NCBI RefSeq assembly: GCF_000577275.2
Contig: NZ_HG916852.1
Span: 747,001 to 811,000 of the forward strand
Direction: 5' to 3'
Length of the DNA stretch: 64,000 nucleotides
Source: Rhizobium favelukesii
GTDB lineage: Bacteria; Pseudomonadota; Alphaproteobacteria; Rhizobiales; Rhizobiaceae
Part shown: one piece after another, positions 1 to 64,000 of the stretch
How the letters are laid out: the number at the start of each line of letters is the position of its first letter
Position numbering within the stretch: position 1 is the stretch's first letter
The notes under the pieces: generated by a model
Told to the model about the DNA's origin: nothing
The model's input: only the letters and a program-made list of their open reading frames with translations
Database searches by the model: none
Program-made: the position numbers and the translations under genes

Positions 1-1208
1 CCGGCCAGACGATCCGTGTCGATCTCGACCGCGTCGACCGCCTCATCAACCTCGTTGGCGAGCTCGTCATCAACCAGGCGATGCTGTCGCAAAGCGTCAT
101 CGAAAACGACACGACCGGCACGTCGTCGATCAATATGGGCCTCGAAGAGCTGCAGCAGCTCACCCGCGAGATCCAGGATTCGGTCATGGCGATCCGCGCG
201 CAGCCGGTGAAGCCGGTCTTCCAGCGCATGTCGCGTATTGTTCGCGAAATCGCCGACATGACCGGCAAGACAATCCGCCTGATCACCGAAGGCGAGAACA
301 CCGAAGTCGACAAGACGGTCATCGACAAGCTGGCCGAACCGCTGACGCACATGATCCGCAACGCAGTCGACCACGGCATCGAAACGCCCGAGAAGCGCGC
401 CGCCGCCGGCAAGAACGTCGAGGGCACGGTTCGCCTGACGGCCAAGCATCGCTCCGGCCGCATCCTGATCGAGCTGGCCGACGACGGCGCCGGCATCAAC
501 CGCGAGAAGGTGAAGCAGAAGGCGATCGCCAACGAGCTGATCCCGTCCGACGCAAATCTGACGGATGAGGAAATCGACAACCTGATCTTCCTGCCGGGTT
601 TCTCCACGGCTGACAAGATCTCCGACATCTCCGGTCGCGGCGTCGGCATGGACGTCGTCAAGCGTTCGATCCAGGCGCTCGGCGGCCGCATCAACATCAC
701 CTCGAGGCCGGGGCAGGGCTCTGTCTTCACGATGAGCTTGCCGCTGACACTCGCCGTTCTCGATGGCATGGTCGTCACGGTCGCCGGCCAGACGCTGGTC
801 GTGCCGTTGACGGCGATCGTCGAAACGCTGCAGCCGGAAGCTGCCGCGATCCACTCCTTCGGCGCCAGCCATCGCCTGATCTCGATCCGCAACAGCTTCT
901 GCCCGCTGGTCGATGTCGGTCGCATCCTGAACTTCCGTGCCACCCAGGCCAACCCGGTCGAAGGCGTTGCTCTTCTCGTGGAGTCCGAAGGCGGCGGTCA
1001 GCGCGCCCTCATGGTCGATGCGATCCAGGGCCAGCGCCAGGTGGTTATCAAGAGCCTTGAGGCGAACTACACGCACGTTCCGGGCATCGCTGCGGCAACC
1101 ATCCTCGGCGATGGCCGCGTGGCGCTGATCCTGGATGTCGACGCGGTCGTGGGAGCTTCCCGCGGTCAAGCGCTGAGGCAGGAAGTGTCGCTGGCGGCGG
1201 TGGGGTAA
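1..1208 (+). CDS. cheA: CheA chemotaxis histidine kinase, C-terminal part (5' end outside window)
   Basis: CheA autophosphorylates on a P1 histidine (not in view) and passes phosphate to CheY and CheB in polar receptor arrays. In-frame codons begin at base 3, giving about 401 visible residues. In order one sees the end of the P3 dimerisation helices (DRVDRLINLVGELVINQ), the P4 ATPase with N box HMIRNAVDHGIE (bases 348-383), G1 DDGAGI (480-497) and G2 GRGVGMD (633-653), and a CheW-like P5 domain from about 750 to the stop. All ATP-binding boxes in view are intact. It heads the visible che operon; cheW starts 3 bases after its stop. Confidence 0.97.
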   Translation, partial: GQTIRVDLDRVDRLINLVGELVINQAMLSQSVIENDTTGTSSINMGLEELQQLTREIQDSVMAIRAQPVKPVFQRMSRIVREIADMTGKTIRLITEGENTEVDKTVIDKLAEPLTHMIRNAVDHGIETPEKRAAAGKNVEGTVRLTAKHRSGRILIELADDGAGINREKVKQKAIANELIPSDANLTDEEIDNLIFLPGFSTADKISDISGRGVGMDVVKRSIQALGGRINITSRPGQGSVFTMSLPLTLAVLDGMVVTVAGQTLVVPLTAIVETLQPEAAAIHSFGASHRLISIRNSFCPLVDVGRILNFRATQANPVEGVALLVESEGGGQRALMVDAIQGQRQVVIKSLEANYTHVPGIAAATILGDGRVALILDVDAVVGASRGQALRQEVSLAAVG

Positions 1209-1211
1209 GCG

Positions 1212-1679
1212 ATGTCATATGCCGTAAAAAGTCTGAAGGATGGGGACCGCGAGTTGATCGCGTTCCGCATCGGGGATCAGGAATTTTGCGTGAATGTCAT
1301 GTCGGTGCGCGAGATCCGCGGTTGGACGCCGGCAACGGCGATGCCGCACTCGCCTGGCTACATGAAGGGCGTCATCAATCTGCGCGGTGCGGTGCTGCCG
1401 ATTATCGATCTGTCGGCTCGCCTCGGTATGCCGCCAACCGTGCCGACAGCGCGACACGTCATTATCGTGGCTCAGGTGCACCGCAAGGTCGTGGGTCTGC
1501 TGGTTGATGCCGTATCCGATATTCTGACCGTTACCGAAGATAACGTTCAGCCGACGCCGGAAATCGCATCTGAACTGCAGCGTCAGTTCGCTCGCGGTAT
1601 CCTGGCGATCGACAAGCGCATGATCTGCCTGCTCGAACTCGAAGCCATTTTCCCCGAAACGGAAAGCGAAGCCGCATGA
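1212..1679 (+). CDS. cheW: CheW chemotaxis coupling protein
   Basis: CheW links receptors to CheA in chemosensory arrays. The protein has 155 residues, a normal length, and is a single CheW domain: [20 protein letters not shown] at the N-terminus, [20 protein letters not shown] in the middle (the typical coupling-protein signature) and a C-terminal part with [15 protein letters not shown]. The ATG at 1212 follows the cheA stop by 3 bases, and its end overlaps the cheR start in an ATGA (1676-1679). This implies translational coupling within the che operon. There is no receiver fusion, so it is CheW and not CheV. Confidence 0.96.
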
Positions 1680-2587
1680 ATGTCCTGAGTGCAAAAGACA
1701 CGCGGCAGGGAAGCCCTGACGAGGTGCTGGCGAGCGGAGAATATCCGCTGACGCGCCGCGACCTCATGGAAATTGCTGCGATGATCTACTCGGATGCGGG
1801 GATCTTCCTGAACGAGACAAAGGCGTCGCTGGTCTACTCGCGTCTTTCGAAGCACATCCGCAACCTCGGCCTCTCCGGATTTCGGGAATATTGCGCGCTC
1901 GTTTCTTCACCGGCAGGCGCCGCGCCGCGCCGCGAGATGCTGTCGCATCTGACGACGAACTTCACCCGCTTCTTTCGCGAGAACCATCACTTCGAGCATC
2001 TGCGTGAGCATGTGCTGCCGGAGCTGCTGGTTCGCGCCAAGATGGGCGGCCGGGTCCGTATCTGGTCTGCTGCCTCCTCGGACGGTCAGGAGCCATATTC
2101 GATCGCGCTGACCGTTCTGTCGATGATGCCCAACATCGCCGACTACGACTTCAAGATCCTGGCGACCGACATCGACCCGAAGATCCTGGCGATCGCCCGA
2201 GCGGGCGCCTATGAGGAAGGCGCGCTGGAGACGGTATCGCCCGCCATGCGCAAGCAGTGGTTCAGCGAAGTCGAGGTTCAAGGACGGCGGAAGTTCCAGG
2301 TCGATGATCGCGTCAAGCGTCTGATCACTTACAATGAACTGAACCTGATGGCCCAGTGGCCGTTCAAGGGCAAGTTCGACGTCATCTTCTGCCGAAATGT
2401 GGTGATCTACTTTGATGAGCCGACGCAAATGAAGATCTGGGCGCGCTTTGCCGAACTGCTGCCGGAAGGCGGTCATCTCTATATCGGCCATTCCGAGCGC
2501 GTCTCCGGCGACGCCAAGCATGTCTTCGACAATATCGGCATCACGACCTACCGCTACACGACCAAGGGCGTGGGGAGGAAGGCATGA
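1676..2587 (+). CDS. cheR: CheR chemoreceptor glutamate methyltransferase
   Basis: CheR transfers methyl groups from S-adenosylmethionine to receptor glutamates for adaptation. The protein has 303 residues. An alpha-helical N-terminal domain contains the family motif [17 protein letters not shown]. The SAM-binding Rossmann domain has [16 protein letters not shown], where the usual AGCSTGEEPYS loop reads [11 protein letters not shown], then ILATDID and [14 protein letters not shown]. Its start overlaps cheW by 4 bases and its end overlaps cheB by 4 bases. No C-terminal pentapeptide-binding extension is evident. Confidence 0.96.
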
Positions 2588-3627
2588 GCGCGGCAGCCCG
2601 AGTTCTCGTCGTCGATGACTCCGCCACCATGCGCGGCCTCATCACAGCTGTGCTGAGCGCCGATCCGGAGGTCAGCGTCATCGGTCAGGCAGGCGATGCG
2701 CTTGAGGCGCGCGAGGCCATCAAAAAGCTCAACCCCGATGTCGTGACGCTCGATATCGAGATGCCCAACATGAATGGCCTCGACTTCCTCGAGAAGATCA
2801 TGCGGCTGCGTCCGATGCCTGTCATCATGGTCTCGACGCTGACCCATCGCGGCGCCGATGCCTCGCTGGCGGCGCTTGAAATCGGCGCATTCGACTGCGT
2901 CGGCAAGCCGCTTCCCGGTGATGCGCGCCCCTTCGGCGATCTTGCCGAGAAGGTAAAGGCCGCTGCCCGTTCGCAGCGGCGCCAGTACACCCAGCCTGCA
3001 CCGGCTACCCCGCCACCTGCAGTTGCCGACTTCCGCGTCGGCCGCAAGATCGTCGCGATCGGTTCGTCGACCGGCGGCGTCGAGGCGTTGATTGCGGTGC
3101 TTCAGAAATTCCCGGCAAACTGCCCGCCGACTGTTATCACGCAGCATATGCCGCCGACGTTCACCCGGAGCTTTGCCGAACGCCTCAACCGGCTCTGTGC
3201 GCCGGTCGTGCAGGAAGCAACCGACGGCGCGCGTCTGGAGATCGGCAAGATCTACCTTGCGCCAGGTGGCGAACGCCATCTGCAGGTTGCCAACGCCCAT
3301 GCGCCTTGCTGCCGTCTCATCGAACGTGATCCCGTGAACGGCCACAGGCCGTCCGTCGATGTGCTGTTCGATTCGGTGGCCGAACTGGCTGGCCGCAATG
3401 CGGTCGGCGTGATTCTGACCGGCATGGGCCGCGACGGCGCCGCCGGTCTATTGAAGATGCGCCATGCCTGCGCGCGCACCCTCGGTCAGAACGAAAAGAC
3501 AAGCGTGGTCTATGGCATGCCGAGAGTTGCTTACGAACTCGGTGCCGTCGAGCAACAGTTGCCGCTGAATGGCATCGGCGAAGAAATCTTGAAAATGACA
3601 GCCGCCCGAAAGGAAGGAACCGACTAA
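2584..3627 (+). CDS. cheB: CheB protein-glutamate methylesterase/glutaminase
   Basis: CheB removes receptor methyl groups and is activated by phosphate from CheA. It has 347 residues. An N-terminal receiver (about 5-120) carries the acidic pair VVDD and phosphoacceptor Asp57 in TLDIEMPN. A linker rich in Pro and Ala at about 135-150 leads to the C-terminal esterase with catalytic Ser in GSSTGG (from residue 160), His in TQHMPPTF and Asp in LTGMGRDGA. The complete triad predicts an active enzyme. It overlaps cheR by 4 bases and cheY by 1 base. Confidence 0.97.
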
Positions 3628-4016
3628 TGTCAATAGCAGAGAAAATCAAAGTTTTGATCGTCGACGATCAGGTCACCAGTCGACTGCTGCTCAGCGACGC
3701 GCTGACCCAGCTCGGCTTCAAGCAGATCACCGCTGCCGGCGACGGCGAGCAGGGCTTGAAGATCATGACCCAGCAGCCGCACCATCTTGTCATCTCCGAC
3801 TTCAACATGCCGAAGATGGATGGCCTCGGCTTCCTTCAGGCCGTGCGTGCCAACCCGGCGACGAAGAAGGCGGCTTTCATCATTCTGACGGCCCAGGGAG
3901 ACCGTGCGCTGGTCACGAAGGCGGCGCAGCTCGGGGCCAACAACGTTCTCGCCAAGCCCTTCACGATCGAGAAGATGAAGGCGGCTATCGAAGCCGTATT
4001 TGGAGCATTGAAATGA
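3627..4016 (+). CDS. cheY: CheY response regulator (CheY2-type)
   Basis: Single-domain receiver of 129 residues. It has the acidic pair Asp13-Asp14 (LIVDDQ), phosphoacceptor Asp58 in [11 protein letters not shown], a Thr in ILTAQG and the conserved Lys in LAKPF. In rhizobia two CheY proteins share CheA. The copy in this position, between cheB and cheD, corresponds to the motor-controlling CheY2, while CheY1 acts as a phosphate sink; that assignment comes from gene order. It overlaps cheD by 4 bases (ATGA at 4013-4016). Confidence 0.94.
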
Positions 4017-4567
4017 ATCTCGACGTTGCAGCCCGCCGCGTCAATATCATCCAGGGCGAATGGAAGGTCCTGAATGATCCGAATGCGGTACTGACGACCA
4101 TCCTTGGATCGTGTGTGGCTGCATGCCTGCGAGATCCCGTGGCAGGCGTTGGAGGAATGAATCATTTCCTCCTGCCGGGGACAGGAAACACGCCGATGAC
4201 GGGCGGAGATGCCACGCGTTACGGCGTCCACTTGATGGAACTGCTGATCAACGGTCTCCTGAAGCAGGGCGCGCGCCGCGACCGCCTGGAGGCGAAGATC
4301 TTCGGTGGGGCGAAGACGATCTCGACATTCTCGAATGTCGGCGAACAGAACGCCGCCTTTGCTGTGCAGTTCCTGAAGGATGAAGGCATTCCCGTCGTCA
4401 GCTCAAGCACCGGTGGTGAGCACGGGCGCAAGCTCGAATACTGGCCAGTCTCCGGACGCGCTCGACAGTATCCGCTCACCGGTGCGGAAACGCAGAGAAC
4501 GGTTGCGCTTGAGCAGCGTCCGGTCGCTCCGCAGAAACCTGTCGAAACCAGCATCGAATTCTTCTGA
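4013..4567 (+). CDS. cheD: CheD chemoreceptor glutamine deamidase
   Basis: CheD deamidates receptor glutamines. The protein has 184 residues, and the catalytic Cys ([14 protein letters not shown]) and His (GGMNHFLLP) motifs of the family are both present. The C-terminal tail after about residue 150 ([19 protein letters not shown]) looks unstructured. The start overlaps cheY in ATGA, and cheT follows after 17 bases. It is expected to act with CheR and CheB in adaptation. Confidence 0.93.
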
Positions 4568-4584
4568 GGGCGAGGACGTTATTA

Positions 4585-4977
4585 ATGACTGTGAATGCAA
4601 TGACAGAGCAGCCGCCGCCCGCCGAGGCCCTGCCCGATGTCCTGATGCGCATCGTCTCGGAACTGCATGACGTCGCCTATCTGATCGAGCGGATCGAGCC
4701 ACAGCTCCTCGAAGTCGGGGGCGGTGCCGAACTGCTGAACTCGCCGGAAAGCATGAAAGTCATGCAGGGAATTGATCTTGCCGTGCAGAAGACGCGCGGA
4801 CTTGCCGAGTTCATCGACACCATCACCGGCGAAATCCCGCAGGACTGGGCAGTCGATGTCGCGACGGCATTGAGCCTTGTCAAGCTCAGCGAAATGCAGC
4901 GGGCGCTAGGCGGCGCCATGCATCATGGCAACGTTCAGCCTCTGGCGAAGGCGGCCGGAGACTTCGACTTCTTCTGA
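4585..4977 (+). CDS. cheT: CheT-like chemotaxis protein
   Basis: Small acidic protein of 130 residues at the 3' end of the che operon. This is the position of CheT in Sinorhizobium meliloti, where it is needed for chemotaxis but has no clear counterpart in enteric bacteria. The sequence looks all-helical (VLMRIVSELHDVAYLIERIE, MQGIDLAVQKTRGLAEFIDT) and ends in DFDFF. I see no enzyme motif. The start ATG lies 7 bases or more after a GAGG-type site in gagggcgaggacg. The symbol rests on position and length, so the exact role stays uncertain. Confidence 0.75.
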   Translation: MTVNAMTEQPPPAEALPDVLMRIVSELHDVAYLIERIEPQLLEVGGGAELLNSPESMKVMQGIDLAVQKTRGLAEFIDTITGEIPQDWAVDVATALSLVKLSEMQRALGGAMHHGNVQPLAKAAGDFDFF

Positions 4978-5085
4978 TCCGGGTTTCACTCGCACGTCCC
5001 ACGAAACGTTCGCACAAGTTTCGGCATCTATCGTCGAAATGAGGCAATAAGCCTGCTTTGTCTGTGACGGTCGTGCGAGAACAGA

Positions 5086-6778
5086 ATGAATCTGTTAAAT
5101 CAATTAGTTCAAATTTTTAAGAACTTCAGTTCGCTAGGACGGAATCGCCTGCTGGCGCTGACCGGCGTGGGTGTCGTTTCAGTCGTGCTGATCCTGGGGG
5201 CAGCCTTTTTGGTCAACAAGCCGGCTCAGGAAACACTTTACGTCGGGCTTGATACGCCGGATCTGAACCAGATCAGCATGGCGCTCGCCGAGGCGAATAT
5301 CGGATTTCAGGTCGGAAGCGACGGCACCAGCATCACGGTTCCTGCCGGCATGACCGGCAAAGGCGCGGCTTCTGCTCGCCGAGCGGGGCCTCCCGAACAG
5401 CGCCAACGCAGGCTATGAACTCTTCGACAACGTGGGTTCGCTCGGCCTCACCTCGTTCATGCAGGAAGTCACGCGGGTTCGCGCGCTTGAAGGCGAAATC
5501 GGGCGCACGATCCAATCGATTTCGGGCATCACCGCTGCACGCGTCCACATCGTCATGCCCGAGGTCGGCAACTTCCGCAAAGCCGAACAGAAGCCCACTG
5601 CCTCTGTCATGATCCGCGCCAGTGCCGCGGCCGGCCGCAATGCGGCGACATCGATCCGCCACCTTGTTGCATCGGCCGTTCCCGGCCTCGATGTCGGCGA
5701 TGTCACAATCCTCGATTCCGCGGGCCAGTTGCTCGCTTCCGGCGATGAGGCCAGCAATAGTTCGCTGAACCGTTCGCTGAACATCGTTCAGAATGTCCAG
5801 GGCGAAGTTGAATCCAACATCGACAAGGCGCTCGCACCCTTCCTCGGCATGGACAACTTCCGCTCCAGCGTCACGGCCGAATTAAACACCGACAGCCAGC
5901 AGATCCAGGAAACAACCTACGATCCGGAATCGAAGGTCGAGCGCTCGATCCGGACGACCAAGGAAGCCTCTCAGTCGCAGCAGAAACAGTCCGACAACGC
6001 CACGACCGTTGAGCAGAACATTCCGCAGGCAGCGCCCGACTCCGGCGGCGCCACCGGTCCGGAATCGCAAGACAAGTCTGACAAGAAAGAAGAGCAGACC
6101 AACTACGAAATCAACAGCAAGACGACAGCAACGACGCGCAACAGCTACAAGATCGACAAGCTCTCTATCGCCGTTGTCGTCAACAAGGGCCGCATTGCTC
6201 AGATGGTCGGCGAACCTGCCGATCAGGCGAAGGTCGATGCCTATCTCGCCGAGATGCAGAAGATCGTCGCATCGGCAGCCGGCATCAGCACCAACCGCGG
6301 CGACGTCGTGACCGTCACGGCCATGGACTTCCTGGAGAACCAGCTTCTGGAGGAGACGGGTAGCAGCGTCCGTGTGATGGATATGCTGAGCCGCAACCTT
6401 GCAGGCATCATCAACTCGCTCGCCTTCGTCGCAGTCGCCTTCCTGGTGATCTGGATGGGCGTCCGCCCGATGATCCGCAGTGTGACGGGCAATGGTGCGG
6501 CGGCTATCGGCGACACGTCGCCAGAAAGCGCCGGTCTCGAACTTCCCGACTTCGCCCCGGCGGCAGGCGCGGGCGCAGGTGGCGCGCTCATGGATGGCTT
6601 CGGCTCCGACTTCGGCTTCGACAGCACCGAGGACCTGCTCAGCCTTGGTGACGACGACGGCAACTTCAACCGCCGCGTCAAGGAAGGCCCGGAACGCAAA
6701 CTGGCGCGCATGGTCGAGATCAACGAGGAGCGCGCCGCGAAAATCCTCAGAAAATGGGCGGTCGATAACGCAGCATAG
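5086..6778 (+). pseudogene. fliF: fliF, flagellar MS-ring protein, split by a one-base frameshift
   Basis: FliF forms the MS ring, on which the switch (FliG/M/N) and export gate assemble. The gene opens at 5086 with TM1 (about residues 22-42, LALTGVGVVSVVLILGAAFL) but runs into a stop at 5416-5418. The remaining 450 or so codons continue in the next frame to 6778, with FliF regions EVTRVRALEGEIGRTIQSI and ARVHIVMPEV, a second TM (FVAVAFLVIWMGV) and the FliG-binding tail. Reading AAA at 5359-5361 as AA restores GKARLLLAERGLPNSANAGY and one protein of about 558 residues, the normal length. Either the gene is broken or the base is a sequencing error. Confidence 0.93.
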
Positions 6779-6783
6779 TAAAT

Positions 6784-6807
6784 GGCCGGGCAACCGGCCT
6801 TTACTTT
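6784..6807 (+). terminator. Rho-independent terminator after fliF
   Basis: GGCCGG (6784-6789), loop GCAA, CCGGCC (6794-6799), then TTTACTTT. A 6-bp GC stem with a tetraloop starts 6 bases after the fliF stop. It separates the che-fliF transcript from visNR. Confidence 0.65.
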
Positions 6808-7151
6808 GCCCATTTGCTGCATGGCGATCCGGTCGGATTTTGCTGTTGCTCGGGCGCGCGCATGAAGATTTCTGAGGATAGAAGTGACACAGGGCCGATC
6901 TGGCCACGCGTTTTACGCGAATCGTATTGTCAGAGTTCCCCGAATCACTTTACTTTAAGAATTCCTTAACAAGCGGAATTTGCGTGCGAATCAGCGCACG
7001 AAATGCAGAGCATGTAAATCCCAAGAACTCGGAGATGGTGGATTTTGCCACCTATCGTAATCTTGGGTGATTCGCGGAGAGGTCGTAGTTTGTTCAGGAG
7101 CGTGCGGATCAAGCTTCTGTCTTAGTGGTTCACAGCCGCAGGGTTTTGCCA
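6808..7151 (+). promoter_or_regulatory. visN upstream region with a CtrA-type box at 6955-6970
   Basis: This 344-base stretch has no gene. It contains TTAA-GAATTCC-TTAAC at 6955-6970, a full match to the alphaproteobacterial CtrA consensus TTAA-N7-TTAAC, about 180 bases before the visN ATG. The surrounding sequence is AT-rich compared with the coding DNA. I cannot place -35/-10 elements with confidence. An in-frame GTG at 7125 could extend visN by 9 codons. Confidence 0.5.
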
Positions 7152-7898
7152 ATGGACATGCATATATTGCAGGCTCTCAAGAGCGATGCGCACAAGGCAA
7201 ACTTCGTTGGCATCGCAGCGATAAACCTTTCCTCGCGTGACGAGTTGATCGCGCAGCTCTGCGAGATTTCGAACACGGGACGGTTGCAGCCGGGGCTCCG
7301 CGCGTTGACGGATTATGTCGGCGCTTCGCATTATCTGTTGGCGCGAGCGGACCTGGTGCAGGAGGCGGGCCTCGATTTCGTGGTCTCCTCGGACTGGCCG
7401 TTCGATCTCGTCACCAATCTGGCGCATGCCTTCGTCGGCGGCTTCGCCCGTGCGACGGAACTCGAAAAGTGCATGCAGCTATTCAAGCCGCATTTCGCCC
7501 TCCTGCCGGATACGGCGGACGCCCCTGATGGCGCCAGCCGCCAATTCTGTTCGCTGATGTTCAATATCGGCCGCTCCCGTCTCGTGCTGATGTTTCTGTT
7601 TGATGATGGGTTCATCCTGTCGCAGGAGCGGTTGCGGGATGTGGGGCTTCTGGCCGCCTATTTCGCCAGCTTCCTGCAATGCGGTGCTACCAAGACTGAC
7701 CGGGACTTCGAATTGACCGATCGGGAACTGGAGTGCCTTTTCTGGATCGCCGAGGGAAAGACGAGCGACGAGATTGCGATGATTCTCGGCATCTCCCGCA
7801 ACACCATCAACAACTACATCACCAGTGTCATGCGAAAGACGGCTACGAAGACTCGTTCTGAAGCCATCGCATTCGCGGTGAGGAACAATCTCGTCTAA
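7152..7898 (+). CDS. visN: VisN, LuxR-family transcriptional activator of motility
   Basis: VisN works with VisR, probably as a heterodimer, as global activator of flagellar, motility and chemotaxis genes through rem. The protein has 248 residues from ATG 7152. Residues 1-170 form a PAS/GAF-like LuxR sensor domain. The last 65 residues are a GerE-type helix-turn-helix (ELTDRELECLFWIAEGK, then SDEIAMILGISRNTINNYI). Its effector ligand is unknown. I chose ATG 7152 over GTG 7125 because MDMHILQALKSD is the likelier N-terminus. visR follows after 12 bases. Confidence 0.93.
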   Translation: MDMHILQALKSDAHKANFVGIAAINLSSRDELIAQLCEISNTGRLQPGLRALTDYVGASHYLLARADLVQEAGLDFVVSSDWPFDLVTNLAHAFVGGFARATELEKCMQLFKPHFALLPDTADAPDGASRQFCSLMFNIGRSRLVLMFLFDDGFILSQERLRDVGLLAAYFASFLQCGATKTDRDFELTDRELECLFWIAEGKTSDEIAMILGISRNTINNYITSVMRKTATKTRSEAIAFAVRNNLV

Positions 7899-7910
7899 GG
7901 GGACGGCGTT

Positions 7911-8657
7911 ATGGGGCAGCCATCCGGTAGGTCGATAGGCAATTCGGAAACGATGCGCGGCGTGCGAACCAACAAGGTGGCGAGCCGGTCTGACCTGTTC
8001 CCGCGCCTGATCGGCATGCAGAAGCTCGCCTATGCCCAGAATTTCGCGGTCTACCGTCTCAGCGCCGCCGGCGTCCCGGCAAAGCAGCGCCTGGTTTGCG
8101 AACTGGAGAATTGGGGTTCTGTCAACAGTGGCTTCAGCCGGGCATTCATCGACGCCCATGGCGAAGCGCTGCTTGATCATATCGAGAAGTCGCTTCTGCC
8201 CGTTGTGTGGGCTGGGGGCCTCGATCGCGCCCCTCCGCGGCCTGCAAGCATCGCTCCTTTCATGGCGCGCCTGACGGGCGGTGTGGTTCCGTTCTCCGGA
8301 ATGGCGTTTCCGGTGCGCCTAGGCGCCATTGGCAACGGCTTCGTTGTCTTCACCGGCGACGATCTTGAACCGGCGAGCGACATGATCGTTGAGCTGCACG
8401 CGAGGTCCTGCCAGATCATGATCGACCTGCTCTCGCTCGACGAGCGCCGTGTGGCGGCCGCCGAAGCACTCAGCGAACGCGAGATTGCCTGCCTGCAGCT
8501 TGCCGGCGACGGACGCATCAGCGAAGAGATTGCAGAAAAGCTTGGCCTCTCCGTGCATACCGTCAACGCCTATCTCGGCTCGGCAACGGTCAAGCTGGAT
8601 TCGGTCAACCGAATCCAGGCGATCGCGAAGGCCATTCGCCTCGGATACATAAGCTGA
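7911..8657 (+). CDS. visR: VisR, LuxR-family transcriptional activator of motility
   Basis: Partner of VisN in master control of motility. It has 248 residues, with an N-terminal sensor-like domain and a C-terminal LuxR/GerE domain (LSEREIACLQLAGDG, then SEEIAEKLGLSVHTVNAYLG). The start ATG has a clear ribosome binding site (AAGGGGA, 6 bases upstream) and lies 12 bases after visN, so the two form an operon. The gene converges on the minus-strand operon that ends at 8678; only 20 bases separate them and no strong terminator is visible there. Confidence 0.93.
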   Translation: MGQPSGRSIGNSETMRGVRTNKVASRSDLFPRLIGMQKLAYAQNFAVYRLSAAGVPAKQRLVCELENWGSVNSGFSRAFIDAHGEALLDHIEKSLLPVVWAGGLDRAPPRPASIAPFMARLTGGVVPFSGMAFPVRLGAIGNGFVVFTGDDLEPASDMIVELHARSCQIMIDLLSLDERRVAAAEALSEREIACLQLAGDGRISEEIAEKLGLSVHTVNAYLGSATVKLDSVNRIQAIAKAIRLGYIS

Positions 8658-8677
8658 CGAGAAGGCGCGCGGGCGCT

Positions 8678-9118
8678 TCAGCCCGCCAATGCCTGCAATG
8701 GCTCGACGTTATAGCGTGCGTCGCGCAGGCTCTGCTCGAGGACAGCGGTGTTTTCGTCCGGGTCCGTCGACGGACTTTGGAAGGCGATGTGGTTGATCTC
8801 GATACCGGCATGCTCCTCGGCAAGCGTGAGCTGCGCATAGATCGTAACGCCGCGCGGCTTGATTTCGAGATCGATCACCACTTCGGGCTTGCCGCCCCAC
8901 TCGAGCGTATAGCTGCCGCCATGGCCGAAATTGACCGTGCCGGGATGGAAGAAAAGTTCGGCGGCTGACGACACCAGGTCGGAAAGATTGCCGTAGTACT
9001 CGAAGCGCAGAAGAGAGATGAGGTCCGAAGCGTCCAGAAGCCGCAATTCCGTGGCCACAGGGCTGATTGCTTCGGCCAGGATTTTTTCACGCTGGGTAGA
9101 GTAGGGGCATTTTTTCAT
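8678..9118 (-). CDS. Conserved hypothetical protein downstream of flhB
   Basis: Protein of 146 residues, last gene of the motA-fliM-fliN-fliG-flhB operon. Its start is 4 bases after the flhB stop, which implies translational coupling and a flagellar link. It opens MKKCPYSTQREKILAEA, is rich in beta-type segments (GSYTLEWGGKPEVVIDLEIK) and has no signal peptide, membrane segment or motif I recognise. It is probably cytoplasmic. The same slot is occupied by an uncharacterised gene in related rhizobia, as far as I recall. No function is assigned. Confidence 0.8.
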   Translation of the reverse strand: MKKCPYSTQREKILAEAISPVATELRLLDASDLISLLRFEYYGNLSDLVSSAAELFFHPGTVNFGHGGSYTLEWGGKPEVVIDLEIKPRGVTIYAQLTLAEEHAGIEINHIAFQSPSTDPDENTAVLEQSLRDARYNVEPLQALAG

Positions 9119-9122
9119 TCGG

Positions 9123-10202
9123 CTATCTTACCCGTTTGTTCTTGGCTTGCGTCGCGTAAACCCGATGGATGAGTTCCGCGACTGCCTTGTAGAATACAGA
9201 CGGTATGACACTATCGACCGAGACTTGCGCAAACATGGAGCGCGCGAGAGGCGGGTCTTCGAAAACCGGAATGCCGTTCTTTTCCGCGATCTCTCTGATT
9301 TTCAACGCAATTAGATCCTGACCCTTGGCGACGACGACAGGTGCGTCATTTTCCTCTCGCACATAGCGCAGGGCGACGGCAAAGTGCGTCGGGTTGGCGA
9401 TCACAAGCGTGGCGCGATCGACGTTGGCGATCATGCGGCGGCGGGCACGGTCGCGCATCACCGAGCGCTGGCGGCTCTTGACGAATGGATCGCCCTGCGA
9501 CTGCTTGTTTTCTTCCTTGATCTCGTGTCGCGTCATCTTCAGTTCGGTGAACCAGTGATAGCGCGTCCAGAAGACGTCGGCGATCGCCACGACCCCGGTG
9601 GCAATCAGGACGACGATAGTGATCTTCTGCATCGACGTCATCATGCGCGTGAAGATCGTCTGCGGATCGGAGAACATTGCGTCGATCGCGTTGAAGTATT
9701 CGCTTTTCAGCACAAAGAACATGACGACGCCGACGATCACGATCTTCGTTAGCGACTTGCCGAACTCAACGAGGCCGGGCAGGCTGAACAGCCGCGACCA
9801 TCCCTTGGTGATCGAAATACGCGAGACCTGCGGCCGTATGCGCTCGAGCACCGGCGTCGGCAGGTTCTGCGAGATGGACGCGGCGACGCCAAACACCATG
9901 AACAGGATGAAGGCAGGTGCGAGCAATGCTGCCGAAACCCAGCCCAGGTGAACGAATAGCGAAAGCGCATCCGGCCCGGTTTCGAGCTTCCATTGGTCGG
10001 GCTGTTCGAAAATGTCCTTCAGCGCCTCGCCGACCTTGCTGAGCCCGTCCGGCAGGAAGAAGATGATGTAGACGTAGGTGGCAAGTACGGTGGCAAAAAG
10101 CGGCACCTCGCGCGAAAACGGCACGTTGCCTTTCTCGGCAGCGTCGCTTTTCTTTTTCGCTGTCGGGTCTTCTGTTTTGCTATCCTTGTCGTCGTCGGCC
10201 AA
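9123..10202 (-). CDS. flhB: FlhB, flagellar type III export switch protein
   Basis: FlhB is the export-gate protein that switches substrate from rod/hook to filament. It has 359 residues, with a charged N-terminus ([18 protein letters not shown]), four membrane segments between about 30 and 215, and a cytoplasmic domain with the self-cleavage motif NPTH at residues 270-273 ([14 protein letters not shown]). The start codon is TTG at 10202; I see no in-frame ATG nearby, and the family N-terminal sequence begins here. It lies 128 bases downstream of fliG, with a GC hairpin in the gap. Confidence 0.95.
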
Positions 10203-10228
10203 GGCAGAGGCCCTCCATCAAAAGAAAC

Positions 10229-10248
10229 GGCCGCGCCAGGGCGCGGCC
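10229..10248 (-). terminator. GC hairpin between fliG and flhB (attenuator or partial terminator)
   Basis: GGCCGCGC (10229-10236), loop of 4, GCGCGGCC (10241-10248): a perfect 8-bp stem. On the minus strand it is followed by GTTTCTTTT, so it could end part of the fliG transcripts before flhB. The same operon continues beyond it, so full termination is not expected. Confidence 0.45.
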
Positions 10249-10330
10249 TTTCCGGAAGGGTATCTCCCTTTCGCCGCCGCGATCAACCACGGCGGTCGCG
10301 AGGGCGCGCTTCGTGCACAACAACAGCGGT

Positions 10331-11371
10331 TTAGGCGGCTGCGGAGCCTTCGCCCTCGGTCTCCTTGAGCTGGATTTGTCCGGAATTTGCCAGGCGAATC
10401 GCTTCCTGGGCAATAGCGCGCCGCGCGATGGCGATTTCGCGCGGATTGATGCCGGCAGTTCCGCTCTGCAGATCCGATTCGATCATGCGGCGCTGGCGCG
10501 GGCTGATCGAGGCGAGCACCGCCTCGCGCATTTCGGCCGCCGAGCCGCGCAACGCCATGGTGAGGATGTCGGACGAGATGTCGTTCAGCAGCATCACGCG
10601 GCTGCGCTGCGGCATGAGCATGAGGTCGTCGAAGAGGAAGATCTTCGGACGGACCTTGTTGACCGATTCGCGGCTGATCGATTCGAGCGAGGTGAGCAGG
10701 GTATCGACCTGCGGCTTGTCCATCTCATTCATCAGCTCGGCAACCTTCGTCGAGCCGATCGAATTCTTCTCTGCGTCGATCTCGGTCAACAGGGTCATCA
10801 CCTGCTTCTCGATGATCTGCGCGGCCTTGGGGCTGACGGACTTGAGGTTGACGGTACGGTTCATGATGTCTGCGCGGCGACCGTCCGGAATCTGCATCAG
10901 GACCTTGGCGCCGAACGAGGAGGGCATCATGGAGAGAATATAGGCAACCGTCTGCGGATGTTCGCGCAGGAGGAACTTGCCGATGAAAGCCGGGTCGCCT
11001 TCGCCGAGACGGTCCCAGATCGACGTCTCGTAGGCCTGGAAGGTGGTGCGACGGCCGAGGAGGCTGTCGACTTCGTCGGGGGTCAGGCCCTCTTCGAGGA
11101 TGCTCTCGATTGCCTTGGCGTTGTCCATGAGACCCGCACCCTCGGTGAACAGGTCCTCGAATTCGGCCACAAGCCCAAGCAGTTCATCAGGCGGGATCGC
11201 ACGCAGCGTTTGCGCCGATCCGATGATCGTCTGCAGCTCGGCCTGCGTGAAGTACTTCAATAGCCTGCCGGCGACCCCTTTCCCCATAGCGAGGAGAACA
11301 GCCGCCGCCTTTTCAGCCTGGGTCAACGGTTTCTCGGCAAGAGCGCCGCCGAAATCGTCAAAGTCCATCAT
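10331..11371 (-). CDS. fliG: FliG, flagellar motor switch/rotor protein
   Basis: FliG sits on the MS ring and interacts with MotA to generate torque. The protein has 346 residues with three armadillo-like domains. The middle domain carries EHPQTVAYILSMMP, the family EHPQ motif that contacts FliM. The C-terminal domain has the charged torque helix region (VRPKIFLFDDLMLMPQRSR) and MALRGSAAEMREAVLASISPR. Tandem ATG codons at 11371/11368 are both possible starts. It belongs to the minus-strand switch operon. Confidence 0.96.
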   Translation of the reverse strand: MMDFDDFGGALAEKPLTQAEKAAAVLLAMGKGVAGRLLKYFTQAELQTIIGSAQTLRAIPPDELLGLVAEFEDLFTEGAGLMDNAKAIESILEEGLTPDEVDSLLGRRTTFQAYETSIWDRLGEGDPAFIGKFLLREHPQTVAYILSMMPSSFGAKVLMQIPDGRRADIMNRTVNLKSVSPKAAQIIEKQVMTLLTEIDAEKNSIGSTKVAELMNEMDKPQVDTLLTSLESISRESVNKVRPKIFLFDDLMLMPQRSRVMLLNDISSDILTMALRGSAAEMREAVLASISPRQRRMIESDLQSGTAGINPREIAIARRAIAQEAIRLANSGQIQLKETEGEGSAAA

Positions 11372-11400
11372 GGTCTAACCTCTCCGTCCCTGCACCGGGA

Positions 11401-11985
11401 TCAGGCTTTTTTCGTACTCAAAACTTCTATCAGCTTGACGCCGAAACGCGTGTCGTCGTTTTCCAGAACGGTGATCTCGCCGCGAGCAATCTTGCGGCCG
11501 TTCACCATGATTTCGACCGGCTCACCGATCTTCTTGTCGAGCGCGATGGTTGCGCCTTCGTTCAGGTTCATCAGGCCGGCGACCTGCATGCGGCTGCTGC
11601 CGAGCATGATCTGGACGTCGATCGGGATGTCCATGATCAGGTCGAGGTTCGACTGCATGGCGCTGCCGAGCGGCGCCGGTTCGGAACCGACCGCACCAAA
11701 GGAGGCGTCACCGAAATCGGAAGAGCCGCCAAAGTCGGAGGTTGTGCCGAAATCGCTGCCATCGAACGCAGGCTCCTCGGCCGCGTCATCGAAATCGCCG
11801 CCAAAGGTGGATAGATCGGTGCTGCCGCTGAAGGCGTCACTCTCGTCGGCGAAGTCCGGCAGGCCGCCTTCCGCGTCGGTCTTCAGGACGCCGCGCAGGT
11901 CATCGATGGCCTGATCAAGCTCGGCCTCGTTGCCCGGGAGCTCCATTGAAAGGTCGCTGTTCTTGGGTGTCTTCTTCGTCGCCAT
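11401..11985 (-). CDS. fliN: FliN, flagellar motor switch protein
   Basis: FliN forms the lower part of the C-ring with FliM and docks export cargo. The protein has 194 residues, longer than the enteric protein (about 137). The extra length is an acidic, Gly/Ser/Phe-rich low-complexity N-terminus (repeats such as [15 protein letters not shown], residues about 65-100). The C-terminal 85 residues are a SpoA domain ([20 protein letters not shown], then [18 protein letters not shown]). The gene lies 29 bases before fliG in transcription order. Confidence 0.94.
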
Positions 11986-12017
11986 GAAATCACTATTCCA
12001 GTTGAAACTTGCCTCAA

Positions 12018-12033
12018 GCTGCCGTGCGGCAGC
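12018..12033 (-). other. Small hairpin between fliM and fliN
   Basis: GCTGCC (12018-12023), loop GTGC, GGCAGC (12028-12033) in the 64-base gap between fliM and fliN. It lacks a T-run, so it is more likely an mRNA stability or processing structure than a terminator. Confidence 0.3.
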
Positions 12034-12049
12034 CCGGTTGGAAAATGGG

Positions 12050-12988
12050 CTAATTCATCAAGTGGCGGATGAGATCGTCATCCGAGTTAATCGTATCCTT
12101 CACCCGGACGGTATAATTCTCGCCCGAACGTCCAAACTCGCAGATGTACAATTCTTTGCTGTTGGCGCTCACTTCGACGCGGACGTCGCCGCGATCGTAG
12201 AAGGGGATGACATCGCCAGCCGCAAGCTTCGAAATGGTCCGCAGCGTCAAGTCTTGCAGACGGATCTTGGCGTTGAGCGTTACCTGCGAGCGGCGCACCT
12301 GCTCGCTGAGTTGATCGCTCCATTCAGACGATTTTGCTGACAGCCCCTTGGCCTTCGGAGCCGTCACGCTCGTCTTCAGCAGAGCAGCTTGGGGAACGAT
12401 CAGCGAGACATCCGAGGTAATGCCGGAAAGCGTGATCGACATGTTGATCGCGGCCGCAAACTCGTCGGGCTTGTCTTCGGCCGGCTTGGCACGCGTTTCG
12501 AACGCGTAGGGAAATTCCAGGGCCGGCTCGAAGCCGCCAGGCGCGTTCACCGCCGAGCGAAGAACATTGGCGATCTTGTCGAAAACCATGACCGCAAGCT
12601 CGAGCTCGATCACGGACAGCAGGCGGTCGGCCGGCTGCTCGACCATCTCGGCGGACGCACCCAGCAGATGCTCCATGAGCGTGATGACGAAGCTGTTACC
12701 GCAGGCGAGCGTAATGTTCTGCGACCAGTTGCGGAGCGTCGCGTCGACAAGCGTCGTGTTGCCGCCAAGATCGGCGACGAGGTCGTTCTTGTGTCCGCGG
12801 TCACAGCCGAGATAGGCCACTTCGACGTCGAGGTTGGTCTCGCTTTTGATGATGTCGGGCAGGAAGGCCGTATAGACATCGCCGAATGCGCTGCAGATCT
12901 TCTCGATGGTGGCCTTGTCGCCGAGTCTACCGGTCAGCTTGGCAAGAAGGGCTTCGTCCATAAGGGGTTTCTTGAGGGTAGCGTTCAT
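12050..12988 (-). CDS. fliM: FliM, flagellar motor switch protein
   Basis: FliM binds CheY-P and sets the rotation of the C-ring; in rhizobia it modulates speed rather than direction. The protein has 312 residues. The middle CheC-like domain holds [17 protein letters not shown] and the C-terminal SpoA domain [20 protein letters not shown]. The N-terminal CheY-binding segment is divergent from the enteric LSQxEIDALL motif; the visible start is [18 protein letters not shown]. It starts 6 bases after the motA stop. Confidence 0.92.
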
Positions 12989-12994
12989 GACCGT

Positions 12995-13867
12995 TTACGC
13001 CGCCTTGTTCTCGCCGCCGGGGTTCATCATTTCCTGCTCGACTGCGTCGATCGAAGGACGCTCATAGGCCGAGATCGTCTTGCGACCGTACTCGAGGGCA
13101 ACTTGCGGCACGGAGCCGTTCATGTAGGCAAGCAACGTCTGCTTGACGATGACATAGAGGCGATGCTGCTTGTTGCGGACGATCTTGATCTGGGAAACGA
13201 TCGGCGAACACACGCAATAGGACAGGAGAATGCCGAGGAAGGTGCCGACGAGCGCCGAGCCGATCAGGTGGCCGAGAACTTCAGGCGAATCGTTGATGTG
13301 TGCCATCGCCTTGATGACGCCGAGAACGGCCGCGACGATACCGATTGCGGGGAAGGCGTCGCCCATGATCTGGATGGCGTGATAGGGCTTCATCTTGTCG
13401 TGCAGGATCGTGTTGATCTCTTCGTCCATCAACGCCTCGATCTCATGCGAACGAGCATTGCCGATGATGATCAGGCGGACGTAATCACAGATGAATGCCG
13501 TCAGTTCCTTGTTCTTGAGGATCGTCGGAGCGGATTGGAAGATCGAGGATTCGGCCGGATTGTCGATATGTGCCTCGATCTCGTTGCGCGACTTTGTACG
13601 AAGGTCGCGCATCAGGGAATAGAGTACACCAAGCGTATCGAGATAATTCCGTTCCTTCGGGACCGTGTGCTTGAAGGCTTCCCCAAGCGCCTTGCCGGAA
13701 TCCTTCACGACCTTCATCGGGTTGCCCATGACGAAGCTGCCCAGGCCGGCACCGCCGATGATGACGAGCTCGAAAGGCTGCCAAAGCGCCTCCACATGGC
13801 CGCCCATCGCCATGAAGCTGCCGATGATGCAGCCGCAGGTAATCACAAATCCGATAATGATATTCAT
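12995..13867 (-). CDS. motA: MotA, flagellar motor stator proton-channel protein
   Basis: MotA forms the proton-driven stator with MotB. The protein has 290 residues from ATG 13867 ([20 protein letters not shown]). The frame stays open for 69 codons further upstream, but that part lacks a membrane-protein start and runs through the divergent promoter region. Four membrane segments are visible, with a long cytoplasmic loop of torque helices ([33 protein letters not shown]) and channel segments [17 protein letters not shown] and [17 protein letters not shown]. It is first gene of the minus-strand switch operon and divergent from flgF. Confidence 0.95.
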
Positions 13868-14117
13868 CGTCAGTCCAAACCTGATCGTTATTTTCAACCC
13901 AAGGGATAGGGCTGCTGGCTTGCGTGAGGCTGATGATTGCCCCTGCAAATCAAGCTTTTCCATGCCAGCTTCGCGCAAGCATTTGCTGTCAGCTTGTCGG
14001 TGACGAATGGGCATCCGTGCCTGTTTCTGAGATGCCGCCTCAGCGAGATCCGTAGTCCAACCGACTGCAAACACCCGGATTTCGTACCGTTCATCGCCAA
14101 TGCAGGAGCCTATCGGG
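13868..14117. promoter_or_regulatory. Divergent motA/flgF promoter region
   Basis: 250 bases between two oppositely directed flagellar operons must hold both promoters. I see no perfect dyad or CtrA box and cannot place -35/-10 elements. The flgF ribosome binding site AGGAG is at about 14104-14108. Confidence 0.4.
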
Positions 14118-14852
14118 ATGCAATCCGGTCTTTATGTTTCGTTGTCGTCGCAGATAGCACTCGAACGTCGCCTCACCACCATCGCCGACAATATGGCGAA
14201 CGTGAACACGACTGGCTTCCGCGCAACGGAGGTGAAGTTCGACGAGATGCTCGGTGAGACCGGCAACAAGATCAACGCCAAGGTCGCCTATGTTTCACAG
14301 GGCAACGACTATCTGTCGGGTGACAGCGGCGAGCTCGAGCACACCGGGAACATGCTCGACTTCGCGATCAAGGGCGATGCCTGGTTCTCGGTGGATACGC
14401 CGGCCGGCAAGGTTCTGACCAAGGATGGCCGCTTCACGATGAAGGAAAACGGCGAGCTGGTTTCGGTCCGCGGTTATCCGGTTCTCGATGCCGGCGGCGC
14501 GCCGATCACGCTCAGCAAGGCCGCGGGCGAACCGAAAATCGGCGTTGACGGATTGATCTATCAAGACGGCAAGCAGGTTGGTTCGTTGGGTCTCTTCGAG
14601 GCGGATATCAGCAAGGGCTATCTGCGCTATGAGAACAGCGGCATCATGACGACCGAGCAGCCGCGTGCTGTCACCGATCGCTTCAATGTCGGCGTCCAGC
14701 AGGGCTACCTCGAAAATTCCAACGTCAACGCCATGCGCGAAATCACGCAGCTGATCGAAGTCAATCGCGCCTTCGAGAGCATGACGTCGCTCTCGAAGGA
14801 CAGCGAGGCCTCGTTCAGCGAAGCGATCAAGACGCTCGGCGGCAGCCGCTAG
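14118..14852 (+). CDS. flgF: FlgF, flagellar proximal rod protein
   Basis: FlgF is a rod subunit. The protein has 244 residues from ATG 14118, preceded by AGGAG at 9-base spacing. An in-frame start 6 codons upstream is less likely. The N-terminal rod-protein signature is [20 protein letters not shown], and the C-terminal family block is [20 protein letters not shown]. Both helical ends needed for axial polymerisation are intact. fliI follows after 14 bases. Confidence 0.94.
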
Positions 14853-14866
14853 CCGAGGTCTGACAC

Positions 14867-16258
14867 ATGGGCAACACGCCGCTCACCGAAGCCGATCTCT
14901 CGCCGAAGCTCGCGCACCTCGCCGGGCTCGTCTCGCGCTATTCTAACCCCGAGTTCCTGGTCGCCCCTGGCGGCCATGTGCAGACGATCGCCGCCGGCCA
15001 CTACACCGTGACCGGCCTCTCGCGCCATGTGCGGCTCGGCGAATTCGTGGCGCACAAGTCGTCGACCGGCATCCACCTCGGCGAGGTCGTCCGCGTCGAG
15101 CCTGAATTGACCTACGTTTGCCCGATCGAGCCGGGCGAGCCGATCGGCATCCATGATACGGTCATTCGCAAGGGTGCCTTTCGCATTTCGCCGTCCGACG
15201 ACTGGTGCGGACGCACGATCAACTCGCTGTGCGAGCCGATCGATGGCCTGGGTCCCATCGTCGAAGGCCTCGGCCGCCGTTCTATTTCGAATACTGCGCC
15301 GCCATCCATGACGCGAAAGCGTGTGGAGAAAGGCTTCAAGACAGGCGTTCGCGCCATCGACATTTTCTCGCCGCTCTGCCTCGGCCAGCGCCTTGGCATT
15401 TTCGCCGGCTCAGGCGTCGGCAAATCGACGCTGCTCTCGATGCTGGCGCGCGCCGACGCCTTCGACAAGGTCGTGATCGCACTGGTCGGCGAACGCGGCC
15501 GCGAAGTACGCGAATTCATCGAAGATACGCTTGGGGCCAACATGAGGAACGCGATCGCCGTTGTTGCGACGAGTGATGAGAGCCCGATGCTGCGCAAGAT
15601 GGCTCCGCTGACTGCCGTCACCATCGCCGAGCATTTCCGCGACCAGGGCGACAACGTCCTACTGATCGTCGATAGCGTCACCCGATTTGCCCATGCCATC
15701 CGCGAAGTCGCGACCGCATCCGGTGAGCCGCCGATCGCGCGCGGCTATCCCGCTTCCGTTTTCACCGAGCTGCCGCGGCTGCTGGAGCGTGCGGGTCCGG
15801 GCCCCGAAGGCACGGGGACGATCACCGCGATCATCTCGATCCTGGTCGATGGCGACAACCACAACGACCCGATCGCCGATTCGACGCGCGGCATTCTGGA
15901 CGGTCACATCGTCCTGCAGCGTAGTCTCGCGGAGGAGGGACGCTACCCACCGATCGATCCGCTCGCCTCGATCTCGCGCCTGGCGCGCAAGGCCTGGACC
16001 CCGGATCAGGAAAAGCTTGTGTCGCGCCTCAAGACGCTCATCCACCGCTTCGAGGAGACACGCGACCTTCGCCTGATCGGCGGTTACCGACCGGGCGCCG
16101 ACCCTGATCTTGATATGGCGGTCAAGCAGGTACCGATTATTTACGATGTTTTGAAACAGTCGCCGGGCGACGTCGGACCGCAGGATGCCTTTGCCGATCT
16201 GGCTGGCGCCCTGAAGGCCGCGGCCGGCATCGGCGGCCAGCCGAATATCCGCAGGTAG
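14867..16258 (+). CDS. fliI: FliI, flagellar type III export ATPase
   Basis: FliI energises cargo unfolding and loading at the export gate. The protein has 463 residues and resembles F1-beta. Walker A is GSGVGKST at residues 181-188, Walker B is VLLIVDSVTRFAHA, and the ATPase block GYPASVFTELPRLLERAG follows. The partners FliH and FliJ are not adjacent, unlike in enteric bacteria; candidates lie at 32415 and 47162. An uncharacterised membrane protein follows after 11 bases. Confidence 0.96.
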   Translation: MGNTPLTEADLSPKLAHLAGLVSRYSNPEFLVAPGGHVQTIAAGHYTVTGLSRHVRLGEFVAHKSSTGIHLGEVVRVEPELTYVCPIEPGEPIGIHDTVIRKGAFRISPSDDWCGRTINSLCEPIDGLGPIVEGLGRRSISNTAPPSMTRKRVEKGFKTGVRAIDIFSPLCLGQRLGIFAGSGVGKSTLLSMLARADAFDKVVIALVGERGREVREFIEDTLGANMRNAIAVVATSDESPMLRKMAPLTAVTIAEHFRDQGDNVLLIVDSVTRFAHAIREVATASGEPPIARGYPASVFTELPRLLERAGPGPEGTGTITAIISILVDGDNHNDPIADSTRGILDGHIVLQRSLAEEGRYPPIDPLASISRLARKAWTPDQEKLVSRLKTLIHRFEETRDLRLIGGYRPGADPDLDMAVKQVPIIYDVLKQSPGDVGPQDAFADLAGALKAAAGIGGQPNIRR

Positions 16259-16269
16259 AAAGGCGCGAA

Positions 16270-16821
16270 GTGACCGATTTCGACGACGATGAGAAGATCG
16301 CCCCGCTGAAGCCTCTGCGGCGCAAAACCGTCTTTCTCGACCGCGTTCTGACGATCGCCGGCCTTATCCTGGCGGGAGCGTCCGCGTTCTTTCCGTGGTA
16401 CGTTTTCTTCAACGAAGACAAGTTCGGCATCAATGTTGCACAGGGTGACCGGACGCGCGACCTTCCGGACTGGCCGGCGCGGAACGTCTTCAGCGTCTCG
16501 CCCCTTGCGATGGCCAACAAGAACCAACACGAAAAGAAGCCCGAGATCCCGGTCGATCCGCTGACGACGGCGACGGTTACCAATATCGGCAGGGAAGACG
16601 ACAAGGGCGCGCCGGCTGAAGACCAGCCGTTTCCCGGAAAATCGGGTTTTCGCCTCCTTCACGTCGCAAATGGCCGCGCCCTGATCGAAGACACATCAGG
16701 AATGTACGTCGTGCGTGTCGGATCCATCCTGCCGGACGAAAGCCGGCTGGCGACACTGGAGGAGCGCGATGGCAAATGGGTCATCATCACCTCCAAGGGC
16801 GATGTCTACCAGCACAATTGA
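16270..16821 (+). CDS. Conserved flagellar-cluster membrane protein of unknown function
   Basis: Protein of 183 residues with a GTG start, 11 bases after fliI. A short basic cytoplasmic N-terminus is followed by one membrane segment (about residues 27-46, VLTIAGLILAGASAFFPWYVFF) and a periplasmic region of some 135 residues ending in a small beta-rich domain (FRLLHVANGRALIEDTSGMY). It occupies the slot where fliJ lies in other bacteria, but a TM-anchored periplasmic protein cannot be FliJ. Its position between fliI and flgB argues for a role in basal-body assembly. The function is unknown. Confidence 0.8.
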   Translation: MTDFDDDEKIAPLKPLRRKTVFLDRVLTIAGLILAGASAFFPWYVFFNEDKFGINVAQGDRTRDLPDWPARNVFSVSPLAMANKNQHEKKPEIPVDPLTTATVTNIGREDDKGAPAEDQPFPGKSGFRLLHVANGRALIEDTSGMYVVRVGSILPDESRLATLEERDGKWVIITSKGDVYQHN

Positions 16822-16853
16822 ACGCGGGCCGGCCGCGCAGCGAATCAGTCGAA

Positions 16854-16883
16854 GGCTCCGCCGGATACGGTCGGAGCCTTCTC
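16854..16883 (+). terminator. Terminator-like hairpin between the fliI and flgB operons
   Basis: GGCTCCG (16854-16860) and CGGAGCC (16872-16878) form a 7-bp stem with an 11-base loop followed by TTCTCT. It lies 33 bases after the orf stop, inside the 173-base gap that must also carry the flgB promoter. Confidence 0.5.
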
Positions 16884-16994
16884 TGCATTCTGGAGGCAGG
16901 ACCCGACGACGTCCGGATTTCCGCGCCGCATTCTCCGTAAGTCTGACGCAAGATTACCGCCGTAGGTTCGCCTCAGTAAAAACGGAGAGTTCCC

Positions 16995-17387
16995 ATGCAA
17001 CCGATTCAACTTTTCGACTTGGCCTCGCGGCAGGCCGAATGGCTGACGATCCGTCAGGAGGTTGTGGCCGGCAACATCGCGAACGCGAACACGCCGAAAT
17101 ACCGCGCCAAGGACATCACGCCCTTCCAGGCCGCCCTCGACAAGTCGGACATTAACATGGCGCGTACCAATGCTGCGCACCTGACCGGCAACGATCTGGG
17201 CACGAAGAGTGAGATCGACGTCAAGGATGCGGCTCTCGATCAGGAGATCGGCGTCCAGGAATCCGGCAACACGGTCGGCCTTGCCGAAGAACTTTCCAAG
17301 TCCGGTGAAATCAAGCGTCAATACGATTTGAACACCTCGCTGGTGAGCTCGTTCAACCGGATGATGCTGATGACGGTGAAGAGCTAA
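16995..17387 (+). CDS. flgB: FlgB, flagellar proximal rod protein
   Basis: FlgB is the rod subunit nearest the MS ring. The protein has 130 residues, with the axial N-terminal motif [20 protein letters not shown] and the C-terminal helix [11 protein letters not shown]. The ribosome binding site GGAGAG precedes the ATG. It is first gene of the long flgB-flgC-fliE-flgG-flgA-flgI-motE-flgH-fliL-fliP operon; flgC starts 4 bases after its stop. Confidence 0.94.
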
Positions 17388-17391
17388 GATC

Positions 17392-17808
17392 ATGGATCCT
17401 CTGTCAGCAGCACTCAAAATCGCGGGATCGGGGCTCGAGGCGCAATCGACGCGCCTGCGCATGGTGTCCGAAAACATTGCCAACGCCCGCTCGACCGGCG
17501 ACACACCCGGCGCCGATCCCTACCGCCGCAAGACGGTCACCTTCGGGGAAGCCGTGGATCGCGCCAACGGCGTCACCACGGTCAACGTCAAGAAGCTCGG
17601 GGAGGATGAATCGAAGTTCATCACCGAATACGACCCCAGCAATCCGGCTGCGGATGAAAAGGGCGTGGTCAAGCTTCCGAACGTCAACATGCTGGTCGAG
17701 ATGGCCGACATGCGGGAAGCCAACCGCTCCTACGACGCCAACCTGCAGACCATCAAGCAATCCCGCGACCTGATCTCGGCAACGATCGATCTCTTGAAGA
17801 GCCAATAA
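17392..17808 (+). CDS. flgC: FlgC, flagellar proximal rod protein
   Basis: Rod subunit of 138 residues. The N-terminal rod motif is [19 protein letters not shown] and the C-terminal block is [20 protein letters not shown], typical of FlgC. The length is normal. It is packed between flgB and fliE with gaps of 4 and 2 bases, so coordinated translation is expected. Confidence 0.95.
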
Positions 17809-17810
17809 TA

Positions 17811-18137
17811 ATGATCAACAACGTCAATAGTGTCAGCTCCCTGTCGATGACCCGCGGCCTCGCCGCCATCGATCAAGACAACTCCACGGCCTCCTCCGCT
17901 GCAGAAAGCGCGGCAAATGACGGTGGCTTCGGTGCGGTTCTCAGCAACGTTGCCACCGGCGCCCTGAATACCCTGAAGGATGCGGAAGGCATGTCCTTTG
18001 CCGGCATCAAGGGCACAGCCACGACGCGTGAAGTCGTCGATGCCGTCATGCAGGCGCAGCAGACCCTTCAGACCGCAATCGCCATTCGCGACAAGGTCGT
18101 TACAGCCTTTCTCGACGTCACCCGGATGCAGATGTAA
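17811..18137 (+). CDS. fliE: FliE, MS ring-rod adapter
   Basis: FliE joins the rod to the MS ring and is the first rod-type export substrate. The protein has 108 residues. The C-terminal half contains the family helices ([20 protein letters not shown] and [16 protein letters not shown]), while the N-terminus is Ser/Ala-rich and flexible. It starts 2 bases after flgC. Confidence 0.93.
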
Positions 18138-18156
18138 TTGATTTAAGGACAAAGCC

Positions 18157-18945
18157 ATGAGAGCGCTTGCCATTGCTGCAACGGGTATGGACGCCCAGCA
18201 GACCAATCTTGAAGTCATCGCCAACAACATCGCGAACATCAACACGACGGGCTACAAGCGCGCTCGTGCTGAATTCACGGATCTGCTGTATCAAACCGAG
18301 CGGGCAAAGGGCGTCTCCAACCGCGCGAACCAGTCGATCGTACCGGAAGGTGCAAACATCGGTCTCGGCGTTCAGACGTCGGCAGTCCGCAATCTGCACA
18401 TTCAAGGCGAGCTCGCGCAAACCGGCAACGACCTCGACGTGGCACTTATCGGCCGCGGCTTCTTCCAGATCCAGGCGCCTGACGGCACGACGCTCTACAC
18501 CCGCGCCGGCGCCTTCAACAAAAACGAGACCGGCCAGATCGTCACCGTGGACGGCTATCTGGTGGCGCCGAACATCACGATCCCGCAGGGTTCGACGCAG
18601 GTGACAATCAGCCGTTCGGGCGAAGTTTCGGCGAAGCTGCCGGGCAACACCGATCCGACCGTGCTCGGCCAGCTACAGATCGCCGACTTCGTCAACGAAG
18701 CCGGTCTTCAGCCCCTCGGCGACAACCTGTTTCAGCAGACGCCCGCTTCGGGCGATGCCGTCGTCGGCACCCCCGACGAAGAGGGCTTCGGCTACATGAA
18801 GCAGGGTTACCTCGAATCGTCGAACGTCGATCCGGTGAAGGAAATCACCGAGCTGATATCGGCGCAACGCGCCTATGAAATGAATTCCAAGGTCATCACC
18901 ACCGCCGACGAAATGGCCTCCATCGTCAGCAAGAACCTGAAGTAA
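18157..18945 (+). CDS. flgG: FlgG, flagellar distal rod protein
   Basis: FlgG builds the distal rod, the drive shaft passing through the P and L rings. The protein has 262 residues, the usual length. The N-terminus carries [20 protein letters not shown]; the FlgG-specific extension lies around residues 45-65; the C-terminus carries [21 protein letters not shown] site AAGGAC precedes the ATG. It lies between fliE and flgA. Confidence 0.96.
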
Positions 18946-18962
18946 TCGGGAAGGGCCGAAAC

Positions 18963-19448
18963 ATGATGTTTTGCCGGGTCAAAGGTATCCTCGGATGGGG
19001 GGCAGCTGCCGCCATTGCGATCACCGCATTTGCCGCGCCGCAGGCAGCAGTCGCTGCCGGCATGGGCTATGCGGTGGTTCCGACAACGACCATCTACCCC
19101 GGCGAAACCGTTTCCGGCGGCCAGCTCCAGGAAGTGGAAGTGACCAATCCCAACCTGAGGGGCGATTATGCAAAGTCGATCCGCCAGGTCGAAGGGATGA
19201 TCTCCAAGCGCACGCTCCTGCCGGGACGCACGATCTCCGTTTCGGCGCTGCGGGAGCCCTTTACCGTGACGCGCGGCTCCTCGATCCGGCTGATCTTCAC
19301 GCTCGGCGCGATGACGATCTCGGCAGCCGGGTCGCCGCTTGAAGACGGCATGACGGGGCAGCTCGTCCGCGTTCGCAACATGGATTCCGGCGTGATTGTC
19401 AGCGGCACCGTGCTCGCCGACGGCACCATACACGTGGCCGCAAAATGA
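18963..19448 (+). CDS. flgA: FlgA, P-ring assembly chaperone
   Basis: FlgA is a periplasmic chaperone for P-ring assembly by FlgI. The protein has 161 residues with an N-terminal signal peptide (WGAAAAIAITAFAAPQAAVA, about residues 12-31). The SAF-like domain follows, with the family block GSSIRLIFTLGAMTISAAGS and a C-terminal VRVRNMDSGVIVSGTV. It is shorter than the enteric protein (about 219), as usual in rhizobia. The end overlaps the flgI start by 4 bases. Confidence 0.92.
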   Translation: MMFCRVKGILGWGAAAAIAITAFAAPQAAVAAGMGYAVVPTTTIYPGETVSGGQLQEVEVTNPNLRGDYAKSIRQVEGMISKRTLLPGRTISVSALREPFTVTRGSSIRLIFTLGAMTISAAGSPLEDGMTGQLVRVRNMDSGVIVSGTVLADGTIHVAAK

Positions 19449-20566
19449 AGATGTTGTTCCGCCTTTTCGTAGCCCTCGCGTTTCTGTCCCCGAACGTTGT
19501 CGCCGTCACGCCCGCTGCGGCCATGAACTCGCGCATCAAGGACATTGCCTCCCTGCAGGCGGGACGCGACAACCAGTTGATCGGCTATGGTCTCATCGTC
19601 GGCCTCCAGGGCAGCGGCGACGGCTTCCGCGCGTCGCCGTTCACCGAGCAGTCGATGCGCGCGATGCTGCAAAACCTCGGCATCTCCACGCAGGGCGGCC
19701 AGTCCAATGCAAAGAACACGGCCGCCGTCATGGTCACGGCCAATCTGCCGCCGTTTGCCAGCCCCGGCAGCCGTATCGATGTCAGCGTCAGTTCGCTGGG
19801 TGATGCCACGTCGCTGCGCGGCGGAACGCTGATCATGACGTCGCTGTCGGGCGCCGATGGCCAGATTTACGCAGTCGCACAGGGCTCGGTCGTCGTCTCG
19901 GGGTTCAACGCGCAAGGCCAGGCCGCGACCGTGACCGAGGGTGTGACGACGGCCGGACGGGTGCCGGGCGGTGCCATCATCGAACGGGAGCTGCCGTCGC
20001 GCTTCAAGGATTCCGTCAATCTCGTTCTGCAGCTGCGAAACCCGGACTTCTCGACGGCCATTCGCATCGCCGATGTCGTCAACGGCTACGCTTCCGCTCG
20101 CTTCGGCGGCCCGGTCGCAGAGGCCAAGGATGCGCAGGAGGTCATCGTCCAGAAGCCGAGAACGGCGGACCTCACGCGCCTGATGGCCGATCTGGAGAAC
20201 CTTGTCGTCGAGACGGATACGCCGGCGAAGGTGGTGGTGAACGAGCGAACCGGAACGATCGTTATCGGTGCCGATGTGCGCGTGTCGCCGGTTGCCGTCA
20301 GCTATGGTACTTTGACTGTCCAGGTGACCGAGACACCGCAGATCATTCAGCCCGAGCCATTCTCGCGCGGCGTCACCGCGGTTCAGCCGCAGACCGATAT
20401 CGCTGCGCAGAAGACGGGCGGCAAAGTGGCGCTGCTGAATGGGCCTGATCTCAGGACACTCGTGGCGGGTCTCAACAATATCGGCGTCAAGCCGGATGGC
20501 ATCATTGCCATCCTCCAGGGCATCAAATCAGCCGGCGCGCTGCAAGCGGAGCTCGTCCTGCAATGA
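19445..20566 (+). CDS. flgI: FlgI, flagellar P-ring protein
   Basis: FlgI forms the periplasmic P ring around the rod. The protein has 373 residues with a signal peptide ending near ...VAVTPAAAMNSRIKD. The family block DIASLQAGRDNQLIGYGLIV follows it, and the C-terminus ends GIIAILQGIKSAGALQAELV. It overlaps flgA and motE by 4 bases each. Confidence 0.96.
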   Translation: MKMLFRLFVALAFLSPNVVAVTPAAAMNSRIKDIASLQAGRDNQLIGYGLIVGLQGSGDGFRASPFTEQSMRAMLQNLGISTQGGQSNAKNTAAVMVTANLPPFASPGSRIDVSVSSLGDATSLRGGTLIMTSLSGADGQIYAVAQGSVVVSGFNAQGQAATVTEGVTTAGRVPGGAIIERELPSRFKDSVNLVLQLRNPDFSTAIRIADVVNGYASARFGGPVAEAKDAQEVIVQKPRTADLTRLMADLENLVVETDTPAKVVVNERTGTIVIGADVRVSPVAVSYGTLTVQVTETPQIIQPEPFSRGVTAVQPQTDIAAQKTGGKVALLNGPDLRTLVAGLNNIGVKPDGIIAILQGIKSAGALQAELVLQ

Positions 20567-21096
20567 TGAAGAACATGACTGCATCTGACTTGCTTCGGCG
20601 ACTTGCCCTCCCTGCGATGGCCGTGGGGGCGCTGTCCATCCCCGGCGCCTTTGCGCAGGAGCAGCCGGCGCCGAAGGGTGAAATGACCTCGCAGGAGGAG
20701 ATCAAGCAGTTCTGCACGAACATTGCCGATCCCGCTCGCGACCAGCGCTATCTCCTGCAGAAGCAGGAACTCGAGAAGCTTCGCACCGACGTCGATTCCC
20801 GCATCGCGGAAATGAACAAGCGCAAGGAGGAATATCAGGACTGGCTGAAGCGCCGTGATGATTTCCTCAAACAGGCCGAAGCGGGCCTCACCGATATCTA
20901 TAAGAAAATGAAGCCGGAAGCGGCCGCATCGCAGCTGCAAGAGGTCAAGATCGAAGTGGCGGCAGCCGTCATCATGCGGCTGAACGCCACGCAATCGAGC
21001 CTGATCCTCAACGAGATGGATCCGCAGAAGGCTGCGATCATCGCCAACATCATCGCCAGCGCGTCCGATCCCAATACGTCGAAGGATCCCTCATGA
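20563..21096 (+). CDS. motE: MotE, periplasmic chaperone for the motor protein MotC
   Basis: MotE is a rhizobial periplasmic protein reported to stabilise and target MotC. This protein has 177 residues with a signal peptide (LALPAMAVGALSIPGAFA), a coiled coil over about residues 60-110 (QELEKLRTDVDSRIAEMNKR) and a C-terminal helical MgtE-N-like segment (AAAVIMRLNATQSSLILNEM). It lies between flgI and flgH with 4-base overlaps, the position of motE in Sinorhizobium meliloti. Assignment is by position, architecture and recognised sequence. Confidence 0.88.
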   Translation: MMKNMTASDLLRRLALPAMAVGALSIPGAFAQEQPAPKGEMTSQEEIKQFCTNIADPARDQRYLLQKQELEKLRTDVDSRIAEMNKRKEEYQDWLKRRDDFLKQAEAGLTDIYKKMKPEAAASQLQEVKIEVAAAVIMRLNATQSSLILNEMDPQKAAIIANIIASASDPNTSKDPS

Positions 21097-21809
21097 ACAA
21101 GCGTTTCCCGGTCGCGATTGCAGCCGTCGCCCTGCTTGCAGGCTGCGCATCGCCGCAGGCTGTCAATGAGATCGGTCGCGCCCCGGCCATGAGCCCGATC
21201 GGCAGCGGTCTCGCTTACGGCCAAACGCCGCAGATGGCGCTCTATCCGAAGCAGCCGCGCCAGGTCGCACAGGGCTATTCTCTCTGGAGCGACTCGCAGG
21301 CCGCCCTCTTCAAGGATGCTCGCGCGCTGAATGTCGGGGACATTTTGACCGTCAATATCCAGATCAACGATAAGGCGAAGTTCGAGAATGACACCAGCCG
21401 CAGCCGGACCAACTCGAGCGGCCTCAACTGGGACGTCGACGCCAACGTCATGGGCTGGAATCCGTCGTCGAAGACCGATGTGACCTATGGTTCCGACACC
21501 AGCACCGACGGCAAGGGCAAGATCGACCGGTCTGAAACGCTGAAGCTCATGGTCGCGGCCGTCGTCACTGGTATTCTCGAAAACGGCAACCTCGTGATCA
21601 GCGGCTCCCAGGAAGTCCGCGTCAACCAGGAGATCCGCATTCTCAATGTCGCCGGTATCGTCCGCCCGCAGGACGTCAACGCCGACAACCAGATTTCCTA
21701 CGAGAAGATTGCTGAGGCCCGCATCTCCTACGGCGGCCGCGGCCGCCTGATGGAAGTGCAGCAGCCGCCGCGCGGCCAGCAGGCCGTCGATCTCTTCTCG
21801 CCGCTCTGA
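21093..21809 (+). CDS. flgH: FlgH, flagellar L-ring lipoprotein
   Basis: FlgH forms the outer-membrane L ring. The protein has 238 residues and begins with a lipoprotein signal and lipobox LLAGC (lipidated Cys18). Family blocks DARALNVGDILTVNIQINDK and GSQEVRVNQEIRILNVAGIV are present, and it ends in VDLFSPL. It overlaps motE by 4 bases; fliL follows after 11 bases. Confidence 0.96.
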   Translation: MNKRFPVAIAAVALLAGCASPQAVNEIGRAPAMSPIGSGLAYGQTPQMALYPKQPRQVAQGYSLWSDSQAALFKDARALNVGDILTVNIQINDKAKFENDTSRSRTNSSGLNWDVDANVMGWNPSSKTDVTYGSDTSTDGKGKIDRSETLKLMVAAVVTGILENGNLVISGSQEVRVNQEIRILNVAGIVRPQDVNADNQISYEKIAEARISYGGRGRLMEVQQPPRGQQAVDLFSPL

Positions 21810-21820
21810 GGCAGAACACC

Positions 21821-22339
21821 ATGGCAGAGACAGAAGCCGCCGAAGGCCAGCCGAAGAAAACATCGGCCGCAATGATGACCATCGCCGGGCTTGCGATCCT
21901 GACGCTGCTTGGCGCCGGCGGCGGCTGGGTGGTCGGCGGCCTGGTCGCACCCAAAATCAAGGGTGCTGAACAGGCGGTGCAGGCCAAGGCGGCCAAGGAC
22001 GAGGCCGCGCAGAAGAAGGAAGGTGAGGCAGGCCTGCCTCACGTTTCGACCGAAGCCAATAATGTCGTTCAGCTCGAGCCGATCACCTCGAACCTCGCCT
22101 ATCCCTCCGAGAACTGGGTTCGTCTGGAAGTGGCGTTGCTGTTTAACGGCCCGCCCGACGTGAAACTCGCAGAAGATATCCATCAGGATATTCTTGCTTA
22201 TGTCCGCACGGTTTCGCTGCAGCAGATCGAAGGGCCGCGAGGCTTCGAATATCTTAAGGATGACATCCAGGAGCGTGTTGACCTTCGCGCGCAAGGGCGC
22301 GTATCGAAAGTCATGTTCAGGACCTTCGTCGTCGAATGA
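21821..22339 (+). CDS. fliL: FliL, stator-associated basal-body protein
   Basis: FliL rings the stators and supports motor function. The protein has 172 residues, with a short cytoplasmic N-terminus, one membrane segment (about 20-40, IAGLAILTLLGAGGGWVVGG), an Ala/Lys-rich linker and a periplasmic domain with WVRLEVALLFNGPPDVKLAE. The C-terminus is RVSKVMFRTFVVE, typical of FliL. It overlaps fliP by 4 bases. Confidence 0.93.
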   Translation: MAETEAAEGQPKKTSAAMMTIAGLAILTLLGAGGGWVVGGLVAPKIKGAEQAVQAKAAKDEAAQKKEGEAGLPHVSTEANNVVQLEPITSNLAYPSENWVRLEVALLFNGPPDVKLAEDIHQDILAYVRTVSLQQIEGPRGFEYLKDDIQERVDLRAQGRVSKVMFRTFVVE

Positions 22340-23073
22340 TTCGCTTCCTACTGCTGTTTGCTGCCATGATGGCGGCACCGGAGCTGGCGCATGCGCAGCA
22401 GCTCCCGACAAACCTGTTGAACTTGCCGGTCGACGGTTCGGTCGCGGCATGGATCATCAGAACGTTCGGCCTGTTGACCGTTCTTTCGGTCGCGCCGGGC
22501 ATCCTGATCATGGTGACGAGCTTCCCGCGCTTCATCATCGCGTTCTCGATCCTTCGGTCGGGCATGGGCTTGTCCTCCACCCCCTCGAATATGATCCTGC
22601 TGTCGCTCGCGCTGTTCATGACCTTCTACGTCATGCAACCGACCTTCGATCAGGCATGGCAGACCGGGGTTCAGCCGCTCCTATCGAACCAGATCGACGA
22701 GCAGCAGGCAGTGGCACACATCGCCGAGCCCTTTCGGACGTTCATGGTGAGCAACACGCGTGACAAGGACCTGGCGCTTTTCGTGGATCTGGCGAGGGAG
22801 CGGGGCCAGAGCGTCCAGACCGAAGAAAAGATCGATTACCGCGTCCTCATTCCCGCTTTCATGATCTCGGAGATCCGGCGCGGCTTCGAGATCGGTTTCC
22901 TGATCGTTCTTCCCTTCCTCGTCATCGACCTGATCGTCGCCACCATTACCATGGCGATGGGCATGATGATGCTGCCGCCGACATCGATTTCCTTGCCGTT
23001 CAAGATACTCTTCTTCGTGCTGATCGACGGCTGGAACCTTTTGGTCGGAAGTCTCGTCCGTTCCTTCCACTGA
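22336..23073 (+). CDS. fliP: FliP, flagellar type III export gate protein
   Basis: FliP makes the core of the export gate with FliQ and FliR. The protein has 245 residues, with an N-terminal signal sequence (LLLFAAMMAAPELAHA), four membrane segments and the family signature in TSFPRFIIAFSILRSGMGL and FMISEIRRGFEIGFLIVLPF. It is the last gene of the flgB operon. Directly downstream the flagellar order is interrupted by the accessory block that separates fliP from the flagellins. Confidence 0.96.
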   Translation: MIRFLLLFAAMMAAPELAHAQQLPTNLLNLPVDGSVAAWIIRTFGLLTVLSVAPGILIMVTSFPRFIIAFSILRSGMGLSSTPSNMILLSLALFMTFYVMQPTFDQAWQTGVQPLLSNQIDEQQAVAHIAEPFRTFMVSNTRDKDLALFVDLARERGQSVQTEEKIDYRVLIPAFMISEIRRGFEIGFLIVLPFLVIDLIVATITMAMGMMMLPPTSISLPFKILFFVLIDGWNLLVGSLVRSFH

Positions 23074-23084
23074 ACACGTTTCGA

Positions 23085-23114
23085 GGCGCCGCGCCTGCAT
23101 CCCGTCTAGGCACG
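23085..23114 (+). repeat. Left copy of imperfect direct repeat bounding the accessory block
   Basis: GGCGCC (23085-23090), TGCA (23096-23099) and TCTAGGCACG (23105-23114) recur in the same order at 27592-27620. The 10-base core is identical. It lies 12 bases after the fliP stop, exactly at the left edge of the inserted segment. Confidence 0.5.
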
Positions 23115-23134
23115 AGATGAAAGCCCGCGACTTT

Positions 23135-23990
23135 TGAACTGACCCCCGAAAGTTGGACAACAACCTTCGGGGGGTTTGCATGTCCAAGCACAGCGAAGCT
23201 TTTAAGCGATCTGTTGTGGAGTTTTATCAGACGGGTGAGCGAGGCGCTCGTGAAGTAGGCCGGCATTTCGGCGTAGATCATGCCACGGTTCGCAAATGGG
23301 CGGCGAGTTACGCGGCGCACGGACCTTGAGGTCTGGCGAAGAAATCCAGCCGCTACGATACAGCTTTCAAGCTGTCGGTTCTAAAGCGGACGTAGGAGGA
23401 TGGTCGCTCCTACCGTCAGACGGCGGCGTTGTTCGACATCCGCAATAAGAGTTGCCTGGCGGATTGGGAGCGGCGCTACAATACTGGCGGTATTGATGCC
23501 TTGAGCCCGCGTCGCAAAGGAAGGCCCCGATTGATGCCCAAGCCGCAAAAACAACCGGACGCTTCACGCAGCGATGATAAAAAGAGCCGTGAGGAGTTGC
23601 TGGCGGAGCTGAACTCTCTGCGGATGGAGAACGCCTTCCTAAAACTCGATGCCTTAACGCTGGAGCAAGCAGCGCTCAAAAAGCGCAAGTCATCCAAGCG
23701 TTAAGGCCATTATATCCCATTGACAGCTTGCTGAAGCTTTCGGGCCTTTCCCGCAGCACGTTTTATTAATGGCTTATCCCGTTCGCGCAGGTATGCACTG
23801 TGCATAGTGCAGGATTGAAAACGGAAGCAGCCGAAATTACGGAGTTGCTCGGTCGCGACGCGAGACACCAAGGGTACGATCAAGTCAGATTCGCAAAGCG
23901 TTGTCTCGTCGGGGCAGTATGGCGTTCGCTTGATCCACAGATGCTTCACGGAGTGATGGTGCAAAGGCTGTCAGCGCCTTTTAGAGCCTG
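23135..23990 (+). mobile_element. Decayed IS3-family (IS150-type) insertion sequence
   Basis: The left end reads TGAACTGACCCCCGAAAGT at 23135 onward, typical of IS3-family ends. A small inverted repeat CCCCGAAAGTTG / CAACCTTCGGGG lies at 23144-23175. It is followed by a broken orfA and the beginning of an orfB-like frame (LYPIDSLLKLSGLSRSTFY near 23708-23770, then a stop). No intact DDE catalytic region and no right end can be recognised. The right limit given here is approximate. Confidence 0.7.
23180..23704 (+). pseudogene. IS3-family transposase OrfA (helix-turn-helix subunit), two in-frame stops
   Basis: From ATG 23180 one frame encodes an IS150-type OrfA of about 174 codons: MSKHSEAFKRSVVEFYQTGE with the HTH GAREVGRHFGVDHATVRKWA, then a second HTH half (YDTAFKLSVLK, RQTAALFDIRN) and a leucine-zipper-like C-terminus (REELLAELNSLRMENAFLKL). 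It is interrupted by TGA at 23327 (codon 50) and TAG at 23393 (codon 72). OrfB is represented only by a fragment, so the element cannot move by itself. Confidence 0.8.
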
Positions 23991-24148
23991 TCAAAGGACG
24001 CATGCCCAAAGAACTGACCTTCTCTCTGATCCGGTCGCGTACTCATCTCCTGGAATTGCCATCGTGTATCGGGGCTTGCCTATTCACAGCCGCTCTCGCA
24101 AAATTATGGCGTCGAGTTGAGTGGCAGCTTTGAAACCAAGGACATACG
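23991..24148. other. Uninformative sequence between IS debris and the GNAT pseudogene
   Basis: No recognisable gene, hairpin or repeat. It probably consists of further IS debris and the upstream region of the acetyltransferase. Codon-like bias is absent. Confidence 0.3.
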
Positions 24149-24648
24149 GTGACCGAATACAAACTCCGTCGTCTTCGCGGCGATGACGCATCATTTTTCA
24201 GAGAGATTCGCCTAGAGGCCCTTGTCAGCCATCCCGAGGCATTTGGCGCTTCATGGGAAGACGAGCAGAACAAGTCTTTAGAAAGCATCGCTGACAGATT
24301 GGAGAGAGGTTATGTCCTCGGAGGAATATCCGACGGAGGGGTGCTAACCGGAGTCTCTCAAAATCTACTTCAATCAAAACTCAGCATATTGGATCGATTT
24401 GGGGAATGTATGTCCGCCCGGTGGCACGAGGGTCTGGACTTTCACGAAAACTGCTTGCCACGATCATTGAAGAAGTTGGAACGACGCTACGTTCGCTTCG
24501 CCTATGTGTCGTTTCTTCCAACCAAGCAGCTATCCGGCTCTATAAATCGATGGGCTTCGAGGAATGGGCTGTCGAGGTCGAAGCTTTGAAAGTCGATGAC
24601 GGATACCACGATGAGCTTTTGATGCGGCTGGAAATCGGTCCCAGGTAG
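24149..24648 (+). pseudogene. GNAT-family N-acetyltransferase, frameshifted
   Basis: From 24149 the frame begins MTEYKLRRLRGDDASFFREI and continues EALVSHPEAFGASWEDEQNK, typical of GNAT N-termini. Near 24345-24360 the correct frame moves back by one base and continues through HIGSIWGMYVRPVARGSGLS (acetyl-CoA-binding motif A, with RxxG) and AIRLYKSMGFEEW (motif B) to the stop at 24646-24648. The sum is a normal single-domain GNAT of about 166 residues missing one base. The substrate cannot be inferred. It sits among IS debris, so it is probably acquired. Confidence 0.8.
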
Positions 24649-24681
24649 ACGACTGCGATCACATGTTGGACAGCAATGGGT

Positions 24682-25600
24682 TCACGGGCTTACCCTACTT
24701 CGGGTTCCGGTGATCTTCGAACCGATAGGGACATGACGGAGGTATCCGTTGGCAATGTCTTCGGAAACCAAGCCTGGCGGGTGCGCGTATCGACGAGTGT
24801 TTCTCTCTTCGCCTGCCCGCCGTGGGGGAAGCGCGGAACGCCTCGGTTTCTTTCGATGGTATCGCCACCTCTTCTCGTGCCGTCTGACCTCGTCCAGCGC
24901 CCGGAAGATGTCGCAGCCGTTCTCCACGGCGTAGTTCTTGGCGCGGTCGGGTCTCTCCGGTCGAACCATGTCGAGAATTTGGTCCTCGTGTGTCGCCGTC
25001 CACCGCGTGTCGCCCACGATGTCGCGCCAGGTCGTTCGGCCGATCCGCTGCCCGAGGCCCAGGATGGTGTCAACGTTGGTCTGGAAGTGCCGCCTCTGGT
25101 TCCAGCGGAAGACGAACTCGTTAGCATAGTTGTCGACATGCTTGTCGCTGACACCGTGGTATGTCCCGTAGCTCCACCCTTGAAGTTCGAGAACAGCACT
25201 TCGTGCGCGGGAGGCGCATCCACTGCGCTCAGGTTGATGGCTTGGTGTCCGCGATCCGGCAAGCGCCTGTACGCGGTGTTTCCGTCCGTAACGAGCAGGC
25301 TCCCGACGGCGGTGTTATCTCGGATGAAGGCGTGCAGGCTCTCGCGGTTGATGTTGACGATGCGCTGCAGGCGGCACCGCGCCAGGTAGCCAGCCTGCAC
25401 CTCGACGGCACCGATCATGAAGATCTTGGAAGGGCAGACATCCCGTTGGAATGGGTGGCGAGAAGGTACGCCGCGAGGAACCACGTTCGGAGAGGAAGAT
25501 GCGTTCCATGCATCACCGTGGCCGCGATCAGCGATGTCTGGTGCCGATACTCGGTGGCAGTTCGCGTCCCGCCGGCGGGCTCTTTACCGTGCGAATTTGC
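24682..25600 (-). pseudogene. IS1595-family (ISXO2-like) transposase, frameshifted remnant
   Basis: On the minus strand the upstream part shows IAATVMHGTHLPLRTWFLAA (around 25480-25540), then IGAVEVQAGYLARCRLQRI, SLHAFIRDNTAVGSLLVTDG and AHEVLFSNFKG. All are blocks of the ISXO2-like DDE transposase domain. At 25177-25179 one C is missing on the plus strand; with it, the next frame continues WSYGTYHGVSDKHVDNYANE and FVFRWNQRRHFQTNVD, and ends near 24682. At least one more break separates the N-terminal zinc-ribbon region. No terminal inverted repeats were recognised. Confidence 0.75.
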
Positions 25601-25603
25601 TTT

Positions 25604-27529
25604 TTAGTCGAAGCTGAAGAACGGCGTTGTACGGGGTGGCAGCGCCGGAACGTCGATGTGGTCCGGTTCCAGCCCCATCTTCGCGCGGTCCACCATGATT
25701 TCGTAGGCCCTTTCGAGGTGCAGCGTGAAGCGCTCGGCATCGAAGAGGGGCATGATGCCGGCGTTCCGTCTGATGCGCTGCTTGTATTCAGCAATGCGCT
25801 CGGGACTGTTCGCAAGCGCGACCGCCGTGTCCTCGTAGGCCTTGATGTCGGCGGCCACCAGTTCCGGCAAGCCTATAGCGTTGAGCAGACTTTCGCTGAC
25901 GCGAGAGGCAAAATTGGTGCCCTGGACGGTCAGAACCGGCAGGCCGCCCCAGAGCTGCTCGGAGGTCGTTGTGTGCCCGTTGACCGGAAACGTGTCGATG
26001 CCAAGATCGGCCATCTGTTGGCGATCGATGTGCTCTTCGTAGGACACGCGTGGGCAGAAGATCACTCGATCTGAATCGATCCCCCTCTTGTTGATGTAGT
26101 TGAGCAAGTTGGTCTGGGTGTGGGGCGACGAAAGCATCAGCCAAAGCACGCCGTTTTGCGCGCGCTTGAGGATGTTGCACCAGACGTCCAGTATCTCTGT
26201 GTTGATTTTGCGGTTCGCATTGAACGAGGCAAAGACGAACGCCTCCTCCGGCAATCCAACCTGCGTGCGGGTCGTCGGCGTCGGCTTCGGACGATTTGCG
26301 GGGTCGTTGGGTTGGTAGCTCTCCGGCATGCGCACCAGCTTCTCGTGGTAGTGTGCTTCGCTGCTCTTCGGCAGCACGAACCGATCGCCGATGGCGTAAT
26401 CAAGGTCGACGTCGGTCACGCTGCCGGGGAAACCAAGCCAGGCTGCCTGCAGCGGAGCGCCGCCATAGTTCAGTATTCTGGATCGACCGCCGAATGTGTG
26501 TCCCTTTAGGTCGACCAGGATGTCGATCTGCCGCTCCCGGACTGCGTTCGCGGCTTCCTCGTCGGTCATGTCTCGAACGATGCACACGTCGCCCCATTGC
26601 GAGCGATCGACAGTGCCGGCCTCATGTTCCAGGTACTTCTCCTCGGTATGGCAGAAGAGCGTTATTTCGAATTTGTCGCGGTCGTGCAGCTCCAGAATAC
26701 GGCGCAGCAGCTTCATGGTTGCGTGTCCGGCCCAGAAATCGGACGAAAGATATCCGATACGGATCTTCTTGCTCCAGGCGTGGGGAACGGCTCTTCGTCG
26801 GGCTGCTGCTTCCTTCAATGGAAGAGACGGATTGTGAGAAGCACGCGCATTGAGCGCTTCGTCGCTGCACCAGTGAAGGTTGTAGAAGGGATTGTCGCGC
26901 TCCAGGACGCTGAGGTCGCCTTTGTCGAGCATCCGTTGTACCGGCAGAAACTCCCTGGCGACGAGGTCGAAGTCGCAGACCTCGCGCGCGAAGACCAGCT
27001 TGAGGAGCCGGAGCGGCATGATGTCGGGAAATTTCTTGAAGAGATTGTGGACAAGCGTCGCGTTCGTCGCGTCCAGAATGTCGTCACTGAGGAGTTGCAC
27101 CGCAAGGCGGGCATGGTCGGGATTGCTGCTCTCGGAAATCACCTTGCGGTAAGGGCTCACGAGATCCTTCCGGCCTTGCCTGATGTGGATAGAGGCCAGA
27201 ACGTAGGCAAGATCGGCGTCCGAGCGGGCAAGTGTCATGACGCGCAAGGCCTGGAGCAAGGCTTGCTCTTCGTCGCCGCAGGCAAAATACAGAAGCGCGG
27301 CTTCGCGCGTGTAGGTCGACTCCTTGTTGCTGTCGCGTTCGCCGGCAAGCGCATACGCGCTTGCCGCTTCCGATTTGAAGCCCAACTTGAGAAGGTTTTT
27401 GGCCAGGAGAACGTAGGTCTTGACGTCTTGCTGCGTGTCGATGAGTTTGTTCAGGACTTCAAGCGACTTGAGATATTGCCCCTTTTGATAGTCCTTCGAT
27501 GCCGCCGCAAACGAAATATTGGTATTCAA
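25604..27529 (-). CDS. TPR/O-GlcNAc transferase-like glycosyltransferase (SPINDLY, GT41), candidate flagellin glycosyltransferase
   Basis: Intact protein of 641 residues. The first 230 residues are helical TPR-like repeats (YQKGQYLKSLEVLNKLI at 14-30). The C-terminal two-thirds carry the OGT signature blocks: IGYLSSDFWAGHA (258-270), DLKGHTFGGR (340-349), WLGFPGS (364-370), FNANRKI with the sugar-nucleotide Lys441, and DTFPVNGHTTTSEQLWGG (512-529). Such enzymes transfer GlcNAc or related sugars to Ser/Thr. It is head-to-head with the first flagellin gene, so flagellin is the likely acceptor; that is inference. There is no signal peptide, so it is cytoplasmic. An in-frame GGAG site precedes ATG 27529. 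It is flanked by decayed IS elements, suggesting acquisition. Confidence 0.88.
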   Translation of the reverse strand: MNTNISFAAASKDYQKGQYLKSLEVLNKLIDTQQDVKTYVLLAKNLLKLGFKSEAASAYALAGERDSNKESTYTREAALLYFACGDEEQALLQALRVMTLARSDADLAYVLASIHIRQGRKDLVSPYRKVISESSNPDHARLAVQLLSDDILDATNATLVHNLFKKFPDIMPLRLLKLVFAREVCDFDLVAREFLPVQRMLDKGDLSVLERDNPFYNLHWCSDEALNARASHNPSLPLKEAAARRRAVPHAWSKKIRIGYLSSDFWAGHATMKLLRRILELHDRDKFEITLFCHTEEKYLEHEAGTVDRSQWGDVCIVRDMTDEEAANAVRERQIDILVDLKGHTFGGRSRILNYGGAPLQAAWLGFPGSVTDVDLDYAIGDRFVLPKSSEAHYHEKLVRMPESYQPNDPANRPKPTPTTRTQVGLPEEAFVFASFNANRKINTEILDVWCNILKRAQNGVLWLMLSSPHTQTNLLNYINKRGIDSDRVIFCPRVSYEEHIDRQQMADLGIDTFPVNGHTTTSEQLWGGLPVLTVQGTNFASRVSESLLNAIGLPELVAADIKAYEDTAVALANSPERIAEYKQRIRRNAGIMPLFDAERFTLHLERAYEIMVDRAKMGLEPDHIDVPALPPRTTPFFSFD

Positions 27530-27591
27530 GAGCCCACTCCATCCGGAACTTCTTCAACGAGCGTCGTGGCCAATCGTGCGCTGGCCTACAC

Positions 27592-27620
27592 GGCGCCCCA
27601 GTTTGCACCATCTAGGCACG
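27592..27620 (+). repeat. Right copy of imperfect direct repeat bounding the accessory block
   Basis: GGCGCC (27592-27597), TGCA (27604-27607) and TCTAGGCACG (27611-27620), in the same order as at 23085-23114. Together the copies enclose 4.5 kb of IS debris, GNAT, transposase and the GT41 gene. Confidence 0.5.
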
Positions 27621-27882
27621 CCAAGCTTGCTCGAAGCCGGTGTGCGCTCCTGCGACAAGGCGTTCGAAGAATGTTTGGAGACTGTTAACCACCGGCTCCA
27701 TGCGACGCCGTTTCCCCAGCCGTTTTAATGAGTTGGCAATGAATGGGTGCGAGATTGCCTCTCGACATGACGGGTTTGGTTGCTCAAGAGAACGGCGCCG
27801 AGTGGCATGAAGCTGGTCCGTCATCGCCGGTATTGAAGTCCGGTATGTCCTCCTTTGGTATTTTGTTTTTGGGGACAGACTT
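27621..27882 (+). promoter_or_regulatory. flaA upstream region and structured leader
   Basis: Upstream of flaA lies a TTAACC half-site at about 27686. The leader block shared with the other flagellin genes begins at GGCATGA (27804-27810). It contains a hairpin GCCGG (27826-27830) / CCGGT (27840-27844) and then TGTCCTC (27846-27852), which can pair with GGGGACA (27871-27877) just before the start codon at 27883. The second pairing would cover the ribosome binding site. The promoter itself is not identified. Confidence 0.55.
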
Positions 27883-28773
27883 ATGACAAGCATTAACACC
27901 AACAATTCCGCAATGGCGGCACTCCAGACGCTGCGTAACGTCAACAAGGGCTTGAGTGACACGCAGAATGCCGTTTCGTCTGGCCTGCGCGTCGGCAAGG
28001 CTTCCGACAACGCCGCCTACTGGTCGATCGCAACGACGATGAAGTCCGACAACAAGGCGCTTTCGGCTGTGTCCGACGCCCTCGGCATGGGTGCTGCCAA
28101 GCTCGACACGGCCTACACCGCTGTCGACAGCGCAATCGACGTCGTCGGCGAAATCAAGGCAAAGCTGGTTGCAGCCAGCGAAGCCGGCGTCGACAAGACC
28201 AAGCTTCAGGACGAAATCACGCAGCTGCAGTCGCAGCTCTACAGCGTCGCTCAGTCCGCTTCGTTCAACGGCGAAAACTGGGTCAACAACGCCGGCGGCA
28301 CGGTCAGCGTCGTTTCGTCCTTCGTCCGCGGCACCGGCGGCGCAGTCTCCATCAAGACCACCGACTACACCCTCGGCGCCACCAACACGCTGTTCGACGG
28401 CTCCACGACAGGCGGCATCCTCGGTGCTAACGGTGCGAGCTCGGGCAGCTCCATCTACGGCTTCACGATCGGCTCGAGCACGACCCAGGGCGACATCGAC
28501 AACCTGCTGACGGACGTCGAGAGCGCTCTGAAGAACATGACGACCCTCGGTTCGCAGCTCGGTTCGCTCCAGACCCGCGTCGACATCCAGACCGACTTTG
28601 TCTCCTCGCTCAGCGACTCGATCGACTCCGGTATCGGCCGCCTCGTCGACGCCGACATGGAGGAAGAGTCCTCCAAGCTCAGCGCCCTGCAGACCCAGCA
28701 GCAGCTGGCGATCCAGTCGCTGTCGATCGCGAACTCTTCTTCGCAGAACATCCTCTCGCTGTTCCGCGGCTGA
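27883..28773 (+). CDS. flaA: Flagellin (first of four)
   Basis: Filament subunit of 296 residues. The conserved N-terminal D0/D1 region is TNNSAMAALQTLRNVNKGLS through NAAYWSIATTMKSDNKALSA, and the C-terminal D0 region is LQTQQQLAIQSLSIANSSSQ with LFRG at the end. The variable centre is short and rich in Gly, Ser and Thr, including candidate O-glycosylation stretches such as GASSGSSIYGF. It is about 94% identical to the next gene (18 differences in 296 by my reading). Letter names are by order in the cluster and may not match other species. Confidence 0.95.
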   Translation: MTSINTNNSAMAALQTLRNVNKGLSDTQNAVSSGLRVGKASDNAAYWSIATTMKSDNKALSAVSDALGMGAAKLDTAYTAVDSAIDVVGEIKAKLVAASEAGVDKTKLQDEITQLQSQLYSVAQSASFNGENWVNNAGGTVSVVSSFVRGTGGAVSIKTTDYTLGATNTLFDGSTTGGILGANGASSGSSIYGFTIGSSTTQGDIDNLLTDVESALKNMTTLGSQLGSLQTRVDIQTDFVSSLSDSIDSGIGRLVDADMEEESSKLSALQTQQQLAIQSLSIANSSSQNILSLFRG

Positions 28774-28800
28774 TAGCCGTCACCAGCCATCTGAGAAGCG

Positions 28801-28836
28801 ATTTACGGCCGGGTTTTCCCGGCCGTAAATGTTTTA
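28801..28836 (+). terminator. Rho-independent terminator of flaA
   Basis: ATTTACGGCCGGG (28801-28813), loop TTTT, CCCGGCCGTAAAT (28818-28830), then GTTTTAA. A perfect 13-bp stem ends the flaA transcript and makes flaA a single-gene unit. Confidence 0.92.
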
Positions 28837-28848
28837 ATCGCAAGTTAA
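28834..28848. promoter_or_regulatory. CtrA-type box upstream of flaB
   Basis: TTAA (28834-28837), 7 bases, TTAA (28845-28848): full match to the CtrA consensus spacing. It is 203 bases before the flaB start and abuts the flaA terminator, so part of the match may be the terminator's T-run. Confidence 0.35.
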
Positions 28849-28978
28849 TAAGGCGAGCTAACAGAAGGATATTTTTAACTATTTTTCTTTTTAGAGTTCA
28901 GGGTTTCTTAACCATGATGCTGTCTTATGTGCCTATCGAAACGGCGAGTTGATTGAGCACAGAAAAATCGGTCAACAG

Positions 28979-29050
28979 GCATGACGCTGACCGCCGTTCC
29001 CGGTAGTCCGGAATGTCCCTTCCTACACATTCTGCCAAAGGGGCAATTAA
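28979..29050 (+). promoter_or_regulatory. flaB structured leader with anti-Shine-Dalgarno segment
   Basis: GGCATGA (28979-28985), hairpin TTCCCGG (28997-29003) / CCGGAA (29008-29013), then TGTCCCTT (29014-29021), a spacer of 16, and AAGGGGCA (29038-29045) before ATG 29051. The last two segments can form 8 consecutive pairs (one G-U) that would hide the ribosome binding site. The block is shared with flaA and flaC. Confidence 0.55.
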
Positions 29051-29941
29051 ATGACCAGCATTCTGACCAACAACTCCGCAATGGCAGCTCTCCAGACGCT
29101 GCGTAACGTCAACAGCAATCTGTCGGATACGCAGAACGCCGTTTCGTCTGGTCTGCGCGTCGGCAAGGCTTCCGACAACGCTGCTTACTGGTCGATCGCC
29201 ACCACGATGAAGTCGGACAACAAGGCGCTTTCGGCCGTTTCCGACGCCCTCGGCATGGGCGCCGCCAAGCTCGACACGGCTTACACGGCCGTCGATAGCG
29301 CCATCGACATCGTCGGCGACATCAAGGCAAAGCTCGTTGCAGCCAGCGAAGCTGGCGTCGACAAGTCGAAGCTGCAGGACGAAATCACGCAGCTGCAGGC
29401 ACAGCTTTACAGCGTTGCTCAGTCCGCTTCGTTCAACGGCGAAAACTGGGTCAACAACGTCGGCGGCACTGTCAGCGTCGTTTCGTCCTTCGTCCGCGGC
29501 ACCGGCGGTGTGGTCTCCATTAAGACCACCGACTATTCGCTCGGCGCCACCAACACGCTGTTCGACGGCTCCACGACAGGCGGCATCCTCGGCGCTAACG
29601 GCGCCAGCTCGGGCAGCTCCATCTACGGCTTCACGATCGGCTCCAGCACGACCCAGGGCGACGTCGACAACCTACTGACGGACGTCGAAACCGCTCTGAC
29701 GAGCATGACGACCCTCGGCTCGCAGCTCGGCTCGCTCCAGCAGCGCGTCGACATCCAGAGCGACTTCGTCACTTCGCTCAGCGACTCGATCGACTCCGGT
29801 ATCGGCCGTCTCGTCGACGCCGACATGGAAGAAGAGTCCTCCAAGCTCAGCGCCCTGCAGACCCAGCAGCAGCTGGCGATCCAGTCGCTGTCGATCGCAA
29901 ACTCCTCGTCGCAGAACATCCTCTCGCTGTTCCGCAGCTAA
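29051..29941 (+). CDS. flaB: Flagellin (second of four)
   Basis: Filament subunit of 296 residues, nearly identical to the first flagellin. Differences are scattered, e.g. NSNLSD for NKGLSD, DIVGDIKA for DVVGEIKA, and LFRS for LFRG at the end. Both terminal D0/D1 regions are complete. A strong site AAGGGG precedes the ATG at 7-base spacing but may be masked by the leader. It is separated from flanking flagellins by strong terminators, so it is its own transcription unit. Confidence 0.95.
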   Translation: MTSILTNNSAMAALQTLRNVNSNLSDTQNAVSSGLRVGKASDNAAYWSIATTMKSDNKALSAVSDALGMGAAKLDTAYTAVDSAIDIVGDIKAKLVAASEAGVDKSKLQDEITQLQAQLYSVAQSASFNGENWVNNVGGTVSVVSSFVRGTGGVVSIKTTDYSLGATNTLFDGSTTGGILGANGASSGSSIYGFTIGSSTTQGDVDNLLTDVETALTSMTTLGSQLGSLQQRVDIQSDFVTSLSDSIDSGIGRLVDADMEEESSKLSALQTQQQLAIQSLSIANSSSQNILSLFRS

Positions 29942-29987
29942 TAGCAGGAGCGCCTCCGGGCGTCTCGAACAGAAAGATCGCCAATGG

Positions 29988-30016
29988 AAAGCCGCGCTTC
30001 CGAGCGCGGCTTTTTT
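29988..30016 (+). terminator. Rho-independent terminator of flaB
   Basis: AAAGCCGCGC (29988-29997), 6-base loop, GCGCGGC (30004-30010), T6 (30011-30016). Strong GC stem followed by a clean T-run. Confidence 0.92.
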
Positions 30017-30024
30017 AATGCCTG

Positions 30025-30040
30025 TTAACTCCGCGTTAAC
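30025..30040. promoter_or_regulatory. CtrA-type box upstream of the third flagellin
   Basis: TTAA-CTCCGCG-TTAAC (30025-30040), a full consensus match. A second pair of TTAA with 6-base spacing is at 30077-30090. The start codon is at 30183. Confidence 0.45.
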
Positions 30041-30103
30041 CAAATTCATGTCTTCTGCCGTCAACGAAACGGTATGTTAACCAAGCTTAAGAAGCGGTTA
30101 GCG

Positions 30104-30182
30104 GGCATGATGCTGATTGCCGTTCCCGGTGGTGGACCGGAATGTCCCTTTTCAAGATTTGCCATCAAGGGGCGATAATTTC
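30104..30182 (+). promoter_or_regulatory. Third flagellin structured leader with anti-Shine-Dalgarno segment
   Basis: GGCATGA (30104-30110), hairpin TTCCCGG (30123-30129) / CCGGAA (30137-30142) with a 7-base loop (4 in flaB), TGTCCCTT (30143-30150), spacer of 16 and AAGGGGCG (30167-30174) before ATG 30183. The spacer has the same length as in flaB but a different sequence. Confidence 0.55.
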
Positions 30183-31091
30183 ATGACCAGCATTTTGACG
30201 AACGTCGCGGCAATGTCCGCCCTCCAGACCCTCCGCAGCATCAATGGCAATCTGGAAGACACCCAGAACCGTGTCTCGTCCGGTTACCGTGTTGCCGAAG
30301 CCAAGGACAATGCTGCCTATTGGTCGATTGCGACGACCATGCGTTCGGACAACAAGGCTCTTTCGGCTGTCTCCGACGCGCTCGGTCTGGGTGCGGCAAA
30401 GGTCGATACCGCCTATTCGGCCATGGACAGCGCCATCGATATCGTCAGCGAGATCAAGGCAAAGATCGTGGCCGCGACGGAAAAAGGCGTGGACAAGACC
30501 AAGATTCAGGACGAAATTGGACAGCTTCAGCAGCAGTTGTTGAGCGTAGCTCAGTCCGCTTCCTTTTCCGGCGAGAACTGGGTGGCAGGCAATTCCACTA
30601 AAAGCGTCGTCTCCTCGTTCGTGCGCGATGCGAACGGCCAGGTTTCCGTTCAGACGACACAGTATGTGCTTGATGACTCCACGAGCGGCAACGTTCTGTT
30701 CGGTATGACGACCACGGGAGCGATCGATACATCGACGGGTATCATAGGGACGTCGAGCGGCAGCGTCGGCTCGATCTACAGCATGGACATCACCAGCTTC
30801 AGCTCCAGCGACATCGACCTTGCGCTGACGACCGTCGAATCAGGCCTCAGTGCCCTGACAAAGGCGGCCTCGCAGCTCGGCTCGATCTCAACCCGCATCG
30901 ACCTGCAGGAAAGCTTCGTTTCCAACCTCAGCGATTCGATCGACTCGGGTGTCGGGCGCCTTGTTGACGCTGACATGGAAGAGGAATCGAGCAAACTAAC
31001 GGCCTTGCAGACGCAACAACAGCTGGCAATCCAATCGCTGTCGATCGCGAATTCCAGCGCGCAGAACGTTCTCACGCTCTTCAAGAACTAA
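30183..31091 (+). CDS. flaC: Flagellin (third of four)
   Basis: Filament subunit of 302 residues. ATG 30183 gives MTSILTNVAAMSALQTLRSI; the frame is open 22 codons further upstream, but that runs through the leader. D0/D1 ends are conserved (NAAYWSIATTMRSDNKALSA; LQTQQQLAIQSLSIANSSAQ), while the centre differs from the first two (SVQTTQYVLDDSTSGNVLFG, rich in Ser/Thr). The C-terminus is LTLFKN. It probably makes a minor or differently placed filament component. The letter is by order only. Confidence 0.94.
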   Translation: MTSILTNVAAMSALQTLRSINGNLEDTQNRVSSGYRVAEAKDNAAYWSIATTMRSDNKALSAVSDALGLGAAKVDTAYSAMDSAIDIVSEIKAKIVAATEKGVDKTKIQDEIGQLQQQLLSVAQSASFSGENWVAGNSTKSVVSSFVRDANGQVSVQTTQYVLDDSTSGNVLFGMTTTGAIDTSTGIIGTSSGSVGSIYSMDITSFSSSDIDLALTTVESGLSALTKAASQLGSISTRIDLQESFVSNLSDSIDSGVGRLVDADMEEESSKLTALQTQQQLAIQSLSIANSSAQNVLTLFKN

Positions 31092-31119
31092 GCCGCCCAG
31101 CAGCATCCGAAGGAGATGG

Positions 31120-31156
31120 AAAGCCGTGTCTTTGACGCGGCTTTCTCTTTGTTTTT
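31120..31156 (+). terminator. Rho-independent terminator of the third flagellin gene
   Basis: AAAGCCGTGTC (31120-31130), loop TTT, GACGCGGCTTT (31134-31144), with one G-U pair, then CTCTTTGTTTTT. Confidence 0.88.
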
Positions 31157-31228
31157 GAAGCGATAATCAAGATTGCGCGAGGCTTGCGACACTGAAGCCA
31201 TGGCACTTGCGCCCGTCGAAGGCCTTGG

Positions 31229-31357
31229 TTAACTTCCCTTAACAGTTGATTTGTTTTTAGCGACAAACCGGGCCTGGGGGACCAGCCGGGGGCATGACGC
31301 CAGGTCAGTCGCTGCCGGTTGCCGGCCTGTCCCGTTTCCCTACTCAGAGCCAGAAAA
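31229..31357 (+). promoter_or_regulatory. Fourth flagellin upstream region and diverged leader
   Basis: TTAA-N6-TTAAC at 31229-31243 is a CtrA-like pair with one base less than consensus. GGCATGA is at 31291-31297, a perfect hairpin GCCGG (31314-31318) / CCGGC (31322-31326) with loop TTG follows, and then TGTCCC (31328-31333). Unlike the other three leaders, the region before ATG 31358 has no GGGG site complementary to TGTCCC and only a weak ribosome binding site. Confidence 0.4.
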
Positions 31358-32323
31358 ATGACATACAAAATTACCAGCTCGGCACAGGTAAACGCCCTCG
31401 CGGCGCTGCGCATCATCAACAAGGACGTCGCAACGGTTCAACAGCAGGTTTCGTCAGGCTATCGTGTCGAAACGGCTGCCGACGATGCGACCTACTGGTC
31501 CTATGCAAGTGTCATGCGCTCGGACAGCAGCTCTTTGCAAAACATTCACGACGCGCTTGGCGTCGGCGCATCGAAGGTCGATACCGCCTATACGTCGATG
31601 GAAAGCCTGATCGACCAACTCGGCGAGATCCGCAAGACCCTCGTGACGGCGCAGGAAGCCGGGGTCGACAAGACGAAGCTCAACACCACGCTCACCGAGC
31701 TGAAGGGGCAACTGCAGACGACCGTCCAGGCGACGAACTTTGCCGGCGAGAATTGGCTGCTTAACCGCGACACGACGCTTCCGACATCGCGCTCCGTGAT
31801 CGGCGGTTTCGCGCGCGGTACGAACGGCGAATACCAAGCGCAAACAATTGATTTCCCGGCCGACCAGACCGTCATGATCGACACGACGGACGCCAATCGC
31901 GGACTTCTCACCAAGACCGTCGACGCGAATGCGCTTAATGCGGACGGCACCTCGACGGCACGCGACTACTATCTGCTCAACGCCGGATCGACTTCGCCCG
32001 CCAGCGGGACGGAGATAAAGCTCGACAGCAACACGACCCCCGCGCAGTTGAAGGACATGCTGGCAGTGGTCGATTCCGTATTGTCGCAGCTGACGACGAC
32101 GGCGGCCGGCCTCGGCACGATGAGCGCGCGCATCAGCGATCGCGTTGCCTACACCGCGGATATGTCTGACTTGATCGACAAGGGTGTCGGCGCGCTCGTT
32201 GACACCGACATGGACGAAGCGTCGACCCTCCAGAAGGCGTTGCAGACGCAACAGCAGATGGGTGTTCAGGCGATCTCTATCCTGAACACGGCTGCCAGCA
32301 AAGTGCTGATCCTGCTGCAATAG
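31358..32323 (+). CDS. flaD: Flagellin (fourth of four, divergent)
   Basis: Flagellin of 321 residues, the most divergent of the set. It starts MTYKITSSAQVNALAALRII, keeps QQQVSSGYRVETAADDATYW and ends LQTQQQMGVQAISILNTAAS-KVLILLQ. The variable centre (about 130-230) is unrelated to that of the other three. ATG 31358 is chosen because upstream codons have no flagellin similarity. It is probably a minor filament component. No strong terminator follows; the next gene begins 91 bases on. Confidence 0.93.
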   Translation: MTYKITSSAQVNALAALRIINKDVATVQQQVSSGYRVETAADDATYWSYASVMRSDSSSLQNIHDALGVGASKVDTAYTSMESLIDQLGEIRKTLVTAQEAGVDKTKLNTTLTELKGQLQTTVQATNFAGENWLLNRDTTLPTSRSVIGGFARGTNGEYQAQTIDFPADQTVMIDTTDANRGLLTKTVDANALNADGTSTARDYYLLNAGSTSPASGTEIKLDSNTTPAQLKDMLAVVDSVLSQLTTTAAGLGTMSARISDRVAYTADMSDLIDKGVGALVDTDMDEASTLQKALQTQQQMGVQAISILNTAASKVLILLQ

Positions 32324-32414
32324 TGGCCGGGCCGTTGGGCTTTCTCGGCTTTGCCCTTCATCCTCGCGCAAGTTTGACACCATAGTTTCGGTACAAAGGC
32401 GCAGTGCGGAAACC

Positions 32415-33122
32415 GTGCCTGATGAGTTGTCAGTTCATGATGGGGCGCGAGATGTCGCAGTCTTCTGCAGCGAGAGGGTGGATTCGGTGAGCGCGCTGCT
32501 TTCTCGGTACCTCAAGGATTTTGGTGAGCCGGCCGTGGTTGCTCCCGTCGCGGAAGCCGACGATCTTGCGAATGATTTCGGCGGCTTTGCGGACATCGCA
32601 TCCGAACCGGCCCTGGATCTGGAAGCCGAGCGCCACAGCGCTCATGCCCGAGGCTATGCCGAGGCAACCGCTGCACTGACCGAGAAGTATAATTTGGAAA
32701 CGCAAACGGTCGCGCTCGTTCATCAGCGCGAAGTGGAAGAGCTCCGCGACCGATACGAGGTTGAGGCCGCAGAGCTAATTGCCTCCCGGCTTGACGTGAT
32801 GGCGGGTGAGATTGCCGAGCTTGTCAGCGCGACGGTCGCAAAGGCGCTGGCGCCTGTTATGACCGATGTTCTGTCGCAGAACGCTGCCGTCGATCTTGCC
32901 GGCATCCTTCGCGAGGCGGTCCTGGAGGGAGATGTCGGTACCGTGACGGTCAAAGGGCCGGCACGCCTTTTCGATGTGCTGAAGAACACACTTGGCGAAA
33001 AGGCTGGTCTTCTGCGCCATCATGAAACGGGCGATGTCGACCTGACCGTCGAATTTGGCGACGCTGTCCTGGTCACGCGGATGTCGGCCTGGGCGACGAG
33101 CTTGAAGAAAGTTCTGGAATGA
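32415..33122 (+). CDS. FliH-like flagellar export protein (candidate)
   Basis: Protein of 235 residues with a GTG start, overlapping motB by 4 bases. A variable N-terminus leads to a central coiled coil (EKYNLETQTVALVHQREVEE, then RYEVEAAELIASRLDVMAGE). The C-terminal domain (VTVKGPARLFDVLKNTLGE and DVDLTVEFGDAVLVTRMSAW) has the layout of FliH/SctL proteins, which regulate the FliI ATPase. No other FliH candidate is visible in the cluster. Assignment is by architecture and context, not clear identity, so the symbol is withheld. Confidence 0.6.
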   Translation: MPDELSVHDGARDVAVFCSERVDSVSALLSRYLKDFGEPAVVAPVAEADDLANDFGGFADIASEPALDLEAERHSAHARGYAEATAALTEKYNLETQTVALVHQREVEELRDRYEVEAAELIASRLDVMAGEIAELVSATVAKALAPVMTDVLSQNAAVDLAGILREAVLEGDVGTVTVKGPARLFDVLKNTLGEKAGLLRHHETGDVDLTVEFGDAVLVTRMSAWATSLKKVLE

Positions 33123-34402
33123 GTGAGAGCGAAAACCACCATCACGGCAAGAACGAGATCATCATCGTCAAGCGACATGGCGGCGGGGATCACGACGGGG
33201 CTCATGGTGGCGCCTGGAAGATCGCCTATGCCGACTTCATGACGGCCATGATGGCGTTCTTTCTCGTCATGTGGTTGGTCAACGCTGCGAACGAGGAAAC
33301 CAAGGCCTCGGTTGCGACCTATTTCAATCCGATCAAGCTCGCCGACGAGAAGCCCACGGAAAAAGGCTTGAAGAAGCCCGTCGATCAGGCGGATGGCGAC
33401 CAGAAACAGGACAAGTCGAAGGAAAAAGAGGACGAGCCCACCAAGGGCGCATCGGCCGCAAACGGCGATGACCAGACCTCGACATCCGGCGACCAGGCCG
33501 ACTTCTTCGAGAATCCTTATTCGGTCCTGGCGGAGATTGCGCAGGAAGTCGGCCAGCAGGCAAACATCAGCGCCAAGGGCGAGGGCGGCGCCAGCGATTC
33601 CGGTCCGGCAACCGGCGCTGACGGCGGTCAGGCCTATCGCGACCCCTTCGATCCGGATTTCTGGACGAAGCAGGTCGAAGTGACGCACGCCGACAAGACA
33701 CAGCCGGCATCGAGCGCCGCGCCCGCCGGTGGTGCGGCAGACGCGACCGAAGTTGCCAAGGCGCAATCCGAGAACGCGGCGGATCTGACAAAGGCCGAGG
33801 ACGCCGGCAAGGGTCATGACGAGCAGGCCCGGGAAACGGCAGAGAGCAAACCGCAACACGATGCAGCACCCGTGGAAACGGCTGCCAGAAATGCCGAGGG
33901 CAAGGAAAAGCCGAAGACCGAGGCGCAAAAGGCCGCCGAGCAGAAACGGGCCGAGGACCTGCAAAAGGAAATCGCCCAGCAGATCCGCGGCGTTGCCGGC
34001 AAGCTCGCCGAAGGTCTCACGGTGACACCGACAGAAGGCGGCCTTTTGGTCAGCATTTCCGACCAGGGCGATGATTCCATGTTCAACATCGGATCGGCCG
34101 TTCCGCGCAAGGAAATGGTGCTGGCGATGGAAAAGATCGGTGAGATCCTGAAGGGCAAACCAGGCGCCGTTGTCATTCGCGGCCACACGGACGGCCGTCA
34201 GTATAAGGGCGAGAACGAGAACTGGCGCTTGTCGATGGATCGCGCCCAGGCTGCCTACTACATGATCGTTCGCGGCGGGCTCGACGAAAAGCGGGTCTCG
34301 CAAGTCTCGGGCTTTGCTGACCGCAAATTGAAGGATCAGGCGGATCCCTTCAACGCGACCAACAGGCGTATCGAAATATTGCTGCAGACGGATCAGGGAT
34401 AA
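33119..34402 (+). CDS. motB: MotB, flagellar motor stator protein
   Basis: MotB anchors the stator to peptidoglycan and provides the proton-binding Asp. The protein has 427 residues. After a His-rich N-terminus comes the membrane segment with Asp39 (WKIAYADFMTAMMAFFLVMW). A long charged Ala/Lys/Glu linker (about 65-290) is far longer than in enteric MotB. The C-terminal OmpA-like domain (about 312-425) has VVIRGHTDGRQYKGENENWR. It is separated from motA, as is usual in rhizobia, and joined to motC and fliK. Confidence 0.95.
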   Translation: MSESENHHHGKNEIIIVKRHGGGDHDGAHGGAWKIAYADFMTAMMAFFLVMWLVNAANEETKASVATYFNPIKLADEKPTEKGLKKPVDQADGDQKQDKSKEKEDEPTKGASAANGDDQTSTSGDQADFFENPYSVLAEIAQEVGQQANISAKGEGGASDSGPATGADGGQAYRDPFDPDFWTKQVEVTHADKTQPASSAAPAGGAADATEVAKAQSENAADLTKAEDAGKGHDEQARETAESKPQHDAAPVETAARNAEGKEKPKTEAQKAAEQKRAEDLQKEIAQQIRGVAGKLAEGLTVTPTEGGLLVSISDQGDDSMFNIGSAVPRKEMVLAMEKIGEILKGKPGAVVIRGHTDGRQYKGENENWRLSMDRAQAAYYMIVRGGLDEKRVSQVSGFADRKLKDQADPFNATNRRIEILLQTDQG

Positions 34403-34405
34403 TCC

Positions 34406-35713
34406 ATGATCCGTCTCCATCAACGTCTTCTGCTTCTGCTTCTCGGCCTCGCGGGGAGCCCTGCTGCCGTCGCCTATGCGGAAGATCAGGAGGACATTGC
34501 ACCCTACAAAATGCTGCGGTCGCTGCAGTTCGTGCAGGATTCCGTCGTGCTTGGCGATCATTCTGCCGCCGAGATGCAGCGCTTCATGCTTGGCACGATC
34601 GATCAGCGCCTGCGCACCATCGATCCGTCGGTTTTCGATGATGACCGCAACGTCGATGCGGCGCTGATCTACGCGATGAGCGGCGGCAATCCGGAGACCC
34701 TCGAATACCTCGTCGCCCGCGATGTAAACGGTCACTTCGACAATCGCATCAGCGATGTGTTGCGAAAATATTTGAGCGGCAAGGGATTGCTTGTCGCCAA
34801 GAGCCTTGTCGAGACTGCGAACGAATACAAGGATAAGAAAATCGGCCCCTATCTTGCGCTGGTCGGCGGCAATGTCACTCTCGCCAAGAGCCCAATGGAG
34901 GCGCTGAAACTGTATGACCAGGCGCGTCTCAATGCGCCGGGCACGATCGTCGAGGAGGCGGCGCTGCGACGCTCCGTGTCGATCTGCGTCGAAGCCGGGA
35001 TGGTGGACAAGGGGCTCGATTATTCGCAGCGCTATATGCGCCGCTTCCTGCATTCGCCTTATGCGAGCCAGTTCGCGGATCTTTTCGTCAAGCTGCTGGT
35101 CAATCATGACCACGAGGTGGAGCCGGACGACGTTGTTGGCATTCTCTCCTTCATGGATGAGGCCAGGCAGCGGGAAGTCTATCTCCGCATCGCTCGCGCA
35201 GCCGCGATCGCCGGCAAGGGTGATCTCGCACGGATGGCAGCAGCGCGCGCCCAGACGCTTGCGGGCGATTCCGACAACGCCTTTGGAGCGCTGGCCGATT
35301 TCTACGGCGGTATGGCGGCGATCCCGACCGACAAGATCGATACGGCCGCGAAGAACATCGCATCGATCCCCGACGAGGAGCTGTCGCCGCGCGACCAGGC
35401 TCTTAGGGCGGCGGCAAAAGCCATTGCAGAACAAGTGCTTCGTCCGCCGGACCCGGCAAGCCTGACGCAAGCGACCACCCCTAAATCGTATAGCCAAGAA
35501 ATTACTTCTGAACAGGCAGCAGCCTCACCAGAGGCCGAGCAGGGGGAAATACCCAACCTGGCTCAAGGTCCTGTTGTGGGAGAAGCGGCAGGGACGCCGC
35601 CATCCAATGTTGGGGGACAGCAGGACGCCGACCCGTCATTCAGCGCATTCGTGACGTCAAGCCGATCGCAGCTGGATGAGATCGACGGCCTCTTGAACAA
35701 AGAAAGCAATTGA
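34406..35713 (+). CDS. motC: MotC, periplasmic flagellar motor protein
   Basis: MotC is a rhizobial periplasmic protein needed for motor rotation that interacts with the periplasmic part of MotB. This protein has 435 residues, with a signal peptide (LLLLLLGLAGSPAAVAYA, cleavage near residue 25), mostly helical TPR-like repeats (about 40-360) and a Pro/Ala/Gln-rich tail. It starts 3 bases after motB and ends 1 base before fliK, so it is in the motB-motC-fliK operon. MotE at 20563 is its chaperone partner. Confidence 0.92.
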   Translation: MIRLHQRLLLLLLGLAGSPAAVAYAEDQEDIAPYKMLRSLQFVQDSVVLGDHSAAEMQRFMLGTIDQRLRTIDPSVFDDDRNVDAALIYAMSGGNPETLEYLVARDVNGHFDNRISDVLRKYLSGKGLLVAKSLVETANEYKDKKIGPYLALVGGNVTLAKSPMEALKLYDQARLNAPGTIVEEAALRRSVSICVEAGMVDKGLDYSQRYMRRFLHSPYASQFADLFVKLLVNHDHEVEPDDVVGILSFMDEARQREVYLRIARAAAIAGKGDLARMAAARAQTLAGDSDNAFGALADFYGGMAAIPTDKIDTAAKNIASIPDEELSPRDQALRAAAKAIAEQVLRPPDPASLTQATTPKSYSQEITSEQAAASPEAEQGEIPNLAQGPVVGEAAGTPPSNVGGQQDADPSFSAFVTSSRSQLDEIDGLLNKESN

Positions 35714-35714
35714 G

Positions 35715-37142
35715 ATGATGGACATCAGCGTTTCGGGGGGAGCGTCTGGAGCAGGGGCTGCCTCTGCCGCGGGCATCGGCCGTCAGACCGGCAACGGTGG
35801 TGATGCGGATGCAGGCGGGTTCTCTGACGTCCTGAACAAGGCAAGCGGCGGAAAGCATGACTCGGCCGAGCAGCCCGCGGTGGGCCAGCACGCTGGCGAC
35901 GGCACAAACGGCAGTGTGTCCGCTGCGCCGCGCCACGCGAACACGAAGGCATTGATCGATCTCGGCAGCGCCTCCCTGGCGGCGCAGGCGGAGATGAAAG
36001 AAAAGACGTCCGGGTCGGCCGAGAAGGAGACCAAAAAGGCGGAGCGTGACCCGAAAGCCAAGGGCAAGCATGCTGATGACGCCGACTTGCAGGATCTGTC
36101 CGACAAGCTGGACGATGACGCGATGGCACATTCGGCCAAGGGCACGAAGCTGACAAAGGCTGAGGGCGCCGGGATCGAGAAGGGCGCCGAGGATGACAGC
36201 GGGCTCTCGGATGTCCTCAGTTTACTGAAGCAGGCGCCGACCGACGGAACGGCTGCAGCAGCAGCGTTCGCCGCAATGGCCGCGGTGAGCCAACAGGCGG
36301 ATGGCAAGGTATCGACCGATCCGAAAGAAAAGTCCGTTGCGGGTATCAAGCCGAAGGACGAAACGTCCCCTGACGCGGCCCTTGCCGGCGTCGATGCGAG
36401 GGTCGACGCTCAGCTGCCCGGCACAGTGGTTGCCGGCGATACCGACGCGACGACATTCCGGCTGAGCCGTGCCGATGGCCGCGGTCAGTCGATGGATATG
36501 CATCTTGGCATCGACAAGGATGCCACCGGTGAGTCTGGCGGCAAGGCTAGCATCGAGAGCGTCTCTGTTCTGGACTCGCGCCGCTACATCGGTCTGGCGC
36601 AGAACACCAATTCTGCCGCAGTGACGGCCGCGATATCCGGCGATCAGGAATGGGCCCATGCCATGCAGGCGAGCTCCGCCTTGTCGAACGCCGCTGAGTG
36701 GACCAGCACTGGCAAGGTGGTGAATACGCTCAAGATCCAGATGAACCCGATCGACCTTGGTCTCGTCACCGCTACGATGCGGCTGCACGGCGACGCGCTG
36801 AATGTCGACCTGAAGGTAGAGAGCGGCGCGGCCTATCGCCAACTCAAGGAAGACCACGGCAAGATCATCGAGGCATTGCGCAGCCAGGGCTACGCGATCG
36901 ACAACGTTACGATCAGCATGGCGCCGGTCGACCGCTCGGACGCCGGCAATCAGGCGAACGCGCAGAGCCAGCAGCAGGGTCAGGCCTCTGCCCAGCAAGG
37001 TCAGGGCGGCGAGGCGCGTGAACGCCAAAATCAATCAGGACAGCGAACTGGCGGAGGCTTCAATGGCTCGGGCGAAAGCGGTGTTGAAAGCACTTCTCCT
37101 GGCGCCGCTGGCAGCGGTCGCACTGGCGACGTCTATCTCTAG
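35715..37142 (+). CDS. fliK: FliK hook-length control protein (formerly MotD)
   Basis: FliK is exported to measure hook length and triggers the FlhB switch. The rhizobial gene was first called motD. The protein has 475 residues. The N-terminal 290 are low-complexity, rich in Ala, Gly, Asp and Lys. The C-terminal hook-control domain (about 325-405) carries TLKIQMNPIDLGLVTATMRL and YRQLKEDHGKIIEALRSQGY, and a Gln/Gly-rich tail follows. The 3' end overlaps the lytic transglycosylase gene by 80 bases. Confidence 0.9.
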   Translation: MMDISVSGGASGAGAASAAGIGRQTGNGGDADAGGFSDVLNKASGGKHDSAEQPAVGQHAGDGTNGSVSAAPRHANTKALIDLGSASLAAQAEMKEKTSGSAEKETKKAERDPKAKGKHADDADLQDLSDKLDDDAMAHSAKGTKLTKAEGAGIEKGAEDDSGLSDVLSLLKQAPTDGTAAAAAFAAMAAVSQQADGKVSTDPKEKSVAGIKPKDETSPDAALAGVDARVDAQLPGTVVAGDTDATTFRLSRADGRGQSMDMHLGIDKDATGESGGKASIESVSVLDSRRYIGLAQNTNSAAVTAAISGDQEWAHAMQASSALSNAAEWTSTGKVVNTLKIQMNPIDLGLVTATMRLHGDALNVDLKVESGAAYRQLKEDHGKIIEALRSQGYAIDNVTISMAPVDRSDAGNQANAQSQQQGQASAQQGQGGEARERQNQSGQRTGGGFNGSGESGVESTSPGAAGSGRTGDVYL

Positions 37143-37647
37143 CGCACAGGCGTCGAACAGTGCCTGTGAGCAGGAGATTCAGGCGGCCGCACTGAAATAC
37201 GGCATCCCCGAGGGCATTCTCTACTCCGTTGGCTTGACCGAGACCGGACGCAAGGGGTCGCTCTACCCTTACGCGCGGAACATCGAAGGGAAGGCCTTCT
37301 TTCCACCCTCCGAGCAGGACGCTCTGAGACAGGTTGATGTTGCGCGCAGGTCAGGCGCGAAGCTCATCGACATCGGCTGCATGCAGATCAACCAGTACTA
37401 CCATGGTGAGAATTTCCGGTCTGCGGAGGAGATGTTCGACCCCCGTCGCAATGTGGAATACGCGGCAAGGTTCCTGCGCAATCTCCATGATCGTCACGAA
37501 ACCTGGACGATGGCAGTGGCCCGCTATCACGCCGGACCCAACAATGACCCCGCCCAGAAGCAGTATGTCTGCCGGGTCATCGCCAATCTGGTTGCCACCG
37601 GCTACGGCAAATGGACTCCCAATGCGAGCAACTTCTGCCAGAATTAA
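37063..37647 (+). CDS. Secreted lytic transglycosylase, probably flagellum-dedicated
   Basis: Cleaves peptidoglycan, most likely to let the rod through the wall. From ATG 37063, with GGCGGAGG 5 bases upstream, the protein has 194 residues and opens with a signal peptide (LKALLLAPLAAVALATSISS). A GTG at 37018 would add 15 codons but gives a worse signal sequence. The SLT-type domain has the catalytic Glu region VGLTETG, DIGCMQINQYYH and ARYHAGPNN. It overlaps fliK by 80 bases. With the rod-binding-only FlgJ-like protein at 47607 it may rebuild the two-domain FlgJ function. Confidence 0.85.
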   Translation: MARAKAVLKALLLAPLAAVALATSISSAQASNSACEQEIQAAALKYGIPEGILYSVGLTETGRKGSLYPYARNIEGKAFFPPSEQDALRQVDVARRSGAKLIDIGCMQINQYYHGENFRSAEEMFDPRRNVEYAARFLRNLHDRHETWTMAVARYHAGPNNDPAQKQYVCRVIANLVATGYGKWTPNASNFCQN

Positions 37648-37929
37648 TTCAATCAATACGAGTAAAAACAGAACAAAGCAGAAATGTGTCATATTGTGGC
37701 GAGAATCTGTCTCAATATGGCAAGGCAAGTCACATTGTAGACCTTGTTAACTTTTCCACGAAATTTTTGTGTGCATAATTTCGATCTGCTACTACATCTA
37801 GATCAAATCGCGCCTCAATTCTTAATCAACTATTAATTTCTGCCAGTAAGTTCCTGCAGCTTGTCCCAGAATCGCGCGATTCGTACCCATAGAGCATCGA
37901 GGTACCACAAGTGATTCGGAGGCGGACGA
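37648..37929 (+). promoter_or_regulatory. rem regulatory region (dyad and CtrA-type box)
   Basis: This gap of 282 bases is AT-rich. It holds CATATTG (37690-37696), 16 bases, CAATATG (37713-37719): a perfect inverted repeat suited to a LuxR-type dimer such as VisN/VisR. A related CACATTG follows at 37731-37737. TTAA-TCAACTA-TTAA at 37822-37836 is a full CtrA consensus match 94 bases before rem. No -35/-10 pair is convincing. Confidence 0.5.
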
Positions 37930-38601
37930 ATGATCGTAGTGGTTGATGAGCGTGAGCTCGTGAAGGATGGTTACACTTCACTTTTTGGGCGGGAAGGCAT
38001 TCCTTCCACGGGGTTTGATCCAAGTGAATTCGGCGAATGGGTTCAGACGGCGGCGGATTCTGATATCGCGGCTGTCGAGGCATTCCTGATCGGGCAGGGG
38101 CAGCAGAATTTCGAGCTGCCGCGCGCAATCCGCGACCGGACCATGGCGCCGGTTATCGCGGTCAGCGACCAGCCGTCGCTCGAAAACACCCTTGCACTTT
38201 TTGATTGTGGTGTCGACGATGTCGTGCGCAAGCCGGTGCATCCCCGCGAAATCCTGGCTCGAGCCGCCGCCATCCGGCGCCGACTGAAAGCGATTTCCAG
38301 CCACACCGACATCGGCGCGATCCGCGTATTTTCCGACGGTCGCGATCCGGAAATTCATGGCGAAGTCTTTGCGCTTCCCCGTCGCGAGCGCCGCATCCTG
38401 GAATATATGATCGCAAACCGCGGTCGCCGCGTCACCAAGACGCAGATCTTCAACGCGATCTACGGGATCTTCGACGACGAAGTCGAAGAAAACGTCGTTG
38501 AAAGCCACATTTCCAAGCTGCGCAAGAAGCTCCGGAAGAAGCTCGGCTTCGATCCGGTCGATTCGAAGCGCTTCCTTGGCTACTGCATTGACTGGAACTG
38601 A
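37930..38601 (+). CDS. rem: Rem, OmpR-type orphan regulator of motility genes
   Basis: Rem is the second-tier activator, transcribed under VisN/VisR control, that drives flagellar operons during exponential growth. The protein has 223 residues. The N-terminal receiver-like domain is atypical: acidic residues lie in VVVDERE, but the phosphoacceptor region reads [10 protein letters not shown] with no clear aspartate, while KPVHP keeps the usual Lys. The C-terminal winged helix has [20 protein letters not shown] and [20 protein letters not shown]. Activity independent of phosphorylation is therefore likely. Confidence 0.94.
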
Positions 38602-38731
38602 TTTTTTCAGAACGGGCCGTGTTGCCTGGCCATAGTCGCTGCATTCTCATCGATGATGGTTCAGCCCCAGACAGCTTCACGCAAGGCCCACCAAATACTC
38701 TCAAGCCTACTCAGGGAATCGAGGTTTTCAG

Positions 38732-40042
38732 ATGAGCATTTTTGGCAGCATGAAGACGGCCGTGTCCGGCATGAACGCCCAGGCAAACCGCCTCAGCACC
38801 GTCGCCGATAACATCGCAAACGCAAACACGACGGGCTACAAGGCCGTTTCGAGCGCTTTCTCGTCGCTGGTTCTGCCTTCGACCTCGGGTAACTACAATT
38901 CAGGCGGCGTCCAGACGTCCGTTCGTCAGTCCGTTTCCGAGCAGGGCGATATCTCCTACACGACGTCGAGCTACAACCTGGCGATCTCCGGTGATGGCTT
39001 CTTCATCGTTCAGAGCCCGGACGGCGTTCCGGTTCTGACCCGCGCTGGCGATTTCAGCAAGGACGATCAGGGCAACCTCGTCAACGCTGCCGGCTTCAAG
39101 CTGATGGGCTATTCCTACGACGCGGGTGCTCCGGCCGTCGTCGTCAACGGCTTCTCCGGCCTCGTCCCGATCAACGTCAACCAGTCCGGCCTGACAGCGA
39201 TCGCGTCGACGACGGGCACCTTCACCGGCAACCTGAACTCCAATGCCAACGTTGCGACCGGCAACCTTCCTGCCTCCAACACGGCTCCGATCACGACCGA
39301 CACGAAACAGATGTCGATGGTGGGTTACGACAAGCTCGGCAATACGATCCAGTACGATTTCTACTTCACCAAGACAGCGGGCGCGACGGCAGCTTCCGCA
39401 GGTCCGCCGCCGGTTGCCGCAACCTCGGGCACGTGGCAGGTCGCAGTCTTCCGCCACGCCGATGCGGCAACAGGTGGAACCTCATCATTTCCGTACACTC
39501 CGGCAGCGACGGCTCTCGTTGGCACGACGGGTTTGACCTTCGACACAAACGGCAAGATGGCCTCCACCGGTGCGATGACGATCACCGATCCGGTAACGGG
39601 TGGAGCAATCGCCATGGACCTGAGCGGCTTTACGCAGCTCGCTTCTGAGTTTGCCGGTAGCGGCACACCGAACGGCCAGGCAGCCAGCCCGGTTGATAGT
39701 GTGTCGATCGACAAGGACGGTACCGTCTATGCCAAATACAAAGATGGAACGTCAAAGCCGCTTTACCGTGTCCCGCTCGCAACAGTTGCAAGCCCGGACA
39801 ACATGACGCTGATGAGCGGCAACGTTTATAGCGCCAACGGGCAGTCCGGCGTCACCGTCACCGGCTTCCCGCAGACCAACGGCTTCGGCAGCATCCAGGC
39901 CGGCGCACTCGAAAGCTCGAACGTCGATCTTGCCGGCGAACTGACCGAAATGATCGAGTCGCAGCGCAGCTACACCGCCAATTCCAAGGTGTTCCAGACG
40001 GGGGCCGACATCATGGACGTCCTCGTTAACCTCAAGAGATAA
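38732..40042 (+). CDS. flgE: FlgE, flagellar hook protein
   Basis: Hook subunit of 436 residues. The N-terminal axial motif is QANRLSTVADNIANANTTGY, the middle region carries hook-specific insertions rich in Thr/Ala/Gly, and the C-terminal block is AGALESSNVDLAGELTEMIE with NSKVFQTGADIMDVLVNLKR. Start ATG 38732. First gene of a run that continues through flgK and flgL with short gaps. Confidence 0.95.
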   Translation: MSIFGSMKTAVSGMNAQANRLSTVADNIANANTTGYKAVSSAFSSLVLPSTSGNYNSGGVQTSVRQSVSEQGDISYTTSSYNLAISGDGFFIVQSPDGVPVLTRAGDFSKDDQGNLVNAAGFKLMGYSYDAGAPAVVVNGFSGLVPINVNQSGLTAIASTTGTFTGNLNSNANVATGNLPASNTAPITTDTKQMSMVGYDKLGNTIQYDFYFTKTAGATAASAGPPPVAATSGTWQVAVFRHADAATGGTSSFPYTPAATALVGTTGLTFDTNGKMASTGAMTITDPVTGGAIAMDLSGFTQLASEFAGSGTPNGQAASPVDSVSIDKDGTVYAKYKDGTSKPLYRVPLATVASPDNMTLMSGNVYSANGQSGVTVTGFPQTNGFGSIQAGALESSNVDLAGELTEMIESQRSYTANSKVFQTGADIMDVLVNLKR

Positions 40043-40060
40043 GTAGGGTACGGATAAGCC

Positions 40061-41527
40061 ATGTCGCTCACTTCCGCACTAAATACGGCGCAGAGCATAT
40101 TCAACAATACCGGCACTCAGAGCAGTGTGGTATCGACCAATATCTCAAACTCCAGCAACAGCGATTACGTGCGCCGGCAGGCGATGATCACCACGTCGCT
40201 GAATGGGGCGCAAGTCGTGAAGATCAGCCGCGCGCAGGAAGACGCGCTGCTGAAGCAGTGGCTGAAAGCGAGTGCGCAGGACAGTGGCCAGCAAACGCTA
40301 CTTGGCGGCCTGACCGACCTGAAATCGATCATGGGTGGCAACGACTACGAAACGTCGCCGGCAAATTATCTCTCGACGTTTCGCGAAAAGCTGCAGGCCT
40401 TTCGCACGTCGCCGAGCAGCACGATTGCCGCGCAGAGCGCGGTCACGGCCGCGCAGGACGTCGCCAATTCACTGAACGATGCAACGAAATCCGTGCAGGC
40501 CGTCCGTCAGGGTGCGGACAAGGAGATCGCAACCCAGGTTTCGACACTGAACACCCTGCTTGCGCAGTTCAAGACGGCGAACGATGCCGTCAAGAGCGCT
40601 ACCGCGACCGGCGGCAATCCAGCCGATGCACTGGATGAGCGCGACAAGCTGCTGAAGCAGATCTCCTCGATCGTCGGCGTCAACGCAGTCGATCGCGACA
40701 ACGGCGATATGGCGCTCTACACCACAGACGGCACCGTTGTTTTCGACACGATTCCCCGCACAGTCACCTTCGTCGCGCAGGACACCTACACTACCCAGAC
40801 CAAAGGCAATGCGATCTACATCGATGGCGTAGCACTTGCGAGCGGCAAGGGCTCGACGAGCACGGCCCAGGGAAGCCTGCAGGCGCTCCTGCAGGTTCGC
40901 GACGACATCGCGCCCACATTCCAGTCGCAGCTCGACGAGATCGCGAAGTCGCTCGTCACCATGTTCTCGGAAACCGGCGGCGCGCCCGCCACGACGCAGC
41001 CAGGCCTTTTCGTCTGGAAGACCGCGGTGGGAACGCCGGGCGGCACGCCGACCGCAGCAGGCGTCATCGACGGCATCGCCGGCACCATCACTGTAAACGC
41101 CGCCGTCATCACCAGCCAGGGCGGCGACCCGATGAAGTTGCGCGATGGGTCAATCTCCGGCCTCACCAACCTCAATCCGACCGGCAAAAGCGGCTTCTCC
41201 GACAATCTCGACGCGCTCTACACGGCGATGGGCACGGCTCAGACCTTTTCAGCGACCGCTGGTCTTTCGTCCAACGTCAACATCATGGATTACGCCTCGA
41301 ATTCGATCGGCTGGCTCGAGCAGTATCGAAGCGATGCGACGACGGCGTCCGAGAATACCTCGGCAGCACTCTCGCGTTCGACGGAAGCCTATTCCAACGA
41401 GACCGGCGTGAACCTCGACGAGGAACTGACGCTGCTCCTCGACATAGAGCAGTCCTACAAGGCGGCCACGAAGATCCTGAACGCTGTCGACGAAATGTTG
41501 AAGTCATTGCTGGATATAGCGAGTTAA
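40061..41527 (+). CDS. flgK: FlgK, hook-filament junction protein 1 (HAP1)
   Basis: FlgK is the first junction protein between hook and filament. The protein has 488 residues, with N-terminal axial helices (NTAQSIFNNTGTQSSVVSTN) and a C-terminal D0 segment (TGVNLDEELTLLLDIEQSYK). The DALDERDKLLKQIS block typical of HAP1 is at about residues 189-202. It starts 18 bases after flgE and is followed by flgL after 3 bases. Confidence 0.94.
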   Translation: MSLTSALNTAQSIFNNTGTQSSVVSTNISNSSNSDYVRRQAMITTSLNGAQVVKISRAQEDALLKQWLKASAQDSGQQTLLGGLTDLKSIMGGNDYETSPANYLSTFREKLQAFRTSPSSTIAAQSAVTAAQDVANSLNDATKSVQAVRQGADKEIATQVSTLNTLLAQFKTANDAVKSATATGGNPADALDERDKLLKQISSIVGVNAVDRDNGDMALYTTDGTVVFDTIPRTVTFVAQDTYTTQTKGNAIYIDGVALASGKGSTSTAQGSLQALLQVRDDIAPTFQSQLDEIAKSLVTMFSETGGAPATTQPGLFVWKTAVGTPGGTPTAAGVIDGIAGTITVNAAVITSQGGDPMKLRDGSISGLTNLNPTGKSGFSDNLDALYTAMGTAQTFSATAGLSSNVNIMDYASNSIGWLEQYRSDATTASENTSAALSRSTEAYSNETGVNLDEELTLLLDIEQSYKAATKILNAVDEMLKSLLDIAS

Positions 41528-41530
41528 GCC

Positions 41531-42652
41531 ATGAAAAGTTCATTTATTTCTAGTTCAGCCATTCAGAACGCGATGCGATTGACGATCCGCCAGTCGCAGA
41601 AGCAATTGGTCAGCGCTTCTCTCGAAGCAACGACGGGCGTTTACGCCGACATCGGCGCCTCCCTGGGTTCTGGCGCAGCCAAGAGTGTGAACTTCACGTC
41701 CGAGGTCAGCCGCATCAAGGCTCTCAAGGGCAGCAATTCCGTCGTATCGGCACGTCTCGAAGCGTCGCAGCTCGGCCTCAACAGCATGAAGAAGGCCGGC
41801 GATGCGCTGGTCTCCAAGTTGACAGCGCTTCAGGGCAGTCAGGACAAGACCAGCATCACGGTGGCGATGCAGTCTGCCGGCGACGCGCTGTCGCAGCTCA
41901 TGGATACGGGCAATTCCATGCTCAACGGCGAGTACCTGTTCTCCGGTATCAACACCGATGTGCAACCGCTCACCAACCAGCAGAATGCCGCGACGACCGC
42001 CATTCAGACGAACCTCACGGCCTATGCAAGCGGCCTCGGCAAACCAGTGAGTTCTCTGACCGGCGCCGAGATGGGTAAGTTCATTACTGACTTCGTTGAG
42101 CCGATGTTCTCGCAGGACACGTTCAACGGCACCTCCACGCCGATCGCGTTCCCGCCACCTGGCGCCCCGACCCCGCTTGCGCCTGCGGCCTATGTGACGC
42201 CGCCGGCCTGGAGCGACTGGTCGGCCGCATCGAACCAGAACATGACGAGCCGTATCAGTAACTCGGAAGTCGTAACATCGTCGACCAACGCCAACTCGGA
42301 CGGCATGCGCTACTTCGCGCTCGCTTCGATCACCGTTTCGGCGCTGGCCAGCCAGAATGTCAGCGCTGACGCATTGAGCACGGTTACCTCCAAGGCGATC
42401 GGCTATGCGGCGCAGGCAACGACCGGCATCGTGACGCAGGCAAGCCAGCTCGGTCTTTCGCAGGAGCGCGTCGAGAAGGCCAACGATGCCCTCGATGCAC
42501 AATCAAGCATCATTCAGAACAAGCTCGTCGATCTCCAGGGCGTCGATACCTCGGAAGCATCGACACTCGTCAACACGCTCCAGACGCAGCTGGAGACGGC
42601 CTACACCATCGTATCGAAAATCCAGCAGTTGAGTCTCGTGAACTACCTTTGA
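41531..42652 (+). CDS. flgL: FlgL, hook-filament junction protein 3 (HAP3)
   Basis: FlgL is the second junction protein. The protein has 373 residues, flagellin-like at both ends: IQNAMRLTIRQSQKQLVSAS at the start and TLQTQLETAYTIVSKIQQLS at the end. It contains LMDTGNSMLNGEYLFSGINT, a block characteristic of FlgL. The gap to flgK is 3 bases. Confidence 0.94.
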   Translation: MKSSFISSSAIQNAMRLTIRQSQKQLVSASLEATTGVYADIGASLGSGAAKSVNFTSEVSRIKALKGSNSVVSARLEASQLGLNSMKKAGDALVSKLTALQGSQDKTSITVAMQSAGDALSQLMDTGNSMLNGEYLFSGINTDVQPLTNQQNAATTAIQTNLTAYASGLGKPVSSLTGAEMGKFITDFVEPMFSQDTFNGTSTPIAFPPPGAPTPLAPAAYVTPPAWSDWSAASNQNMTSRISNSEVVTSSTNANSDGMRYFALASITVSALASQNVSADALSTVTSKAIGYAAQATTGIVTQASQLGLSQERVEKANDALDAQSSIIQNKLVDLQGVDTSEASTLVNTLQTQLETAYTIVSKIQQLSLVNYL

Positions 42653-42688
42653 TGATCAAGGGTACGAAAGACAAAGAAGGATGCATGA

Positions 42689-43036
42689 ATGTATCAGTTC
42701 TCTTACTCCGAGGTCATGGAGGACTCGGTGGCCGATGCGAAGGAGCGGGAACGTCAAGTTCTCGACCGGTCCATCGAGCTGCTGTCGATTGCGCGGGACA
42801 AAGAGAAATACAGCCGGGAAGCCATTGATGCATTGTTCTACACCCGGCGTGTTTGGGTGAGTTTCATCGAGGATCTCAAGCATCCGGACAACCAGCTTGA
42901 GATCCAGCTGCGGGCCAACCTCATCTCCATCGCGATCTGGATCTTGAAGGAGTGCGATCGGATCAGGCGCCGGCAGTCGACGAACTACCAAGGCATTATC
43001 GACGTTACCACCATCATCAGGGATGGACTAAAATGA
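42689..43036 (+). CDS. flaF: FlaF, flagellin synthesis regulator
   Basis: FlaF promotes flagellin translation or secretion and opposes FlbT in alphaproteobacteria. The protein has 115 residues and is helical, with [20 protein letters not shown] at the start and [20 protein letters not shown] near the end. It overlaps flbT in ATGA (43033-43036), the usual pairing. Confidence 0.93.
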
Positions 43037-43482
43037 AAAGCACACTTCGTATCTCGCTAAAAGCCGGGGAAAAGATCTTCATCAACGGTGCGGTCTTGCG
43101 CGTCGATCGCAAGGTCGCGCTGGAATTCCTGAACGATGTAACGTTCCTTCTCGAAAACCACGTTCTCCAGCCGGAAGAGGCGACGACGCCTCTGCGCCAG
43201 CTCTATTTCATTGCGCAGATGATCCTCATCAATCCTGAGGGCAAGGAGCAATCGACGGCGATGTTCCGCAAGTCGGTCACCATGCTGCTGACCTGCTTCA
43301 AGAACGAGGAAGTTCTGGCCGAGCTGAAGCGCATCGATGGTCTCGTTTCGACCGGACGTGCATTCGACGCCCTGAAGGCGATCCGCGGTCTGTATGCGAT
43401 CGAAGACAGCATACTCAACAACCACGAAATGCCGCCGACGATGGTCGAGCAGATTCGTAAGGAGATCGCACCATGGCGGTAA
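43033..43482 (+). CDS. flbT: FlbT, flagellin mRNA-binding repressor
   Basis: In Caulobacter FlbT binds the 5' untranslated region of flagellin mRNA and promotes its decay until the hook is finished. Here it has 149 residues from ATG 43033 ([20 protein letters not shown]), with the family block [20 protein letters not shown]. Its natural targets in this genome are likely to be the structured flagellin leaders at 27804, 28979 and 30104; that link is inference. It overlaps flgD by 10 bases. Confidence 0.94.
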
Positions 43483-43901
43483 GTGGCGTTTCGAGCACGT
43501 CGAGCACCTCGTCCTCGTCGAGCACATCAACCGCGCAGCAGAAGGCAACGCTCAACTACGACAACTTCCTGCAGCTGCTCATCGCGCAGATGAAGAACCA
43601 GGATCCGACAGATCCGGTGGATGCTAGCGAGCAGATGTCGCAGCTGGCGAGCTTCTCGCAGGTCGAACAGACGATCCAGACGAACAGCAAGCTGGACACG
43701 CTGCTTGCCAGCTCCAGCCTGACGCAGGCCGGCAGCTATATCGGCAAGTACATGACCAGCGCTGACGGTTCCGTCAAAGGCACGGTCGCTTCGGTCAAGG
43801 TCTATTCCGACGGAATTGTCGCGACGACGACCGACGGGAAGAGTATCCTTGTGCAGGCGGGAATCACCCTGGCGGACAAGGCGCCGACGACGTCGAGCTA
43901 A
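43473..43901 (+). CDS. flgD: FlgD, hook cap/scaffold protein
   Basis: FlgD caps the growing hook. The protein has 142 residues, shorter than the enteric protein (about 230): only the N-terminal cap region ([20 protein letters not shown], then [20 protein letters not shown]) and a small C-terminal domain are present. This shortened form is normal in rhizobia. The N-terminus is Ser/Thr-rich. It begins inside the last codons of flbT. Confidence 0.93.
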
Positions 43902-43965
43902 GTGTAATTATGAGGCGGTTCGGCCATATCGGGCGGACCGCAAGGCGATATGAGGTTGCCTGACA

Positions 43966-44232
43966 ATGAATGAAGCTGATGCTCTTGACCTTTTCCAGGC
44001 CGCGATCTGGACCGTTCTCGTTTCTGCAGGCCCGGCGGTTGCGGCAGCCATGGTGGTCGGTCTGATCATTGCGTTGTTCCAGGCGCTGACGCAGGTTCAG
44101 GAAGCAACCCTCACCTTCGTTCCGAAAATCGTGGCGGTCCTCGTCACCATCGGCATCTCGGCTCCGTTTGTCGGATCGCAGATTTCGATTTTCACCAATC
44201 TGGTGTTTTCGCGCATTCAGTCGGGTTTCTGA
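43966..44232 (+). CDS. fliQ: FliQ, flagellar type III export gate protein
   Basis: Small membrane protein of 88 residues in the export gate with FliP and FliR. Two hydrophobic segments (AAMVVGLIIALFQALTQVQE and PKIVAVLVTIGISAPFVG) are visible, with the family block LTQVQEATLTFVPKI. It starts 64 bases after flgD and lies 88 bases before flhA. Confidence 0.94.
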   Translation: MNEADALDLFQAAIWTVLVSAGPAVAAAMVVGLIIALFQALTQVQEATLTFVPKIVAVLVTIGISAPFVGSQISIFTNLVFSRIQSGF

Positions 44233-44320
44233 GCCACCTTCGCGCAAGCTTCGCCATTTAATTCTCGTTCCGAATTGGTGGGCATCATGCCCGCACCTCT
44301 CATGAAGAGACGGAATCGAA

Positions 44321-46408
44321 ATGGCGCAACCTCCCGCACTCCCCCTCCCGAAAGCTGGACTTAGCGTACGCGATATCGGTTTTGCCATGGGCATCATCCT
44401 TATCATCTGCGTCCTCTTTCTGCCGATCCCGCCGTTCTTGATCGACATGGGTTTGGCCTTCTCGATCGCTTTCTCGGTGCTGATCCTGATGGTGGCGCTG
44501 TGGATCCAGAAGCCGCTCGATTTCTCATCATTCCCGACCATTCTTCTGATCGCGACCATGACGCGCTTGGCGCTGAACATCGCGACGACGCGCGTCATCC
44601 TTTCGCACGGTAACGAGGGTCATGATGCAGCCGGCGGCGTCATCGCAGGCTTTGCCAGCCTCGTCATGTCCGGCGACTTCGTGATCGGTCTGATCGTCTT
44701 TCTGATCCTGATCACCATCAACTTCATCGTCATCACCAAGGGCGCGACACGTATCGCGGAAGTCGGCGCGCGCTTCACTCTCGATGCGATCCCCGGCAAG
44801 CAGATGTCGATCGACGCCGACCTTTCGGCCGGCATCATCGACGAGAAGGAAGCCCAGCGTCGCCGTAAGGAACTGGAAGAGGAAAGCTCCTTCTTCGGTG
44901 CCATGGATGGCGCGTCCAAGTTCGTTCGTGGCGATGCGATTGCCGGTCTTCTGATTACCTGCATCAACATTTTTGGCGGCATCATCATCGGTTATTTCCG
45001 TCACGGTATGCCGATCGGCGAAGCCGCCGACGTCTTCGTCAAGCTCTCCGTCGGCGACGGCCTCGTCTCGCAGATGCCGGCCCTCATCGTTTCGCTCGCA
45101 GCCGGCCTTCTCGTGTCGCGCGGCGGCACCGTCGGTTCCACTGAACAGGCAGTCGTCAACCAGCTCAGCGGCTATCCGCGCGCCCTTTCGGTATCCGCGG
45201 TTCTGATGGCAATCCTCGGGCTCATGCCGGGCCTGCCGTTTTTCCCTTTCATGTTTCTGTCCGGTCTTCTGGCCTTCGGCGCCTGGTTCATTCCTCGTCA
45301 GGTCGAGGCCGAGAACAAGGCGCGGCGCGAGCAGGAAGAGAAGAAGGTCGTCCAGAACAAGGAGCTCGAAAAGGACTCCGTCAAGTCGGTGCTGCGCACC
45401 TCGGAAATCGAACTCGCGCTCGGCAAGATGGTGTCGACGCGTCTGCTTGGTGCTCACCAGGAGCTCGCTTTCCGCGTCGGCAAGATGCGCAAGAAATTCG
45501 CGACGCAGTACGGCTTCGTTGTTCCGGAAATCAAGGTCACCGACGATATCGGCATCGCCGAGAAGTCCTATCAGATCCGCATCCACGGTACGACGGTTGC
45601 TTCCAACCTGCTGCGCGTGGGCGAGGTTCTGGTCGTCACCGGCTCTGGCCGTAAGCCAAGCATTCCGGGCGACGAGATTCGCGAACCAGCGTTCGGCATG
45701 CCGGCGGTTTCCATTCTTGAAGCCTTTGCCGAAGACTTGAAGCGCGAAGGTTTCCAGCCGATCGACAATGTCTCGGTCGTGCTGACGCATATGAGCGAAG
45801 TCATCCGCAACAATCTGCCGGCGCTTCTGTCCTATAAGGACGTGAAGGTGCTGATCGACAGGCTCGATCCCGAATACAAGAAGCTGGCCGACGAGATCTG
45901 CTCGTCGCACATGTCCTATTCTGGCCTGCAGGCTGTGTTGAAGCTGCTTCTCGCCGAGCGCGTGTCGATCCGCAACCTGCACCTCATCCTGGAAGCCGTC
46001 GCCGAACTTGCGCCGCATGTCCGCAAGACCGAGCAGATTGTCGAGCACGTCCGCGTGCGCATGGCACAGCAGCTATGCGGCGATCTCGCCGACAATGGTG
46101 TGCTTCGCGTACTGCGGCTCGGCAGCAAGTGGGATCTGGCTTTCCATCAGGCGCTGAAGCGTGACAACAAGGGCGAGATCGTCGAATTCGACATCGACCC
46201 GCGCATGCTGGAGGAGTTCAGCGAGCAGGCGACGAAGGTTGTCCGTGAATTCATGGATCGCGGCCTGCCATTCGCCCTTGTCACCTCGCCGGAAACACGC
46301 TCCTATGTGCGTATGATCATCGAACGATTGTTCGCAACGCTCCCGGTTCTATCGCATGTCGAGCTGGCCAAGGGCATCGAGATAAAGATTCTGGGCTCGA
46401 TTTCATGA
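44321..46408 (+). CDS. flhA: FlhA, flagellar type III export channel/docking protein
   Basis: FlhA is the nonameric export-gate protein. The protein has 695 residues. The N-terminal half has eight membrane segments and the FHIPEP-family signature region ([20 protein letters not shown] and [24 protein letters not shown] block around 160-185). The cytoplasmic C-terminal half binds chaperone-cargo complexes. It overlaps fliR by 4 bases (ATGA at 46405). Confidence 0.97.
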
Positions 46409-47157
46409 TAACTGACCCGCAAGGGACCGTCCTGGCGCTGTTCCTGATCTTCTGCAGGATCGGCGGCTGCGTCCTGGCGATGCCTGGCTTTTCGTCGGCC
46501 CGTGTGCCTGCGCAATTGCGGGTTTTCATCGCCGCCGCCCTGTCGCTTGCGATCCTGCCTGTGCTTTGGGATACTGTCTATCCGATCGTCCACACATCGA
46601 ACGCCACCTATATCGGTTATATTTTCAGCGAATCGCTGATTGGCGTCATGTACGGCATGCTCGCCCGTGTCTACACGCTCGGCCTGCAGTTCGCGGCCAG
46701 CGTCATTGCGATGATGATCGGATACACCCAACCGAGCGCGGGCGATATTTTCGAAGATACCCCCGAAACCAGCCTTTCTGGCTTCATCACCCTTGCCGGC
46801 ATGATGATCCTGTTCATGATGGACTTTCATCACATCGTGTTCCGGGCATTGATCGATTCTTACACGTCGATGCCTTTCGGCGGCATCATGCAGCTGCGCA
46901 GTACGCTCATCTCGTTCACCGACACGCTGTCATCGACGTTCATGATCATGCTGCGGCTCTCTAGCCCGTTCCTGATCTACGGCCTGATGTTCAACATCGC
47001 CATCGGCTTCATCAACAAGCTGGCGCCGCAGATCCCGGTGTATTTCATATCGACGCCCTACCTGCTTCTCGGCGGGCTCTTCCTTTTCTACTTCTCCGTG
47101 GCGGCGCTGGTCAGCCAGTTCGGCCAATCCTTCGCCAGCGTTTTCATCGGCAGGTAG
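46405..47157 (+). CDS. fliR: FliR, flagellar type III export gate protein
   Basis: FliR completes the FliPQR export gate. The protein has 250 residues with six hydrophobic segments, opening with [20 protein letters not shown] and [20 protein letters not shown], and ending in [20 protein letters not shown]. It overlaps flhA by 4 bases and is followed after 4 bases by the fliJ-like gene. Confidence 0.95.
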
Positions 47158-47161
47158 TGGT

Positions 47162-47575
47162 ATGGCGGACAAGACACGCTCCCAGAAACTGAAACGCCTC
47201 GTAGCGGTTCAACGGCATCTGGAGCAGATGGCCGAGTTCGATCTTGCCGAAACGAGCCGTCAGCGCGCGGAAGTCAACGACCAGATGGACAGCGTCATTC
47301 TGGCGCTCGGCTCCATGGACCCCGTCCATCATGCCTTTTCGCAGGGCTATGCGGATCGATTCAACCGGCTTGGGATCAAGGACAAGCAGCTGACCGGCAT
47401 GCAGCAGATTCACGAAATGCGCGTCGTTCAGGAGCGCGCCAAGGGCGATCGGCTGGAAGACGGCATGCGCGAAGCGCTTGAGTCCGAGCGTCGGGAAGCC
47501 GACGACAATGCAGTCTATGATCTCATCGATCAAAAGTTCGGTACGCCAGCCTCCAGCAAGCTTCAAAAATCATAA
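47162..47575 (+). CDS. FliJ-like coiled-coil flagellar protein (candidate)
   Basis: Protein of 137 residues, highly charged and predicted almost entirely helical, with coiled-coil character: KLKRLVAVQRHLEQMAEFDL near the start and RVVQERAKGDRLEDGMREAL later. Length, charge and layout match FliJ, the stalk-like activator of FliI, which is otherwise missing from this cluster. It lies 4 bases after fliR. Sequence identity to characterised FliJ is not evident by eye, so this stays a candidate. Confidence 0.6.
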   Translation: MADKTRSQKLKRLVAVQRHLEQMAEFDLAETSRQRAEVNDQMDSVILALGSMDPVHHAFSQGYADRFNRLGIKDKQLTGMQQIHEMRVVQERAKGDRLEDGMREALESERREADDNAVYDLIDQKFGTPASSKLQKS

Positions 47576-47606
47576 TCGTCACAATCTTAATCAAGAGGAT
47601 TGTGAC

Positions 47607-48173
47607 TTGGCTATTTCACCTCCGAGTGATCTGGTCCTGGATGTTGTCAAAGCTGCGGACCCGCTCGAGGTTCAGGCAGCCCAGGAAAAACTGAAGGCAA
47701 ACCAGGCGGCTTTTGCCGCAAACAGTCTCGCCGAAGCCGGCAACGGCTTCACGTCGGCCGTCGATATTCTCGATCGCGCAGTGGGCAAGACCGGTTTGAG
47801 CGACAGCAAGAACCGCAGCACCAAGACGGAAGAGGTGCCGGAAACCTACCGCAAGTTCGAGGCGATGGTCCTGCAGAACTTCATCAAGAACATGCTGCCA
47901 AGCGAAAGCGAAGAAGTCTACGGCAAGGGTGCCACCGGTGATATCTGGAAGGGCATGATGGCTGAACAGCTCGGCAACGAGATTTCGAAGGGTGACGGCA
48001 TCGGCATTGCCAAGCAGCTTTATCAGGATGCGCTGAAGAAGCAGGAAGGCAAGGTCGCCAACGCTTCCACCGATCAGGACGATCGCAATATGGCGATGAG
48101 CATGATCGACGAGTTCCAGCGCAAGACCTTCGGTACAACAACTGCGGACAACAAGTCCGCCAATGACGCCTGA
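47607..48173 (+). CDS. FlgJ-like rod-binding protein (N-terminal domain only)
   Basis: Protein of 188 residues with a TTG start at 47607, chosen for AAGAGGA 7-8 bases upstream. The frame stays open upstream inside the fliJ-like gene, but that part reads as nonsense. The core YRKFEAMVLQNFIKNMLPSE and IWKGMMAEQLGNEISKGDGI is the rod-binding (FlgJ N-terminal) domain; rhizobial versions have been annotated as chemotactic signal-response proteins. The muramidase half of enteric FlgJ is absent; the transglycosylase at 37063 may supply it. Confidence 0.78.
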   Translation: MAISPPSDLVLDVVKAADPLEVQAAQEKLKANQAAFAANSLAEAGNGFTSAVDILDRAVGKTGLSDSKNRSTKTEEVPETYRKFEAMVLQNFIKNMLPSESEEVYGKGATGDIWKGMMAEQLGNEISKGDGIGIAKQLYQDALKKQEGKVANASTDQDDRNMAMSMIDEFQRKTFGTTTADNKSANDA

Positions 48174-48190
48174 GAGAATCGAGGACAAAA

Positions 48191-48556
48191 ATGGAAATAA
48201 TCTCGAACGACTACCGTATCAAATCGGTTCTTGGACGCCTTGAAATGATCATCGACAACGAGAATACGCGTATCGGCAACGATCCGCAGTTCGATCTCAA
48301 AGTGTCGAATGCACACAAGAGCCGCTGCCTTTATGAGCTGTCGATGCTCTTCCGCGACACCGATCCGAAGGAGCTGGCCGCCACGCATCTCGATCAGCTG
48401 CACGGGTTGAAGAAGAAGCTCGTGCTGAACGCACGACGCGTCGAGGCGCATCTGGAAGCGGTCCGTACCGTTGCTGATCTCCTGAAGAATGCAGTCCAGG
48501 ATGCGGATGCCGACGGCACCTATTCCCAAGAGCAATTCGTAGCACGTGACGCTTGA
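48191..48556 (+). CDS. FlgN-like export chaperone (candidate)
   Basis: Protein of 121 residues, helical, similar in size and layout to FlgN, the chaperone for FlgK and FlgL. Segments include YRIKSVLGRLEMIIDNENTR and LHGLKKKLVLNARRVEAHLE. It lies 17 bases after the flgJ-like gene and overlaps the next orf by one base (TGATG). Assignment is by position and fold type. Confidence 0.6.
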   Translation: MEIISNDYRIKSVLGRLEMIIDNENTRIGNDPQFDLKVSNAHKSRCLYELSMLFRDTDPKELAATHLDQLHGLKKKLVLNARRVEAHLEAVRTVADLLKNAVQDADADGTYSQEQFVARDA

Positions 48557-49089
48557 TGATTAAGCTCGTTCTGACAGGTGTCTGGGTTTGCGCGATCACG
48601 CTGGCATCGGTCTATTTCTCGGTGCACATGGCAACGGCTCCTGCGCCGGCTCCCGATGATTCCAAGCAAAGCCAGCTCGAGCTTGTAAAGGGCGAGACGA
48701 TCACCGTGCCGATCATTGCCGACGGCGCCGTCACCGGCTACTTCCTCGGAAAGGTGTCTTTCATGATGAACAGGGACACGGTGAAAAACCTGTCCTTGCC
48801 GCTGACGGAAATGACGACCGACGAGCTCTTTACCTTGCTCGTCGGCAACAAGATGGTCGACATCTCCAACATGAAATCCTTCGATGCGAATGCTTTCCGG
48901 GAGATGATCAAGAAGGACATCAACCAGCATCTCGGTGGAGACTATATCGATCAGGTGATGCTGGAGCAGCTCGACTACCTCTCGAAGGAAGAAGTCAAGG
49001 CGAATGCATCCGGACAGCAGAAGAAAACGGTCAAACCCGTGAAGGTCGTAGCCCCGGCACCGGTGTCGGACAAGGCTGCAACAGAGTAG
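48556..49089 (+). CDS. Membrane-anchored hypothetical protein at the end of the flagellar cluster
   Basis: Protein of 177 residues from ATG 48556, coupled to the preceding gene by TGATG. One N-terminal membrane segment (about 3-24, LVLTGVWVCAITLASVYFSV) is followed by a periplasmic domain that begins with an Ala/Pro linker and has VPIIADGAVTGYFLGKVSFM. The tail is rich in Lys, Pro and Ala. The layout is FliL-like but the family cannot be named. It is the last gene of the flagellar block. Confidence 0.75.
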   Translation: MIKLVLTGVWVCAITLASVYFSVHMATAPAPAPDDSKQSQLELVKGETITVPIIADGAVTGYFLGKVSFMMNRDTVKNLSLPLTEMTTDELFTLLVGNKMVDISNMKSFDANAFREMIKKDINQHLGGDYIDQVMLEQLDYLSKEEVKANASGQQKKTVKPVKVVAPAPVSDKAATE

Positions 49090-49110
49090 ACCTAGTCATT
49101 GGCCCGAAGC

Positions 49111-49125
49111 GGCGCCTCTGGCGCC
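49111..49125 (+). terminator. Hairpin after the flagellar cluster
   Basis: GGCGCC (49111-49116), loop TCT, GGCGCC (49120-49125), 22 bases after the last flagellar stop. The T-run is poor (GTCGTGCGTTTAT), so termination may be weak. Confidence 0.45.
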
Positions 49126-49161
49126 GTCGTGCGTTTATCCCGGGTTGCGAGGGTTAACAAT

Positions 49162-49190
49162 TCCTTCGCTTGAAGCGAGGAATTCAAGCG
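49162..49190. repeat. Overlapping inverted repeats able to form alternative hairpins
   Basis: CGCTTGAA (49167-49174) / TTCAAGCG (49183-49190) is a perfect 8-bp repeat with an 8-base spacer followed by ATTTTCC. The overlapping pair TTCCTTCGCTT (49161-49171) / AAGCGAGGAA (49173-49182) excludes it. It could be a terminator, operator or attenuator upstream of the glycosyltransferase remnant. Confidence 0.4.
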
Positions 49191-49387
49191 ATTTTCCTAA
49201 GAGATAGTTGAAGTCGCGTTGCTACAAGTGCTGGTGATGGGCTGACTGTGCACCGGCATTCCGGTTCTTGGAATTCTTTCATGCGCTCCCAGGCGAACGC
49301 CATTGGTCGATGCTGAATCGTCTGGTGCGGCTATGTGATCTGTTTCGGGATGCATGCAGCATGAAACACTATCGTCAGGAAGCCGGC

Positions 49388-50178
49388 ATGAACCTGATCG
49401 CGAATTTCGCGGTCCTGTCGTCGCGTCGCGCAATCTTCGATCTACCGGTCTGCGATCTTGGCTGGGATGACGCGCTGGTGTTCATCAATGAACTCCTGTC
49501 GATAGCGGTCGGGCAGACATCGATCTCATTTGTCAATGCGCGCAATATGCTGGTGACGTTGCGCGATAGCGACTACCGCGCTGTTCTCGCGCAAAATCTG
49601 CTGCTCCCCGAGGGTCCGGGTCTCGATATTGCATCGAAGGTGGCGCACGGATCGCCGTTCCCCGCCAGCCTGAAGGCCGCCGATTTCGTACCGGCGCTGC
49701 TGACATTCATGGAGATCCCGCGCGTATCGGCCTCATCGGTAGCACGCCTGAGGCGGTCAGGAAGGCCGCTGCGACGTTCCGGTGGCACGCTCCGTGGCAT
49801 GAATTCGTCATCATTTCGGACAGCTTCGCCGAGACGGAAGACCGAGCGGCGATCGTCAAGGAGATCGACCGGCAATGGCTCGACATACTCATCGTCGGAA
49901 CGGACACGCCATCCCAGGAAAAATGGATCCATAAAAACATCCGGGCGGATCACGCCCGGCTTGTGCTTGCTGTCGGCGACCTATTCGGTGTCGTGGCGGG
50001 GACCGACCATCGCACACCAAAGCTTGTACGGATGATGGGAATTGCACGCGCCTACCGCTGGATGCGGAAGCCGAAGCGCGCAGGCGTGCGGTATGGCTTC
50101 GCCTTTGCAGTTTTCCTGTACTCTGTGGTCCAGTACGGTGGGACGCGTCGCAAACGGATACTGAACCGATCCAGGTGA
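49388..50178 (+). pseudogene. WecG/TagA/CpsF-family glycosyltransferase, frameshifted
   Basis: From ATG 49388 (site AGGAAG) the frame reads DLGWDDALVFINELLSIAVG and NLLLPEGPGLDIASKVAHGS, both typical of WecG/TagA/CpsF transferases. After MEIPR (about 49720) the family sequence continues in another frame as RIGLIGSTPEAV, APWHEFVIISDSF, LDILIVGTDTPSQEKWIHKN and PKLVRMMGIARAYRWMRKPK, ending at 50178. Inserting one C in CGCGTATC at 49721-49728 restores about 264 residues. The enzyme would add a sugar to a lipid-linked polysaccharide precursor. Confidence 0.83.
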
Positions 50179-50303
50179 GGCGCAGCTCCGCAGCACGCTG
50201 CGAGTTGGCGCCAGTTAACCATTTCTTTGCCATGAACATTTAATGTTGGTTAACCATCCGCAGTCGCGGGCGGCTCGACCGTTCATACGCATGAGATGTG
50301 GCG

Positions 50304-52019
50304 ATGTACGACAGCAATCCGAGAAGCCAAGCCTTCCGCTCCCCGACGGCAATCGCCAGGCCATCCGAAGCCGCGGCGACGATGCCGGCGCCGGAAGCAA
50401 AATTGCTCGGCGTGATCGAGCGCGCGCTTGAGCAACAGCGGGCCAGCCGCGATGCTGTGCCTGAAGCGCGGCCGCTTGTCGGCCGCATCGAAACGATCCT
50501 GGGCAAGCGGCTCGAAGCTGCAAACGACGTCAAGGCAGCTGCAGCCGACCCGCTGCCGGCCGCGCCGGAAGTCACGGGTTCCACGAAAGCGGCCGCAAGC
50601 CTCAATCAGGCGACACCCGCCGTCGGCAAAGGCGCGCCGAAATCCAGGCGTTTGAAACCTCTTGCCATGGTTGGTCTCATCTGTGCGCTGGGTGCAGCGA
50701 GCGGTACTCTGATTTCCGCTCAACCGACGCGCTATAGCGCGAAAGGGATACTCGCGGTCCAAGGCGCCGGCGAAAGTCGCACTGCAGTCACGAGCGCGGC
50801 CGAAAGGACGCTTTCCTCTTCCCGTACGATGGCAGCAACGGTTGCGGCATTGAAACTCGACCGCGATCCGGAGTTCTCCGGCGTCTCCTCGGATGCATTA
50901 GCGGTGGCTATCGACCTGCTATCGACCGATGGCGCGGCTGCCGACCCTGTTTCGCGCGCAGAGGCATCGCTCGTTTCCGCGATCCGCACCGCGACAAATC
51001 CTCACGCCGGCACGATCGATTTCAAGGTGACAACGGGCAGCGCGGAAAAATCCGCGCGCATCGCCGGCTACCTTGCGTCCGTCGTGACGGGCTCAGGGGC
51101 GGCAACTGGGCCGGCCGAAGGCGGATCGCTGAAAAACGCGGACGATGCGGCGCAGCTCGAGCTTAAATCTTTCACGCAGAAGAGCGGCGAAGGCAACGTC
51201 AAGGTTGCGGCTGGTCTGCAGCAACAGATCGGAAGCATTGATGCAGAGCTGAAGGCCGCCGAGCAGCGCATCGTTGCAGCGCAAGAGAAGGCGGGCCGGC
51301 TGAAGGTGGCCAAGGTCGCTGATGTCCTTGCCGGCACGCTGGATGCGGACCTCATGTCGCCGACACTCATCGACCGTCGAGACAGATATGTGGCCGCACA
51401 CCTGTCTCTGTCACAGCTGTCGGCCAATCTCGGCCCTCGCCATCCGCGGCTGCAGGCGCAGCAGGCGGAGGTTGACGGCTTGCGAGACGCGATTGGCGAG
51501 GATCTCGCTCGGCTACTGCGCGATGCGAATGACGAGATGAAGTCAGTCACCGTCGACAAACGGCAGCTGAGTGATCGCCGCAATGCGCTGATCGCGCAGA
51601 GCAAGGATACGGGTGTCGATCTGGCGAAGCTGACCGAGCTGCGCGACAAGGCAAGTGCGGCGCGCTTGCGCCTCGAGGATGCGATCACCACCGGAGCCGT
51701 TCCGCCAGGTATTGGCAGCGTGCAGCTGCAGAAGAGCGTGCAGATCGCGGCTGTGCCGGCGGACCAGCGCTGGCTTGCGCCGCTGCTCGGCGCTCTTGCA
51801 GGGCTCGCATTCGGCCTGGCTGTCGTCTCTGCCAGGGCGCGCTCCACGCTTGCGGCGTCCGCAAGAAAGGAGCCATCGCTACGCACTCCGGCACCGGAGC
51901 CAAATGTCGGTACGCCATCACCGGCCGAACCCGCCAAAGGGCCGCAGGAAGCCGACATCATTCGCGCGGAACTCGCCACCATGCGCGATAGGCTGCGCAC
52001 CCGGTCGATAGCGTCCTGA
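50304..52019 (+). CDS. Wzz/ExoP-type polysaccharide co-polymerase without kinase domain
   Basis: Protein of 571 residues. A cytoplasmic Ala/Pro-rich N-terminus of about 115 residues precedes the first membrane segment (about 119-139, PLAMVGLICALGAASGTLIS). A periplasmic, coiled-coil-rich domain follows with GPRHPRLQAQQAEVDGLRDA, characteristic of GumC/ExoP proteins, and then a second membrane segment (LAPLLGALAGLAFGLAVVSA, about 493-513). The C-terminal tyrosine-kinase ATPase domain is missing. It probably sets exopolysaccharide chain length or secretion. TTAA-N6-TTAACC (50240-50255) lies upstream. ATG 50304 is preferred over GTG 50298. Confidence 0.75.
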   Translation: MYDSNPRSQAFRSPTAIARPSEAAATMPAPEAKLLGVIERALEQQRASRDAVPEARPLVGRIETILGKRLEAANDVKAAAADPLPAAPEVTGSTKAAASLNQATPAVGKGAPKSRRLKPLAMVGLICALGAASGTLISAQPTRYSAKGILAVQGAGESRTAVTSAAERTLSSSRTMAATVAALKLDRDPEFSGVSSDALAVAIDLLSTDGAAADPVSRAEASLVSAIRTATNPHAGTIDFKVTTGSAEKSARIAGYLASVVTGSGAATGPAEGGSLKNADDAAQLELKSFTQKSGEGNVKVAAGLQQQIGSIDAELKAAEQRIVAAQEKAGRLKVAKVADVLAGTLDADLMSPTLIDRRDRYVAAHLSLSQLSANLGPRHPRLQAQQAEVDGLRDAIGEDLARLLRDANDEMKSVTVDKRQLSDRRNALIAQSKDTGVDLAKLTELRDKASAARLRLEDAITTGAVPPGIGSVQLQKSVQIAAVPADQRWLAPLLGALAGLAFGLAVVSARARSTLAASARKEPSLRTPAPEPNVGTPSPAEPAKGPQEADIIRAELATMRDRLRTRSIAS

Positions 52020-52137
52020 CCTCGCTGCGACACGATTGTTCTTGCATTTGCCATTTTAGGCAGGATAGGGCGTGGACAGGCAAATCGCGCTGAGCGCCAT
52101 CCGCTACAATGAGCGAAAGCAAGGGCAGGAGACAGTC

Positions 52138-53037
52138 TTGACGACAGTGATTGATGGCAAACAGGTCGCCGCTTCCGTAATCGAAACGGTGAAGGCAGCG
52201 ACATCGGCGCTGGACAAGCAAAGCGGCGTCAAGACGGGCCTTGCCGTCGTGATCGTCGGCGACGACCCGGCCAGCCATGCCTATGTCAACTCCAAGGGCA
52301 AGATGGCGAAGGAATGCGGATTCAAATCCGTTCAGCACACGCTGCCGGCCGAGACCACGCAGGAGGAACTGGCGGCACTCGTCGCTACGCTGAACAGCGA
52401 TCCGTCGATTCACGGCATTCTCGTCCAATTGCCGCTGCCGAAGCATCTAAAGTCAGAATTGATCATCCAATCGATCTTGCCCGAAAAGGATGTCGACGGT
52501 CTGCACGTCGTCAATGCCGGCAAGCTTGCGACTGGTGACCTCGAAACGGGCCTCGTGTCCTGCACCCCGGCGGGCGCGATGGTCTTCGTGCGACGCACGC
52601 ATGGCGAAGATCTTTCCGGCCTGAATGCGGTGGTCATCGGCCGCTCAAACCTGTTCGGCAAGCCGATGGCGCAACTGCTGCTCAATGCAAACGCCACGGT
52701 GACCATCGCGCATTCACGCACTAAGGATCTGCCGGCCGTCTGCCGCAATGCGGATATTCTGGTGGCCGCCGTCGGCCGCCCGGAGATGGTCAGGAGTGAT
52801 TGGGTGAAGCCGGGCGCCACCGTCATCGATGTTGGGATCAATCGCATTCCTGCCCCGGAAAAGGGCGAAGGCAAAACGCGCCTTGTTGGCGACGTCGCCT
52901 TTGAAGATGCCGCCAAGGTTGCCGCCGTTATCACGCCGGTTCCCGGTGGCGTGGGCCCGATGACCATCGCGATGCTGATGGCCAACACCGTCATCGCCGC
53001 CCATCGCGCGGCCGGTCAGACACCGCCGACGTTCTGA
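52138..53037 (+). CDS. folD: FolD, methylenetetrahydrofolate dehydrogenase/cyclohydrolase
   Basis: Bifunctional cytosolic enzyme interconverting 5,10-methylene-, methenyl- and 10-formyl-tetrahydrofolate. The protein has 299 residues from TTG 52138, with AGGAG 6 bases upstream; the GTG at 52072 would add 22 unlikely residues. Motifs: [15 protein letters not shown] with the catalytic Lys, [25 protein letters not shown], the NADP-binding [17 protein letters not shown] and [16 protein letters not shown]. The 3' end overlaps the convergent aglR gene by 22 bases. Confidence 0.96.
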
Positions 53038-54062
53038 GCCTGCCGCGGAACGGGGCCTGTCGAGGCCCTGACAATCAGTTCGGTTTTCCAGAGTTCCTGC
53101 TCTGGGAATGGCCCGTCCTGCTTCACCGTTCCGATGAGCCGTTGGGCGATGCGCACGCCTGCGGCGCGCAGCGATGACCGCGTTGTCGTCAACGGCACAG
53201 AGAAGTTCTCGGGCTTGAGATGGGGCAAAACGTCGTCGTGCGCGATCAGCGAGATATCCTCGCCGAGCTTGAGCCCCGCCTGATTGACGGCGCGGATGGC
53301 GCCGAGCGCCAGCACCGTACTGGAACAGAGGATCGCCGTCGGCGGCTCCGGCATCTGTAGAAATCGTTCCATCGCGGACTGGCCAAGTTCGTCCGTCATC
53401 GATGTGTGGCTCATGCAGTCTTCCGGAAGCGACAGTCCCCGCTCGGAAAGCGCAGCGACAAGTCCGTTCTTGCGACGGATCGCAAAGTCGAGATGTCCCG
53501 GCCCGTTGAGCAGGGCAAAGCGCGTATGCCCGAGCTGAAGCAGCAGCCGCGCCGCGTCGTAGAAGGCCGCCTCGTTGTCGATGTCGAGATAGGGGTAGTC
53601 GGGCTCGGAACCGAAGGAGCGGCCATGCACGAGGAATGGCATGGAAAGCGACTTCAGCATCGGCAGCCGTGGGTCGTGGCCGCGCATATAGGCCACGAAC
53701 AGCGCATCGACATTGCCGCTGATCGCAAGCCGCCGCAGTGCGCCGACCTCGTCGTTCGGATCGGCGGGCATGATGACGAAATGAAAGTCGTGGCGTACGG
53801 CTTCCTCGCCAAGACCCGTCAGGAACTCACCGAAGTGCACATCGGAATAGTGATCGGGAGCTGTCGGCATCACGAGGCCGATCGACCCGGCCTTGCCGGT
53901 CGCAAGCCGTTGTGCCGCCTTGTTCGGGCGGTAGCCTGTCTCCTTCACGGCTTGCAGGACCCGCTCGCGCGTCGCCTCATTGACTTCGGGATAGCCGTTC
54001 AATGCACGGCTTACCGTTGTCTGCGACAGGCCAAGCAATTCCGATAGCTGTTTCAGGTTCAC
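53016..54062 (-). CDS. aglR: AglR, LacI-family repressor of alpha-glucoside genes
   Basis: LacI/GalR regulator of 348 residues. The N-terminal helix-turn-helix is [20 protein letters not shown] with the hinge helix near [14 protein letters not shown], followed by a periplasmic-binding-like effector domain ([32 protein letters not shown]). It is divergent from aglE across 283 bases containing two AAAGCGCTTT palindromes, its likely operators. The effector is presumably an alpha-glucoside or derivative. Its 3' end overlaps folD. Confidence 0.9.
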
Positions 54063-54111
54063 GTGCTATTCTTCCTCCGCTCGCACTGGTCGCCAGCTCC
54101 CAATGGCATCC

Positions 54112-54121
54112 AAAGCGCTTT
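54112..54121. promoter_or_regulatory. LacI-type operator 1 in the aglR-aglE gap
   Basis: Perfect palindrome AAAGCGCTTT, 50 bases upstream of aglR. The central CG is the hallmark of LacI-family sites. An identical core is found at 54277. Confidence 0.7.
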
Positions 54122-54275
54122 CAATTATGTAGCAGTTGTGCTGCTTGACTCAAGAAAAATCGCTCCATATTCCCAAGGTATGGCGTCGAAACCTTGATGT
54201 AAAAGGCCGCATCTTTTGCGCCTTTCGCGAAATAGCTTGACTCTTTTCCGCCGAAAGTGACATGAGTGCTTTTGT

Positions 54276-54287
54276 CAAAGCGCTTTG
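54276..54287. promoter_or_regulatory. LacI-type operator 2 upstream of aglE
   Basis: Perfect 12-base palindrome CAAAGCGCTTTG, 58 bases before the aglE start. It is 164 bases from operator 1, which would allow repression by looping. The rest of the 283-base gap carries both promoters, not resolved here. Confidence 0.75.
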
Positions 54288-54345
54288 GAACGCCGTCAAA
54301 ATGGTTTCAAAAGTGCGGTTGGGATTGTGATGGGAGGTTGATCAC

Positions 54346-55707
54346 ATGAGAAAGACGTTTTTGATGAGCGTCGCTGCGGCGGCGCTTCTTGCCGGTGCCG
54401 CGTCTGCTGCCGATCTGAAGTTTGCTCCGGGACAGGATGCGAAGTTCAACTGGAAGAGCTACGACGATTTCAAAGCTGCGCACGCCGATCTCAAGGGCGA
54501 GCAGATGACGATCTTCGGGCCCTGGCGCGGCGAAGACGAAGCCTTCTTCCGCAGCATTCTGGCCTACTTCACCGAAGCAACCGGTGTAGACGCCAAATAC
54601 TCGTCTTCGGAAAACTACGAACAGCAGATCGTCATCGACACACAAGCCGGTTCGCCGCCGAATATCGCGGTCCTGCCGCAGCCGGGCCTTCTGGCCGATC
54701 TCGCCAGCAAGGGCTTCCTGACGCCGCTCGGCGATGAGAATGCCCAGTGGATCAAGGACAACTACGGCGCCGGCGATAGCTGGGTCGGTTACGGCACCTA
54801 CAAGGGCAAGGACGGCAAGGAAGCCTTCTATGCGTTCCCTTATAAGGCCGACGTGAAATCGCTCGTCTGGTACGTGCCCGAGAATTTCAAGGAAGCGGGC
54901 TACAAGGTCCCGACGACCATGGAGGAGCTGCATGCTCTGACGGAGCAGATCGTCAAGGATGGCGGCGTGCCGTGGTGCATCGGCCTTGGTTCCGGTGGCG
55001 CAACTGGCTGGCCGGCAACGGACTGGATCGAAGACATCATGCTGCGTCAGCAGAAGCCTGACGTCTACGACAAGTGGACCACCAACGAAGTCAAGTTCAC
55101 CGATCCGGCCGTCGTTGCTGCGATCGAGGAATTCGGCTCGTTCGCCAAGAACGAGAAGTATGTCAGTGGTGGCGTTGCCGCCGTGGCAGCAACGGACTTC
55201 CGGGATAGCCCGAAGGGTCTCTTCGGCGTGCCGCCGAAGTGCTATCTGCACCATCAGGCGTCGTTCATCCCGTCGTTCTTCCCGGAGGGGACGAAACTCG
55301 GTCAGGATGCCGACTTCTTCTATATGCCGACCTACGCGGCGCATGCCGACCTCGGCAAGCCGGTTCTGGGCGCTGGCACGCTTGTTACCGTCACCAAGGA
55401 CTCCAAGGCGGCCCGTGCCTTCGTCGAGTTCCTGAAGACTCCGATCGCGCACGAAGTCTGGATGGCACAGTCGAGCTTCCTGACGCCGTACAAGGGCGTC
55501 AACACGGCAGCCTATGCCAACGACCAGATGAAGAGGGAAGGCGAGATCCTGACGACCGCGACGACCTTCCGCTTCGACGGTTCCGACCTGATGCCGGGCA
55601 AGATCGGCGCGGGTGCATTCTGGACCGGCATGGTCGATTTCGTTGGCGGCAAGTCGGCCGAAGACACCGCCAAGGAAATCCAGAGCTCCTGGGATGGCAT
55701 CAAGTAA
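54346..55707 (+). CDS. aglE: AglE, alpha-glucoside ABC transporter substrate-binding protein
   Basis: Periplasmic receptor for alpha-glucosides (sucrose, maltose, trehalose in Sinorhizobium meliloti). The protein has 453 residues with a clear signal peptide (MSVAAAALLAGAASAADLKF, cleavage near residue 22). The family 1 binding-protein fold is shown by ENYEQQIVIDTQAGSPPNIA and FEYLK-like C-lobe segments, e.g. AARAFVEFLKTPIAHEVWMA. GGGAGG precedes ATG 54346. First gene of the aglEFGAK operon under AglR. Confidence 0.94.
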   Translation: MRKTFLMSVAAAALLAGAASAADLKFAPGQDAKFNWKSYDDFKAAHADLKGEQMTIFGPWRGEDEAFFRSILAYFTEATGVDAKYSSSENYEQQIVIDTQAGSPPNIAVLPQPGLLADLASKGFLTPLGDENAQWIKDNYGAGDSWVGYGTYKGKDGKEAFYAFPYKADVKSLVWYVPENFKEAGYKVPTTMEELHALTEQIVKDGGVPWCIGLGSGGATGWPATDWIEDIMLRQQKPDVYDKWTTNEVKFTDPAVVAAIEEFGSFAKNEKYVSGGVAAVAATDFRDSPKGLFGVPPKCYLHHQASFIPSFFPEGTKLGQDADFFYMPTYAAHADLGKPVLGAGTLVTVTKDSKAARAFVEFLKTPIAHEVWMAQSSFLTPYKGVNTAAYANDQMKREGEILTTATTFRFDGSDLMPGKIGAGAFWTGMVDFVGGKSAEDTAKEIQSSWDGIK

Positions 55708-55874
55708 TCTCACCTGACATCCGTGCCGCCGGCTGCGGCGGCATGGCTGAAATGCATGGCCGGATACTGGGAGTGTCCGGCCATCGTTGCCTGTCGCGTT
55801 GAAAGCGGTGGGCGATGTGACGACGATCAGCGCACAAACCCGTCAGGATGGACAGGGTAGCAGGGGAGGGACGA

Positions 55875-56888
55875 ATGCTGTCGCAGATAGTTTCCGCTTT
55901 GGGGGTCGTGGTCGTGGCAGTCTTCGCCTGCTCGGCCTATTTCTATTTCTCGAACAAGATCCTGGATTGGTCGCTGCCAGTGAAGGATGGCGACATCCAT
56001 TCCGCGGCGCGCAACCTGAACCGCCGGGCGATGATCCGGCCGTGGCTGTTCATCGGGCCAGCCCTTTTCCTTCTTGTCGTCTACCTTGTTTATCCTGTGA
56101 TCGCGACGCTGATCCTGTCCTTCTACGACCGCTCCGGCGAGCAATTCGTCGGCTTCGCGAACTATCGGTGGGCTCTCACAGACCGCGAATTCCGCCAGTC
56201 GATCTTCAATAACATCCTGTGGCTGGCCGTCGTGCCGGCGGCCTGCACCTTCTTCGGCCTCGTCATCGCCGTGATGACCGACCGCATCTGGTGGGGCAAC
56301 ATCGCCAAGAGCATCGTCTTCATGCCGATGGCGATCTCCTTCGTCGGCGCATCCGTCATTTGGAAGTTCATCTACGAATATCGTGGCGGCAACGATGTGC
56401 AGATCGGCCTGCTGAATGCGATCGTCCAGCTGTTCGGCGGGACGCCGCAGGTGTGGATCTCGGTGCCCTTGTGGAACAATTTCTTCCTGATGGTCATCCT
56501 CATCTGGATCCAGACCGGCTTTGCGATGGTGATTCTGTCGGCGGCGCTGCGCGGCATTCCTGAGGAAACCATCGAGGCCGCCGTCATCGATGGCGCCAAC
56601 GGCTGGCAGATCTTCTGGCGCATCATGGTGCCGCAGGTCTGGGGCTCGATCGCGGTTGTCTGGACGACGATCACCATTCTCGTGCTCAAGGTGTTCGACA
56701 TCGTGCTGACCATGACCAACGGCCAGTGGAATTCGATGGTGCTTGCCAACCTGATGTTCAACTGGCTCTTCCGGGGGGGCGGCGATTCCGGCCGAAGCGC
56801 GGTCATCGCGCTGATCATCATGCTGGCCGTGACGCCGATCATGGTCTGGAACGTCCGCCGTGCCAATCGCGAGCTGGGAGGCCACTGA
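55875..56888 (+). CDS. aglF: AglF, alpha-glucoside ABC transporter permease
   Basis: Inner-membrane permease of the MalF type with 337 residues from ATG 55875 (GGGGAGGG upstream); an upstream in-frame start lacks such a site. An N-terminal membrane segment is followed by the core of about six. The EAA loop, which contacts the ATPase, is EETIEAAVIDGANGWQIFWR. It ends one base before the aglG start. The 167-base gap to aglE is the largest in the operon. Confidence 0.93.
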   Translation: MLSQIVSALGVVVVAVFACSAYFYFSNKILDWSLPVKDGDIHSAARNLNRRAMIRPWLFIGPALFLLVVYLVYPVIATLILSFYDRSGEQFVGFANYRWALTDREFRQSIFNNILWLAVVPAACTFFGLVIAVMTDRIWWGNIAKSIVFMPMAISFVGASVIWKFIYEYRGGNDVQIGLLNAIVQLFGGTPQVWISVPLWNNFFLMVILIWIQTGFAMVILSAALRGIPEETIEAAVIDGANGWQIFWRIMVPQVWGSIAVVWTTITILVLKVFDIVLTMTNGQWNSMVLANLMFNWLFRGGGDSGRSAVIALIIMLAVTPIMVWNVRRANRELGGH

Positions 56889-56889
56889 G

Positions 56890-58053
56890 ATGACCTTGTC
56901 AGGAAGTTTCTTCAAGATCGGCCCGGCCCGCCTCTTCGTTCACTTCGCGGTGCTCGTCATTGTCATCATCTGGCTGATACCGACGCTCGGGATCTTCGTC
57001 AGTGCTCTGCGAGACAAGGATCAGCTCGTTTCTTCCGGCTGGTGGACGGCCTTCGCCGGCTCCTCCCGAACAGTGGCGGCTCGCCTTGGGCAGCCGGACC
57101 AGCAGAAGCAGGACGGGACAGTTTACGTCATCGCCGGCAATGTTCTGGAGGGGCAGCAGGGCCGCTCCATCAGGGCGTTCGGCACGCGTGTCCAGCAACC
57201 GGCCGCATACAAGGCCGGCGAAACAGCCGACCTTGGCGACGGTCTCTCACTCACCGTCAACGATGACGGCAGTTATCGCTACACGAAGACTGCCGCCTTT
57301 GGTCCGGATGACGGTGGCCGGCGCGTCTACATTTCGGTCGCGACGCCGCCGGAATTCACCTTGCAGAACTATAAGAACGTTCTCACCAGCGAGGGGATCG
57401 GCCAGTCCTTCATCAACTCGCTGACCGTCACCATCCCGGCGACGATCATCCCGATCCTCATCGCGGCCTTTGCGGCCTACGCGCTGAGCTGGATGGAGTT
57501 CCCGGGCCGGGCCCTGCTGATCGCGCTTGTCGTCGGCCTCATCGTCGTGCCGCTGCAGATGTCGCTCATCCCGCTTCTGCGGCTTTACAACGGCATTGGG
57601 TCGCTGCTCGACGCGCCGTCGAAAACCTATCCCGGCATCTGGTTTGCGCACACTGCCTTCGGCATGCCGCTCGCCATTTATCTGCTGCGGGCCTATATCG
57701 CCGGCCTCCCGAAGGAGATCATCGAATCGGCGCGCGTCGACGGCGCCAGCGACTTCGAAATCTTCACCCGTATTGTACTGCCCTTGTCCTTCCCTGCGCT
57801 CGCATCCTTCGCGATCTTCCAGTTTCTGTGGGTGTGGAACGACCTGCTTGTCGCCATGGTCTTCCTTGGCACCGACAGGGATCATCTCGTGCTCACCGGC
57901 GCGTTGAACGCGCTGCTCGGCTCGCGGGGGGGCAATTGGGAAATCCTGACGGCCTCGGCCTTCGTCACCATTGTCGTACCGCTGCTCGTGTTCTTTGGCT
58001 TGCAGCGCTACCTAGTGCGTGGTCTGCTTGCGGGCTCGGTCAAGGGCGGTTAG
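56890..58053 (+). CDS. aglG: AglG, alpha-glucoside ABC transporter permease
   Basis: MalG-type permease of 387 residues, about 100 longer than typical. Between the first membrane segment (about 17-39) and the core there is a periplasmic insert (about 45-150), beta-rich, with QKQDGTVYVIAGNVLEGQQG and GLSLTVNDDGSYRYTKTAAF. The EAA loop is KEIIESARVDGASDFEIFTR. It partners with AglF and AglK. Confidence 0.93.
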   Translation: MTLSGSFFKIGPARLFVHFAVLVIVIIWLIPTLGIFVSALRDKDQLVSSGWWTAFAGSSRTVAARLGQPDQQKQDGTVYVIAGNVLEGQQGRSIRAFGTRVQQPAAYKAGETADLGDGLSLTVNDDGSYRYTKTAAFGPDDGGRRVYISVATPPEFTLQNYKNVLTSEGIGQSFINSLTVTIPATIIPILIAAFAAYALSWMEFPGRALLIALVVGLIVVPLQMSLIPLLRLYNGIGSLLDAPSKTYPGIWFAHTAFGMPLAIYLLRAYIAGLPKEIIESARVDGASDFEIFTRIVLPLSFPALASFAIFQFLWVWNDLLVAMVFLGTDRDHLVLTGALNALLGSRGGNWEILTASAFVTIVVPLLVFFGLQRYLVRGLLAGSVKGG

Positions 58054-58079
58054 CAACCCAAGAGCATCCAACAGGAAAC

Positions 58080-59732
58080 ATGAGCATGGCATCCCAATCC
58101 ATTTTGACGGCCGACAAGGACTGGTGGCGTGGCGCGGTGATCTATCAGATCTACCCACGCTCCTACCAGGACTCCAATGGCGACGGCATCGGCGACCTGA
58201 AGGGCATCACCGCCCGCCTGCCGCATGTCGCCGCCCTCGGCGCCGACGCGATCTGGATCTCGCCCTTCTTCACCTCGCCGATGCGCGATTTCGGCTATGA
58301 CGTTTCCGACTACGAGAACGTCGATCAGATCTTCGGCACGCTGGTGGATTTCGACACGCTGATCGCTGAGGCCCATCGCCTCGGCATTCGCGTGATGATC
58401 GATCTTGTCATCTCGCACAGCTCCGACCAGCATCCCTGGTTCGTCGAAAGCCGCACCAGTAAGACGAACGCCAAGGCGGATTGGTATGTTTGGGCCGATG
58501 CCAAGCCGGATGGCACGCCGCCGAACAACTGGCTGTCGATCTTCGGCGGTTCCGCATGGGCGTGGGACCCGACGCGCATGCAGTATTACATGCACAACTT
58601 CCTGACGTCGCAGCCGGATATGAACCTGCACAATCCCGAGGTTCAGGACCGGCTGCTGGATGTCGTCCGCTTCTGGTTGAAGCGCGGCGTCGATGGCTTC
58701 CGTCTCGATACGATCAACTTCTACTTCCACGACAAGGAACTGCGCGACAATCCGGCGCTTGTTCCCGAACGCCGCAACGCGTCGACGGCTCCGGCGGTCA
58801 ATCCCTATAACTTCCAGGAACACGTCTACGACAAGAACCGGCCGGAGAATCTGGCGTTCCTGAAGCGATTCCGCGCCGTGCTCGAAGAGTTTCCGGCAAT
58901 TGCTGCCGTCGGCGAAGTGGGCGATAGCCAGCGTGGGCTGGAGATCGTCGGCGAATACACCTCCGGCAACGACAAGATGCATATGTGCTATGCCTTCGAG
59001 TTCCTGGCGCCCGATCCCTTGTCTCCCGAACGTGTCGAGGAGGTCATGGAAGACTTCGCGGCGGCCGCGCCGGATGGCTGGGCCTGCTGGGCCTTCTCCA
59101 ACCATGATGTCATGCGCCATGTCAGCCGCTGGGGATCACTGGTCGCCGATCACGACGCTTTTGCCAAGCAGTATGCATCACTGCTGATGACGCTGCGCGG
59201 TTCGGTCTGCCTCTATCAGGGCGAGGAACTCGGCCTGACCGAAGCCGATCTTGCCTATCAGGACCTGCAGGATCCCTACGGCATCCAGTTCTGGCCGGAA
59301 TTCAAGGGCCGTGATGGTTGCCGCACGCCGATGGTATGGGACAGTCAGGTCGCCCAGGGCGGCTTCTCGACCGTCACGCCATGGCTGCCGGTTCCGGTCG
59401 AGCACATCCTGCGCGCTGTCAGCGTCCAGCAGGGCGACGAGACCTCTGTGCTCGAGCACTATCGTCGCTTCCTTGCCTTCCGCAAGCAGTACCCGGCCTT
59501 CGCCAAGGGCGAGATCGAGTTCATGGAGCCGCAGGACGACGTGCTGCTCTTCGTGCGCGAGTATGGCAACGAAAAGCTGCTCTGCGTCTTCAACATGAGC
59601 GCTGCCGAAGGCGCGGTCGTTTTGCCTGCCGGTGATTGGCAGGCGTTGACGGGCCACGGTTTCGTCAGCAATAACTACGGTGAGAAGATCGATATTCCGG
59701 CGTGGGGAGCATACTTCGCTCGTCTCGCCTGA
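58080..59732 (+). CDS. aglA: AglA, alpha-glucosidase (GH13)
   Basis: Cytoplasmic alpha-glucosidase that hydrolyses imported sucrose, maltose or trehalose. It has 550 residues from ATG 58080, with AGGAA upstream. GH13 motifs: YQIYPRSYQDSNGDGIGDL; region I DLVISHSSDQHPW; region II DGFRLD with nucleophile Asp210; region III AVGEVGD with acid/base Glu279; region IV FSNHD with Asp343. The whole catalytic triad is intact. It lies between aglG and aglK. Confidence 0.95.
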   Translation: MSMASQSILTADKDWWRGAVIYQIYPRSYQDSNGDGIGDLKGITARLPHVAALGADAIWISPFFTSPMRDFGYDVSDYENVDQIFGTLVDFDTLIAEAHRLGIRVMIDLVISHSSDQHPWFVESRTSKTNAKADWYVWADAKPDGTPPNNWLSIFGGSAWAWDPTRMQYYMHNFLTSQPDMNLHNPEVQDRLLDVVRFWLKRGVDGFRLDTINFYFHDKELRDNPALVPERRNASTAPAVNPYNFQEHVYDKNRPENLAFLKRFRAVLEEFPAIAAVGEVGDSQRGLEIVGEYTSGNDKMHMCYAFEFLAPDPLSPERVEEVMEDFAAAAPDGWACWAFSNHDVMRHVSRWGSLVADHDAFAKQYASLLMTLRGSVCLYQGEELGLTEADLAYQDLQDPYGIQFWPEFKGRDGCRTPMVWDSQVAQGGFSTVTPWLPVPVEHILRAVSVQQGDETSVLEHYRRFLAFRKQYPAFAKGEIEFMEPQDDVLLFVREYGNEKLLCVFNMSAAEGAVVLPAGDWQALTGHGFVSNNYGEKIDIPAWGAYFARLA

Positions 59733-59752
59733 CGATTCAGGAGGAGGAACTA

Positions 59753-60844
59753 ATGACTGGACTGACGCTCAAGGATATTCGCAAATCCTACGGTTCCGTG
59801 GATGTTCTCCACGGGATCGATCTGGAGATCAAGGAGGGCGAGTTCGTTGTGTTCGTCGGTCCTTCGGGCTGCGGCAAATCCACTCTGTTGCGCATGATTG
59901 CCGGCTTGGAGAACATTACCGGCGGCGACATGTATATCGACGGCCAGCTGGTCAACGATGTCCCGCCTTCCAAGCGCGGCATCGCCATGGTGTTCCAGTC
60001 CTATGCGCTCTATCCGCATATGACCGTCTACGACAACATGGCGTTCGGCATGAAGATCGCCGGTGAAAGCAAGCAGGAGATCGATCGCCGCGTTCGTGCC
60101 GCGGCCGAAAGCCTGCAGCTCACCAGGTATCTCGATCGCCTGCCGAAGGCGCTCTCCGGCGGGCAGCGTCAGCGCGTCGCAATCGGCCGCGCCATCTGCC
60201 GCAACCCCAAGGTTTTCCTCTTCGACGAGCCGCTGTCGAACCTCGACGCAGCGCTTCGTGTCGCGACCCGCATCGAGATCGCCCGCCTCAACGAGCAGAT
60301 GGCGGACACGACGATGATCTATGTCACGCATGACCAGGTGGAGGCGATGACGCTTGCTGACCGCATCGTCGTCCTCTCCGCCGGCAATATCGAGCAGGTG
60401 GGCGCGCCGCTGGAACTCTATGAGCGTCCGGCAAACCTCTTCGTTGCCAAGTTCATCGGCTCTCCGGCCATGAATGTCATTCCGTCTACCATCACCGAGG
60501 CTGGCAATACGACGACGGTGACCCTGACAGGCGGCAAATCGGTGACATTAGACCTTCCGACGGCCGCCTCCGAGAAGGGCAAGACCGCAAGCTTCGGCGT
60601 TCGTCCTGAAGATCTGCGCATTGCCGGTGCCGGCGATGACTACCTCTTCGAGGGCGAAGTTTCGATTGTTGAGGCGCTCGGCGAAGTGACGCTTCTCTAC
60701 ATCGAGGGCCTCGTTCCGGGCGAACCGATCATCGTCAAGCTGCCAGGCATTTACGACGTCAAGAAGGGCCAGAAGATGCACTTCTCGGCCGACCGTTCCA
60801 AGCTGCATCTCTTTGATGCGGACGGTCGCACGTACCGTAAATAA
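59753..60844 (+). CDS. aglK: AglK, alpha-glucoside ABC transporter ATPase
   Basis: MalK/UgpC-type ATPase of 363 residues from ATG 59753, preceded by GGAGGAGGAA. Walker A GPSGCGKST (36-44), Q loop VFQSYALYPHMTVYDN, signature LSGGQ (134-138), Walker B VFLFDEPLSNLDA, switch His in VTHDQVEAMTLADR. The C-terminal regulatory OB-fold carries the MalK-type block GVRPEDLRI. Last gene of the operon. Confidence 0.96.
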   Translation: MTGLTLKDIRKSYGSVDVLHGIDLEIKEGEFVVFVGPSGCGKSTLLRMIAGLENITGGDMYIDGQLVNDVPPSKRGIAMVFQSYALYPHMTVYDNMAFGMKIAGESKQEIDRRVRAAAESLQLTRYLDRLPKALSGGQRQRVAIGRAICRNPKVFLFDEPLSNLDAALRVATRIEIARLNEQMADTTMIYVTHDQVEAMTLADRIVVLSAGNIEQVGAPLELYERPANLFVAKFIGSPAMNVIPSTITEAGNTTTVTLTGGKSVTLDLPTAASEKGKTASFGVRPEDLRIAGAGDDYLFEGEVSIVEALGEVTLLYIEGLVPGEPIIVKLPGIYDVKKGQKMHFSADRSKLHLFDADGRTYRK

Positions 60845-60872
60845 AATCGCTTTGCGGCGAACAACAAAAAAG

Positions 60873-60909
60873 GCCCGGACAGCGTATCGTGTTGCCCGGG
60901 CTTGTTTTG
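60873..60909 (+). terminator. Rho-independent terminator of the agl operon
   Basis: GCCCGG (60873-60878) / CCGGGC (60896-60901) with a 17-base loop followed by TTGTTTTG, 28 bases after the aglK stop. Confidence 0.65.
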
Positions 60910-61109
60910 TGCATTTGATCGCAAGCGGAATTCTTCTCGAAAATCCGCTGTGTCTTTTTGAGTGTATCGCGGTCGAAATCGAGACCATTCTCACCTTCTG
61001 TTAAGCATCGCCCGCTAGTATTTCCTCATTGAGTATCGAGGGGAATACGGCGGTGGCGCCATCCAGTCCAATGCCTTCCGGGCACTTTCTGAACAAAGAG
61101 GAATCCTTC

Positions 61110-61463
61110 ATGTACGACCGCGAAGTGCGGTTCAAGATGGAGGATACGATGAACGCCGCACGCATCGAGTATACCGAGAAGGGCGTCATGAACATGGCGT
61201 CCCGGCGATGCGACATCATTCGCATTTCGAAGAGCACCGCGGTCCTTGCACTGCTCACGCAATACGCCCTTCCGAAGCAGTTCTATCTCGATATCCCGGA
61301 TGCCCGCATCACCAAGGTCGGCTGTATGCTGATGCGGGTGAATGCCAACAACACGATCGAAGTCCGCTTTCTGCGGATGCTGAATGACAAGGAGCTCAAC
61401 AAGATCTTTGTCTACAGCACTCACCCGGCGCACCGCGATCGCGTGCTCGACATTCGCGCCTGA
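61110..61463 (+). CDS. Degenerate PilZ-like domain protein
   Basis: Protein of 117 residues from ATG 61110, with AGAGGA about 6 bases upstream; an in-frame TTG at 61029 lacks a good site. Residues 30-110 follow the PilZ fold pattern: RRCDIIRISKSTAVLAL, then FYLDIPDARITKVGCMLMRV, then IEVRFLRML. The glycine of the (D/N)xSxxG loop needed for cyclic di-GMP contact is missing, and the RxxxR motif is not obvious, so binding is doubtful. It stands alone between two terminators. Confidence 0.65.
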   Translation: MYDREVRFKMEDTMNAARIEYTEKGVMNMASRRCDIIRISKSTAVLALLTQYALPKQFYLDIPDARITKVGCMLMRVNANNTIEVRFLRMLNDKELNKIFVYSTHPAHRDRVLDIRA

Positions 61464-61484
61464 TTTCTCGACGCATCGAACGAC

Positions 61485-61525
61485 AAAGCCCGCGAGTCAT
61501 CTCCTCGCGGGCTTTGCTGTTTTTT
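61485..61525. terminator. Bidirectional terminator between the PilZ-like gene and edd
   Basis: AAAGCCCGCGAG (61485-61496) / CTCGCGGGCTTT (61504-61515), perfect 12-bp stem with a 7-base loop. T-rich flanks on both strands serve both converging genes. Confidence 0.9.
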
Positions 61526-61543
61526 AGCGCCACTCGTTGCGGC

Positions 61544-63364
61544 TCAGTGGAACAGCACGCTTGCACCGCGATCCGAAGGGCCAACGGCGCGGCGGAAGGG
61601 AGCAAACAGCTCGCGGCCCATGCCGAACTCGTTCTCGGAAAGATCGGCGACCACGGACTCGCGCTCGGCCATGTCGGCGGCATCGACCAGAACTTCCAGG
61701 GTGCCCGCGATCGCATCGAGGCGGATGATGTCGCCATCCTTGATCCGCGCGATCGGGCCGCCATCGACAGCCTCCGGCGTGACGTGGATTGCTGCCGGCA
61801 CCTTTCCTGAGGCGCCCGACATGCGGCCGTCGGTCAGCAGCGCGACGCGGAAGCCGCGGTCCTGCAGCACGCCGAGCGGCGGCGTCAGCTTGTGCAGTTC
61901 GGGCATGCCGTTCGCCTTCGGACCCTGGAAGCGCACGACGGCGACGAAGTCCTTGTTGAGCTTGCCTTCCTTGAAGGCGTCCTGCAGTTCCTGCTGGCTA
62001 TGGAAGACGACGGCCGGTGCTTCAATGACGTGCCGGTCCTGCTTGACCGCCGAGATCTTGATGACCGCCTTGCCGAGATTGCCGCGGAGCATCTTCAGGC
62101 CGCCATTGGCCTGGAACGGCGCCTCGATGCTGGCGAGCACCTTGGGGTCGACGCTCTTTTCCGGCGCCGGTTCGCGCACGATCGTGCCGTCGTCGCCGAG
62201 GCGGGGATCGATGGTGTAGGCCTGTAGGCCATGGCCGAAGACGGTGCGCACGTCGTCGTGCAGCATGCCGTGCTTGAGCAGTTCCTTGATGAGGAAGCCC
62301 ATGCCGCCGGCCGCGTGGAAGTGGTTCACATCAGCAAGGCCGTTCGGATAGACCCGCGCCAGCAGCGGTACCACTTCGGAAAGCTCCGCGATATCCTGCC
62401 AGGTCAGCTGGATGCCCGCTGCGCGCGCCATGGCGACAAGATGCAGCGTGTGGTTCGTAGAGCCACCGGTGGCATGAAGGCCGACCACGCCGTTGACGAT
62501 CGAGCGTTCGTCGATCATCTCGCCAGCTGGTGTGAATTCGTTGCCCTGTGCGGTGATCGCCAGCGCCCGCTTGGCCGCCTCGCGCGTAAAGGCTTCGCGC
62601 AGCGGCGTGCCCGGATTGATGAAGGAGGAGCCGGGCATATGGAAGCCCATGATCTCCATCAGCATCTGGTTCGAATTGGCAGTGCCGTAGAACGTGCAGG
62701 TGCCTGGGCCGTGGTACGACTTCGATTCCGCCTGCAGCAGTTCGGCGCGTCCGACCTTGCCTTCGGCATAGAGCTGTCGCACGCGCGACTTCTCGTCGTT
62801 CGGAAGCCCGGTCGTCATCGGGCCGGCAGGCACGAAGACGGCCGGCAGATGGCCGAAGGAGAGGGCCGCAATGACGAGACCCGGTACGATCTTGTCGCAG
62901 ACCCCGAGGAAGAGCGCAGCATCGAACATATTATGGGAGAGGCCGACGCCGGCAGCCATGGCGATCAGGTCGCGGGAAAACAGCGAGAGCTCCATGCCCG
63001 GCTGTCCCTGGGTGACGCCGTCGCACATGGCAGGAACACCGCCGGCCACCTGCGCGATGCCGCCGGCTTCCGCCGCTGCCTTGCGAATGATCGCCGGATA
63101 GTGCTCGAACGGCTGGTGCGCGGAGAGCATATCATTGTAGGAGGTGATGATACCGAGATTGGGTACGCGGTCGCCCGCTAGTGCGTCCTTCTCGGCGGGG
63201 GAACAGACCGCGAAGCCGTGTGCGAGATTGGCGCAACCAAGGATCGAGCGGCTTACGCCCTTGGATGTCGCGTTGCGCAGGCGCTCCAGATAGAGTCCGC
63301 GCGTCGGTTTCGATCGTTCGACAATGCGGGCGGTGATCGCAGAAATGCGTGCATTAGCGGACAT
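61544..63364 (-). CDS. edd: Edd, 6-phosphogluconate dehydratase
   Basis: Converts 6-phosphogluconate to KDPG in the Entner-Doudoroff pathway, the main sugar route in rhizobia. The protein has 606 residues from ATG 63364, the normal length. The IlvD/Edd signature blocks are [20 protein letters not shown] (with an Fe-S ligand Cys), [13 protein letters not shown] and [20 protein letters not shown] near the end. An in-frame start 10 codons upstream is less likely. pgl lies 59 bases upstream on the same strand. Confidence 0.96.
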
Positions 63365-63423
63365 GGGAGGTATCCTGCCTTGGTTGCTCTTCAATGTTCG
63401 TTCGCGGCTTGCTGCCCGAAGGC

Positions 63424-64000
63424 CTATGGAGCCCAGTAGACTTCGACCGAGCTCGTTGCTCGCCGCAGAATGGCGCGGATCGGCATGTCTGCCTCTTCGC
63501 CGGCGCCCTCGGCCTTCGTCAGGACGCCGTTCTTGCTCTCGCCTTCGATATGAAGCACGAGCAGCCTTGCATCCTGAAGGCTGGAGAAGGTGAAGGTGAG
63601 CCGCGGCTCGCCCGCGCCGTCCGCCTCCATGGTAATGATACCACGCGGCGTCGTAGCGTCGAGTGCGACGTTCAGATTGCTGCCACCCGGGAAGAACGAG
63701 GCCGTGTGGCCGTCACCCCCCATCCCGAGGATCGCAACGTCAAAGGGATTGCTGATCGAAGCGGTCGCCACCGTCGCAAGCTTCGCCGCGTCCTCGACCG
63801 ACGCGGCCGCCTGATAGAGCGGCAGGAAGCGCGCGGCCTTCGCCTTGTTCTGCAGCAGGTTTTCGACCACCAGCAGATGGTTCGAGCGCGGATTGTCCGC
63901 AGGCACGAAACGTTCGTCGACCAACGTGATGGTCACTTTGGTCCAGTCGAGATCACGCGCCGAAAGCTCCTGGAAGAAGAGCTTCGGCGTCGAGCCACCG
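63424..64000 (-). CDS. pgl: Pgl, 6-phosphogluconolactonase (5' end outside window)
   Basis: Hydrolyses 6-phosphogluconolactone to 6-phosphogluconate, the substrate of Edd. The visible part is about 191 codons and continues past the window edge; the last visible codons read [19 protein letters not shown], the conserved GGSTP block. [20 protein letters not shown] and [20 protein letters not shown] follow, both family signatures. The gene lies upstream of edd in the same direction, so a zwf-pgl-edd operon is expected. Confidence 0.94.

Follow-up and report, generated by a model that had tools for sequence, protein, structure and literature searches.

The analysed window, a 64,000-nucleotide stretch of the Rhizobium favelukesii genome, carries four flagellin genes on its forward strand: flaA (27883..28773), flaB (29051..29941), flaC (30183..31091, start ATG 30183) and the divergent last paralog flaD (31358..32323). 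Downstream on the same strand lie flaF (42689..43036; PF07309, 7.5e-34) and, adjoining it, flbT (43033..43482), whose ATG at 43033 opens a 149-residue protein that homologs match over its whole length and whose identity as FlbT is confirmed by PF07378 (3.6e-42). The original prediction, made from the sequence alone, described in the first three flagellin leaders a shared GGCATGA block, a CCGG/CCGG hairpin and a helix hiding the Shine-Dalgarno (SD) site. Direct reading and a script place the block at 27804, 28978 and 30104, and reading also returned the hairpins with their loops of 9, 4 and 7 nt in flaA, flaB and flaC.

We found that these features are parts of a larger fold. GGCATGA forms the 5' side of a mini-hairpin, P0, with a near-invariant AUGAN loop (117/122). 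A helix, PB, encloses both P0 and PA, the variable hairpin that immediately precedes P0, to give a three-way junction, which is followed by the CCGG hairpin (P1) and then by the anti-SD helix (P2). In the flaA leader, the PB strand AUGACGG (27767..27773) is a 7-bp perfect complement of CCGUCAU (27818..27824), enclosing PA (27774..27803, arms GUUUGGU and GCCGAGU) and P0 (27804..27814, GGC-AUGAA-GCU); P1 occupies 27826..27844, and the arm UGUCCUC (27846..27852) is complementary to the SD-bearing GGGGACA (27871..27877), as originally proposed, with a duplex of -10.6 kcal/mol. The flaB leader has PB strands AACGGCG (28940..28946) and CGCCGUU (28992..28998), PA at 28948..28976 (GUUGAUU and GGUCAAC), P0 at 28978..28988 (GGC-AUGAC-GCU), P1 at 29000..29011 (CCGG-UAGU-CCGG) and an anti-SD arm, TGTCCCTT / UGUCCCUU (29014..29021), that pairs with AAGGGGCA, which holds the SD (29038..29045), at -12.1 kcal/mol. 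For flaC the corresponding features are AACGG (30068..30072) with CCGUU (30120..30124), PA at 30076..30102 (GUUAACC and GGUUAGC), P0 at 30104..30114 (GGC-AUGAU-GCU), P1 with its 7-nt loop at 30126..30140, and the arm TGTCCCTT / UGUCCCUU (30143..30150), which pairs with the SD-bearing AAGGGGC (30167..30173) at -11.1 kcal/mol. The P2 spacer is 16 nt in both flaB and flaC, again as first described. The role of GGCATGA as a hairpin arm and the two helices upstream of it, PB and PA, had escaped the first reading.

A tree-based test on 130 distinct model-aligned elements (alignment A11: matches to model R2 from 79 chosen sources, cut off at E <= 1e-4 and fitted to the model) gave 9 significant covarying pairs among 6,670 tested, four in PB, five in PA and none outside the structure, and the covariation in both helices includes G-U pairs. 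Among the same 130 elements most rows form P0, P1 and P2, which vary too little for significant covariation. The original prediction had called the hairpin and the masking helix covarying and had named a wider alignment as the test; that alignment supplies covariation for PB and PA, whereas P1 and P2 contribute a few rewritten stems and a few compensated variants and no significant pair. A selected RNA structure common to the leaders, the broader claim, is supported. The part of the element that covaries, the three-way junction, lies outside what that first description covered.

Leaders were gathered with a model, R1, that begins 3 nt ahead of P0 and runs to the ATG, so the 5' strand of PB and nearly all of PA were out of sample. 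Across 310 leaders, PB's own duplex averaged -12.48 against -10.47 +/- 0.10 kcal/mol when permuted (independent contrasts 39 vs 23, Wilcoxon p 0.003), and PA's -9.84 against -7.72 +/- 0.12 (36 vs 21, p 1.3e-4); a fold-based search recovered PA in 265 of these leaders. A PA stem of at least 6 bp abutting P0 occurs in 62 of 97 leaders, where 100 half-swaps gave a mean of 27.2 and a maximum of 40, and a stem of at least 5 bp occurs in 84 of 97, the search picking the best stem. These 97 (set A4) combine 35 of 60 A2 leaders with 62 of 63 wide representatives, after collapse at >=80% identity (A1/A2) or >=85% (wide set); leaders L048|357 and L074|7192 were dropped as mis-set starts, and L063 was dropped before A2 for having no CAT[GC]A in range. 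In a structure-naive alignment of 27 leaders (A8), whose rows were picked for clean alignment of PA and PB, which favours structure, 90.7% of cells were paired, against at most 47.0% when slid, with 84 double-change cells vs 26.2 +/- 6.4. RNAalifold, unaided on this alignment, recovered the junction, P1 and P2 (27 pairs), and the tree-based test on its 27 rows gave a single significant pair, 19-45 in PA. P0 had also been found unprompted by RNAalifold in a run on a structure-naive alignment. The 310-leader tests are less biased because their leaders were not picked in this way.

PB and PA, which covary as RNA helices, lie upstream of GGCATGA, so transcription should begin before them, and we infer a start upstream of PB. 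Initiation downstream of the block appears, indirectly, to be contradicted by these two helices. Single-sequence folding gave a mixed picture: some folds return the junction, and the minimum-free-energy fold of flaB shows PB, PA, P0, P1 and P2, while that of flaA is a different structure. The 3' strand of P2 in flaA has a pairing probability of 0.9-1.0 in a fold lacking PB and PA, and the fold that includes them differs. Of five leaders only flaB has a folding z-score that stands out (-2.30), those of flaA (0.45), flaC (-0.78), flaD (0.23) and a chemoreceptor leader (0.37) being ordinary.

For masking of the ribosome binding site, the six P2 pairs inside the outermost one are formed in 114/124 to 126/129 rows of the 130-element alignment; of 27 leaders from outside the window genus, 13 form the outermost pair and 24 to 27 form each of the other six. 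Scrambling the arm lowers the median SD opening energy from 5.35 to 3.85 kcal/mol, the native value being higher in 226 of 293 leaders, and scrambling a segment upstream as a control leaves it undiminished (5.63). The intact arm gains less than 0.5 kcal/mol in 103 of the 293, including flaB and flaC of the window (about 0.2). A naive permutation gave z -4.9 for P2, a value that ignores relatedness; independent contrasts gave 15 own-better, 18 swap-better and 28 ties (9 to 9 where cores differ, 13 to 8 where both pair), all P2 pairs had E >= 50 in the tree-based test on 130 elements, and permutation within the 55 leaders with a non-majority arm was not significant (283/5,000). As P2 lacks significant covariation under phylogenetic control, conservation of the SD and anti-SD segments could have another cause.

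The flaD leader retains GGCATGA (31291) and the hairpin, P1 being GCCGG-UUG-CCGGC at 31314..31326 with no effective P2 after it: its own duplex is -2.2 kcal/mol, which bears out the earlier statement that the masking helix is lost. A candidate PB, AGCGAC/GUCGCU (31259-31264 with 31308-31313), encloses PA (31268-31289) and P0 (31291-31301) in the segment 31259..31313; it was found by reading and is not the longest helix in the PB search, and the junction is absent from the minimum-free-energy fold of this leader. With R2, flaD scores 26.5 bits, about level with the chance ceiling (25.9). Mask and strong SD are lost together here, and an unmasked flaD-like last gene is common in Rhizobiaceae clusters: the masking split between 38 flaD-like and 188 other leaders has p about 1e-17, with leaders that are not independent and those lacking a recognisable P2 arm scored 0. 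The ribosome binding site is predicted to be sequestered in flaA, flaB and flaC and open in flaD.

The GGCATGA block is more than a chance likeness: of 225 distinct leaders taken from the window and 77 related loci, 212 contain it. Trained on 27 leaders, all outside the window genus, R2 searched against 7.57 Mb matched flaA (27763-27885, 56.0 bits, 5.8e-12), flaB (5.1e-11), flaC (1.4e-9) and a chemoreceptor leader (4.7e-9), the last lying ahead of a protoglobin-chemoreceptor gene, 3.5 kb beyond the window. About 15 Rhizobiales families have the element, and it precedes flagellins mainly, not solely; it also heads genes for methyl-accepting chemotaxis proteins (MCPs), protoglobin-MCPs beside che genes, and cheA-like, PilZ and GGDEF-EAL genes. 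Among 94 R1 matches, a list that excludes the window genus and 14 loci already seen to have no flagellin start there (five protoglobin-MCP leaders, one MCP, L131 and seven low-scoring loci), 91 have a flagellin reading frame that opens at the model's ATG, and the other three are two MCP genes and a frame cut by a contig end with a flagellin-like beginning. Full P2 is mostly absent from the non-flagellin members, 6 to 10 of 14 rows being gapped in 5 of 7 pairs. Neither R1 nor R2 gave a convincing match outside Rhizobiales among the sampled genomes, which may not include Caulobacter.

No Rfam family among 4,227 matches at the element, and c-di-GMP riboswitches are among the families that Rfam holds. 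Running cmscan with all 4,227 families at E <= 0.5 on 14 loci, including MCP, cheA-like, PilZ and GGDEF-EAL examples, likewise found none at the element, its four matches being to unrelated families elsewhere in the loci. The GEMM-I and GEMM-II c-di-GMP riboswitches sit in 5' UTRs and govern flagella, chemotaxis, GGDEF/EAL and PilZ genes, so position and regulon flavour are shared; their architecture, however, differs from that of the element, and no Rfam match to them falls there. Anti-SD leaders in general, whether protein-sensing or translational riboswitches, have the layout predicted here, a sensor fold followed by an SD-pairing helix, but the fold seen here matches no Rfam 15 family. The Caulobacter crescentus fljK leader is alike in being a flagellin leader, with FlbT and FlaF present and post-transcriptional control proposed at the 5' UTR, but the available excerpts describing that leader mention no three-way junction. 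RF01736 (flg-Rhizobiales) is another structured Rhizobiales RNA near flagellar genes, with three stem-loops (PMC3765529), but it overlaps the start of a FlgE/F/G-type rod or hook gene (one locus, L121), and where one genome has both (for example G035, G143 and G253) the two lie at different loci. Its covariance model, which matches in 69 of 295 genomes elsewhere and so works, found nothing in the window, the window genome or 20 distant members. The element analysed here appears to be a so far undescribed RNA control of bacterial swimming.

We consider that the leader is probably a translational control element, with PB, PA, P0 and P1 as its sensor and P2 as its expression platform. Some 120 nt of conserved, structured RNA would head the flaA, flaB and flaC transcripts: PB closes the junction around PA and P0, P1 comes next, and the SD region is the pairing partner of the arm (A)UGUCC(C). 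The sensor, or docking domain, would be read by some trans factor; P2 would by default block ribosome loading and so repress translation, and binding or release of the factor would shift P2, confining flagellin translation to times of need. Translation of flaD, which has a weak SD and no mask, should not depend on this switch. The best-placed candidate is FlbT, which reportedly acts at flagellin 5' UTRs in Caulobacter and is, as first suggested, a plausible ligand; that it is the factor seems to us quite possible, if somewhat short of an even chance. It is encoded in 65 of the 66 genomes with an R1 best E < 1e-4 (lists compared by eye), the sole exception being 86% complete, which is a weak test because 210 of 297 sampled genomes have FlbT anyway. 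Fold matching with an AlphaFold model of FlbT turned up nothing informative, and FlbT is not known to control chemotaxis, PilZ or GGDEF-EAL genes, which the element also precedes.

Such wider gene contexts, together with the compact junction, its near-invariant P0 loop and P1 stem, and the predicted SD-masking platform of the flagellin leaders, for which support is mixed, are what a small-molecule riboswitch aptamer sensing a motility signal would account for; c-di-GMP is the obvious guess because PilZ and GGDEF-EAL genes carry the element. We nevertheless judge this unlikely, as the element matches no Rfam family and its PilZ and GGDEF-EAL members are three loci only, at 28-35 bits against the chance ceiling of 25.9. 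Recognition might instead fall to another protein, such as a flagellin-FlbT co-repressor complex or a different RNA-binding protein, or the element might mainly set mRNA stability. Reports on Caulobacter describe FlbT as acting jointly with the flagellin paralog FljJ and its binding as promoting degradation of target mRNAs (PMC7591256, PMC4347634), and FljJ may have its counterpart in the last flagellin, which is divergent and unmasked; yet in genome G124 all five clustered flagellins have R1 matches of at least 42 bits, so an unmasked paralog is not universal, and we regard these options as rather doubtful.

That P2 is a by-product of a real structure, with UGUCC and GGGAC each conserved for other reasons and having no role in translation, fits its lack of covariation and the finding that non-majority arms gain nothing, on average, from their own SD (mean duplex -6.15) over the SDs of majority leaders (-7.46). 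However, AUGUCCC / GGGACAU complements run past the SD in many leaders outside the window genus, some rewritten arms still pair (UGUCUUU with AAAGAC, UGUUCCU with AGGAACA), and flaD lost mask and strong SD together, and we think a by-product distinctly improbable. The conserved blocks could also be DNA, as CtrA or Rem sites or a sigma element, given a TTAACC-like sequence just upstream of many leaders and the listing of Sinorhizobium meliloti fla promoters as CtrA targets in PMC4433202 and PMC3616915. That repeat (TTAACC/GGTTAAC), however, is partly the PA hairpin in flaB- and flaC-type leaders, P0 uses a G-U pair (GGC/GCU), P1 loop lengths vary freely with the stem rewritten in a few lineages, and folds of some single sequences return the junction. 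Conservation is not explained without RNA pairing, given the G-U-containing covariation of PB and PA, and we regard a DNA element as very improbable.

A leader RNA of this kind, with exact helix boundaries and covariation, makes FlbT-type control directly testable in Rhizobiales. One can now ask what factor recognises the RNA and through which helix, and whether a single RNA couples the making of the filament to chemotaxis and c-di-GMP genes. More speculatively, and with considerable doubt on our part, one Rhizobiales junction aptamer, representing an undescribed class of RNA sensor, may coordinate flagellins, chemoreceptors, che operons, PilZ and c-di-GMP enzymes through a common ligand, either c-di-GMP or another second messenger or FlbT as a regulon-wide RNA-binding protein, with flagellins adding an SD mask and the unmasked paralog serving as pilot or co-repressor. 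Should the ligand be a small molecule, the element would be a new riboswitch class. Should it be FlbT, the element would supply a missing binding site and mechanism for a mode of flagellin control whose workings are listed as an open question in PMC4347634. Rhizobial motility is itself important in root colonisation and nodulation.

The flagellin genes carry a leader structure that extends beyond the original prediction and has firmer support. The window, from a 7.57-Mb Rhizobium-like genome whose flagellin locus is best matched, among the named loci, by Rhizobium sp. BK399, carries four flagellin genes in tandem (flaA, 27883; flaB, 29051; flaC, 30183; flaD, 31358), with flaF at 42689, flbT at 43033 and cheA-, cheW-, cheR- and cheB-like genes at its start. 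The leader motifs first reported (a shared GGCATGA, a CCGG hairpin and a helix hiding the Shine-Dalgarno (SD) region) were found where predicted, both read from the sequence and located by script. Strong hairpins seen by eye 3' of flaA, flaB and flaC (28800-28835, 29990-30018 and 31115-31150), overlapped by low-score Rfam matches (IS128, ncS025 and AaHKsRNA41), look like intrinsic terminators; thus, each flagellin gene may have a separate transcript. Additionally, the divergent neighbour of flaA is a Glyco_transf_41 (O-GlcNAc-transferase-like) gene (25604-27529, minus strand), a candidate flagellin glycosyltransferase to be compared with FlmG of Caulobacter. Immediately before flaF and flbT, 41531-42652 encodes a further protein bearing both flagellin domains (N and C), which by gene order is probably FlgL.

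From 77 named related loci and the window we collected 230 flagellin leaders (225 distinct). The pattern [GT]CAT[GC]A-N-GC occurs in 212 of the 225, and a CCGG-pattern parse succeeds in 182, where CATGA lies 18-23 nt from the hairpin (P1), the P1 loop measures 3-15 nt and 24 to 49 nt separate the anti-SD arm from the ATG. RNAalifold, given a structure-naive alignment of 61 representatives, places the GGCATGA block in a hairpin, P0 (GGC-AUGAN-GCY), with a stem of 3 bp to which the block supplies the 5' arm; the outer pair is GC in 24, GU in 18, AU in 6 and UG in 4 of the 61. Across 60 leaders, 96.6% of P0 cells are paired and 13 show double changes, compared with 3.9 ± 2.1 when shuffled. Its loop is AUGAN in 117 of 122, and some Agrobacterium-type fourth flagellins (L076, L079) keep this loop on a rewritten stem.

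When 297 genomes from the order were scanned with a covariance model of P0, P1 and the masking helix P2 (R1), 89 gave a match at E ≤ 0.01. In distant members a further hairpin, PA, abuts P0 upstream, its arms differing wholesale between leaders, and alignment pairs the strand before PA with the P0-P1 linker; this helix, PB, closes a three-way junction around PA and P0. PB reads AUGACGG/CCGUCAU in flaA, AACGGCG/CGCCGUU in flaB, AACGG/CCGUU in flaC and, by eye, AGCGAC/GUCGCU in flaD; examples in other leaders are ACGACAGG/CCUGUUGU, AUGGCAGG/CCUGCCAU, UGCGAGAGG/CCUCUCGUG and UAUACAGGA/UCCUGUAUG.

Among 310 leaders, own arms pair better than permuted arms in both PA (-9.84 versus -7.72 ± 0.12 kcal/mol) and PB (-12.48 versus -10.47 ± 0.10 kcal/mol), and a PB helix of at least 6 bp forms in 277, against a mean of 200.7 and a maximum of 208 in 20 swaps. 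Phylogenetically independent pairs agree, with own arms better in 36 and swapped arms in 21 of 63 for PA (sign p 0.03, Wilcoxon p 1.3e-4), and in 39 and 23 of 70 for PB (sign p 0.03, Wilcoxon p 0.003). Of the 778 cells in a 27-leader structure-naive alignment, 90.7% are paired, against at most 47.0% when slid; double changes occur at 17 pairs versus 8.0 ± 1.5 shuffled, and RNAalifold unaided returns the junction, P1 and P2. We also applied a purpose-written tree-based G-test, akin to R-scape, to 130 distinct model-aligned elements. Of 6,670 pairs, nine reached E < 0.05, four in PB and five in PA, with zero outside the structure; this alignment had been fitted to the structure. On the naive 27-row alignment one pair alone, in PA, was significant. 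In the wider alignment covariation was significant for PB and PA but not for P1 and P2: P0, the P1 core and P2 are nearly invariant and without covariation signal in the 130 elements, and the variable outermost P1 pair is formed in only 81 of 129 rows (E 0.59).

Six of the seven P2 pairs (the outermost excepted) form in 114 of 124 to 126 of 129 rows. The predicted covariation of this helix failed under phylogenetic control, with own arms better in 15, swapped arms in 18 and ties in 28 of 61 contrasts (9 versus 9 where cores differ; 13 versus 8 where both pair), and in 55 minority-arm leaders the arms show, on average, stronger pairing with majority SDs than with the SD of the same leader. The strands are two conserved strings, complementary beyond the SD, and a few helices are rewritten (UGUCUUU with AAAGAC; UGUUCCU with AGGAACA). 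In leaders cut at P0, predicted SD opening has a median of 5.35 kcal/mol natively versus 3.85 with the anti-SD arm scrambled and 5.63 in a control with an upstream segment scrambled instead; native opening is higher in 226 of 293, the gain being below 0.5 kcal/mol in 103. Because of the conserved complementarity, the rewritten helices and the predicted SD opening, we consider the masking helix likely to be real. Once the 5' end is set correctly, flaB shows all five helices in its minimum-free-energy fold and flaC comes close to the consensus, its P0 closing one pair further; flaA, flaD and the same genome's chemoreceptor leader fold differently. Among three distant leaders, L097 and L119 fold to the consensus, unlike L177. 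Of this genome's five leaders, flaB alone has an unusual folding energy (z -2.30).

Searches of the window and of selected members gave no Rfam match that coincides with the element. RF01736 (flg-Rhizobiales) is distinct from it, and in the one locus read (L121, 1501-1643) overlaps the start of an FlgE/F/G-type gene. Of 295 genomes, 69 match RF01736 at E ≤ 0.01 and 9 exceed its cut-off; many of the sub-threshold hits fall in genomes of other families. We found no description of the element in the open-access literature searched or in Rfam 15, and call it undescribed within that scope.

A model of the full element (R2; 118 positions, 29 pairs), from 27 leaders of which none is from the window's genus and one is from its family, scores flaA at 56.0, flaB at 52.6, flaC at 47.5 and flaD at 26.5 bits. 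A further leader in this genome (C59:743342-743453; L209, 1501-1612) scores 45.6 bits (E 4.7e-9), the next match 16.1. Its position is roughly 3.5 kb ahead of the window and 84 nt upstream of a protoglobin-MCP open frame, and it has clear P0 and P1, readable PB and PA, and no flagellin-type masking helix; as che genes open the window, this element is probably the leader of the che operon. Four other genomes (L127-L130) also have R2 matches, of 38.7 to 46.1 bits, preceding protoglobin-MCP genes. R2 has matches at E ≤ 0.01 in 81 of the 297 genomes sampled from the order, and in 36 of its 122 sampled genera, with matches below 1e-6 in 15 families (by hand count); among 210 genomes of the class, the window's own aside, no match exceeds 25.9 bits. 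Other members precede MCP genes (L132, 64.5 bits; L134, 42.3; L133, 35.1; L243, 30.5; L244, 25.1, a chance-level score), a cheA-like gene (L242, 43.3), a PilZ gene (L246, 2153-2274, minus strand, 34.9) and GGDEF-EAL genes (L247, 2147-2231, minus strand, 32.6; L248, 101-218, 28.1). Across 14 non-flagellin members, 86.9% of cells are paired versus 70.2 ± 1.3 shuffled, in an alignment fitted to the model. The PilZ and GGDEF-EAL members, few as they are, offer leads that suggest a link to cyclic di-GMP control. A 38.9-bit R1 match at L131 (1001-1082) resembles outlying flagellin leaders (L017, L020, L024); an ORF scan at its ATG found no flagellin.

FlbT was originally proposed as a candidate ligand; its mechanism is termed unresolved in PMC4347634, and transcription start data for S. 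meliloti are published (PMC3616915). In four genomes with two FlbT matches (G035, G143, G253, G236), about 12-13 kb separate the flagellins that carry the element from one of the two matches.

The fourth flagellin stands apart. When Rhizobiaceae flagellins are assigned to the window gene that they match best, the 38 flaD-like leaders show median values of -2.5 kcal/mol for P2, -3.0 for the SD and 2.45 for SD opening (accessible), against class medians of about -11.1, -5.7 and 6.2 to 8.9 in 188 others (p about 1e-17, the leaders not being independent). In four-gene clusters the weakly masked flagellin is usually the last, but in L060 and L067 the third is equally weakly masked, and in L009, L015, L021 and L055 the last retains a P2 of -6 to -8 kcal/mol. 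This pattern need not extend beyond Rhizobiaceae, since all five clustered flagellins of one genome (G124) have R1 matches of at least 42 bits. In Caulobacter, the paralog FljJ is reported to repress translation of the other flagellins together with FlbT (PMC7591256). By analogy, we hypothesize that FlaD may be an FljJ-like partner in repression.
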